Shown here: positions 1-39,979 of the stretch, one piece after another
How positions within the stretch are numbered: the first letter of the stretch is position 1
Layout: the number at the start of each line of letters is the position of its first letter
Source: Gammaproteobacteria bacterium
Lineage (GTDB): Bacteria; Pseudomonadota; Gammaproteobacteria; Steroidobacterales; Steroidobacteraceae
Reading direction: 5' to 3'
NCBI GenBank assembly: GCA_020029535.1
Contig: JAIBJM010000016.1
Location: 1-39,979 of the forward strand
Length of the DNA stretch: 39,979 nucleotides
The notes under the pieces: generated by a model
What the model saw: the letters and a program-made list of their open reading frames with translations, nothing else
Databases searched by the model: none
Told to the model about the DNA's origin: nothing
Position numbers and translations under genes: made by a program

Positions 1-889
1 CCAGGGTGTAGGCGTCGAAGTCGGTTTCCGCAGGCTCGTCGAAAGCGGTGGTGACCGACCGGCCGCCGTCGGTGGTGAACGGATATCCGCCCGTGTCGGT
101 GCGCGAGAACCAGCCCGACAGGCCAACCGAAAAGTTCTCGATGGGCCTGGCCGCGATCTTCACGCGCACATTGGTCTTCTGGGCATCGTTGACGTCTTCC
201 TTGCCCAGGGCCGGCTTGTCGATCCAGCCGCCCAGATCCTGGTAACCCACCACTATGCGCGCAGCCAGCTTGTCGTCTATCAGCGGGATATTGACTGCCG
301 CATCGCCTGTATAACTTTCGCTGCCCCGTTCGGTGCCAGCGATCGAGCCACGGGCCTTGAATTCGAAGTTCTTCAGATCCGGATTCCTGGTCAGCACGCG
401 CACCACACCGTTGAGGGCGCTGGCGCCATACAGGGTACCCTGCGGACCGCGCAGCACTTCCACGCGGTCGAGGTCGTAAGGATTGGAGTCCGGTACGAAA
501 GCGGTCTGAGCACGTCCGAACGGCGTGGTGTCGAGGTAGTACGCCGTCGTGCCACCACCCACCGTCGCAGCGGAAACGCCGCGGATCGCGATCGACGGAT
601 TGCCGCCACCCACGCGCCCGGCATTGTTGGTGACCGGCGCGAACACGCTCGGAACACGATTCAGCGCATCCGCGACTCCACGGTCGGAGGAGCCGTCCAG
701 CTTGTCACCGCTCAGTACGGTGATGGAAATGGGCACTTCCTGGAGACGCTCTGCGCGCTTCTGCGCGGTGACCACGACTTCTTCAAGAGTGACTGCGGAA
801 GCATCCGGAGCCTGCGCAAAAACAGTCGGTGAAAAAGCAGCCATCGACAGGCACGTGATGACAGTACTTGTACTGGTAATCGGGCGCAT
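1..889 (-). CDS. TonB-dependent receptor, N-terminal part (cut by window edge)
   Basis: The reading frame is open from an ATG at 889 to base 1, so only the first 296 residues are present. It starts with a signal peptide (MRPITSTSTVITCLSMAAFS..., cleavage probably after VFAQA), then a TonB-box-like stretch (LEEVVVTAQKR). A plug domain follows, with the conserved patterns IAIRGVS, YYLDTTPFG and DRVEVLRGPQGTLYGA, and then the first beta strands of the barrel. Family role: outer-membrane, TonB/ExbBD-energised uptake of a scarce or bulky ligand. The strong purine-rich Shine-Dalgarno (AGGGGGAGGGG) directly precedes the ATG. It lies downstream of a secreted tannase-family hydrolase and an AraC regulator on the same strand, so uptake of an aromatic ester or its product is a reasonable inference. 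The ligand cannot be read from the sequence, and the barrel lies outside the window. Confidence 0.93.
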   Translation of the reverse strand, partial: MRPITSTSTVITCLSMAAFSPTVFAQAPDASAVTLEEVVVTAQKRAERLQEVPISITVLSGDKLDGSSDRGVADALNRVPSVFAPVTNNAGRVGGGNPSIAIRGVSAATVGGGTTAYYLDTTPFGRAQTAFVPDSNPYDLDRVEVLRGPQGTLYGASALNGVVRVLTRNPDLKNFEFKARGSIAGTERGSESYTGDAAVNIPLIDDKLAARIVVGYQDLGGWIDKPALGKEDVNDAQKTNVRVKIAARPIENFSVGLSGWFSRTDTGGYPFTTDGGRSVTTAFDEPAETDFDAYTL

Positions 890-933
890 CCCCTCCCCCT
901 TTTTTCCGCAAATTTTTTATATATATGGCGGCC

Positions 934-950
934 GTCCGCTCGAAGCGGAC
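934..950. promoter_or_regulatory. Hairpin beside AT-rich promoter-like box upstream of the TonB receptor
   Basis: GTCCGCT (934-940) and AGCGGAC (944-950) form a 7-bp stem with a 3-base loop. Between it and the receptor start at 889 lies an alternating AT block (919-926) that reads as a -10-like TATATA on the minus strand. The hairpin falls roughly where the -35 element would be. The 176-bp gap between tannase and receptor contains nothing else recognisable. Whether this is a promoter, an operator or an mRNA structure is not determined. Confidence 0.3.
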
Positions 951-1065
951 CGGATACTAGGCCGACGGTAGATGACGAGCCATGCCCGGCGTCGCCCCTG
1001 ATCGTGCAACGCCTGCCAGGAGTCCCAGCTTCACCTGCTGCTGCCGCACAGAGGCGGCAATTCGC

Positions 1066-2865
1066 TCAAGAGCAGGTGTAGCTCGCTGCGGAATTGATGT
1101 CGCCCGAGCCCGAGTACGTGGCCTGCAGCGGATAGACGCAGATCGGCCGACTCTTTGCCATCGGGAATTGAGGCGTCACGAGACTGGCAATGTCGATCCG
1201 TCCTGGAGCCACGCCTTTCTCAACCCAATCTCGTAACGCCTGGAAGAGCACCTTTTCGCTGTACGCCGGAGGATTCGCGTCCGGATTGGCTGTGCCATTG
1301 ACGGTCATATGCCCCTGACCGGGGACAAGGTAGGTCCGATAGAACTTCTGCAGTGCCTCCATGCCACCCGTCTTCACTGCCACCTGGTTGTAGTAGTTCA
1401 CGAAGCCCTGATACGGAATCAGGTTATCCGACAGGCCATACACCGAGATGATCTTCGTGCCATGGTCCCTGACAGCTCTCAGGTCCGGATTGTCGGTGTT
1501 GATGTGGGCGAATACATCCTGCATCTTCAGTCCCCGGTCGTATGCATCCGAAAACCGGGCGTACGAGATCGTCTTCCACAGATCCTTGCCGTTGCTGTTC
1601 GCATTCCTGAACGTCGGCATCGCGAGCGCAGGATCTTGCAGGACAAGCGCCAGCATGTCGGCAGCTATGGACTGCGGCGTGGGACCGGCGACGAGGGACA
1701 GATCCGCGCCGCGCGGATATCCCCACCATCGTTGAACGCCAGCCAGCGTCGCCCCGGCACCGTTGTCGACGGCAGGGGAAGGCGCAGAGCCGTCAGTTGT
1801 CGGGCCGTACCAGATCTTGTTGATCGCCCGGGCTTGTGCGGTGGTGACGCAGGCTGGCGTCGAGTTCGTGCCTCCGCTGGAAGCGCAGAGAACTGCAGAG
1901 TCCTTGATGGGATCATAGGTACAGGCTGCCGGATCGAGGATGTACCCGAGGTGCTGGCCACCGACCACATCGCAGCTGTTGATCGCCGCCCGGGAAACCG
2001 CTGTCAGCTGCGCCGCCGTCAGCGGGCCTCCCAGATCCTGCTGGGTCACGATCGACGGATACATCGCCGCGGTCAGCAGGCGGGTGAAATTTACTGCCGC
2101 CCGCTGCGCGATGATGCCGTCGAAATCAGTCGGATAATCCTGGGCATGCTTCAGGCCCTGGCGGCCGCCCGTCGAAGATCCGCGCCAATACGAATATCTG
2201 GCGGGCTGTCCGTAGAAGGCCATGGTCAGCGCCTTGGTCTTCACGATCATCTCGTGCGTGCCCAGCGCGGAATACTGCTGCCAGCCGAGCTTGTTGAGGG
2301 TACCGTCCGGATTCATCAGGAAGTCACCCTTCCCTTGCGGATGACCCGTGTCTGTCGTCGCGGAGACCGAACCGTCGCTGCCCGCCACCTCCCACGGACT
2401 TCCCTGCGAGCTGGAGCCGAGCCCGGTCAAGGTGGCCTGCGGTCCGCCTGCCCAGCCGGAGTTGCCCAGCACTTCAATGCGCTTGTTCCAGTTCTCCGGG
2501 GACGGCAGCCATACGTCGATGCCGATGCCAGGTGTGGTTGAAGGAGCCTCGGCAGGTCCGCTGTTGCCGGGACCCACCAGCAACTTCACCAGACAGATAT
2601 CGTTCGGGGCAACGGGCGTCGAAGCCCTGGCGTCCCCGGACAGCAGCAGCGGATCGCCCTTCCTGAACTGCTTGACGAGCTGAACCCTGGTCGTTGCGCC
2701 TCGCGACAGCGGCTTCGGATTGAAGGCGGCCTTCATGCTGTCATCGCAGGTCAGCGGTGCTTTTGATCGCAACAGGGATGCGCCGCTGGCGTCGCTCCAC
2801 AGGATAACTGCCGGAAGGCTCGCGGCCATCACGGCCAACACGAGTCGATCGATGAACAACTTCAC
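1066..2865 (-). CDS. Secreted tannase/feruloyl-esterase-family hydrolase, non-canonical
   Basis: 599 residues starting at GTG (2865), with a good Shine-Dalgarno (AAGGGGG) about 5 nt upstream. Residues 1-28 look like a signal peptide, so the enzyme is periplasmic or exported. The nucleophile elbow GSSTGGRQG puts the catalytic serine at S231; GLSDNLIP gives D480 and PGQGHM gives H519, a full triad of the tannase/feruloyl esterase (PF07519) family. Members hydrolyse esters of aromatic acids (tannin, feruloyl esters, and MHET in MHETase). Two family hallmarks are missing. The cysteines next to the serine and the histidine (CS-D-HC motif) are S230 and M520. The lid calcium loop between C298 and C315 has Gly and Leu where two aspartates are expected. 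The gene sits 10 bp after the AraC regulator, on the same strand. Substrate unknown; the family assignment is firm. Confidence 0.9.
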   Translation of the reverse strand: MKLFIDRLVLAVMAASLPAVILWSDASGASLLRSKAPLTCDDSMKAAFNPKPLSRGATTRVQLVKQFRKGDPLLLSGDARASTPVAPNDICLVKLLVGPGNSGPAEAPSTTPGIGIDVWLPSPENWNKRIEVLGNSGWAGGPQATLTGLGSSSQGSPWEVAGSDGSVSATTDTGHPQGKGDFLMNPDGTLNKLGWQQYSALGTHEMIVKTKALTMAFYGQPARYSYWRGSSTGGRQGLKHAQDYPTDFDGIIAQRAAVNFTRLLTAAMYPSIVTQQDLGGPLTAAQLTAVSRAAINSCDVVGGQHLGYILDPAACTYDPIKDSAVLCASSGGTNSTPACVTTAQARAINKIWYGPTTDGSAPSPAVDNGAGATLAGVQRWWGYPRGADLSLVAGPTPQSIAADMLALVLQDPALAMPTFRNANSNGKDLWKTISYARFSDAYDRGLKMQDVFAHINTDNPDLRAVRDHGTKIISVYGLSDNLIPYQGFVNYYNQVAVKTGGMEALQKFYRTYLVPGQGHMTVNGTANPDANPPAYSEKVLFQALRDWVEKGVAPGRIDIASLVTPQFPMAKSRPICVYPLQATYSGSGDINSAASYTCS

Positions 2866-2875
2866 AGGTACCCCC

Positions 2876-4066
2876 TTATCTTTTTCTGATCATGGCGGAT
2901 CGGCGACCACGACCTTGCGCAGGCGCGTCCGCTTTACCTGTGCCTGCTTCCTTGAGGCCGGACTCCAGCCGCCTGCGATAGTGTGTGGGCGCAGCGCCGG
3001 TCCAGTGCAGAAACGCCCGGAAAAATGCCGATGGCTCGGCGTAACCGAGATCCGAGGCGATCTGCGCAATCGATTGTCGGGTCTTCTCCAGCCGCGCCAG
3101 TGCCAGATCGCGGCGCACGGCGTCCTTGATCGCGTGAAAGCTTGAGTCCTCTTCGTGTAATCGCCGGTGCAGCGTGCGGGGCGACAGAAGCAGATCGCGC
3201 GCAACTTCCTCGAGCGACACCGGCCGCGGCAGCGCCGCAGCGACCAGATCGCGCACGCGCCGCACCGTCTCGCGATCGCGCCGATAGAGCATGGTGATTC
3301 TGCCCGGCGCACCTTCGAGGAAGATTTCCAGCGCCTGCTCGTCGCGGCGGACCGGCAGATCGAGCAGGTTCGGATTGAGGGATGCCACGAGACTGGGCCT
3401 GTCGAAACGCGCGCGCTCGGTATAGATGAGCCCGTAGTCGGCTGCATGTGCCGGCCTCGGATAAGGAAAACTCACGCTGTCGAGCGCCAACCCCCGGCCG
3501 ACGAGCCAGCAGGCCAGCGCATGCAGCAGACGCAGCAACCATTCGAAGGCGAAGACACGGCGCGGATCGTCGTCGCGGGTTCCCAGCGGGCCGATCTGCG
3601 CAATCTCGATCTGTGCCGCGGTGCGCGTGCGCATCACGCTGACGCGCAGCTCCGGCAGCACCAGCCGCAGAAAACGGGCGGCGCGGGACAGTGCCTCGGC
3701 AAGCGTGCGGCTGCTGACGACGCTGCGGCACAGGAATTCGAACGAGCCAGCGCGCATCGGCGCTGCGAACAGTGCAAAAGCTTCGTCATCGAGCGCAACG
3801 ACGATGGCGTTGTACAGCGCCGCGTAGCTGGCGAGCGGCACGCGTGCGCGCGGGTCCGAAAGCACGTCCTCGTCAACGCCGCTGGCTTCGAGCATGGGCC
3901 GCGCATCGATGCCGCGCGCCCTGAGCCCCGAAAGCATGCCGGTGACGAAACCTACGGCGACGGTGCCGTGCGTACGCGCGGGCTGGCGCAAATTTGATAT
4001 CGGAGTGGACAAAATCACGGTCTTCAGGTTGGCGGATCTTGCACGATCAGCGGCGAGAGCGGACAT
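2876..4066 (-). CDS. AraC-family transcriptional regulator
   Basis: 396 residues from ATG 4066, with a GAGG Shine-Dalgarno 6 nt upstream. The N-terminal two thirds (about residues 35-230) match the arabinose-binding-like ligand domain (PF12625) found in OruR-type AraC regulators. The C-terminus (about 280-370) holds the double helix-turn-helix: [20 protein letters not shown] is the first HTH and [20 protein letters not shown] the second, with the typical [12 protein letters not shown] signature. It is divergent from the IcmF operon (122 bp between start codons) and only 10 bp upstream of the tannase gene on the same strand. It could therefore control the esterase/receptor genes, the mutase operon, or both. 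The inducer is unknown. Confidence 0.9.
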
Positions 4067-4188
4067 GGCCGACCTCGTCCCGCCAACCTAGTATGCGGAA
4101 GAATTCCAGTAAAACAACTGACAGGGATGCCGCCATCGCAGCCCGCGACGGCGCGGCGTCTTTTACAGTGGCGGCGAACGGGACCGCC

Positions 4189-7100
4189 ATGACTGATCTT
4201 TCGGTGAACCACACGCGCCCGCCCTACAAGACTGCACACAAGATCCGCCTGGTCACGGCCGCGGCGTTGTTCGACGGTCATGATGCATCGATCAACATCA
4301 TGCGCCGCATCCTGCAGGCGAGCGGCGCCGAGGTCATCCACCTTGGCCACAATCGTTCGGTGGCGGAGGTGGTCAATGCAGCGCTGCAGGAAGATGTCCA
4401 GGCGGTGGCGGTTACCTCCTACCAGGGTGGCCACGTCGAATACTTCAGGTACATGATCGATCTGCTGCGCGAGAACGACGGCGCGGACATCAGGATCTTC
4501 GGCGGCGGCGGTGGCGTTATTGTGCCGGCCGAGATCCGCGAGTTGCAGGCGTGTGGCGTTACACGCATCTACTCGCCCGAGGACGGTGCGACGCTGGGGC
4601 CGCAGGGCATGATCAACGACCTGCTTGAACGTGCCGATTACAACCTCAGTGCGTTCGCACCGCACGAAAACACTGCAATCGGCGCACTGACCTCGGGCAA
4701 CCGGCGCGCACTGGCACGCGTGATCACGGCGCTCGAAAACCACACATACGGCGAGGCGCTGCGACAGCAGCTGATCCGGATGGCGCCGGCAATCCGCACT
4801 CCGGTGCTGGGCATCACCGGCACCGGCGGCGCGGGCAAGAGTTCACTGACCGACGAACTGGTACTACGCCTGCGTCTCGACCAGCAGGACCGGCTGCGTG
4901 TGGCCATCATCTCGATCGATCCCTCGCGCAAACGCACCGGCGGCGCACTGCTGGGCGACCGCATCCGCATGAATGCCATCGAGTCTCCGAACATATTCAT
5001 GCGTTCGATGGCCACGCGCGACACCGGCAGCGAGATCTCCGCGGCCCTGCCCGAAGTAATCGCCGCCTGCAAGATCTCGGGCTTCGACCTGATCATCGTC
5101 GAGACCTCCGGCATCGGTCAGGGCGATGCAGCCATCGCCCCCTTCGTCGACTGTTCGCTCTACGTGATGACACCGGAATTCGGTGCGACCAGTCAGCTTG
5201 AAAAGATCGACATGCTGGACTTCGCCGATTTCGTGGCAATCAACAAGTTCGACCGCAAGGGCGCTCAGGACGCGTTGCGCGATGTGCGCAAGCAGTACCA
5301 GCGCAATCGCGAGCAGTTCAATCGTCGGCCCGAAGACATGCCGGTATTCGGCACGCAGGCTTCGCGCTTCAACGACGACGGCGTGACAGCGCTCTATCAG
5401 GCTCTCCTCGGGCGGCTGCGCACGCACGGGCTGGCCGCCAGCGACGGGAAGCTGCCGGGCGTGACGGTCATGACTTCTTCATTCGGACGCGCGATCGTGC
5501 CGGTCGAGCGAGCACGGTACCTGGCCGAGATCGCCGAGACCGTGCGAGGGTATCACCGGCACGTCGTCGAGCAGGTACGGATCGCGCGCGAGCGGCAGGC
5601 GTTGCAGATTGCGGCAGGACTGCTGGAATCCGCCGGCCGCGGGGACGATCCGGGCGCCGCATTGCGCGATCTGCAGGCACGCAAGGATGCGGAGCTCGCC
5701 CACGATGCGAAGAGGCTTCTCGACACCTGGCCCGGAATCGCCGGGCAGTATCGTGGCGATGAGCACGCAATCACCGTCCGCGGCAGGGAGTTGCGCACGT
5801 GGCTCACGCGCGTGTCGCTCTCCGGCACGAAAATTCCAAAAGTCGCGCTACCCGGGTTCGACGATGCCGGCGAACGGCTGCGCTTCCTGATGAAGGAAAA
5901 CCTGCCGGGCTACTTTCCATTCACAGCCGGCGTGTTTCCGTTCAAACGTGAAGGCGAGGATCCGACCCGCATGTTCGCCGGCGAGGGTGATGCGTTCCGC
6001 ACCAACCGGCGCTTCAAACGGGTATCGGAAGGCATGCCGACGCACCGGCTGTCGACCGCCTTCGATTCGGTGACGCTCTATGGCTGCGATCCCGATCCGC
6101 GACCCGATATCTACGGCAAGATCGGCAATGCAGGGGTATCGATCGCCACTCTCGACGACATGAAGGTGCTTTACGACGGCTTCGACCTGTGCGCACCAAC
6201 GACCTCGGTGTCGATGACCATCAATGGTCCGGCGCCGATCATCCTGGCGTTCTTCTTCAACACTGCGATCGACCAGCAGGTGCAGAAGTTCCAGGCCGGG
6301 AATGGCCGCCCTCCTGGCGACGCTGAACTGGCATCGCTCAAAGCACGGACGCTTTCCACCGTGCGCGGCACTGTGCAGGCCGACATACTCAAGGAAGACC
6401 AGGGCCAGAACACCTGCATTTTCTCGACCGAGTTCGCGCTGAAGATGATGGGCGACATCCAGGAGTACTTTGTCGCCAACCAGGTCCAGAACTTCTACTC
6501 GGTGTCGATCTCGGGTTACCACATTGCCGAGGCCGGCGCGAATCCGCTCTCGCAGCTTGCCTTCACGTTGGCCAACGGCTTTACATTCGTCGAGGCTTAT
6601 CTGGCACGCGGCATGCGCATCGACGACTTCGCACCCAATCTGTCATTTTTCTTCAGCAACGGCATGGATCCCGAGTACAGCGTGCTCGGACGTGTTGCGC
6701 GGCGCATCTGGGCCGTGGCGATGCGCGACAAGTACGGCGCGAACGAACGCTCGCAAAAACTCAAGTATCACGTGCAAACCTCGGGCCGTTCGCTGCATGC
6801 GCAGGAGATGGCATTCAACGACATCCGTACCACGCTGCAGGCGCTCATCGCGGTCTATGACAACTGCAATTCCCTGCACACCAACGCCTATGACGAGGCC
6901 GTCACCACACCAACCGAAGAGTCGGTGCGCCGGGCGATGGCGATCCAGCTGATCATCAACCGCGAATGGGGGCTGGCCATGAACGAGAACCCGAACCAGG
7001 GCAGCTTCATCATCGACGAGCTCACCGATCTGGTCGAAGAAGCGGTACTGAAGGAATTCGAAGCACTGAGCAGCCGCGGCGGTGTTCTCGGTGCGATGGA

Positions 7101-7464
7101 GACCGGCTATCAGCGCGGCAGAATCCAGGAAGAAAGCCTCTACTATGAGCACAGAAAACATGACGGCTCGCTGCCCATCATCGGTGTCAACGCCTTCCGC
7201 AATCCGCACGGCGATGCCGTGGTACAGGAGATCGTTCTGGCGCGCTCGAGCGAGAAGGAAAAGCAGAGCCAGCTGCAGCGCCTCACCGTCTTTCACACCT
7301 GCCATCGTGACACTGCGCCGCAGTGGCTCGAACTATTGCGCCGGACAGTGATTGAGGACGGCAACGTATTCGGAGTGCTGATGGATGCCGTGCGTCATTG
7401 TTCGCTCGGCCAGATCAGCGACGCGCTCTATCAGGTCGGCGGGAAGTACCGCCGCAACATGTGA
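4189..7464 (+). CDS. icmF: Fused isobutyryl-CoA mutase IcmF (adenosylcobalamin-dependent)
   Basis: 1091 residues from ATG 4189, where homologous proteins begin (MTDLS). A longer frame from 4093 is possible but would add an unusual leader. Order: B12-binding domain with the D-x-H-x-x-S motif (D29, axial ligand H31); MeaI-type P-loop GTPase chaperone ([10 protein letters not shown]217); linker; then the mutase barrel. The enzyme interconverts isobutyryl-CoA and n-butyryl-CoA by radical chemistry, and the GTPase part gates cofactor loading and repair. F596 (RMFAGEG) and Q740 (GQNTCIF) occupy the positions that are Tyr and Arg in methylmalonyl-CoA mutase, which supports a butyryl/isobutyryl-type substrate. 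First gene of a five-gene plus-strand operon; the thiolase starts 12 bp downstream. Length and architecture are those of the canonical IcmF family. Confidence 0.96.
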
Positions 7465-7476
7465 CATGGAATGCCC

Positions 7477-8658
7477 ATGACCCGGGAAGTACTGGTCGTC
7501 GGCTGTGCACGCACAGCCATAGGCAGTTTTGGCGGCAGCCTGAAAGACATTCCACTTACGCAGCTTGCAACCATTGCCATACGTGGCGCGCTCGAACGCT
7601 CGGCCATCGATCCGGAAAGTGTCGGCCAGGTGGTGATGGGCAATGTGATCCCGACCGAGCCGCGCGATGCCTACCTGTCGCGCGTAGCCTCGATCGATGC
7701 CGGCTGTCCAAAAGAAGTGCCGGCGTTCAATGTCAACCGCCTGTGCGGCTCAGGCCTGCAGGCGGTGATTTCGGCCGCACAATCGATCCTGCTTGGCGAT
7801 GCCGAGATTGCGATCGGCGCGGGCGCCGAATCGATGACACGCGGCGCATTCATCCTGCCATCGGCGCGCTGGGGCGCGCGCATCGGTGATGCGCAGCTGG
7901 TCGACTATGTGACCGGCATTCTTCACGATCCGTGGCAGAACATTCACATGGGTATTACCGCCGAAAACGTGGCTGCCCGCCATGGCGTCACGCGTCGGAT
8001 GCAGGACGAACTCGCAGTGGAGAGTCAACAACGCGCGGCGCGCGCGATTGCCGAAGGCCGCTTCAGATCGCAGATCGTGCCGGTCGAGATCGCGTCAAGA
8101 AAGGGCACGATGGTCTTTGACACCGACGAGAACGTGCGCGCCGACACCAGCTACGAAGGCCTGGCCAGATTGAGGCCGACATTCAAGGCCGACGGTTCGG
8201 TCACCGCCGGCAATGCCTCGAGCATTAACGACGGGGCAGCCGCGCTGCTGCTTGCCGAGGCCGCGGCCGCACAACGGCAGGGACTGCATCCTCTGGCACG
8301 GCTGGTGTCCTATGCTCATGCCGGTGTCGAGCCCGAGTACATGGGCATGGGCCCGGTACCGGCCAGCCGCATGGCGCTGGCACGGGCAGGACTGCGTGTA
8401 GCCGACCTGGACGTGATCGAGGCCAACGAGGCGTTCGCCGCGCAGGCCTGCGCCGTAGCGCGCGAACTCGACTTCGATCCGGCGAAAGTCAATCCCAACG
8501 GATCGGGCATCTCGCTCGGCCATCCGGTCGGCGCCACCGGCGCTATCATCGCCATCAAGGCGATTCACGAGCTGCACCGCGTGCACGGGCGCTACGCCCT
8601 GATGACGATGTGCATCGGTGGCGGACAGGGTGTCGCCGCAATCTTCGAGCGCATTTGA
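7477..8658 (+). CDS. Thiolase (acetyl-CoA C-acyltransferase)
   Basis: 393 residues. I chose the second ATG (7477) because homologues start M-T-R-E and GGA at 7468-7470 gives it a usable ribosome-binding distance; an in-frame ATG at 7471 is also possible. Active-site residues of the thiolase family are all present: nucleophile C90 in NRLCGSGLQA, H349 in GHPVGATGA and C379 in MCIGGGQG. The enzyme cleaves 3-ketoacyl-CoA with CoA to acetyl-CoA and a shortened acyl-CoA, or runs in reverse. It lies between icmF and a 3-hydroxyacyl-CoA dehydrogenase, so it probably performs the last step of short-chain acyl-CoA degradation after the mutase has made a straight-chain butyryl-CoA-type product. Chain-length preference cannot be read from the sequence. 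Confidence 0.93.
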   Translation: MTREVLVVGCARTAIGSFGGSLKDIPLTQLATIAIRGALERSAIDPESVGQVVMGNVIPTEPRDAYLSRVASIDAGCPKEVPAFNVNRLCGSGLQAVISAAQSILLGDAEIAIGAGAESMTRGAFILPSARWGARIGDAQLVDYVTGILHDPWQNIHMGITAENVAARHGVTRRMQDELAVESQQRAARAIAEGRFRSQIVPVEIASRKGTMVFDTDENVRADTSYEGLARLRPTFKADGSVTAGNASSINDGAAALLLAEAAAAQRQGLHPLARLVSYAHAGVEPEYMGMGPVPASRMALARAGLRVADLDVIEANEAFAAQACAVARELDFDPAKVNPNGSGISLGHPVGATGAIIAIKAIHELHRVHGRYALMTMCIGGGQGVAAIFERI

Positions 8659-8675
8659 AAAAGGGAAGCGGCAGC

Positions 8676-9524
8676 ATGACCAATCAGGTAGCAGTGATCG
8701 GAGCGGGCATCATGGGCGCAGGCATTGCGCAGACGTGCGCGGTGGCAGGGCTTCGTGTGACGATGATTGATGTGGCGCAGGCCGCGCTTGAACGAGGGCT
8801 GTTGTCGATCGACAACAGTCTCGAGCGCCTGGTCGCCAGGCAGAAACTCACGGCCGTGCAAAAGACCGAAGCGCTCGCGCGCATCCAGGCGACGACCGAC
8901 TACGCGGCACTCGCTGGTGCGCAACTGGTGATCGAAGCGGCCACCGAGAATCTCGACGTGAAACTTCGAATCCTGCGCCAGCTTGCAACACTGGTCGTCA
9001 AAGACACCATCATTGCGACCAACACCTCGTCGATTTCGATCACGCAGCTGGCCGCAGTAGTCCCGGTGCCCGAACGCGTCATCGGTATGCACTTCTTCAA
9101 TCCGGTACCGGTGATGGCACTGGTCGAGCTGATCCGCGGCCTGCAGACTTCCGACGAAACTCATGCGCGCGCGCTCGCTTTCGCGCAGCAGATCGGCAAG
9201 ACGCCAATTTCGGTCAGAAACAGCCCCGGCTTCGCCGTCAATCGCATTCTGTGTCCGATGATCAACGAGGCGATCTTCGCCCTTCAGGAAGGCCTCGCTA
9301 CGGCTGAGGATATCGACAATGGCATGAAACTGGGCTGCGGCCATCCGATCGGCCCGCTGGCGCTCGCCGATCTGGTCGGGCTCGACACGCTGCTGGCCGT
9401 GCTGGAGGTGCTTTATGAAGGCTTCAACGATCCCAAATACCGGCCGGCACCGCTGCTGAAGGAAATGGTTGCGGCCGGCTACCTCGGTCGCAAAAGCGGC
9501 CGGGGCTTCTACGTCCACAGCTGA
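8676..9524 (+). CDS. 3-hydroxyacyl-CoA dehydrogenase (short-chain, single-domain)
   Basis: 282 residues from ATG 8676, with AAGGGAAG as Shine-Dalgarno; this matches the usual length of Hbd/FadB2/PaaH proteins. The N-terminus is a Rossmann fold with the dinucleotide motif VIGAGIMGAGIA. Catalytic His is H139 in MHFFNPVPVM, followed by NSPGFAVNRIL at the domain junction and the C-terminal helical dimerisation domain (GHPIGPLALADLVGLD). It oxidises (S)-3-hydroxyacyl-CoA to 3-ketoacyl-CoA with NAD+. It follows the thiolase by 17 bp and precedes the acyl-CoA dehydrogenase by 23 bp. This operon has no enoyl-CoA hydratase, so that step would have to come from elsewhere, for example the ECH-family gene at 15866. 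Confidence 0.93.
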   Translation: MTNQVAVIGAGIMGAGIAQTCAVAGLRVTMIDVAQAALERGLLSIDNSLERLVARQKLTAVQKTEALARIQATTDYAALAGAQLVIEAATENLDVKLRILRQLATLVVKDTIIATNTSSISITQLAAVVPVPERVIGMHFFNPVPVMALVELIRGLQTSDETHARALAFAQQIGKTPISVRNSPGFAVNRILCPMINEAIFALQEGLATAEDIDNGMKLGCGHPIGPLALADLVGLDTLLAVLEVLYEGFNDPKYRPAPLLKEMVAAGYLGRKSGRGFYVHS

Positions 9525-9547
9525 CTGCGCAGCGCGGCGAGAATCCG

Positions 9548-11362
9548 ATGGCTGACTACGTTCCGCCGCTGCCCGATATGCAGTTCGTGCTGCGCGAGCT
9601 CGTCGAGCTGACGTCCTTAGCGCAGCTGCCGGGCTGCGAAGAGGCAACACCCGCTCTGGTCGACGCGATTCTCGACGAAGCCGGCAAGTTTGCCCGCGGC
9701 GTGCTCGCGCCGCTCAATTGCAGCGGCGATCGGCAGGGCGCTCGCTGGGACAGCGGCGCCGTGCGTACGGCCGATGGCTGGCGTGAAGCCTATGGACAAT
9801 TCGTCGCTGCTGGCTGGAATGCGCTTTCGTGTCCGATGGAGCACGGCGGTCAGGGCCTGCCACGCCTGATATCGACACTGGTCGAGGAAATGTGGAACGG
9901 CGCGAACGTGGCCTTCGCGTTGTGTCCGATGCTCACGCGCGGGGCAATCGAAGCGATCGACCTGCATGGCAGCGCCACGCTCAAACAGATCTATCTGCCC
10001 AGGCTCGTAAGCGGTGAGTGGACCGGCACGATGAACCTCACTGAACCGCAGGCGGGCAGCGACCTTGCGGCGATTCGCGCGCGTGCCGAGCCGCGGGCCG
10101 ATGGCAGCTATCGGATCTCCGGGCAGAAGACCTTCATCACCTACGGCGAGCACGATCTGGCCGACAACATCGTCCATCTCGTGCTCGCGCGCACGCCCGA
10201 CGCGCCGGAAGGCGTCAAGGGAATCTCGTTATTCGTCGTGCCAAAATTCCTGGTCAATGCCGACGGCTCGATCGGGTCGCGTAACGACGTGCGCTGCATC
10301 TCGATCGAGCGCAAGCTCGGCATCCATGCGAGTCCGACCTGCGTCATGGCGTTCGGAGATGGCGGGGGTGCCGTGGGCTACCTCATCGGGGAAGAAAACC
10401 AGGGCCTCGCCTACATGTTCATCATGATGAATACGGCGCGCTTCAGCATCGGGCTCGAGGGCCTGGGTCTGGCAGAGGGTGCGTATCAGCAAGCGCTCGC
10501 CTATGCGCGCCAGCGCGTGCAAGGCACCGCAGCGGGTACCAGGAGCGGTGCGAAGGTCGCGATCCTCCGGCATCCCGACATCCGCCGCATGCTGCTACTG
10601 ATGAAATCACAGAGCGAGGCGATGCGTGCGCTCGCCTGTGTGGTCGCCGCGTCGATGGACGTCGCGCAGCGCCATCCAGAGCCCGAGACGCGCAGGCGCC
10701 ACCAGGCCTTCGTCGATCTGATGATTCCGGTCGTCAAGGGCTGGAACACCGAGACTGCCAACGAGATCGCCTCGCTCGGAGTACAGATCCATGGCGGCAT
10801 GGGTTACATCGAAGAGGCCGGTGCGGCGCAGTTCCTCCGCGACGCCCGGATTACGACGATCTACGAGGGCACCACCGGCATCCAGGCGATCGACCTGGTC
10901 GGGCGCAAGGTCGCGCGCGACCAAGGCCGCACGATTCGCGCGGTACTCGACGAAATTCGTGCGATCGAGCGACAGCTGCGCGGGCATGACGAGCCCGCGC
11001 TTGGCGCGATCGCGCACGCGCTGGGCGCAGGCGTCAGCGCGCTCGCGCAGGCGGTCGACTTCATCGTCACTACGTTCGGCACCGACGTACGCGCCGCGCT
11101 TGCAGGCGCGGTGCCGTTTCTCAAGCTCTTCGGCACGGTGGCAGGTGGCTGGCAGATGGCGCGTGCCGCGCTCGCCGCACAACGCCGGATCGATCAAGGC
11201 GACAGCGACACGGCCTTTCTGCGTGCGAAGATCGCGAGTGCACACTTCTATGCCGATCATCTGCTCACCCAGGCACCTGGACTCGCGCGCATCGTATGTG
11301 CTGGCGCGCCTGCCGTGCTTCAATTCACTGATGATCAGTTCATCGGGGCAGCCAGACAATGA
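9548..11362 (+). CDS. Long acyl-CoA dehydrogenase, DmdC-like
   Basis: 604 residues, clearly longer than ordinary acyl-CoA dehydrogenases (about 380). It has N-terminal, middle (MNLTEPQAGSDLAAIRARA) and C-terminal dehydrogenase domains plus the extra helical C-terminal extension (PF12806 type) typical of DmdC/3-methylmercaptopropionyl-CoA dehydrogenase relatives. The likely catalytic base is E440 in IYEGTTGIQA. It is an FAD enzyme making the alpha,beta-double bond of an acyl-CoA and passing electrons to ETF. In an icmF/thiolase/dehydrogenase operon, a butyryl- or branched-acyl-CoA substrate is more likely than a sulfur compound; this is inference. Its last codons overlap the next gene at ATGATG, which suggests translational coupling. 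Confidence 0.92.
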   Translation: MADYVPPLPDMQFVLRELVELTSLAQLPGCEEATPALVDAILDEAGKFARGVLAPLNCSGDRQGARWDSGAVRTADGWREAYGQFVAAGWNALSCPMEHGGQGLPRLISTLVEEMWNGANVAFALCPMLTRGAIEAIDLHGSATLKQIYLPRLVSGEWTGTMNLTEPQAGSDLAAIRARAEPRADGSYRISGQKTFITYGEHDLADNIVHLVLARTPDAPEGVKGISLFVVPKFLVNADGSIGSRNDVRCISIERKLGIHASPTCVMAFGDGGGAVGYLIGEENQGLAYMFIMMNTARFSIGLEGLGLAEGAYQQALAYARQRVQGTAAGTRSGAKVAILRHPDIRRMLLLMKSQSEAMRALACVVAASMDVAQRHPEPETRRRHQAFVDLMIPVVKGWNTETANEIASLGVQIHGGMGYIEEAGAAQFLRDARITTIYEGTTGIQAIDLVGRKVARDQGRTIRAVLDEIRAIERQLRGHDEPALGAIAHALGAGVSALAQAVDFIVTTFGTDVRAALAGAVPFLKLFGTVAGGWQMARAALAAQRRIDQGDSDTAFLRAKIASAHFYADHLLTQAPGLARIVCAGAPAVLQFTDDQFIGAARQ

Positions 11363-12174
11363 TGTCTGATGCCACCGACTTCTATCCCCAACGCATCGTC
11401 TGTCTGACCGAGGAGCCGACCGAGGTGCTTTACGCACTCGGCGAATCGCATCGCATCGTCGGCATTTCAGGCTTTACCGTGCGCCCGGCCCGCGCGCGCA
11501 AGGAAAAGCCCAGGGTTTCTGCCTTCACCAGCGCGCGCATCGACGAGATCCTCAAGCTCAAGCCGGATCTGACGATCGGTTTTTCCGACCTTCAGGCTGA
11601 CATCGCGCAGGAACTGGTCCGTCGCGGCGTGGAGGTCTGGATCAGCAATCACCGCTCGGTGACCGGGATTCTCGGCTACGTGTGCCGGTTGGGCGCACTG
11701 GTCGGTGCGGCGGGCAAGGCCGAACGCTACGCGCAGGAACTCGAGACGCACCTGGCTCGCGTGCGTGAGGCGGCCGCGTGCTTGCCGCGGCGCCCGCGTG
11801 TCTATTTCGAGGAATGGGACGAGCCGCAGATCAGCGGGATTCGCTGGGTCTCGGAACTCATCGGCATCGCCGGCGGCGAAGATATCTTTGCCGAGCGCGC
11901 GAAGAGCGCACTTGCGCGCGGCCGCATCATCGCCGATGCACGCGAAGTCATCGACCACGCACCCGACCTCATCATCGGCTCGTGGTGCGGCAAGAAGTTC
12001 CGTCCCGAGCGGGTTGCGGCGCGGCCAGGCTGGCAGACGATTCCGGCGGTGCGCGACGGCGAGCTGCACGAGGTCAAGTCGCCGCTCATCCTGCAGCCCG
12101 GGCCGGCGGCGCTGACCGACGGGCTCGATGCCCTGCACGCGATCATTGCGCGCTGGGCGCAGCGCTGGACTTAA
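11359..12174 (+). CDS. Leaderless BtuF-like cobalamin-binding protein
   Basis: 271 residues belonging to the periplasmic-binding-protein fold of the vitamin B12/iron-siderophore class (PF01497, BtuF-like). The N-terminal pattern RIVCLTEEPTEVLYALGE continues into GISGFTVRPARARKEKP, then LKPDLTIGFSDLQADIAQEL. There is no signal peptide or lipobox: the protein starts MMSDATDFYPQRIV. It is therefore predicted to stay in the cytoplasm, unlike true BtuF. It overlaps the acyl-CoA dehydrogenase by 4 nt (ATGATG; the second ATG at 11362 is also possible) and closes an operon headed by the B12-dependent mutase. A role in intracellular cobalamin handling or sensing is an attractive inference but untested. 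It meets the MFS gene tail-to-tail with a 4-nt overlap. Confidence 0.85.
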   Translation: MMSDATDFYPQRIVCLTEEPTEVLYALGESHRIVGISGFTVRPARARKEKPRVSAFTSARIDEILKLKPDLTIGFSDLQADIAQELVRRGVEVWISNHRSVTGILGYVCRLGALVGAAGKAERYAQELETHLARVREAAACLPRRPRVYFEEWDEPQISGIRWVSELIGIAGGEDIFAERAKSALARGRIIADAREVIDHAPDLIIGSWCGKKFRPERVAARPGWQTIPAVRDGELHEVKSPLILQPGPAALTDGLDALHAIIARWAQRWT

Positions 12175-13526
12175 AGAGCCGCCTGCGGCGCAAGCCGGCC
12201 GTCTTCGCGTCGGCGTGCAAACGCCAGAACCGAGGCAGCCACCGCAGCTACAAGAATCGCGCCCCCCATGAAGTAGAACACCTGCAAGTTCCGCCAGCCC
12301 GCGGCCAGCATGGTCCCGACCAGCAGCGCATTGCCTATCTGCGCCAGCCGCGCCATCGACATGGCACTGCCCACGCCCATCGACCTGAGAACGGTGGGAT
12401 AGACCGATGCGGCCAAAGTGAGTGCTCCCGCGCTCGCGCCACCCAAACACAGGGAGCTGACGAAGGACGCTGCACTGGCCCAGCCGAGGCCCAGTCCCGG
12501 AATTCCGATTGCCATGAACAGCGGCGCGCCGACCAGATAGGCAATGGCCATGACTCGTCCGGCGCCGAAGCGGTCGAACAGGCGGCCGAAGCTGGCGGTG
12601 CCGAACACGCTTCCCAGGTTCGACATGGCGCCCACGAAGGCCGCTTGCGAGAGAGTGAGCTGCGCCGGACCCGACAGCATCGACGGCACCCACAGCGGCA
12701 GGAACAGCAGCGCGCTGAAGGTGATCATGAACAGGACCCACAGCAGCGCGGTCGTGACCGCCCGCCCGCCCTGCAACAGCGCCAGGAACGAACCGCGATG
12801 CGCCGTCGGTTCGGCGAAGGTGAATTGCGTAGCGTCCGCCGCGGCCGGCGCCAGCCACCGCACCACGGCGCGAATCCGCGCCGTATCGGCATTACTGGCT
12901 GCCAGATACCGCAGGGATTCGGGCAGATAGAGCGCGCAGACGATACCGATCAGCAGAGGTACGCCGCCGCCGAAATAGAAGATGCTCTGCCATCCGAATT
13001 CTTTCGCGAGGATCGGGTTGATCAGGCTTCCGACGAAGCCCCCTAGTGGGAAGGCTGCCCAGATGACCGAGACAGCCGCCCCGCGGATGCGCGCCGGAGC
13101 GTATTCAGCCGTGAGCGCCACAAAGCACGGGGTCGCCGCGCCGAGGCCCAGGCCGGCGACCAGCCGTGCCGCCATGAAGGTTGGAATCGAGGTCGCGAGC
13201 GCTGTGACGATCGTACCGAGCGCCATCAGCAGCACAGCTCCGAGCAGCGTCGGTTTTCGACCGATCCGGTCGCCGATGGCGCCCGAGACCACCGCGCCAA
13301 TCATCGCCCCCAATTGACCGGCGGAGAACACGGGCCCCAGGGACCCCGGAGGGAGATGGAAGGCCTGGCTGATCAAGGGACCAGCCACCCCGATCGACTG
13401 GGTGTCGAGGCCGTCGAAGAAGGCGACAGCGGCGCAGCAGGCCATCGCCTTGATCTGGAATGCGGTGAGCCGCCCATCGTCGATCAGCGCGCCAAGGTCG
13501 ATCGTCCCGTCCTGCTTCTCTGTCAC
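12171..13526 (-). CDS. MFS transporter, aromatic acid:H+ symporter (AAHS) type
   Basis: 451 residues with about twelve hydrophobic segments in two halves, so an inner-membrane protein. TM1 has the acid-bearing pattern FFDGLDTQSIG typical of the PcaK/MhpT-like AAHS family, and loop 2-3 carries the MFS signature GDRIGRKPTLL. The start is GTG 13526, overlapping the stop of the FAH gene as GTGA. It is the last gene of the four-gene catabolic operon and probably imports the aromatic or related acid degraded by the upstream enzymes. Its stop overlaps the convergent cobalamin-binding gene by 4 nt. The exact substrate is not determinable. Confidence 0.9.
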   Translation of the reverse strand: MTEKQDGTIDLGALIDDGRLTAFQIKAMACCAAVAFFDGLDTQSIGVAGPLISQAFHLPPGSLGPVFSAGQLGAMIGAVVSGAIGDRIGRKPTLLGAVLLMALGTIVTALATSIPTFMAARLVAGLGLGAATPCFVALTAEYAPARIRGAAVSVIWAAFPLGGFVGSLINPILAKEFGWQSIFYFGGGVPLLIGIVCALYLPESLRYLAASNADTARIRAVVRWLAPAAADATQFTFAEPTAHRGSFLALLQGGRAVTTALLWVLFMITFSALLFLPLWVPSMLSGPAQLTLSQAAFVGAMSNLGSVFGTASFGRLFDRFGAGRVMAIAYLVGAPLFMAIGIPGLGLGWASAASFVSSLCLGGASAGALTLAASVYPTVLRSMGVGSAMSMARLAQIGNALLVGTMLAAGWRNLQVFYFMGGAILVAAVAASVLAFARRREDGRLAPQAAL

Positions 13527-14362
13527 TGGACTGACTCAGCCGCAATGGTGTTGACGAGACGGCCCACCGCGCCGATCTCCACCTCGACAGTGTCCCCCGG
13601 TTTCATCCACAGCGGCGGGGTGCGCTTGGAGCCAACTCCGCCCGGCGTTCCGGTGGCAATCACGTCACCCGGCGAGAGCGAAGTGAAGCTCGATATGTAG
13701 GCAATGATCTTCGGTATCGGAAAAATCATGTCGCCGATCGGCTGATCCTGGACCACCGCCCCGTTCAGCCGGGTGATCACATGCACGTCTGTCAGGTCGC
13801 CGGCCTCCTCCGGCGTGACCAGCCATGGGCCCAACCCGCCGGTGGCTGGAAAATTCTTTCCCGGAATGAACTGGCTGGTGTGCCATTGCCAGTCGCGGAT
13901 GGAGGCGTCGTTGAAGCACGCGTAGCCGGCCACGTGCGCCATCGCCTCGGACTCCGGGATCGCCCGGCCGCCTAGACCGATCACGACGGCAAGCTCGCCC
14001 TCGTAATCGAGGCTGTCGGAAATGCGCGGGCGGATGATCGGCTGGTGGTGCGCAACCAGGGTGTCGGCGAAGCGCGTGAAGATCGACGGATGGTCGACCT
14101 TGGCGCGCTGGGTCTCCTGGCGGTGACTTTCATAGTTGTGGCCGACGCACAGGATCTTTCCAGGGTTCGGCACCACAGGCAGCAGGACGATGCTTTCGAG
14201 CGCGCAGGTCCGCCCTTCGCCTTTGCCCAAGGCCGCCAGCCCGCCGGCGGCAATGGCTGACTTCAGGTCGGGCGCAGAGCCGGAGAGATCGACCACGTGG
14301 TCGCCCTCCACCCGTCCGAAGTGCGCAGCGCCGTCGGGCGCGCGGAAGCTGACGTACTTCAC
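13523..14362 (-). CDS. Fumarylacetoacetate hydrolase (FAH)-family enzyme
   Basis: 279 residues from a GTG at 14362 (VKYVSFRAPDG..., with AGGAAT upstream). A longer open frame reaches 14641, but its first part is a shadow of the upstream gene. The core is a classic FAH domain: ILCVGHNYESHRQE, then the metal-binding DYEGELAVVIG, then CFNDASIRDWQWHTSQF and FIPGKNFPATGGLGPW, ending ATGTPGGVGSKRTPP. Family members hydrolyse or hydrate and decarboxylate ring-fission products in aromatic catabolism, using Mg2+ or Mn2+. It overlaps the dioxygenase stop (GTGA) and the MFS start by 4 nt each. Together with the VOC dioxygenase this implies ring cleavage followed by hydrolysis of the fission product. The specific compound is unknown. 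Confidence 0.92.
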   Translation of the reverse strand: MKYVSFRAPDGAAHFGRVEGDHVVDLSGSAPDLKSAIAAGGLAALGKGEGRTCALESIVLLPVVPNPGKILCVGHNYESHRQETQRAKVDHPSIFTRFADTLVAHHQPIIRPRISDSLDYEGELAVVIGLGGRAIPESEAMAHVAGYACFNDASIRDWQWHTSQFIPGKNFPATGGLGPWLVTPEEAGDLTDVHVITRLNGAVVQDQPIGDMIFPIPKIIAYISSFTSLSPGDVIATGTPGGVGSKRTPPLWMKPGDTVEVEIGAVGRLVNTIAAESVQ

Positions 14363-15273
14363 CGGATTCCTGCCGAACCTGCGCCGACGCGCAAGGACTC
14401 GGGCGTCCATTCGCGCCGGAAACAGAAATTGCGTTCCGCCTCTTCCAGGGCGCCGATATCCTTTGTCGACAGTCCCCACTGATCGATGCGCCCCGGCGGC
14501 CAGGTCCAGTCTTCCTGCGCACCGGCCTTGTGGTCGTCCGCCACCTTTTCCACCGCGGTGGAGAATTCGACCACCGCGCCGAACGGGGCGACGAAATAGG
14601 CGAAGATGTTGGCGCCCGGTCCGTGCCGACCGGGGCCCCATGCCGGCGTCAGACCGCGGTCGCGCAGACGGCCGATTCCGCGCATCACCGCATCCATGTC
14701 CTCCATCTCGAAAGCGATGTGGTTCAGTGAGGCATAGCCGGCGCGCGCGAAGGCAGTCGAATGGTGGGAATCATTGCAGCGCACGAACACCATGCCCTTG
14801 GTGCGGTCGGAGACGCGAAATCCCAGTGATTGCTCGGCCACATTGGCGGTTGCCTCCGCGTCCCTGGAGTTGAGTACGACGTGAGTCAGCTTGACCGGCA
14901 GATCACGGCCGGCGATCGGCTCCACATCCTCCGTCTCGGTCAGGAATCGGAACAGCTCGCCCTCGGGCAATTCGACCACGATCCCGCGCCCGCCGCCGGG
15001 GTCTGCCGCGATCGTCTCGATTACCGGCAACCCGCTCGCCTGCACGCGTTCGGTCAGATGCTCCAGCTCTTCGCGCGTGCCGGTGAAGGTGATCGAGCGC
15101 ACGAAACGGCTGTCCGCCTCGTGCAGAGCCAGAAGGTACGGTAGCCGGCTCGATCCGCGCAGATAGTGCGCCCCGCCCCGGGTGCCGCCCGGAGCCATGC
15201 CCCAGATCTCTGTCATGAAGCGGGCTGCCTCGCCCGCCTCCGGAAGCGCCAGCTCCACACTACGCAGCATCAT
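14359..15273 (-). CDS. VOC-superfamily (type I extradiol-like) dioxygenase
   Basis: 304 residues built from two vicinal-oxygen-chelate modules. The N-terminal module (about 1-120) lacks obvious metal ligands. The C-terminal module has the expected Fe/Mn triad H131 (KLTHVVLNS), H185 (LNHIAFEM) and E236 (AVVEFST), as in two-domain extradiol dioxygenases such as BphC. It probably cleaves a dihydroxylated aromatic ring next to the hydroxyls. ATG 15273 overlaps the stop of the upstream GlcG-like gene by 4 nt. The divergent sequence means that ring cleavage is inferred from fold, ligands and neighbours (FAH hydrolase, aromatic-acid transporter); a glyoxalase-like role is less likely. Confidence 0.87.
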   Translation of the reverse strand: MMLRSVELALPEAGEAARFMTEIWGMAPGGTRGGAHYLRGSSRLPYLLALHEADSRFVRSITFTGTREELEHLTERVQASGLPVIETIAADPGGGRGIVVELPEGELFRFLTETEDVEPIAGRDLPVKLTHVVLNSRDAEATANVAEQSLGFRVSDRTKGMVFVRCNDSHHSTAFARAGYASLNHIAFEMEDMDAVMRGIGRLRDRGLTPAWGPGRHGPGANIFAYFVAPFGAVVEFSTAVEKVADDHKAGAQEDWTWPPGRIDQWGLSTKDIGALEEAERNFCFRREWTPESLRVGAGSAGIR

Positions 15274-15701
15274 GATGCAGTGCCCTGGTTCAGTTCGACG
15301 GCGGCAATCCCCGCAAGTGCGCAGGCCTCGTCCACGTCGGCGGCATCGCCCGAGATCCCGACCGCACCCGAGACCCGTCGGTCCCTGTCGCGGATCAACA
15401 CACCGCCTGCCGACAGCACGAGGTTTCCCTGGGAGGCGATCGCCACTGTGGTGAAAAATATCGGATTGTCGATCGCGCGCGCGGCGAGCTCGCGGGTATC
15501 CGCACCCATGCCCAGCGCGCCCATCGCCTTGGCGCGAGCGATGTCGAGCCTGAACAGGCTTGCTTCATCTTCGCGGCAGAACGCCACCGGATGACCGCCC
15601 GCATCGAGCACTATTACGGCCAGAGGCTTGGCGTCGCGGTGGCGCCCTTCCGCGAGCGCGCTATCGATGATCACCCGAGCCGTACGCAGGTCCATGCTCA
15701 T
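15270..15701 (-). CDS. GlcG/HbpS-family protein (PF03928)
   Basis: 143 residues from ATG 15701, with a second in-frame ATG at 15695 (MDLRTARVII). It shows the family pattern: LAVIVLDAGGHPVAFCRED, LFRLDIARAKAMGALGMG, then the glycine-rich AGGVLIRD and GAVGISGDAADVDEACA. Relatives include heme-binding HbpS, GlcG and many small cytosolic proteins encoded in catabolic operons whose function is unclear. It is first in the minus-strand operon and overlaps the dioxygenase gene by 4 nt, so it probably assists the pathway (cofactor or heme handling, or an isomerase-like role). No signal peptide is visible. Family firm, function not. Confidence 0.82.
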   Translation of the reverse strand: MSMDLRTARVIIDSALAEGRHRDAKPLAVIVLDAGGHPVAFCREDEASLFRLDIARAKAMGALGMGADTRELAARAIDNPIFFTTVAIASQGNLVLSAGGVLIRDRDRRVSGAVGISGDAADVDEACALAGIAAVELNQGTAS

Positions 15702-15774
15702 CCAGTCCAGTATTGTGGGAGCCGCATGATGGGGCGCGTGAGCACTCAGATCAATTCACGCCAGCAGCCAAATA

Positions 15775-15813
15775 CCTGCATTTCCCGCCATTTTGCCTGC
15801 ATTTCTCGCCATT
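15775..15813. repeat. Tandem 18-bp direct repeat in divergent promoter region
   Basis: CCTGCATTTCCCGCCATT (15775-15792) and CCTGCATTTCTCGCCATT (15796-15813) differ at one base and start 21 bp apart, two turns of the helix. They lie between the divergent GlcG-led operon and the enoyl-CoA hydratase gene, just upstream of a -10-like TATACT (15823-15828). This is the expected layout for two copies of a regulator bound on the same face of DNA. The regulator is not encoded next to it. Operator function is inference. Confidence 0.6.
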
Positions 15814-15822
15814 GAACCAACC

Positions 15823-15828
15823 TATACT
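15823..15828 (+). promoter_or_regulatory. Probable -10 element for the enoyl-CoA hydratase gene
   Basis: TATACT matches five of six positions of the sigma-70 -10 consensus. It is 37 bp upstream of the chosen ATG (15866), which has AAGGG 8 nt before it. The -35 position would fall inside the second 18-bp direct repeat, where no good TTGACA match is seen, so activation or repression through the repeats is plausible. Confidence 0.4.
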
Positions 15829-15865
15829 CCGGCGCACACCTGTCCGGGCAACAAGGGTAATGAGC

Positions 15866-16633
15866 ATGAGCAACATCAAGACGGTTCTGATGAATGGTGT
15901 TGCAACCATCGAGATTGCGCGCCCGGAAAAGAAAAATGCTCTCACGCTCGACATGTATGCAGCCATGACAAGAAGTCTCGAACAGGCCGGCGCCGACAGC
16001 AGTGTTCGCGCCGTCCTGATCACCGGACAGCCCGGCATTTTCACGTCGGGCAACGATCTCCAGGACTTCATGAACCGGCCACCATCGGGCCCGGACTCCG
16101 CTGTGTTCCAGTTCATGCGGGCACTGGTCGAGTGCGAAAAACCTGTCGTCGCGGCAGTGACAGGCGCCGCAATCGGCATCGGTACCACGCTGCTGCTTCA
16201 CTGCGATCTCGTATACGTATCCGACGAGGCGCGGCTCGCCATGCCGTTCACCAGCCTTGGCCTTGTTGCCGAATTTGGCTCCAGCCTGCTGCTGCCGCTG
16301 CTGATGGGACATGCCAGGGCCGCGGAGAAACTGCTGCTGGGAGATTCTTTTACGGGCGCCGATGCAGTCAGTTGTGGTATCGCCAATGCCGTTCTGCCTG
16401 CAGACGAAGTGTTGCGGCACGCCCGGCGCATGGCGGAACGTTTCAACACGCTGCCACCAGGCGCCGTGCGCGACACGAAGAAGCTCATGCGGCAGAGGCA
16501 GAAGCAAAGCGTGTCTGAAGCGATTACCGCAGAAGGCGAATTGATAGTGCAGCGCCTGCGCAGTCCCGAGGCAACGGAAGCATTCCAGGCATTCTTCCAG
16601 CGGCGCAGTCCCGACTTCTCCAAATTCAGCTGA
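15866..16633 (+). CDS. Enoyl-CoA hydratase/isomerase-family protein
   Basis: 255 residues from ATG 15866, chosen because AAGGG (15853-15857) lies 8 nt upstream; ATG 15860 is too close to it. Crotonase fold: oxyanion-hole segments FTSGNDLQDF and GAAIGIGTTLLLHCDLVY, and a single acidic residue E136 in LGLVAEFGSSLLLP. This pattern resembles isomerase or PaaG-like members more than two-glutamate hydratases. It acts on enoyl-CoA thioesters in the cytoplasm. It is divergent from the dioxygenase operon and shares its upstream repeat region, so it may be co-regulated. It could also supply the hydratase step missing from the icmF operon. Specific reaction unresolved. Confidence 0.9.
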   Translation: MSNIKTVLMNGVATIEIARPEKKNALTLDMYAAMTRSLEQAGADSSVRAVLITGQPGIFTSGNDLQDFMNRPPSGPDSAVFQFMRALVECEKPVVAAVTGAAIGIGTTLLLHCDLVYVSDEARLAMPFTSLGLVAEFGSSLLLPLLMGHARAAEKLLLGDSFTGADAVSCGIANAVLPADEVLRHARRMAERFNTLPPGAVRDTKKLMRQRQKQSVSEAITAEGELIVQRLRSPEATEAFQAFFQRRSPDFSKFS

Positions 16634-16752
16634 GGAGTGATGAGTTGAGCGGCATATGCAACGAGAATGCGTCGCAGCTCTCGCCGCACCGTCGTCGCAT
16701 TAGTAAGGTTGCGTACCCCGCTCAATTGTTGCTGGACAATCAAGGAGTGGAG

Positions 16753-16766
16753 AGCGCAATTGCGCT
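16753..16766. repeat. 14-bp perfect palindrome in gap after the ECH gene
   Basis: AGCGCAATTGCGCT is self-complementary. A second short hairpin (CCGGAA-AAA-TTCCGG, 16790-16804) follows, about 22 nt beyond the 3' end of the minus-strand tRNA. Neither has a T-run, so neither is a standard intrinsic terminator. The 16634-16825 gap shows no credible gene. Confidence 0.3.
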
Positions 16767-16825
16767 GATCCAAGTAGTTGAATTTGCCACCGGAAAAATT
16801 CCGGGCATTGATTCTGTTGGGAAAC

Positions 16826-16916
16826 TGGCGGAGAGAGAGGGATTCGAACCCTCGAAGGGCTTTTGACCCTTACACCCTTAGCAGGGGTGCGCCTTCGACC
16901 ACTCGGCCATCTCTCC
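16826..16916 (-). tRNA. tRNA-Ser(GCU)
   Basis: The 91-nt gene is read on the minus strand from 16916. The acceptor stem GGAGAGA pairs with TCTCTCC, followed by discriminator G and an encoded CCA (16828-16826). The anticodon loop contains GCT (16882-16880) flanked by a CCCC/GGGG-type stem. The long variable arm AGGGTCAAAAGCCCTT is typical of class II tRNA-Ser, and the T-arm GAGGGTTCGAATCCCTC is intact. It decodes AGC/AGU. Gammaproteobacteria commonly carry this tRNA downstream of csrA; here a hupE/MBL pair lies between them. Confidence 0.97.
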
Positions 16917-16973
16917 GCGCCATGAACCTGTTTGAAAACAGTTGCTTGCGCGACGGGGGAACCGGCGGCTGCA

Positions 16974-17003
16974 GGCGGGGCGCCATGATAATGGCGCCCC
17001 GCC
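16974..17003. terminator. Very strong hairpin after the MBL gene, without U-tract
   Basis: GGCGGGGCGCCAT (16974-16986) and ATGGCGCCCCGCC (16991-17003) form a perfect 13-bp stem with loop GATA. It lies 30 bp past the MBL-fold stop codon and 57 bp before the tRNA, all on the minus strand. No run of T follows, so it is a transcript-end or mRNA-stabilising structure rather than a textbook intrinsic terminator. Confidence 0.5.
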
Positions 17004-17033
17004 GGGATCGCAAAGGCTGAACGCCTGTGGCGG

Positions 17034-17939
17034 CTACTTCTTCAGCTCGGCGTACAGGCCGGCGATATTCATGCCCGGTCCGCCGCGCACCGGTGTCAGG
17101 TTGTAGCCGGCAAATTTGGCCGGCGGCTTGAAGTCCATCATGGCCTGCTCGGGGCTCTTGCCCGCCGCCAGCGAGGCGCGCGCATGCTGCACCAACAGAC
17201 TATTGAACTCGCCGTAGTCGACGAAATCCTGCCATCTCATCATGTCGGCGTGGCCGACGATCACCCGGTCGACATTGCGGATGCCGGCGACTGCCTTGCC
17301 GATGGTTTCGCCATAGGCAAGTCCGCTGCCGCCGTTGTTGGTGTCAATGAGCGGCAACCCCTTCATCGCGAACAGATCGCCGGTGTGCATGACGCGCGCA
17401 TTGCGGAACACCACCAGCGTATCGCCATTGGTATGCGCCGGGCCGAAGTAGTACAGATCGACCGCTTCCTTGCCGCTGAACAGGGTCAACCGATCCTTGT
17501 AGGTACGGTCCGGCAGACCCACCTTGCCCGCCGCAACCTTGAAGTTGTCCATCTTCTCCATGCTGGCGCGGGCGTTCTCCTGCACGATGATTTCGACATT
17601 GGCCGGGAACTGCTCATTGCTGCCAGTGTGATCGGGATGCGTATGTGTATTGACGATATGCGTCACCGGCTTATCGGTGACCGAACGGATCTGGTCGATC
17701 AGGCCCTGGCCGTTGCCCGGCAGTTTGGTGTCGACCAGCAGCACGCCATCGCCGCGCACCCAGACCGCGCTGTTGCCGCCGGCGCCGGGGATGCGGTACA
17801 GGTTGTCGGCCACTTTTTCGATGCTGCCCAACGGCGGAAAGGTGAAACCGCCGGCGCGCTGCGGTTCCTGCTGCCCCGCCACGGCCATTGCCAGCAATCC
17901 GGCACCAATCACCGAACCCAGTATCAGTATGCGTTTCAT
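17034..17939 (-). CDS. Exported MBL-fold metallo-hydrolase
   Basis: 301 residues from ATG 17939, overlapping the hupE stop as ATGA; a longer open frame upstream belongs to hupE in another frame. Signal peptide: MKRILILGSVIGAGLLAMAVAG. The metallo-beta-lactamase fold is shown by H99-T-H-P-D103-H104 (the HxHxDH motif), MHTGDLF and VGHADMM. The metal-dependent hydrolase probably acts in the periplasm. The subfamily cannot be assigned to beta-lactamase, lactonase or thiol hydrolase from motifs alone. It is translationally coupled to the HupE-like membrane protein, suggesting a shared process. Confidence 0.9.
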   Translation of the reverse strand: MKRILILGSVIGAGLLAMAVAGQQEPQRAGGFTFPPLGSIEKVADNLYRIPGAGGNSAVWVRGDGVLLVDTKLPGNGQGLIDQIRSVTDKPVTHIVNTHTHPDHTGSNEQFPANVEIIVQENARASMEKMDNFKVAAGKVGLPDRTYKDRLTLFSGKEAVDLYYFGPAHTNGDTLVVFRNARVMHTGDLFAMKGLPLIDTNNGGSGLAYGETIGKAVAGIRNVDRVIVGHADMMRWQDFVDYGEFNSLLVQHARASLAAGKSPEQAMMDFKPPAKFAGYNLTPVRGGPGMNIAGLYAELKK

Positions 17940-19033
17940 GTCGACACCCCCGTGAACCATATTCTTTGAATGAACCACCACGTTCCGGCCAGCATCACCA
18001 TCACCGAACCGGACCAGACCACCCGGTGCATGGCGAGCTCGCTGTGACGGCGCAGCAACGCCAGTAAAGCCGCCACCGGCAACACGATGACCAGCTGACC
18101 CAGTTCGACTCCCACGTTGAATGAAGCCAGCGACCAACCCAATGCATTGCGCGGCAGGCCGAACTCTAGCAGCACGGATGCAAAGCCGAAACCGTGGATC
18201 AGCCCGAAGAACCCGGCCAGCCAGGGACGCAGGTCGCGTTGCGCCGTCCGGGCCTGCCCGGCGTTGCGCGCCTGGGCCACGAGCAGGTTGTCGAGCCCCA
18301 CCACCACGATGCTGAGCGCAATCGCCGGTTCGACCAGCCGCGGCGCAATCTGCACCAGGCCCGTTGCCGCCAGCGACAGTGTGATGCTGTGCCCCAGCGT
18401 GAAGGTGGTGATGATCAGGGCCAGCCGTCGCAGCCCGCCGCCCAGCAGCAGCAGGCCAAGCAGGAACAGGATGTGATCGGGCCCGATCAGGATGTGGTGG
18501 ACACCGGAGGCCACGAAGGTGCGCACCAGACTCCAGCGGCCCTGTGTACCGCCGCTGTAATACACCAAGGTGTCGTGGCCGGCATCGAGAATGGACTGAT
18601 GCCGCAGCGCGCCGGCTTCGTAGATGTTGATGAAGCTCTGGTGTTGCGGGTCGTAGGGAAACAGCACCGTCTGCAGATCGATGCGCCCCGGCCGCAGGAC
18701 GCCGAAATCGAACGACAGACGCAGGCTCTGTCGCTCTGGCAGCACCACGATGTCGCCCCAGCGGGGTGCCAGCGACACACCGTCGATCTGCCAGTAAAGG
18801 CGTGGCTGAAGGATGCCGAGCAATCGCTCGCGCTGCAGCTGCGCTACCTGTGCATCCAGCAGGGTATTGGGCTCGGCGATGCCCAGTTCATGTGCGGCGT
18901 CGAAATCGTGCAACGTCAGTGTGCCGCGCAGCCCATCCCCTTGCAGGTACAGGTCGACAAAGCTGTAAGGCGCTGGGTGAGTCCATGCGGCCGACGCGCC
19001 GCACAGCAGGACAACCAGGAAAACCAGTCGCAT
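17936..19033 (-). CDS. HupE/UreJ-family membrane protein
   Basis: 365 residues from ATG 19033 (MRLVFLVVLLCGASAAWTHP); the open frame continues upstream into csrA sequence, which is not part of the gene. A signal peptide is followed by an extracytoplasmic domain of about 160 residues and then six or seven transmembrane segments. The first of these carries GVHHILIGPDHILFLLGL, the His-rich metal-site pattern of HupE/UreJ proteins; TLGHSITLSLA follows. HupE relatives are linked to nickel or cobalt uptake, but this long subtype is widespread without hydrogenase or urease and its substrate is unknown. It is sandwiched between csrA and the MBL hydrolase on the same strand, with a 4-nt overlap with the latter. 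Confidence 0.88.
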   Translation of the reverse strand: MRLVFLVVLLCGASAAWTHPAPYSFVDLYLQGDGLRGTLTLHDFDAAHELGIAEPNTLLDAQVAQLQRERLLGILQPRLYWQIDGVSLAPRWGDIVVLPERQSLRLSFDFGVLRPGRIDLQTVLFPYDPQHQSFINIYEAGALRHQSILDAGHDTLVYYSGGTQGRWSLVRTFVASGVHHILIGPDHILFLLGLLLLGGGLRRLALIITTFTLGHSITLSLAATGLVQIAPRLVEPAIALSIVVVGLDNLLVAQARNAGQARTAQRDLRPWLAGFFGLIHGFGFASVLLEFGLPRNALGWSLASFNVGVELGQLVIVLPVAALLALLRRHSELAMHRVVWSGSVMVMLAGTWWFIQRIWFTGVST

Positions 19034-19049
19034 GCCCGCCGACGCGGGC

Positions 19050-19253
19050 TCAGTCCTGCGACGCGTCGTCCGGAGTCTCGCCGCCTGCATCACCCTTCTG
19101 CACGCGTGCATAGATTTCTTCGCGCTGCACCGGGATTGACTTGGGCGCATCGATGCCGATGCGTACCTGATTGCCCTTCACGCGCAATACCGTCACCACC
19201 ACATCATCGCCAATCATCACGGTTTCGCCGACGCGGCGCGTCAGAATCAGCAT
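19050..19253 (-). CDS. csrA: Carbon storage regulator CsrA
   Basis: 67 residues from ATG 19253, preceded by a strong GGAGG Shine-Dalgarno. The sequence [17 protein letters not shown]... with [19 protein letters not shown] and VQREEIY is diagnostic of CsrA/RsmA, an RNA-binding dimer that recognises GGA motifs and represses or stabilises target mRNAs. The C-terminal tail ([15 protein letters not shown]) is acidic and somewhat extended. It lies 51 bp after alaS on the same strand, the standard gammaproteobacterial arrangement. The GGAGG at its own start would allow autoregulation, as is known for CsrA. Confidence 0.97.
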
Positions 19254-19304
19254 GCATCCTCCGGAAGTCGGGGCGCAGTCTGCCAGAGCGGTTGTCAAGA
19301 AACG

Positions 19305-21935
19305 TCACGAAACGATCAGTCGCTGCTGGACCGCGGGAACCACACTGGCCAGCGCCTGATCCAGACGCTGCGGATCGTTGCCACCGGCCTGTGCGAAATC
19401 GGCGCGGCCACCGCCCTTACCACCGATCTGCGCCGCAATGGTACCGACCAGTTCACCCGCCTTGATCTGCTTGCAGAGATCGGCCGTGACGCCGGCGACC
19501 AGGACTACACGGTCTGCGCCCTCGACACTGGCCAGCACGATCACCGCCGAGCCCAGCCTGCTCTTCAACTGATCCACGGCATTGCGCAATGCACCCGCAT
19601 CCGCGCCTTCGACGCGTGCGGCAATCACCTTGACCTTGCCCACGGCCACCGCGCTGCCCGCCAGGTCAGTGCCCTGCCCCGAGGCCAGCTTGTCCTTGAG
19701 TGCGCGCACTTCCTTTTCCAGCGCGCGATTGCGCTCCAGCTGCTCGCGCACCTTGTCGACCACGTCGTCGCGGCCACTGCGCACCAGGCCGGCCACTTCG
19801 CGCAATGCGGTTTCGGTGCGCGCGACATGATCCAGCGCGCCCTGTCCGGTGACGGCCTCGATGCGGCGCACACCGGCGGCCACCCCGGATTCGCTGATGA
19901 TGCGGAACAGGCCGATGTCGCCAGCGCGCTGCACATGCGTACCACCGCACAGCTCGGTGGAGAAATCGCCCATGGCCAGCACACGCACCTGACTGTCGTA
20001 CTTCTCGCCGAACAGCGCCATGGCGCCCGCGGCCACCGCCTGCTCGTAATCCATCAGGCGGGTCTCGGCGGCCGCGTTGTGGCGGATCTGCTCGTTGACC
20101 AGCTTTTCGATCTCGGCCAGCTCTGCCGGCGTCACGGCCTGGAAGTGCGCAAAGTCGAAGCGCAGCCGGTCCGGGGCCACCAGCGAACCTTTCTGCGTCA
20201 CATGCGTACCCAGCACGCGCCGCAGCGCCGCATGCAACAGATGCGTGGCCGAGTGATTCAGGCGTATCGCCATGCGGCGCGCGCCATCCACTTCGGCCTG
20301 CAGGGTGTCGCCGACACGCACCGTGCCGCTGTCGAGCCGGCCGATATGCGAGTGGGCCTGGCCACGCTTCTGCGTATCGCCGACCATGAAGCGCGCAGTG
20401 TTGCTGCGCAGTTCGCCGGCATCGCCCAGCTGGCCGCCGGATTCGGCATAGAAAGGCGTGCTGGCCAGCACCACCTCGCCATCCTGTCCGGCTGACAACT
20501 GATCGACCATCGCGCCATCGCGCAGCAGCGCCGCAACACGACTCTGGCCGTTCAGCGATTCGTAGCCGGAAAATTCACTGCGTGCATCCAGCTGCACGCC
20601 GCCGCGCAGGTCCACGCCAAAGCGGCTGGCCGCGCGCGCACGTTCGCGCTGCACCTCCATCTCGCGCTCGTAGCCGGTCATGTCCACGGCCAGGTCGCGC
20701 TCGCGCGCGATGTCGGCGGTCAGATCGGGCGGAAAACCATAAGTATCGTGCAGCAGGAACAGCAGCGCGCCGGGCACGGTGTTGCCGCCGGCCTGCTGCA
20801 TGCGGGTCTCGAACTGCTTCATGCCCGCATCGAGCGTCTCTGCGAAACGCTCCTCTTCCGCGCGCAGCACGCGCTCGATCTGCGTGGTGCGCTCCGCCAG
20901 TTCGGGATAGGCGTCGCCCATCACGCGCGCCAGCACCGGCACCAGCTTGTAGAAAAACAGTCCGCTCTGCCCCAGCTTGTAGCCATGGCGGATGGCGCGA
21001 CGCACGATACGGCGCAGCACATAGCCGCGTCCCTCGTTGGACGGCACCACGCCGTCGAGGATCAGGAAGCAGGCCGCGCGGATATGGTCGGCGATCACTC
21101 GCAGCGAGGGCGATGACGGCTCCTGTGCATGGGTGACCTCGGCCGCCGCGGCAATCAGGTCACGGAACAGATCGATGTCGTAGTTGGAATGCACGCCCTG
21201 CATCACGGCAGCCATGCGCTCCAGTCCGGCACCGGTGTCCACCGAGGGCCTGGGCAGCGGCTTCATGCTGCCGTCGGTCTCGCGCTCATACTGCATGAAC
21301 ACCAGATTCCAGATCTCGACGAAGCGATCGCCATCCTCGTCGGGCGAGCCCGGCGGGCCACCGGGAATCGACGGACCATGGTCATAGAAGATTTCGGTGC
21401 AGGGACCGCAGGGGCCGGTATCGCCCATGGCCCAGAAGTTGGACTTCTCTCCCAGCCGCGTGATGCGCTCGGGCCGCACGCCGGCCTCGCTCTCCCACAG
21501 TTGCGCGGCCTCCTCATCGTCCTTGTAGACGGTGACCCACAACCGCTCGGGTTCGATCTTCAGCACGCCGGTGACGAACTGCCAGGCGAAGCGGATGGCG
21601 TCGCGCTTGAAGTAGTCGCCGAACGAGAAATTGCCCAGCATCTCGAAGAAAGTGTGATGCCGCGCCGTGTAGCCCACATTCTCCAGATCGTTGTGCTTGC
21701 CGCCAGCCCGCACGCAGCGCTGGCTGCTGGCCGCGCGCTGGTAGCCGCGCATCTCCTTGCCGAGAAACACATCCTTGAACTGCACCATGCCGGCGTTGGT
21801 GAACAGCAGCGTGGGATCGCTGCCGGGCACCAGCGATGAAGAGGCCACCACGGCATGGCCCTGTTCGCGAAAGTAGTCGAGAAACGCGCGCCGCACATCG
21901 GCCGCGCTCATCACAGGCGGTTTGCTGATGGTCAT
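19305..21935 (-). CDS. alaS: Alanyl-tRNA synthetase
   Basis: 876 residues, the usual length. Class II catalytic domain at the N-terminus ([46 protein letters not shown]), then the tRNA-recognition domain and the editing domain. Editing-site zinc ligands are intact: HSATHLLH (about residue 558) and CGGTHV (about 662). A C-terminal oligomerisation (C-Ala) domain ends the protein. ATG 21935 overlaps the recX stop as ATGA. It charges tRNA-Ala and clears mischarged Ser/Gly. Part of the recA-recX-alaS-csrA run. Confidence 0.98.
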
Positions 21936-22456
21936 GAATCCAGGTCGAGATCGGGCCCGAGGGCAGAGCGGATATGATCGGCGGAAAAGCCCCGATATTG
22001 CAAAAATCTTGCCTGCCGCGCCTTGTCACGCCAGTTCTTCGGCACGCTCAACCCGAACTTGCGGATGCGCACTTCGCGCGCGCGCTGCGCCCAGTCGCCG
22101 GCCGATTCCAGCGCCGCTTCGATCAGCGTGTCTTCGAGATCGAAACCGGCGAGATCGCGGCGGATGCGCAGCGGGCCATGACCCCGTTCGGCGTGATAGC
22201 TGGCGAAATGGGCCGCATAGCGCGCGTCATCGAGGAAGCGGTGCTCGATGAGGTCGGAGATCACCGCATGCACGGCGGCAGCCGAATAGCCCTGCCCGCG
22301 CAGTTTCTGCGTCAGCTCGCCGCTGCTGTAATCGCGTCGCGCCAGCAGCGCCACCGCTGCGGCGCCGATCTCGCCCTCATCGGCGGCCTGCTCGGCCGGC
22401 AGCCGCTGGTCAGCAGCGCGCCCGAAGCGCTTAAGCGGTCTTTTCCTGCTCGACAC
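21932..22456 (-). CDS. recX: Regulatory protein RecX
   Basis: 174 residues from a GTG at 22456 that lies inside the 3' end of recA (26-nt overlap). The three-helix repeat pattern of RecX is visible: [40 protein letters not shown] and the C-terminal [20 protein letters not shown]. RecX caps RecA filaments and limits RecA activity. Overlap with recA and with alaS (4 nt) implies one transcript. No better-placed ATG exists, so the GTG is the most likely start. Confidence 0.93.
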
Positions 22457-23474
22457 GCTTGGCGGGCAACAGCTTGGCGCGGATCTGCTCTTCGATCTCT
22501 GCAGCGATCTTCGGGTTCTGCTGCAGGAAGGTGCGGGTATTGTCCTTGCCCTGACCGATGCGCTCGCCCTTGTAGCTGTACCAGGCGCCGGCCTTGTCGA
22601 TGATGCCGTTGTTGGAGCCCAGCTCGATGATTTCGCCTTCGTGCGAAATGCCGGCGCCGTACATGATTTCGAACTCGGCTTCGCGGAACGGCGGCGCCAC
22701 CTTGTTCTTCACCACCTTGACGCGGGTCTGGTTGCCCACCACTTCTTCACCATTCTTGATGGCGCCGATGCGACGGATGTCGAGGCGCACCGAGGCGTAG
22801 AACTTCAGCGCATTGCCGCCGGTGGTGGTTTCGGGATTGCCGAACATCACGCCGATCTTCATGCGGATCTGGTTGATGAAGATCACCATGGTGTTGGAGC
22901 GCTTGATGTTGCCGGTCAGCTTGCGCAGCGCCTGGCTCATCAGGCGGGCATGCAGGCCCATCTGCATTTCGCCCATCTCGCCTTCGATTTCAGCCTTGGG
23001 CGTCAGCGCGGCCACCGAGTCGATGACCACCACGTCGACGGCGCCCGACCGCACCAGCATGTCGGTGATTTCCAGCGCCTGCTCGCCGGTGTCCGGCTGA
23101 CTGACCAGCAGGTCCTGGATGTTGACGCCCAGTTTCCCGGCGTAGGCCGGATCGAGCGCATGCTCGGCGTCGACAAAGGCGGCGGTGCCGCCGGCTTTCT
23201 GCACTTCGGCCACCACCTGCAGCGTCAGCGTGGTCTTGCCCGAAGACTCGGGCCCATAGATCTCGATGACGCGGCCGCGAGGCAGACCGCCGACACCCAG
23301 CGCGATGTCCAGCCCCAGTGAACCGGTGGGGATGGCTTCGACATCCCAGATGGCCGGGGCGTCGCCGAGACGCATCACCGAGCCCTTGCCGAACTGTTTT
23401 TCGATCTGGCTCAGCGCAGCAGCCAGGGCCTTCTTGCGGTTGTCGTCCACGCGCGCTTCGATTCGTGCATCCAT
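22431..23474 (-). CDS. recA: Recombinase RecA
   Basis: 347 residues from ATG 23474 ([17 protein letters not shown]), with GAGGGG as Shine-Dalgarno; the open frame upstream of this is non-coding. Walker [10 protein letters not shown], the MAW-like and Walker B regions ([18 protein letters not shown]) and the C-terminal domain are all present, at normal length. It forms ATP-dependent filaments on single-stranded DNA for recombination and SOS induction. In the 86 bp upstream I see no CTGT-N8-ACAG LexA box. The gene may use a lineage-specific operator or be read through from upstream. Confidence 0.99.
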
Positions 23475-23560
23475 GTGAAAGCCCCTCTGTGAGTGGCCGG
23501 AATTATCACATAAGGCGGCGCTCACCGCGGGTCGAAAAACTGCTGCGGATGTGCCGGAAC

Positions 23561-24124
23561 TCAGCGCAGCGGCCAGCTGTGGAGCACCGCGTAGCGCGAG
23601 CTGCCGGTGCGCGCGGGACGGCTCTCGGCCAGGCAAAAACGTGCGGCACTGACTGGCACTGGCGACAGGCGACGCAGCCCTGCCACCAGCGACCGTGGCA
23701 GATGGCGCGCCAGCGTGATGTGTGGAACGAAGGGCCGCCGTTCAAGGACCACGCCCAACCCTTCGGCCAGCGCACGCAGCTGTCGGTGCAAGGCCTCGGC
23801 GGCAGCATTGGGCACGGCCACCGCTGCGCATATCCGGCCACCCTGCCAACACTCCAGTGCATTGAAGCGCAGCGACAGCGGTCTGGCCCGCACCCTGGCC
23901 GCCGCCGCACACAGAGCAGGCAGACGCGCCTCGGGTACTGCGCCCAGGAACAACAGCGTGATGTGCAGGTCGGCGCTGTGGACGGTGCGACCAGCCTGCG
24001 CCGGCAGCTGCTGGCAGCGCAGCGCTTCCAGCGCGCGCAGCGCGGTGCGGTCGGGCCACAACGCAAAGAACAGGCGGCGCGACCTTGCCGGACCCGGTTG
24101 CTGTCCTATAGTCGGCGCTGTCAT
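23561..24124 (-). CDS. thpR: RNA 2',3'-cyclic phosphodiesterase ThpR (2'-5' RNA ligase family)
   Basis: 187 residues of the 2H phosphoesterase fold. Both catalytic HxT motifs are intact: H54-I-T56 (HITLLFLG) and H135-I-T137 (HITLARH). The typical N-terminus [10 protein letters not shown] is also present. The enzyme opens 2',3'-cyclic phosphates on RNA and reversibly joins 2'-5' linked tRNA halves. It sits between pncC and recA on the same strand as recA, 86 bp upstream of the recA start. It is divergent from the CAP-domain gene, with only 29 bp between start codons. Confidence 0.92.
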
Positions 24125-24153
24125 CGTCGCCGATTCTAGGGGAAGACCGGACC

Positions 24154-24975
24154 TTGACCCGCCATCTCACCACGCTGCTGCTGGGACTGGCCGCCACCAC
24201 GGCGGACGCCGCCATCGTGGACAGCATCCATCAGTTGCGGCAGTCGGGTTGCGGCGCGCGGCGGCCACCCCCGGCCCTGCACGCTGATCGCACCTTGCTT
24301 CGCGCGGCGGAGCTGTGGTCACAGGGGCGGACGCTGGATCAGGCACTGCGCGACGCCGGCTACCGCGCCGACTCCATCCACGCGCTGCGCATTGAGGGGA
24401 GCGATCGCCAGGTGCTGGCCCAGCTGCGTGCGCAGGCCTGTCCGCAGCTGCGCGACGCTTCGCTGCGCGATCTGGCCGTCTTCGAAAAGGGTCAGCGCCA
24501 TTGGATCCTGCTGGCGCGACCGTACCAATCACCGCCCGTCGCCGATCGCGCGGCGATAGCCTTGCAAGTGCTTGAAATTGTTAACAAGGAGCGCTCCCAC
24601 GGCCGCCGCTGCGGCAACCAGACCATGCCCGTGGTGGCCCCGCTGCGCCTCTCGGAAGTACTGGCCGGCGCCGCCGGATCCCACGCCCGCGAGATGGCCA
24701 GGCTGAACCGCCTGGATCATCGCGGCATCGCTGGCAGCAGCGCCGCCGACCGGGCCCGTCGTGGCGGTTACCGGCCAAGGCTGATTGGCGAAAACATTGC
24801 CGTGGGCGCCGAGACCGCGGCCGAGGTCATGCAGGGCTGGTTGGCCAGCCCCGGCCATTGCGAGAACCTGATGGATGCGCGCTTCACCGAGATGGGTCTG
24901 GCTTTCGCCGACGGCGGACCGGGTTCGGGCGGTGTCTACTGGGCGCAGCTGTTCGGCGCGCCGCTGCTGCGCTGA
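24154..24975 (+). CDS. Exported CAP-domain (SCP-like) protein with degenerate duplicate
   Basis: 273 residues from a TTG at 24154, with AGGGGA about 11 nt upstream. A signal peptide covers roughly residues 1-19. The C-terminal half (about 145-273) is a CAP/SCP domain: IVNKERS, HAREMARLNRLDHRG, IGENIAVG and SPGHCENLMDARFTEMGLAF. The N-terminal half (about 20-130) repeats the same theme in worn form (RQSGCGARRPPPALHADRTL, LRAQACPQLRDASLRDLAVF) without the catalytic-looking histidines, so it looks like an ancient tandem duplication. Function of bacterial CAP proteins is largely unknown. It is convergent with pncC and overlaps it by 40 bp. Confidence 0.85.
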   Translation: MTRHLTTLLLGLAATTADAAIVDSIHQLRQSGCGARRPPPALHADRTLLRAAELWSQGRTLDQALRDAGYRADSIHALRIEGSDRQVLAQLRAQACPQLRDASLRDLAVFEKGQRHWILLARPYQSPPVADRAAIALQVLEIVNKERSHGRRCGNQTMPVVAPLRLSEVLAGAAGSHAREMARLNRLDHRGIAGSSAADRARRGGYRPRLIGENIAVGAETAAEVMQGWLASPGHCENLMDARFTEMGLAFADGGPGSGGVYWAQLFGAPLLR

Positions 24976-25457
24976 ACCGCGGCTTCGATCAGCTGCAGCG
25001 CTTTCATCACCGCCTGGCGGCGCACGGCCTCGCGGTCGCCGGCAAACCGGCAGGCTTCGCTGTCCAGGCCGGCGGATTGCGCCAGCGCGAACCAGACCAG
25101 TCCTACAGGTTTGTCGGACGTGCCGCCATCCGGCCCCGCGACACCGCTGATGGCGACGGCCAGCGTGGCGCCACTGGCCAGCAACGCGCCCAGCGCCATC
25201 TGTTCCACCACTTCGCCGCTCACAGCGCCGTGTGCAGCAAGAATTTCCGGTTTCACACCCAGATCCTGCTGCTTGGCCTCATTCGAATAGCTGACATAGC
25301 CGCGTTCGAACCATTGTGAGCTGCCGGGCACGTCGGTGATGAGCTTGGCCAGCCATCCGCCGGTGCAGGACTCGGCCGTGCAGAGCCGCAACGCATCGCG
25401 GCGCAGGACGATGCCGATACGCAGTGCGAGCTGATAGAGTTCGTCGTCACTTGCCAC
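24936..25457 (-). CDS. pncC: Nicotinamide-nucleotide amidohydrolase PncC (CinA C-terminal domain)
   Basis: 173 residues from GTG 25457. Stand-alone CinA-C domain: TAESCTGGWLAKLITDVPGS, YVSYSNEAKQQDLGV, GAVSGEVVEQMA and AISGVAGPDGGTSDKPVG. It deamidates NMN to nicotinate mononucleotide in the pyridine nucleotide cycle. In Gammaproteobacteria this gene usually precedes recA; here thpR and the CAP gene lie between them. Start codons of this gene and the divergent HtrA-like gene are only 18 bp apart, so their promoters must overlap coding DNA or produce very short leaders. Confidence 0.95.
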   Translation of the reverse strand: MASDDELYQLALRIGIVLRRDALRLCTAESCTGGWLAKLITDVPGSSQWFERGYVSYSNEAKQQDLGVKPEILAAHGAVSGEVVEQMALGALLASGATLAVAISGVAGPDGGTSDKPVGLVWFALAQSAGLDSEACRFAGDREAVRRQAVMKALQLIEAAVQRSSGAPNSCAQ

Positions 25458-25475
25458 AGTGCCATTCTAGACATC

Positions 25476-26456
25476 ATGGCCGGATCGAAAAGCTGGACTT
25501 TGCCAGCCAGGCTGCGCCCCAAGCCGGAGTTGCTGGCCTTCGACGTCGAGGCCGCCCTGCGCTCGATGGTGCTGCTGCGCGCTGAAATTCCCGAGGACGC
25601 CTTCACCGCGGGCCCGCTCGGCGTGGAGCGCGTCGGGCATGGCACCGTTATCGAAAGCGGCGGCCGCAAGGTGGTGCTGACCATCGGTTACCTGATTACC
25701 GAAGCCGAGTCGGTGTGGATCACCACGCATGACAACCAGGTGGTCGAAGCCCATGCGCTGGCCTACGACTACTCCACCGGCTTCGGGTTGGTGCAGCCGC
25801 TGCGGCCGCTGGATCTGCCGTCGCTACCGCGCAGCAGCGCCGCCGCGCTGGAGATCGGACATGAGGTGACGGTGCTCGGGCACGGCGGCCTCTCGCACTC
25901 GCTGACCACGCAGCTGATCGCGCGTCATGAATTCGCCGGCTACTGGGAGTACCTGCTCGAAGATGCGCTGTACACCGCACCGGTGCACCCGCTGTGGGGC
26001 GGCAGCGCCATGCTGGACAACCGCGGCCGGCTGGTGGCCATCGGGTCCTTGCTGGTGCAGCAGCAGGACAGAAGCAGCGAACACGATGCCAATCTGTTCG
26101 TGCCTGTCGATACGCTGGAGCCGGTACTGGAGGATCTGCTGCGCTATGGCATGGCCACGCAGCCGCCACGCCCGTGGCTGGGCGTGTATTCCAGTGAAGA
26201 AAGCGACCGCGTGGTGATCGCCGGGCTGATTGCGCGCGGACCGGCCCATGAAGCCGGCATCAGCCTGGGCGACACCGTAATGGCGGTGGCAGGCGCGCCG
26301 GTGGACTCCATTGCCAATTTCTACCGCGCCATCTGGAGCCAGGGACCGGCGGGTACACCGATTCCACTGACAGTGCTGCGCGATGAACAGCCGGTGGACA
26401 TCGTGGTGAAATCGGCCAACCGCCTGCTGCATCTGAAGCAGCCGCAGCGGCACTAA
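25476..26456 (+). CDS. HtrA-like (S1C) pseudo-protease with PDZ domain, no signal peptide
   Basis: 326 residues from ATG 25476. Residues about 25-215 follow the trypsin-like HtrA fold, and about 225-315 form a PDZ domain (PWLGVY..., GLIARGPAHEAGISLGDTVM, VAGAPVDSI). All three catalytic residues are replaced. The LTNAHVV-type site reads LTIGYLIT (Y72 for His), the DLAVL-type site reads STGFGLVQ (G102 for Asp), and NSGGP reads LWGGSA (W174 for Ser). There is no export signal (MAGSKSWTLPARLRPKPE). It is therefore predicted to be a cytosolic scaffold or peptide-binding protein rather than a protease. No Shine-Dalgarno is visible. Conserved features such as HEFAGYWEYLLEDALYTAP suggest a maintained family, not a decaying gene. 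Confidence 0.82.
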   Translation: MAGSKSWTLPARLRPKPELLAFDVEAALRSMVLLRAEIPEDAFTAGPLGVERVGHGTVIESGGRKVVLTIGYLITEAESVWITTHDNQVVEAHALAYDYSTGFGLVQPLRPLDLPSLPRSSAAALEIGHEVTVLGHGGLSHSLTTQLIARHEFAGYWEYLLEDALYTAPVHPLWGGSAMLDNRGRLVAIGSLLVQQQDRSSEHDANLFVPVDTLEPVLEDLLRYGMATQPPRPWLGVYSSEESDRVVIAGLIARGPAHEAGISLGDTVMAVAGAPVDSIANFYRAIWSQGPAGTPIPLTVLRDEQPVDIVVKSANRLLHLKQPQRH

Positions 26457-27640
26457 TCGCCGAGAATGCGCAGCAGATTGCCGCTCCACACCGCGGCAAT
26501 GTCGCGATCGGAAAGTCCGGCCTGACGCAGCGTCGCAGTGATGCGCGGATAGGCCGTAGCGTCTTCGAATCCGGTCACGCCGCCGCCATCGAAATCAATG
26601 CCGATGCCAGTGTGCTGCACACCCGCTACCTGGATCACATGCAGCAGATGGGCGACGAAGTGTTCGTAGGTGGGCTGCGGCACCGGCCAGCGGCGATCCA
26701 CTTCGGCCAATGCGCGTGTCAGCTCACGGCGCCCTGCCAGCGTGCGCGGCATACCGAACTGTTGCCGTAGCCGCGCAATCTCGGCGTTGCGCTCCGGACT
26801 GGCCGGCCGCTCGAGCAGATAGTCCGGATAGGCCGGCACCTGGATCACGCCGCCGTGCGCGGCAATAAGCCGCAGGCGCTCGTCGTCCACATTGCGCGGA
26901 TGATCGAACACAGCCCTGGCGCCCGAGTGCGACAGCACGATGGGACGCGACGACAGTTCGAGCAGCTCATCGAGCACTGCGTCCGAGGCATGTGAGGCAT
27001 CGATCAGGATGCCGAGCCGGTTCGCTTCACGCACCCAAGCTCGACCGGCGGCAGTCAGCCCCGGCTCCTCTGGTCGCAGCGCATCGGTACTGGAAGTGCC
27101 CAGATCGTTATTGCGGAAGTGCACCGGACCGGCCATGCGTACGCCGCGCGCATGAAACTCGCTCAGCAGTTCCGGCCGGTTGCCCACCGGATAGCCGTTT
27201 TCCATGCTCAGGAAGACCACGCGCTTGCCGGCAGCGGCAATGCGCCGTGCATCCGCAGCGGTCAAAGCAATCTCCGCCAGGTCGCGGTGCCGCGCGACCA
27301 TGGCATGGATTTCATCGAGCCGCGCATGCGCCGCGGCACGGGCTGCGGCACGACCCTCATCGGTGAGCGGACCTTGTGGAATGAAGGTGGCGAAGAAGCC
27401 GCCATCGAGACCACCTTCGATCATGCGCGGAATGTCGACCTGGGAACCGTCGTCCTCCCGACGATGCCGCTCGGCGAAGTCCCAGCCATCCACGCCGAAG
27501 TACATCGGCGTATCCAGATGGGAGTCCAGCGTCAGCAGCCGCCGGTGCAGTACGCCCGTAGTGCTGCAGGCACTCGCTGCCAGCGACAGCGCCAACAGCA
27601 GCATTGCGCGATGCGGCCAAGTGATGGCTGTGCGAGTCAT
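26453..27640 (-). CDS. Membrane dipeptidase (M19 family), predicted lipoprotein
   Basis: 395 residues from ATG 27640; an alternative ATG at 27604 also leaves a leader. The N-terminus has a hydrophobic stretch ending in ASAC with Cys25, a plausible lipobox, so the protein is probably membrane-anchored in the periplasm. Renal-dipeptidase motifs are present: DSHLDTP (H41, D43), SMENG (E147), ILIDASHAS and VLSHSGARAV, giving the binuclear zinc site. It hydrolyses dipeptides, including D-amino-acid-containing ones in some members. Its stop overlaps the convergent HtrA-like gene by 4 nt. It flanks the left side of the accessory island. Confidence 0.92.
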   Translation of the reverse strand: MTRTAITWPHRAMLLLALSLAASACSTTGVLHRRLLTLDSHLDTPMYFGVDGWDFAERHRREDDGSQVDIPRMIEGGLDGGFFATFIPQGPLTDEGRAAARAAAHARLDEIHAMVARHRDLAEIALTAADARRIAAAGKRVVFLSMENGYPVGNRPELLSEFHARGVRMAGPVHFRNNDLGTSSTDALRPEEPGLTAAGRAWVREANRLGILIDASHASDAVLDELLELSSRPIVLSHSGARAVFDHPRNVDDERLRLIAAHGGVIQVPAYPDYLLERPASPERNAEIARLRQQFGMPRTLAGRRELTRALAEVDRRWPVPQPTYEHFVAHLLHVIQVAGVQHTGIGIDFDGGGVTGFEDATAYPRITATLRQAGLSDRDIAAVWSGNLLRILGD

Positions 27641-28035
27641 GACGGTCGATGATGAAGGTGGCCGAAGGCATTGTCACCCGCTGCTGACCGCATCGTTATT
27701 GCCGTGTGCCTGGCGCATAATCGCTGCGGTGAAACCAATGTCTGGGAATAGCTGATTTGAGTCCGGGAACTGGCGGGGCGGAACATACTCCCGTTGTGTA
27801 GCTAGAGATATGCGTCAATTAGGTGAAATGCACGTTTTTCCCTTGTTTTATAGTGGTTTCGCGCATCTACGCCACTCCACGCTGGAGCGCGTTTTGGGCG
27901 TGGATTGGCATGGCTTGGCGATGAAATTGTCCCAAATTTGTCCCAAGAAATCGGCTGGAAAACTGGAGCACATCCCGGCGTGTGTTGACGTACTTTGCTG
28001 ACGTTCGTTGACGCCATCGGCAGCTCGCTCCAGCA
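27641..28035. other. Non-coding left junction of the accessory island
   Basis: This 395-bp gap contains no credible gene. It holds the upstream region of the dipeptidase, the left copy of the 18-bp island-flanking repeat (27928-27945) and three TTGACG/CTGACG hexamers at 27985, 27998 and 28008. It is visibly richer in A/T than the backbone genes (judged by eye). Confidence 0.6.
27927..27946. repeat. Left copy of island-flanking repeat (candidate attachment site)
   Basis: The sequence TTGTCCCAAATTTGTCCCAA contains TTGTCCCAA twice, 11 bp apart. Its core TGTCCCAAATTTGTCCCA (27928-27945) recurs at 31947-31964 with one mismatch. The two copies bracket the abiE operon. No integrase is present in the window. 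Confidence 0.5.
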
Positions 28036-28928
28036 TCACAGAATGGCTGGAAAACATAACGGACGGGATCGTTTCGCAAGCATCCGCCGAAGACTGTCTT
28101 CCATTTCTCTCCGCCGTTTCTGCACGTCACTTTCGCGGAGTCGAAGATTCTCCGTTGCCGCGCGAAGTTGTCGAGGGCTTCCGGATCCGCGCCATTGCTC
28201 TGTGCCGCCATGCACCGCACCCCAAGACATGACGAAATGACCGGCTGGCGAGTCAGGCGGTAACCGTGCCTCAAGTGCGCCGCGCATGTTGTCGATTGCA
28301 CTCGCTGCGACCGCAGCCGCGTTAAGCCACGCCGCGCCGTCTTCCCCTGCCGCGGGAGGATTGACGATGTAGTCGAGCAACGCGACTCGATTGAAGGGCA
28401 CCATCTCGAACAACTCATTGAGCTGCAGCCGCAGCTCTCGCATCTTCGATGGCGATGACTTCGTTGACATCACACGAGCCTGGTCAGCACTAGAGTACGC
28501 ACACTTCGCCTCAAGCGCGACGAGATAGTCCATCGGCGGAGGCCACTGGAGTCCGCCTGTCGCGGCGAGTTCACGCAACGCGAAGTAGATGTGTTGGCCT
28601 TCGGGTAGCTCAGGCGCATCGGACTGATACTTAATTCTCAGTGGTTCCAGCGCCTTCAGATCCTCGAACACCAAGCGGCCGGCGACAAGATCCACGTCTC
28701 CTTCACGGCCCGCAACGAGCTCTCCATGAGGGACTCCAAGCGTGGCCCAGTACAGACCAGACGGCAGTCCAAGCTGCGCCAGCAGCTCGTCTAGCATGAA
28801 CGGCGTGTCGCAGAAGCGCCTCAGCACTTCGTTCTCGCGCCACTGGCCATCAACATCGATCAGGTACTCGTCTGCCACTTCTAGTGCACACCGTTGCGGT
28901 TCGGCCCAGCCGATTTTCCAGGGGTCAT
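28036..28928 (-). CDS. Unrecognised island protein with PD-(D/E)XK-like pattern; frameshifted start
   Basis: The open frame ends at 28036 and can be read back to ATG 29025, deep inside the previous gene. An ATG at 28928 overlaps the upstream stop as ATGA, the classic coupled start, but its frame stops after 15 codons. One extra C in the CCCC run (28924-28921) would give MTPWKIGWAEPQRC and join the long frame, about 297 residues. So there is either a one-base deletion, a sequence error, or initiation at GTG 28878. The protein contains GDVDLVAGRLVFE and, about 60 residues later, MDYLVALEAKCAY: Asp (28692-28690) and Glu-x-Lys (28512-28504). This resembles the D...ExK metal site of PD-(D/E)XK nucleases, with a long insert. 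No family recognised. Last gene of the abiE operon. Confidence 0.6.
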
Positions 28929-29602
28929 GCCTCGCAATACTTCCAGATAAACTCTCCGGAAAAATCCACGAACCACAAGAAAATCTCGTGGCATCGGTCC
29001 GCTCTCTTGTTGGCCTCCGCCTCAATGTCGCCCTGCTTCGGGATACCCCAAATCTGATGACAGACCACGTTGTTCACGACGCTGTCGGCAACCTTGAAAT
29101 ACCATATGTGGGCCGTGCTGCCACGGGTGATGGGAGATGTGTGATCCTTGGTACGGGCAGCCAAGTCTGACAGCGCCCTATCTATTAGCTTTCCACTCTC
29201 GTCATAGTGAAACGTCAAGTTGTGGCGAATCTGGCCAACCAGCTCCTCAAACTCTCGATGACGTGCCCCACCCTTCAGGAAGTCTTCGAGCTTTCGGAAG
29301 GATGACTGTGTTTGTGGATCTGATTGATGCACGAGATTCATAAGCAAGGGATCGTCCCGGATTGCTTGTATGACTTTCAAACCCTCGTTGAGATGCGCGA
29401 GCTGTGCACGGACGAAATACATGCCGGCGCCGGTCTGACGCGACTTCTTGTTCGGCGGTTGCTCCTTCTTCCACTCAGTCAGCGCTTGATTGGCGAGAGA
29501 AAGATCGTTGCACGCCATCATGAGCTTGATCACGGTCGCTGCGCTCTTGCCATGGGCACGTAGCATCCGAAAGTCTATGTACCTTGTTGTGCTGCGAGAC
29601 AT
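28925..29602 (-). CDS. Unrecognised island protein with HEPN-like R-x5-H motif
   Basis: 225 residues from ATG 29602 (MSRSTTRYIDFRML); the frame extends upstream but the first part overlaps the preceding gene. It starts 8 nt after that gene's stop and ends overlapping the next gene's ATG as ATGA. The sequence appears largely helical. It contains QIRHNLTFHYDE: R126 followed by the polar H127, then H132. That is the R-(polar)-x4-H arrangement of HEPN ribonucleases (R-x4-6-H), and the surrounding RHNLTFHYD style is common in HEPN proteins of toxin and defence loci. No other domain is recognised. The RNase role is an inference from one motif plus context. Confidence 0.62.
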   Translation of the reverse strand: MSRSTTRYIDFRMLRAHGKSAATVIKLMMACNDLSLANQALTEWKKEQPPNKKSRQTGAGMYFVRAQLAHLNEGLKVIQAIRDDPLLMNLVHQSDPQTQSSFRKLEDFLKGGARHREFEELVGQIRHNLTFHYDESGKLIDRALSDLAARTKDHTSPITRGSTAHIWYFKVADSVVNNVVCHQIWGIPKQGDIEAEANKRADRCHEIFLWFVDFSGEFIWKYCEA

Positions 29603-29609
29603 GAGTAGG

Positions 29610-30251
29610 TCAGGCGCGATCGAGCAGTGATGAGAGAAATGAAAACTCAAGGCAACACACTGCATCAATCTGTCGCCGGACGTGATCGTGGGTACTGGGT
29701 TCGTGAGTCGCTAAGCAAAGGTAGTAGTTCCTACCCTCATGCTGAGCGAACACGATCCATTCGCCGGTTAGCGCCTTCGCAGTCGCAAGACGTTCGAGGT
29801 TGCCGCCGATCACGTCGTTGACTAGCGCAGGGATATCCTCCGCAGTCAGGTATCGTGTTTCGCCGGCCGCTTCAGTTTCCCGAATTCTTTGCTCGAATAG
29901 CGGCATGCCGTGTCGATTGAGTCCCTTCTGTACGTTCATCGCAGTGGCGCGTAATCCGTCTTCCAAGTAGTGCTTGTGCCACAGGCCCTTCAGTGGCTGA
30001 TGCTTGTTCTGTCTTGGCGGCTTAAGCTGGCTAGGCGGCCCTATTCCCTCCAACGCTCGTATTTCATGCACGACCTTGGCCGGGTTTAGCACGCCCGCCT
30101 TGACGCTGCCGAACAGACCAAGGACCAGCAACAAGCTGTAGCGACCTGGCGCCGCTTGTTCCAGCCCGATCTGGTTGGCGAATTCTTGTAGTTCGGCGGT
30201 GATGTCCTTGCCATCCTCTGTTCTCGCGCTAAATTTCTGAACCATAGGCAT
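29610..30251 (-). CDS. Unrecognised island protein coupled to abiEii
   Basis: 213 residues from ATG 30251, which shares its A with the abiEii stop (TGATG); ATG 30245 (MVQKFSARTEDG) is an alternative. A longer frame to 30416 is a shadow of abiEii. Visible features are a small hydrophobic helix (YSLLLVLGLFGSV), a basic proline/lysine segment (QLKPPRQNKHQPLKGLWHKH), and a C-terminal part with GEWIVFAQHEGRNYYLCLAT followed by a Cys pair (AVCCLEF). The GEWIVFA...NYYLCLATHE part looks like a compact beta domain of a conserved family. No catalytic motif identified. Its position suggests a partner of the toxin or of the HEPN-like protein that follows. Confidence 0.65.
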   Translation of the reverse strand: MPMVQKFSARTEDGKDITAELQEFANQIGLEQAAPGRYSLLLVLGLFGSVKAGVLNPAKVVHEIRALEGIGPPSQLKPPRQNKHQPLKGLWHKHYLEDGLRATAMNVQKGLNRHGMPLFEQRIRETEAAGETRYLTAEDIPALVNDVIGGNLERLATAKALTGEWIVFAQHEGRNYYLCLATHEPSTHDHVRRQIDAVCCLEFSFLSSLLDRA

Positions 30252-31156
30252 CAGATGCGCGTCCATCCCGCGCGTGGCTTCCAGCGCCAATCCCCTTCCG
30301 CCTCCTCGATCAGCGGCAGCAGAAATCGCTCCAGATCGGCGACCACTGTCGCCAGTTGCTCTGGCGCTGCCGCCATCCGCTCGCGGGTCAGGAAGGTCCG
30401 CCACTGGCCGCCCCAAGTTTCGATATATGCCTCACTCAATCCGGTCGGCTTCTCCTGCGGTAGCTCCGTCTCGCGCCGCGCAAAGGTCTGATGGACGGCC
30501 TCGGCCAGGGGTGTCCTCTCCAGCTCGAACGTCTCGGCGATCAACCACAGGTCGTAATAGTCCTTCAACCGGCTGTTGGTGATGCCGCGGACAGCAAGAG
30601 CATGGAACTTCTCGGCGACCACCGTCTCGATCGGATAAGCCCGCACGCGCGGTGCCGGCGCGTCGAGCAGCGCCGGATAGTCGATCTCGATGGGACCAGG
30701 GGTAATCGCATCGCCAAAGCCCACATCGATCTGGATCGGGATGCGGGCGCCGGCGATCGTGGCTTGGGTGCGTACTCGCACACCGCCATACTCAAGGTCC
30801 TCGCGGATCGGCGCGACTTCGAGTCCATCGACATCGAAGGCCACGCCATCGTCGTCGACGGGCTGGGTCAGGATCGCGCGAAAGGTATCGCCAATCGCCT
30901 CGGGAGTGTTATCGCCATAGCTGAGCAGGTCCAGGTCGCGCGTCGGCCGAAACGGCGCTTCAACCCACGTCACGAACAGCATCGCGCCCTTGAGGATAAA
31001 TCGGTTGCAATGCTCCGAGCGGCTCAACCGATACAACAGTCTTTCCAGCGCATAGCGCGTCAGCAGGATCTGGAAATCGGTGCGCTCGTCGCGCGATCGC
31101 TGCAGCAACCGGGCACGCACCGAGGCACCGACGTTCTTCAGGGGTTCACGCGCCAT
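30251..31156 (-). CDS. abiEii: AbiEii-family nucleotidyltransferase toxin
   Basis: 301 residues. It carries the four conserved motifs of the AbiEii/AbiGii family (PF08843): KGAMLFVTW...TRDLD74LD76, D144 in IQIDVGFGD, K183 in AEKFHALAVR, and K198-D199...D202 in RLKDYYDLW. Family members are nucleotidyltransferases that stop growth when unopposed, by modifying tRNA in characterised relatives, and form the toxin of type IV-type AbiE abortive-infection systems. ATG 31156 overlaps the antitoxin gene by 11 nt. All motif residues are intact, so the toxin is expected to be active. It is followed by an unusual three-gene extension of the operon. Confidence 0.92.
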   Translation of the reverse strand: MAREPLKNVGASVRARLLQRSRDERTDFQILLTRYALERLLYRLSRSEHCNRFILKGAMLFVTWVEAPFRPTRDLDLLSYGDNTPEAIGDTFRAILTQPVDDDGVAFDVDGLEVAPIREDLEYGGVRVRTQATIAGARIPIQIDVGFGDAITPGPIEIDYPALLDAPAPRVRAYPIETVVAEKFHALAVRGITNSRLKDYYDLWLIAETFELERTPLAEAVHQTFARRETELPQEKPTGLSEAYIETWGGQWRTFLTRERMAAAPEQLATVVADLERFLLPLIEEAEGDWRWKPRAGWTRI

Positions 31157-31766
31157 CAGCCGCTATCGCTTCGACATAGGGTTTCATGGTTGACCAGACG
31201 CGGGCTTTCATGGCGTATCGCCACAGTTGGTCGCTCGTTGCCTTGCGCTGGCGCAGGCCCTCGCGCAGTCCTTCCATCGCCACGTCGATACCGACCTTGG
31301 CGCGATACCGGAAGCAATCGACGATGGTCCGTGCTGGATCGGTGATCGCCACCTCAATACCCTCGATGCGGTGGCGTTGGACACCTACGGTTAGAGCCGA
31401 TCCCGCGAAGCGCACAAACCGGATCGGCGGATAGTCGATCCGCGGGCGCCAGGCGGTGCGCTCGATCGCCATCCACACGCTCGACGGCATCTGCAGGGTC
31501 AGCCCGTGGAACTGCAGCGCCGAGACCAGGCAGATGACGCCCTTGGGTACGAGGGCCGCCGCTTCGGCCAGCGCGCGGCGGGCATCGGCTGACCCCTCGG
31601 CGAGCTGGTACAGCCCCCGTGCCGGACGCACGACGATCCCCTCTCGGACCAGGCGCGCGAGCGTTTCCGGGCCGACGCCGTGGGCCGCGAAGTCCTTCAG
31701 CCGCATCATGGAACGGGCGCCCAGCAGTTCGAGGGCTTGGGCGCGTTGGGTACTGGTTGTGGCCAA
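31146..31766 (-). CDS. abiEi: AbiEi-family antitoxin/repressor
   Basis: 206 residues from a TTG at 31766, with AGAGGA about 9 nt upstream; a second TTG at 31793 would place the start inside the operator-like repeat and is less likely. The N-terminal winged-helix domain (QRAQALELLGARSMMRLKDF, LVREGIVVRPARGLYQLAE) is followed by the AbiEi C-terminal domain (LVPKGVICLVSALQFHGL, ITDPARTIVDCFRYRAKVG, MEGLREGL). It neutralises AbiEii, and in studied AbiE systems it represses its own promoter through inverted repeats. Such a repeat lies immediately upstream here. Confidence 0.88.
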   Translation of the reverse strand: MATTSTQRAQALELLGARSMMRLKDFAAHGVGPETLARLVREGIVVRPARGLYQLAEGSADARRALAEAAALVPKGVICLVSALQFHGLTLQMPSSVWMAIERTAWRPRIDYPPIRFVRFAGSALTVGVQRHRIEGIEVAITDPARTIVDCFRYRAKVGIDVAMEGLREGLRQRKATSDQLWRYAMKARVWSTMKPYVEAIAADGA

Positions 31767-31814
31767 TGTGAGGTTTCCTCTGCTAGGTGACAATATAGCA
31801 GGGGTTTCCTCACA
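31767..31814. promoter_or_regulatory. Inverted-repeat operator/promoter of the abiE operon
   Basis: Two 19-bp arms, TGTGAGGTTTCCTCTGCTA (31767-31785) and its imperfect complement (31796-31814, 15 of 19 matching), surround a 10-bp spacer. On the minus strand the spacer side carries a TATATT -10-like box (31792-31797). Each arm contains GAGGAAACC in the same orientation, so the site is both inverted and tandem. It ends right at the TTG start of abiEi. AbiEi autorepression through paired inverted repeats is known for the family; assignment of this site is inference. Confidence 0.6.
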
Positions 31815-31946
31815 TACGACAGGACCTCGAGATCACTCCAACCGGGCAGCGTGCGACACGGCCCCGCTGCCAGTTGCGACTCCCATAAGTGCGGTCTGCC
31901 ATCGGCGAAGGCTATCTGATCCACGCAAGCATAAACCTTGGCAAAC

Positions 31947-31964
31947 TGTCCCAAATTTGCCCCA
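31947..31964. repeat. Right copy of island-flanking repeat
   Basis: TGTCCCAAATTTGCCCCA matches the left copy (27928-27945) at 17 of 18 bases, same orientation, about 4.0 kb apart. It ends 38 bp before the mutS start codon. Candidate attachment or target-site repeat of the island. Confidence 0.5.
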
Positions 31965-32002
31965 TCGTCGAATTAGTAAATTTACAGGTTATTGTTTTTT
32001 AA

Positions 32003-34624
32003 ATGGAAAATACCAATACAAGCACACACACCGCCCACACCCCGGTGATGCAGCAATACCTGCGCATCAAGGCGCAGCATCGCGATGCCCTGCTGTTCTA
32101 TCGCATGGGCGATTTCTACGAGCTGTTCTACGACGATGCGCGCCGCGCCGCGGGCCTGCTCGACATTGCGCTGACGGCGCGCGGCCAGTCGGCCGGCGAG
32201 CCCATTCCGATGGCCGGCGTGCCGGTGCACAGCGTCGACGGGTACCTCGCCAAGCTGGTAAGGCGGGGCGAGTCGGTGGCCATCTGCGAACAGATCGGCG
32301 ATCCGGCCAAGTCCAAGGGACCGGTGGAGCGGCAGGTGGTGCGCGTGGTGACGCCGGGCACGCTGACCGACGAGGCGCTGCTGGAACAGCGTCGCGAAGC
32401 GTTGCTGGTGGCGCTGCTGCGCGATGGCGAGAAATTCGGACTGGCCTGGCTGGAGCTGGCCTCGGGCCGCTTCACGGTGCTGCAGGGCCACGGGCCCGCC
32501 ATGCTGGCCGCGGAACTCGAGCGGCTGCGACCCGCCGAGCTGCTGGCGCCGGAACAGCAGCTGACGCCCGATGGTCGCGCGCTGGCGGGCCTGGCGCTGG
32601 GCACGACGGCCGTGCTGCGTTCGCGGCCGCCCTGGCAGTTCGAGCTGAGTTCCGCCTCGCGGCTGCTGACCGATCAACTGGGCACGCTGGACCTGCGCGG
32701 GTTCGGTGTCGACGAATTGCCGCTGGCCATCGCTGCCGCCGGCGCGTTGCTGCAATATGTGCGCGACACGCAGAAAGCAGCGCTGCCGCATATCCGCGCG
32801 CTCAGCGTCGAAGAACATGGCGAAGCACTGGCGCTGGATGCCGCCACCCGCCGCAACCTCGAACTCGACATCAGCCTGAACGGCAATGAATCCGCCACGC
32901 TGCTGGCGGTGCTGGACACCAGCGTCACCGCCATGGGCTCGCGCGCGCTGCGGCGCTGGCTGAACCGACCGCTGACCAATCGTGCCCTCCTTCGACAACG
33001 TTACCAGGCCATCGGCACGCTGCAGAACAACCGCTCCTTCGAATCACTGCAGCAGGCATTGCGCGGCGTGGGCGATATCGAACGGGTGCTGGCGCGCGTG
33101 GCGCTGCGTTCGGCGCGACCGCGCGATCTGGTGCAGCTGCGCGCGGCGCTGGCCCAGTTGCCGGCGCTGCGCCGTCTGCTTGCCCCGCTCGACGCGCCGC
33201 TGCTGGCCGAACTGCATGCCGACAGCGCCGACCACCAGCAGGAACAGCAGCTGCTGACGCAGGCCATCGCGGTCGAGCCCGGCAATTTCCTGCGCGACGG
33301 CGATGTGATGGCCGCCGGCTACGATGCCGAGCTCGATGAGCTGCGCCTCATCTCTTCCAACACCGACGGCTATCTGCTGCAGCTGGAACAACGCGAGCGC
33401 GAACGCACCGGCATCGCCAACCTGAAACTGGGCTTCAATCGGGTGCAGGGCTTCTTCATCGAAGTGTCGCGCGCGCAGGCCGAGCGCGTGCCGGCCGATT
33501 ACCTGCGCCGACAGACCGTCAAGTCGGCCGAACGCTTCATCACGCCCGAGCTGAAGAGCTTCGAGGACAAGGTGCTGGGCGCGCGCGAAAAGGCGCTGGC
33601 ACGCGAGAAGGAATTGTATGACGCGCTGCTGACGCAGCTGATCGACCGGCTGGGTCCGCTGCAGTCCACCGCCATGTCGCTGGCCACACTGGATGCGCTG
33701 TGCGCGCTGGCCGAGCGCGCACTGACGCTGTCCTGGAGCGAACCGCAGCTGGTGGCCGAACCGCTGCTGCGCATCGAAGGCGGCCGACACCCGGTAGTGG
33801 AGGCGCGCAGCAGCGCGCCCTTCGTGGCCAACGACCTGGCGCTGGATGATAAGCACCGCATGCTGATCATCACCGGTCCCAACATGGGCGGTAAGTCCAC
33901 CTACATGCGGCAGACGGCACTGATTGCGCTGCTGGCGCATGTCGGGAGTTTCGTGCCCGCCACGCGCGCCCTCATCGGCCCGCTGGATCGCATCTTCACG
34001 CGCATCGGCGCCGCCGACGATCTGGCCGGCGGACGCTCGACCTTCATGGTGGAGATGACCGAAACCGCCAACATCCTGCACAACGCTACGGAAAAAAGCC
34101 TGGTGCTGATGGATGAGATCGGCCGCGGCACCAGCACCTTCGATGGGCTGTCGCTGGCCTGGGCGGTGGCGCGCGATCTGGCCACGCGCGTGCGCGCCTT
34201 CACGCTGTTCGCCACGCACTACTTCGAGCTGACCGCGCTGGCGCAGCAGCTGGACAGCTGCGTCAATGTGCATCTCGATGCCACCGAGCACGGCGACTCG
34301 CTGGTGTTCCTGCATGTCGTGCGCGAAGGCCCGGCCAATCGCAGCTATGGACTCACGGTGGCGCAGCTGGCCGGCGTGCCGCGCCCGGTGATCACGCGCG
34401 CCCGCGCCTATCTCGCGGAACTGGAAGCGGCGCGCGATGCCAGCCGACCGCCGGCGCCGCCCTCGCCTTCACCGCAGAATGAACTACCGTTGTTCGCGGC
34501 ACCGGTGACCGCCGCGCCCGAACCCAGCGCCGTCGAAGCGCGGCTGGCGGCCATCAATCCCGACGACCTCTCGCCACGCGAAGCCATCCAGTTGCTGTAC
34601 GAGTTGCGGCGGCTGCTCGATTAA
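32003..34624 (+). CDS. mutS: DNA mismatch repair protein MutS
   Basis: 873 residues. The mismatch-recognition domain has the Phe-x-Glu motif ([11 protein letters not shown]), followed by connector, lever and clamp domains. The ATPase has Walker [10 protein letters not shown] (about residue 626), Walker B ([20 protein letters not shown]) and the C-terminal helix-turn-helix. It recognises base mismatches and, with MutL, starts repair. The N-terminus [20 protein letters not shown] is longer and more Asn/Thr-rich than the usual start, just where the island ends. No strong Shine-Dalgarno is visible, and the promoter must lie at or inside the island junction. Convergent with the MAPEG gene (16-bp gap). 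Confidence 0.98.
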
Positions 34625-34640
34625 CGCCGAAACCAGACCA

Positions 34641-35060
34641 TTAGAAAAGCAGGATTGCCGCGCGGATCGCGAGGATGAGAAGCACAATCGACGCAATCAT
34701 GAAAACGCCCAGGCGCGACATGACGTGATTGATTGTTACCTGGATCAGGCTGTGGACGACGCGAAGACCGACATAGGCCCAGGCCAGGCCAGCATTCAGG
34801 TCATTACCCGGATCGACAAGCGCCAGCGTCAACGCGGTGGCATAGAAGATCGTCGGCTGCTCCATCAGATGGTTGTAATTGTCCGCCTTCCAGCGAACTT
34901 CCGCAGGCATCTGGTTGATGAATTCGGAAACCGGGCGACGAGGGTCATATTGGATCTTGAGCCGGGTGATTGCCGGAATGCGCGTGGCGTAGAGCCAGGC
35001 CCACATCACCATGGACCAGCAGACCAGCGCAATCACCGGTGCCAAAATCGGGCTGTGCAT
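34641..35060 (-). CDS. MAPEG-family membrane protein
   Basis: 139 residues from ATG 35060, with GGGGAG 7 nt upstream; an in-frame ATG at 35087 lacks this. Four hydrophobic segments are separated by the family signature ADNYNHLMEQPTIFYATALT, and there is a GLRVVHSLIQ-type helix. MAPEG proteins are small integral membrane proteins related to glutathione transferases and eicosanoid synthases. Bacterial members are mostly uncharacterised, possibly in lipid peroxide or xenobiotic handling. A good sigma-70-like promoter lies upstream, so it appears to be a single-gene unit. Confidence 0.9.
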   Translation of the reverse strand: MHSPILAPVIALVCWSMVMWAWLYATRIPAITRLKIQYDPRRPVSEFINQMPAEVRWKADNYNHLMEQPTIFYATALTLALVDPGNDLNAGLAWAYVGLRVVHSLIQVTINHVMSRLGVFMIASIVLLILAIRAAILLF

Positions 35061-35129
35061 GGAAATTCTCCCCTTCAGTGGCCGCAAGTCAGCTCGGCGC
35101 TGCTTGGTCTGAGAAGCGCACGAACAAAA

Positions 35130-35157
35130 TGTATATACAAAATAGTTGTTGGGTCAA
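35130..35157 (-). promoter_or_regulatory. Sigma-70-like promoter of the MAPEG gene
   Basis: On the minus strand, TTGACC (35157-35152) and TATACA (35135-35130) are separated by 16 bp, about 70 bp upstream of the ATG at 35060. Both hexamers are close to consensus, and the segment is AT-rich compared with its surroundings. Confidence 0.6.
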
Positions 35158-35253
35158 AGCGAGAGTAGGCAGAGCTGCGGATATTCAAACCTTGTTAGCG
35201 GCAGCGATCCACTGGAACGCGTGCGCCGCGCGTCGCGATGAGCAATCACCGGA

Positions 35254-35913
35254 TCAACCACTCCGCGACGGCGTGAAGTGCCCGTACTCGAGAAAGCTGC
35301 CCACTTCATGCGCAACCCGCGCCGACAACAGCATGCCGGTGTGACTGACCGGCAGGCACAGATGCGCGCAGGCGCCGGGCAAGCGGGTCTCGGCCACGGT
35401 GACGGTGCCGTCATTGGGTTCGTCGAAGCCGGTGACCAGCCGCCCCAGGCTCACCGATTGTGTACCGGCGATGACACCCAGCTCGCGCCCTTCGAAACAC
35501 CAGTTGCGTTGATGGGCATGCAGCAGCTCGGACGCCGCGGCCTGACCCAGCACTACGCGCCCGAAACGGAAGCGACCGATGCTGGCGGCCGCGCGACTGG
35601 CCAGCGCCGGCGTGCCGAGAAACACGGTACGACCCGGTGGCAGATCGTCATGACGTTCCAGGCAGCGCAGGATGGCCAGCCCGCCCAGACTGTGCCCCAG
35701 CAGGTGAACCATCGGGGCCTGCACCCCGCGGATCAGCGTATGCAGCGCGTCGGCAATCTCGTCCATGCGCAGCAGCGTCGACGCGTACGGGAAGTTGTGC
35801 CACTGATAGCCGCGCTCGGTCTCCAGACGCTTGCGCAATAAAAAGGCCTCGTGGCCGGACAGCCAGAGGCCGTGTACGTAAACAACTGCGGCATTCATCG
35901 CCGCGGCGTTCAT
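35254..35913 (-). CDS. Small alpha/beta hydrolase
   Basis: 219 residues. The N-terminal beta strand leads to [10 protein letters not shown] (oxyanion-hole region), the nucleophile elbow is GHSLGG and FLGTPA follows. [14 protein letters not shown] supplies a likely catalytic Asp and LPVSHTGML the His. The pattern resembles lipase/thioesterase-like esterases that act on lipids or acyl chains. ATG 35913 overlaps the aspS stop as ATGA; a second ATG at 35898 is possible. Cytosolic (no signal peptide). Substrate unknown. Confidence 0.87.
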
Positions 35914-37685
35914 CCCGCCGGCGGCGGCGTGCGCACCCGGATGTGCAGTTCGCGCAGCTGCGCCTCGCTGACTTCGGTGGGTGCGTCGGTGAGCAGACAG
36001 GCGGCCGTCTGCGTCTTCGGGAAGGCGATGACGTCGCGGATGCTGTCGGCGCCCCCCATCAGCATGGCAATGCGGTCCAGCCCGAAGGCGATGCCGCCAT
36101 GCGGGGGCGCGCCGAAGCGCAGCGCGTCGAGCAGGAAGCCGAACTTGAGTTTGGCTTCCTCGGCGCCGATGCCCAGCAGCTCGAACACCGCCGATTGCAG
36201 CTCCTGGCGATGGATGCGCATCGAACCGCCGCCGATTTCGGAGCCGTTCAGCACCATGTCATAGGCCTGCGCCAGCGCTTCACCGGGGCTGGCGGCAAGC
36301 GTCGCCGGATCCAGATTCTTCGGTGAGGTGAACGGGTGATGCATGGCCACCCAGCGCTTCGCCTCGTCGTCGTACTCGAACATCGGGAAGTCCACCACCC
36401 ACAGCGGGCGCCAGCCCTCGGCGACCAGTTTCAGGTCCTGGGCCACCTTGAGGCGCAACGCGCCCAGCGCATCGTTGACCACCTTGGTCTTGTCGGCGCC
36501 GAAGAACACCAGATCGCCATCCTGTGCGCCGGTGCGTTCGAGAATGCCGGCCACTGCGGCATCGTCGAGGAATTTGACGATGGGGGATTGCAGGCCATCG
36601 CGACCCTTCGCCCGCTCGTTGACCTTGATATACGCCAATCCCCTGGCGCCATAGCGCGCGACGAAGGCGGTGTATTCATCGATCTGCGAGCGTGGCAGCG
36701 CACTGCCGCCCGGCACGCACAGCGCGGCGACGCGACCCTGCGGGTCCTTGGCCGGTGCGGCAAACACCTTGAAGTCGCAGCCCGCCACCAGATCGGCGAC
36801 ATCCACCAGTTCCAGCGACACGCGCAGGTCCGGCTTGTCCGAGGCGTAGCGACGCATGGCCTCGGCATAACTGATGCGCGGGAAGGGATCGGGCAGCTGC
36901 ACATCCAGCACCGAGCGGAACAGCAGTCGTATCAGACCTTCCATCAACTGCATCAGCGCTTCCTGCGACAGGAAGGAGGTCTCGATATCGAGCTGGGTGA
37001 ACTCGGGCTGACGGTCGGCGCGCAGGTCCTCATCGCGGAAGCAGCGCACGATCTGGTAGTAGCGATCGAACCCCGACACCATCAGCAGCTGTTTGAAGAT
37101 CTGCGGCGACTGCGGCAGCGCGAAGAACTTGCCGGCATGCGTGCGACTGGGCACCAGGTAATCGCGGGCGCCCTCGGGGGTGGCCTTGGTCAGCATCGGC
37201 GTTTCGATGTCGATGAAGCCCTGCTCGTCGAGGTAGTTGCGCATGGCGCGGGTGATGGCATGCCGCTGACGCAGCCGCTTGTTCATCACCTCGCGGCGCA
37301 GATCGATGTAGCGATAGCGCAGCCGCGTCTCCTCGCCGACATTCTCATCGAGCTGGAACGGCAGCGGATCGGAACGGTTCAGCAGCGCCAGCTCACCGGC
37401 GACGATCTCGATGCGGCCGGAGGCCAGATTGGCATTGGCGGTGCCGGTCGGCCGCTCGCGCACAGCGCCGGTGACGCTGATGACGAATTCGTTGCGCAGC
37501 TTCTCGGCTTCGGCGAACAGCGCCTGGGCCTCCGGGTTGAACACCAGCTGCACCAGACCTTCGCGATCGCGCAGATCCACGAAGATGACGCCACCGTGAT
37601 CGCGCCGCCGGTGTACCCAGCCGGCCACCGTGACCGTCCGGCCGACCAGCTGCTCATTGACCTGTCCGCAATAATGGCTACGCAT
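35910..37685 (-). CDS. aspS: Aspartyl-tRNA synthetase, probably nondiscriminating
   Basis: 591 residues from ATG 37685 ([13 protein letters not shown]). N-terminal OB-fold anticodon domain, class II catalytic domain ([33 protein letters not shown] near the end) and the bacterial GAD insertion. H30 (RRRDHGG) and G81 (RPTGTAN) match the His and Gly that mark nondiscriminating enzymes such as that of Pseudomonas aeruginosa, where E. coli has Leu at the first site. It would then charge both tRNA-Asp and tRNA-Asn with aspartate, requiring GatCAB. Encoded after DUF4956 (66-bp gap) and overlapping an alpha/beta hydrolase. Confidence 0.96.
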
Positions 37686-37751
37686 AAGGGCGCGGGATGT
37701 TACGGAGGCCGCCGGGTGCGCGCAACCGCACACCCGCCGATGGCAGGCCGG

Positions 37752-38360
37752 TCAGGGGCTGGGCCCGGTGCGCGCGTGATAGACGGTCAGCTCGGCCGAT
37801 TCGCGCAGCAGATCGACGCGGTCGACCCGCACGCCCACCACCGTCAGTCCGGTGCGGCCGGCCAGATCCCGGTACAGCTCGACCTCGCGGCCCGGGGCCA
37901 GCAGCCCGACCTTGTCATAGACCATGGCCCGGTGATCGCGGCCGGCCCAGCGGGTGACCTCCAGCAGCGCCACCGACGCCACCAGCGCCACGTTCGCCAA
38001 CAGCAGCAGCCCCAGACTCTTCTGGGCGCCGGGCATGCCATTGAAAATCGCCAGCCCGATGGCGGCAAACAGATAAGTCAGGTCGCGGATCGGAATCGAT
38101 TCGGTGCGATAGCGCAGGATGCCGAACACGGCAAACAAGCCCAGCGCAAAGCCCAGTTCGATGGTCTGGCCCTGCGTCAGCATGCACAGCAGGAAGGTGA
38201 CCAGGTTGATGACGATACAGCTGAAGACGTAGTCAGCGCGGCGGTGCCGCGGATAGTAGATCGCCAGGATCAGCAGCAGCACCGCCAGCAGATTCATGGT
38301 CAGCCGAACGGACAGCAGCTGCAGTTCGGTAGCCGGAATGATCCAGCTCATGCCCGGCAC
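37752..38360 (-). CDS. DUF4956 membrane protein
   Basis: 202 residues with four or five hydrophobic helices in the first 135 residues, including the conserved ELGFALGLFAVFGILRYRTE segment, and a soluble C-terminal domain (about 135-202). This is the DUF4956 family, repeatedly found beside VTC-type polyphosphate polymerases. ATG 38360 overlaps the upstream VTC-domain gene by 13 nt, so the two are probably co-translated. It may be the membrane partner or polyphosphate channel of the polymerase; that role is inferred from pairing only. Confidence 0.87.
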   Translation of the reverse strand: MPGMSWIIPATELQLLSVRLTMNLLAVLLLILAIYYPRHRRADYVFSCIVINLVTFLLCMLTQGQTIELGFALGLFAVFGILRYRTESIPIRDLTYLFAAIGLAIFNGMPGAQKSLGLLLLANVALVASVALLEVTRWAGRDHRAMVYDKVGLLAPGREVELYRDLAGRTGLTVVGVRVDRVDLLRESAELTVYHARTGPSP

Positions 38361-39208
38361 TCGCCCCAGCGTTCCGGATGGGCGAACTGGCCGAGCACGG
38401 CCTTGAACCGCGCCAACGGCGCCGGCTCGGCCAGCGTCATCATCGCCGCCACATACTTGGACATGCGCACGCGGTGCACGCCTGCCCCATGCAATGCCAG
38501 CAGTGCCGGTGAATCCCCGACGCGATGCAGCTGCTTCAGTTCGATCAGCGCCGTATCACGCAGCGAACGCGCACCGCCGGCCGTGCCCAGCGAAATGTTC
38601 AGATCGACCGTCAGGCGCTCGTTGGCATCCCGCCCCAGCAGCGTCAGGCGCTGACAACTGGTCCAGGCGGTGAGCTGCACTTCGTGCTGCTGGCCGGTGC
38701 AGGCAGCGGCCCACTGCCTTTCTTCAGCCGACAGTTCGCTGCCGCCATAGGCGCGCGGCTGCAACCGCTTTTCAGTGCGGTCGCCGGGCTTGCGGGTTTT
38801 GACTTCCAGCATGCTGAGCCTGCGATCGGGATAGTGCCGGATTCGCAGCTTGTGCCGCGGCCGGCGGCCACGCAAATGATCGTGCAGGAACTGGTGGTCG
38901 GCGGTGTCGAAATACAGGGTCACATAGGTAGCCACCGGCTGCCCGGCCGAACGCAGCAGCACATGCGAGGGGGTCAGCGCCTGCAGCAGCTGCGGCAGCC
39001 GGGTCCGCGCCAGCTCGAACTTGCTGTCGATGCGACCCAGCAGCTGATGCGCTTCGCCGGGCTGATCGACGGACTGCAACATGCCCAGCGCCGACGGCAG
39101 GTCATCGATGCCACGCGGCAACGCCAGCTGCGTGGGACGCAGCTGTGGCGGAACAAGATGCAAAGTGTCGTGCACGGTCTTTATCGTTGAGCCGACCGAT
39201 TGTTGCAA
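38348..39208 (-). CDS. VTC-domain (polyphosphate polymerase-like) protein
   Basis: Open from TTG 39208; the true start could be GTG 39175 or ATG 39082 (MLQSVDQPGEAHQ), which begins shortly before the domain. The VTC tunnel-domain residues are recognisable: RIDSKFEL (Lys), TLYFDT, HKLRIRHY (paired Arg), MLEVKTRK (Glu, Lys) and ALIELKQ (Glu) near the end, with RMSKYVAAM at the C-terminus. Eukaryotic VTC4 makes polyphosphate from ATP in this fold; bacterial homologues are usually paired with DUF4956, as here. The usual CotH-like third partner is absent. Located between fmdB and aspS. Confidence 0.83.
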   Translation of the reverse strand: MQQSVGSTIKTVHDTLHLVPPQLRPTQLALPRGIDDLPSALGMLQSVDQPGEAHQLLGRIDSKFELARTRLPQLLQALTPSHVLLRSAGQPVATYVTLYFDTADHQFLHDHLRGRRPRHKLRIRHYPDRRLSMLEVKTRKPGDRTEKRLQPRAYGGSELSAEERQWAAACTGQQHEVQLTAWTSCQRLTLLGRDANERLTVDLNISLGTAGGARSLRDTALIELKQLHRVGDSPALLALHGAGVHRVRMSKYVAAMMTLAEPAPLARFKAVLGQFAHPERWGECRA

Positions 39209-39247
39209 CCGGTCGACAGCTTGCCGGCTGCGATGCGGAGCGGCAAG
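39193..39247. repeat. Two adjacent dyads between fmdB and the VTC gene
   Basis: CGACCG (39193-39198) pairs with CGGTCG (39210-39215) around a TTGTTGCAA centre. CTTGCCG (39220-39226) pairs with CGGCAAG (39241-39247). Both lie between the fmdB stop and the likely downstream starts of the VTC gene. No T-run follows, so they may be attenuation or regulatory structures rather than a terminator. Confidence 0.3.
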
Positions 39248-39282
39248 CGGGCACGGCCATGCTGCCGTAAAGAAATGTCGGC

Positions 39283-39702
39283 TCAGCGACGTTTTTTGGC
39301 AGCAGGCTTGCGGACGGGACGCCGCGCCGGGGTCTTCCCCCGCCGGCGTGCCGAGGCGGCCTTCGGTGCTGCCGTCTTGTCGGCCGCTGCAGTCTTGTCG
39401 GCCTTGGCTTCGCCCTTGTCGGCGGTACTGGCTGCGTCGGCAGCAGGCTTGGCCTTGTCATCCCCGGCTGGAGCCGCCGGTTCGCGCTCCTCGCCCACCA
39501 GGTTGCGCTTGTTTTCCTTGTCGGACTTGAAGTCGGTTTCGTACCAGCCCGAACCCTTGAGCCGAAACACCGGCGCCGAGATCAGGCGCTTGAAGCCGCC
39601 CTTGCCGCATGAGGGACATTTGCGCAGCGGTGTATCGGAGATCTTCTGCAACACCTCAGCGTAGTAGCGGCAGCTGGGGCATTCGTATTCGTAGAACGGC
39701 AT
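39283..39702 (-). CDS. FmdB-family zinc-ribbon protein with Lys/Ala-rich tail
   Basis: 139 residues from ATG 39702. The N-terminal 45 residues are a zinc ribbon with CPSC at residues 8-11 and CPSC at 29-32 (MPFYEYECPSCR, RKCPSCGKGGFKRLIS), typical of FmdB regulators that precede aspS in many proteobacteria. The rest is a low-complexity tail rich in Ala, Lys and Asp, ending in a histone H1-like basic run (RRPVRKPAAKKRR) that could bind nucleic acid. No Shine-Dalgarno is seen, and a perfect -10 box sits 7 nt before the ATG. Confidence 0.9.
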   Translation of the reverse strand: MPFYEYECPSCRYYAEVLQKISDTPLRKCPSCGKGGFKRLISAPVFRLKGSGWYETDFKSDKENKRNLVGEEREPAAPAGDDKAKPAADAASTADKGEAKADKTAAADKTAAPKAASARRRGKTPARRPVRKPAAKKRR

Positions 39703-39709
39703 GCGGTTG

Positions 39710-39715
39710 ATTATA
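39710..39715 (-). promoter_or_regulatory. Perfect -10 box immediately upstream of fmdB
   Basis: TATAAT on the minus strand ends 7 nt before the fmdB ATG, so a transcript starting at the normal distance would begin at or next to the start codon. The -35 region is poor. The rest of the stretch to 39979 shows no gene I can support; one weak minus-strand frame there has no recognisable features. Confidence 0.5.
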
Positions 39716-39979
39716 GCGAGGCAGCGGGGTGTGTTGGGTCTTGCCCATCTGTCCCGGACAAATTGCTGCTCGCGGGCGGCGCGCGCTGGGGCGTACCCCG
39801 CACGCCATCCACTGCACCAACGATCCGATTGAAGTTGCCGATCCGAACCTGCAGCAGCACTGTCACGCCCGAAAGTACACTGAGCTTGGGGTTGCCGGCT
39901 GTCCCGAGTGCACGGCTGCGAGCGTGAGGCGCGCCCGGCGTAGGCCGTATAGCGCTGAGCAAGCTTGCCTTGCGAAGCG

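Follow-up and report, generated by a model that had tools for sequence, protein, structure and literature searches.

Members of the Tannase family, among them the plastic-monomer enzyme MHETase, are described as having an active-site disulfide and a lid calcium site. According to excerpts of the papers cited, the disulfide, the CS-D-HC bridge, is typical of the family with a conservation above 80% (PMC6461665), an alignment of 6,671 sequences shows high conservation of the ten cysteines of MHETase (PMC7568301), and the feruloyl esterases carry a calcium site in the lid (PMC6461665, PMC7568301). For AoFaeB, a table in an excerpted review lists the bridge as crucial to activity (PMC12347902). 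In the excerpts of the MHETase study, full-length mutants devoid of the bridge gave no expression or inclusion bodies, and weak activity was measured for a lidless MHETase carrying the PETase pair (PMC7568301).

The window, that is, the whole stretch of 39,979 nucleotides analyzed here, encodes a member of this family, the esterase P0001 (Table 1). The gene lies at the coordinates given in the first-pass annotation, on the minus strand, which that annotation did not name. It has a GTG start codon, and a strong ribosome-binding sequence, AAGGGGG, lies five bases 5' of it. The product matches the PF07519 profile (Tannase, ESTHER Block X) in residues 110-598 (E=3.4e-74; 250.9 bits, with the cut-off at 29.8), covering profile positions 16-489 of 490, and has no match among the NCBIfam models. 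No other Tannase-family match was found in the source assembly, which is 95% complete. With the esterase as a query, the best PDB sequence matches are fungal feruloyl esterases, followed by MHETase; a PDB search with the family profile ranked MHETase first, and the two proteins can be aligned through this profile over nearly its whole length.

Table 1. Features of the esterase gene and of its two neighbors in the window.
Feature	Position	Strand	Basis
Tannase/feruloyl-esterase-family serine esterase, 599 aa	1066..2865	-	PF07519; PDB matches FaeB, FaeC, MHETase; AlphaFold2 model
Signal-peptide-like N-terminus, about residues 1-29	2779..2865	-	basic residues and hydrophobic core; sequence and hydropathy; low pLDDT in residues 1-31
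Nucleophile elbow RGSSTGGR, residues 228-235, with Ser231; Ser230 at the place of the CS-D-HC Cys	2161..2184	-	
Catalytic Asp480	1426..1428	-	column invariant in the 49-row alignment
Catalytic His519 and, at the place of the second CS-D-HC Cys, Met520	1306..1311	-	
Lid loop C298 to C315, D299 retained, calcium aspartates replaced by G302 and L306	1921..1974	-	
AraC-type regulator (Arabinose_bd and HTH_18), ending 10 nt before the esterase start	2876..4066	-	
TonB-dependent receptor, N-terminal part, 176 nt downstream of the esterase	1..889	-	Plug, PF07715 E=1.5e-19

The AlphaFold2 model, computed from the window protein and 48 relatives, has a mean pLDDT of 92.7 and a pTM of 0.91, with residues 1-31 under 50. 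Its best Foldseek match is 6g21 (E 5e-34). VIA-align gave a Z score of 36.8 with FaeC 8bhh (470 residues, rmsd 2.6), 36.5 with FaeB 3wmt, and 31.4 with MHETase 6qg9, the first match outside the family having a Z of 19.8. The AoFaeB structure was reportedly described by Suzuki et al. in 2014. An alpha/beta hydrolase core and a large lid are present in the model, which aligns with FaeB, FaeC, and MHETase over residues 35-599, and the predicted core and lid are thus those of the FaeB/MHETase family fold. By its profile match, triad, and predicted core and lid, the window esterase is a complete Tannase-family member.

The catalytic residues Ser231, Asp480, and His519 are present in the expected order, and all three columns are invariant in an alignment of 49 rows. 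Positions 230 and 520 correspond to the cysteines before Ser and after His in the Aspergillus and Fusarium feruloyl esterases, as seen in the alignment, and in MHETase, as seen through the family profile. Here S230 and M520 replace both of them, and the CS-D-HC bridge is absent; the first-pass annotation was thus right to report a paired replacement beside an intact triad. The protein contains only eight cysteines, at positions 40, 91, 298, 315, 327, 339, 576, and 598, which presumably form the other four MHETase disulfides; their columns hold Cys in 96 to 116 of 116 aligned sequences. Since all eight sit in these other conserved family columns, no bridge cysteine has moved nearby, and the shift to adjacent positions that the annotation had considered as an objection is ruled out by the alignment.

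In the lid loop, the retained C298 and C315 with their spacing, and the replacement of two calcium aspartates by G302 and L306, were likewise correctly described at first. The calcium positions of MHETase, listed as 304, 307, 309, 311, and 313 in a table of the excerpted PMC10557434, correspond to D299, G302, Q304, L306, and Y308 in the window esterase, so that two of the three aspartate ligands of the FaeB/MHETase group are gone. For position 309 of MHETase, the text of that excerpt has Lys, and the MHETase sequence as aligned here has Leu.

The frequency of the cysteine loss was assessed in two samples. The first, selected by similarity to the window, contains the loci fetched with the window protein that have frames of at least 380 aa, 115 distinct sequences making 116 rows together with the window; its plasmid part covers 7 of the 164 records with a match. 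Four incomplete or frame-broken sequences (L119, L024, L019, and L045) were excluded from the trees. Both cysteines are present in 63 and neither in 49 of the 112 complete rows. The pair is unmixed in all of these rows, and therefore its replacement is more than a chance event. The second, less biased sample resulted from a Pfam search in 249 genomes of the phylum, with at most six candidates scored per genome (a number reached in two of them). A Tannase match at E<=1e-20 occurs in 25 of the 249 genomes, including the window's own, yielding at least 41 proteins besides the window one. Both cysteines are found in 30 of these 41 and neither in 11, again with no mixed cases; 13 of the 41 are shared with the first sample, L131 being the same gene as L080. 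One of the 11 pair-less proteins, L144, is also devoid of the catalytic Ser.

Since 11 of 41 members across 249 genomes have no bridge, its absence does not exclude family membership. The novelty is modest, because the published conservation of the disulfide is only >80%. Judging by the sequences compared, bridge absence is a minority state already known, and the loss of the cysteine pair is neither rare nor a clade marker. In L144 (G564:C1:79500-81800) the catalytic Ser is replaced by Ala (GQANGG) and His is followed by Gln, and by its sequence it is possibly an inactive family member; a similar protein from another genome, L142, has GQSHGG at the elbow.

In a tree of the 112 rows, constructed with the trait columns removed, the window belongs to a clade of 35 rows with an SH-aLRT support of 100, and the same clade is recovered at 100/99 in a careful 41-row tree with six outgroup rows. 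Asp306 is present in none of its 35 rows, Asp302 in one, Asp299 in 29, and the cysteine pair in seven. The 77 rows outside the clade comprise 56 with the pair and 21 without it. The latter form one separate branch (support 99 in the 112-row tree) and have both aspartates in all 21 cases. The pair-bearing rows have both aspartates in 51 of the 56 cases, and five rows (L096, L062, L063, L068, and L081) are without Asp302 and/or Asp306. In the second sample, five of the 30 Cys-keeping proteins deviate from the C...D...D spacing, some of them by a longer loop. At least four changes on the tree are required for each trait, and all four combinations occur among the compared sequences: rows with both features, rows with just one of them (the calcium aspartates or the disulfide cysteines), and rows with neither.

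The fixation of the aspartate loss in a clade with strong support makes it more than chance, and by sequence comparison the loss marks the 35-row branch, being fixed there and also sporadic elsewhere. The window therefore does belong to a divergent branch, as the first-pass annotation proposed, but the marker of this branch is the loss of the aspartates (35 of 35 rows) rather than of the cysteines, since seven rows keep the pair. The five exceptions among the 56 outside Cys-keeping rows and the five among 30 in the second sample rule out a calcium-loop loss unique to the branch. A coupled loss of bridge and calcium is ruled out by the 21 pair-less rows that have the aspartates and by the seven clade rows with the reverse state.

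The residues at positions 230/520 of the 28 pair-less clade rows are varied (F/G, H/S, G/G, F/S, S/M, V/M, A/M, and others), and S/M is found in only one row besides the window (L046). The suggestion that the S/M replacement defines a clade is thus not borne out by the alignment and the tree, and S/M was discarded as a marker. There is no correlation between the residue volumes at 230 and 520 that would indicate compensation, either in the clade (Spearman -0.17, p 0.40, 28 rows) or in the other non-Cys rows (Spearman -0.10, p 0.67, 21 rows). Twenty rows around the window are joined with support 94 in the quick 112-row tree and are not joined in the careful one. The AU tests reject none of the three groupings considered, namely these 20 rows (p 0.44), the 28 non-Cys rows (p 0.19), and the seven Cys rows (p 0.38).

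The relatives of the window esterase are scattered. Those with 36-57% identity come from Pigmentiphaga, Piscinibacter, Acidovorax, Variovorax, Caballeronia, Burkholderia, Pseudoduganella, Polaromonas (L045, incomplete), Sphaerotilus, Acinetobacter, Frankia, an actinomycete MAG, and a Thermoleophilia MAG, and relatives are found on replicons filed as plasmids in Variovorax, Agrobacterium, Burkholderia, Novosphingobium, Paracoccus, and Rhizobium. At a threshold of 1e-60, the only match among 369 genomes from the window's class is in its own genome; at the same threshold, matches occur in 10 of 200 genomes of the family to which the Pigmentiphaga genome belongs, including two known before, and in one of 300 from another order. 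The best match in 14 genomes of the same genus is L003, which lies outside the clade and has 37% identity (E 4.1e-60); the identity of short segments goes up to 42%. Four pattern matches in viral contigs included no relatives. The patchy spread and the plasmid copies suggest, at the level of sequence, horizontal transfer of the esterase gene. Among clade members from other genomes, the L045 frame has no C-terminal part, and the L115 and L119 matches contain one stop each.

In the window, the AraC-type regulator, the esterase, and the TonB-dependent receptor follow each other in this order on one strand, the receptor gene being cut off by the window start, which is also the contig start. The PDB matches of the receptor, mostly siderophore, colicin, heme, and B12 receptors, fall in the plug region. 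A similar receptor, with 31% identity, was found in two of 24 clade loci (L032 and L050), some of the loci having short flanks. Besides the esterase, the search for conserved neighbors across the clade loci yielded only four clusters, each common to three or four loci, and some of the automatically called genes are antisense. The Pfam assignments of 30 chosen neighbors from 16 loci are mixed, comprising regulators, hydrolases other than the esterase, transporters, oxidoreductases, and a few genes of the housekeeping or mobile-element type; five of the 30 have no family. As the clade neighborhoods vary and the receptor occurs in only two of 24 loci, the context says little on the substrate. Further along the window, genes for an MFS protein, an FAA hydrolase, and a glyoxalase-superfamily protein stand in a row at 12171-15273 (minus strand); the best match of the MFS protein is the aromatic acid/H+ symporter family, below the cut-off of the model. 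This is a possible aromatic catabolic operon, and these three genes point weakly to aromatic esters.

Several other genes of the window were identified. The fused isobutyryl-CoA mutase/GTPase IcmF (NF045497, 1909.6 bits) is encoded at 3994-7464 (plus strand). The genes that come next encode thiolase, 3-hydroxyacyl-CoA dehydrogenase, and acyl-CoA dehydrogenase, and the whole set makes up a branched or short-chain acyl-CoA pathway. Near the gene of this B12-dependent mutase, a gene for a periplasmic binding protein (Peripla_BP_2) at 11359-12174 (plus strand) has a weak match to the B12-binding protein BtuF, below the cut-off. An AbiEii-type nucleotidyltransferase (PF08843, E=5.5e-47) at 30251-31156 (minus strand) adjoins a dip of the G+C content to 0.54 at 29-30 kb.

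We propose, with a probability of about 0.75, that the window gene encodes a secreted, lidded Tannase-family serine esterase of ordinary mechanism, acting on an aromatic-acid ester, with a calcium-free lid loop and with packing in place of the bridge. The enzyme would be exported to the periplasm or the outer surface, and Ser231, His519, and Asp480 would act through an acyl-enzyme on the ester of a small aromatic acid, the choice of an aromatic ester being a guess. The lid loop would be closed by a C298-C315 disulfide alone, the calcium site having presumably gone across the branch, and the Cys-Cys clamp of the catalytic Ser and His loops may be replaced by non-Cys packing in most branch members, here by Ser and Met. 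The esterase is probably co-expressed with the AraC-type regulator and the TonB-dependent receptor. A working secreted esterase is favored because of the good start signal, the signal-peptide-like N-terminus, and the regulator-esterase-receptor order.

The absence of two structural features from one protein could also mean a degenerate or non-catalytic relative that sheds them under relaxed selection, and family members such as L144, with Ala for the catalytic Ser, as well as the broken or incomplete clade members L045, L115, and L119, are in line with this reading. We consider this improbable for the window, whose esterase retains the triad together with the other eight family cysteines; the three catalytic columns show no variation in 49 rows, the clade extends over many genera with mostly open frames, and an unmixed state of the cysteine pair is not favored under relaxed loss. 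Binding of the lid calcium through altered ligands, such as D299, backbone carbonyls, and water, is unlikely as well, if somewhat less so: D299 is kept here and in 29 of 35 clade rows, and of the five ligand positions in MHETase, 309 is occupied by Leu and 313 by Ile, residues that can contribute through the backbone only, but two of three carboxylates have become Gly and Leu in the window, and the loop is shortened in several clade rows (L042, L052, L053, L126, L047, L048, L056, and L057).

The bridge-less site also resembles that of PETase, which in the excerpted MHETase study has Trp159 and Ser238 at the place of the MHETase bridge (PMC7568301), and an aromatic residue at 230 with a small one at 520 is common in the clade (F/G in eight, F/S in three, and Y/S in one of 28 rows). 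A polyester or MHET-type hydrolase is nevertheless very improbable, given that the S/M of the window is no aromatic/small pair and that the full lid is kept, a lid that the same excerpts describe as crucial for MHETase and absent from PETase; moreover, full-length MHETase with the PETase pair was never usable there, the weakly active form being the lidless one (PMC7568301). We retain as the likeliest reading of the window gene a secreted, calcium-free, lidded esterase.

For the branch as a whole, we tentatively suggest, at somewhat below even odds, that its members are active, lidded esterases free of calcium, forming a natural series with its own substrate class. Their common ancestor would have lost the calcium site, and one to three events would account for the loss, and perhaps the regain, of the bridge. 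If so, the bridge that is called crucial in AoFaeB would be dispensable in nature without loss of activity. Because of that description and of the unusable full-length MHETase pair mutants, both the 35-row and the 21-row branches are natural exceptions to the bridge requirement that are worth testing. The comparison of L037, which has the cysteine pair and neither Asp302 nor Asp306, with L032 or the window esterase, which have neither feature, offers a contrast for the role of each feature in folding, stability, and activity. We considered the chlorogenate esterase HcaG as a possible relative, and the literature search for it gave nothing useful. In the literature covered, outside which most subscription papers lie, no paper was found that deals with a branch of the family lacking the calcium or the bridge, and no characterized member of the 35-row clade is named; the excerpts of PMC8958541, PMC11902034, and PMC5967792 do not treat such a branch.

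Among the known systems, the ESTHER Block H tannases of L. plantarum and Fusobacterium are serine alpha/beta hydrolases like the window esterase. According to an excerpt of PMC6461665, their lid is markedly different and the L. plantarum enzyme has no bridge, and the Fusobacterium tannase 6yq4 is a far weaker structural match to the window model (Z 18.0). The I. sakaiensis MHETase (6qg9, 6qz3) shares the family and the fold (Z about 31), but in the excerpts of PMC7568301 and PMC6461665 it has the C224-C529 disulfide and calcium, whereas the window esterase has neither cysteine and one of the three aspartates; Thr232 stands here at the place of the MHETase Glu226. The closest solved folds are those of the AoFaeB and FoFaeC feruloyl esterases (3wmt, 6g21, 8bhh, 9hun), which are 24-28% identical and have the core-plus-lid architecture, the triad, the STGGRQG elbow, and the lid-loop cysteines in common with the window protein, but differ from it by the cysteines beside Ser and His and by the lid calcium site described for feruloyl esterases. 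The 21-row branch (for example L061, L097, L076, and L110) resembles the window in the paired cysteine loss with an intact triad and differs in keeping both Asp302 and Asp306 throughout. Seen against these relatives, the window esterase does not represent a novel enzyme type; it is a variant inside an established family and is useful as a natural experiment.
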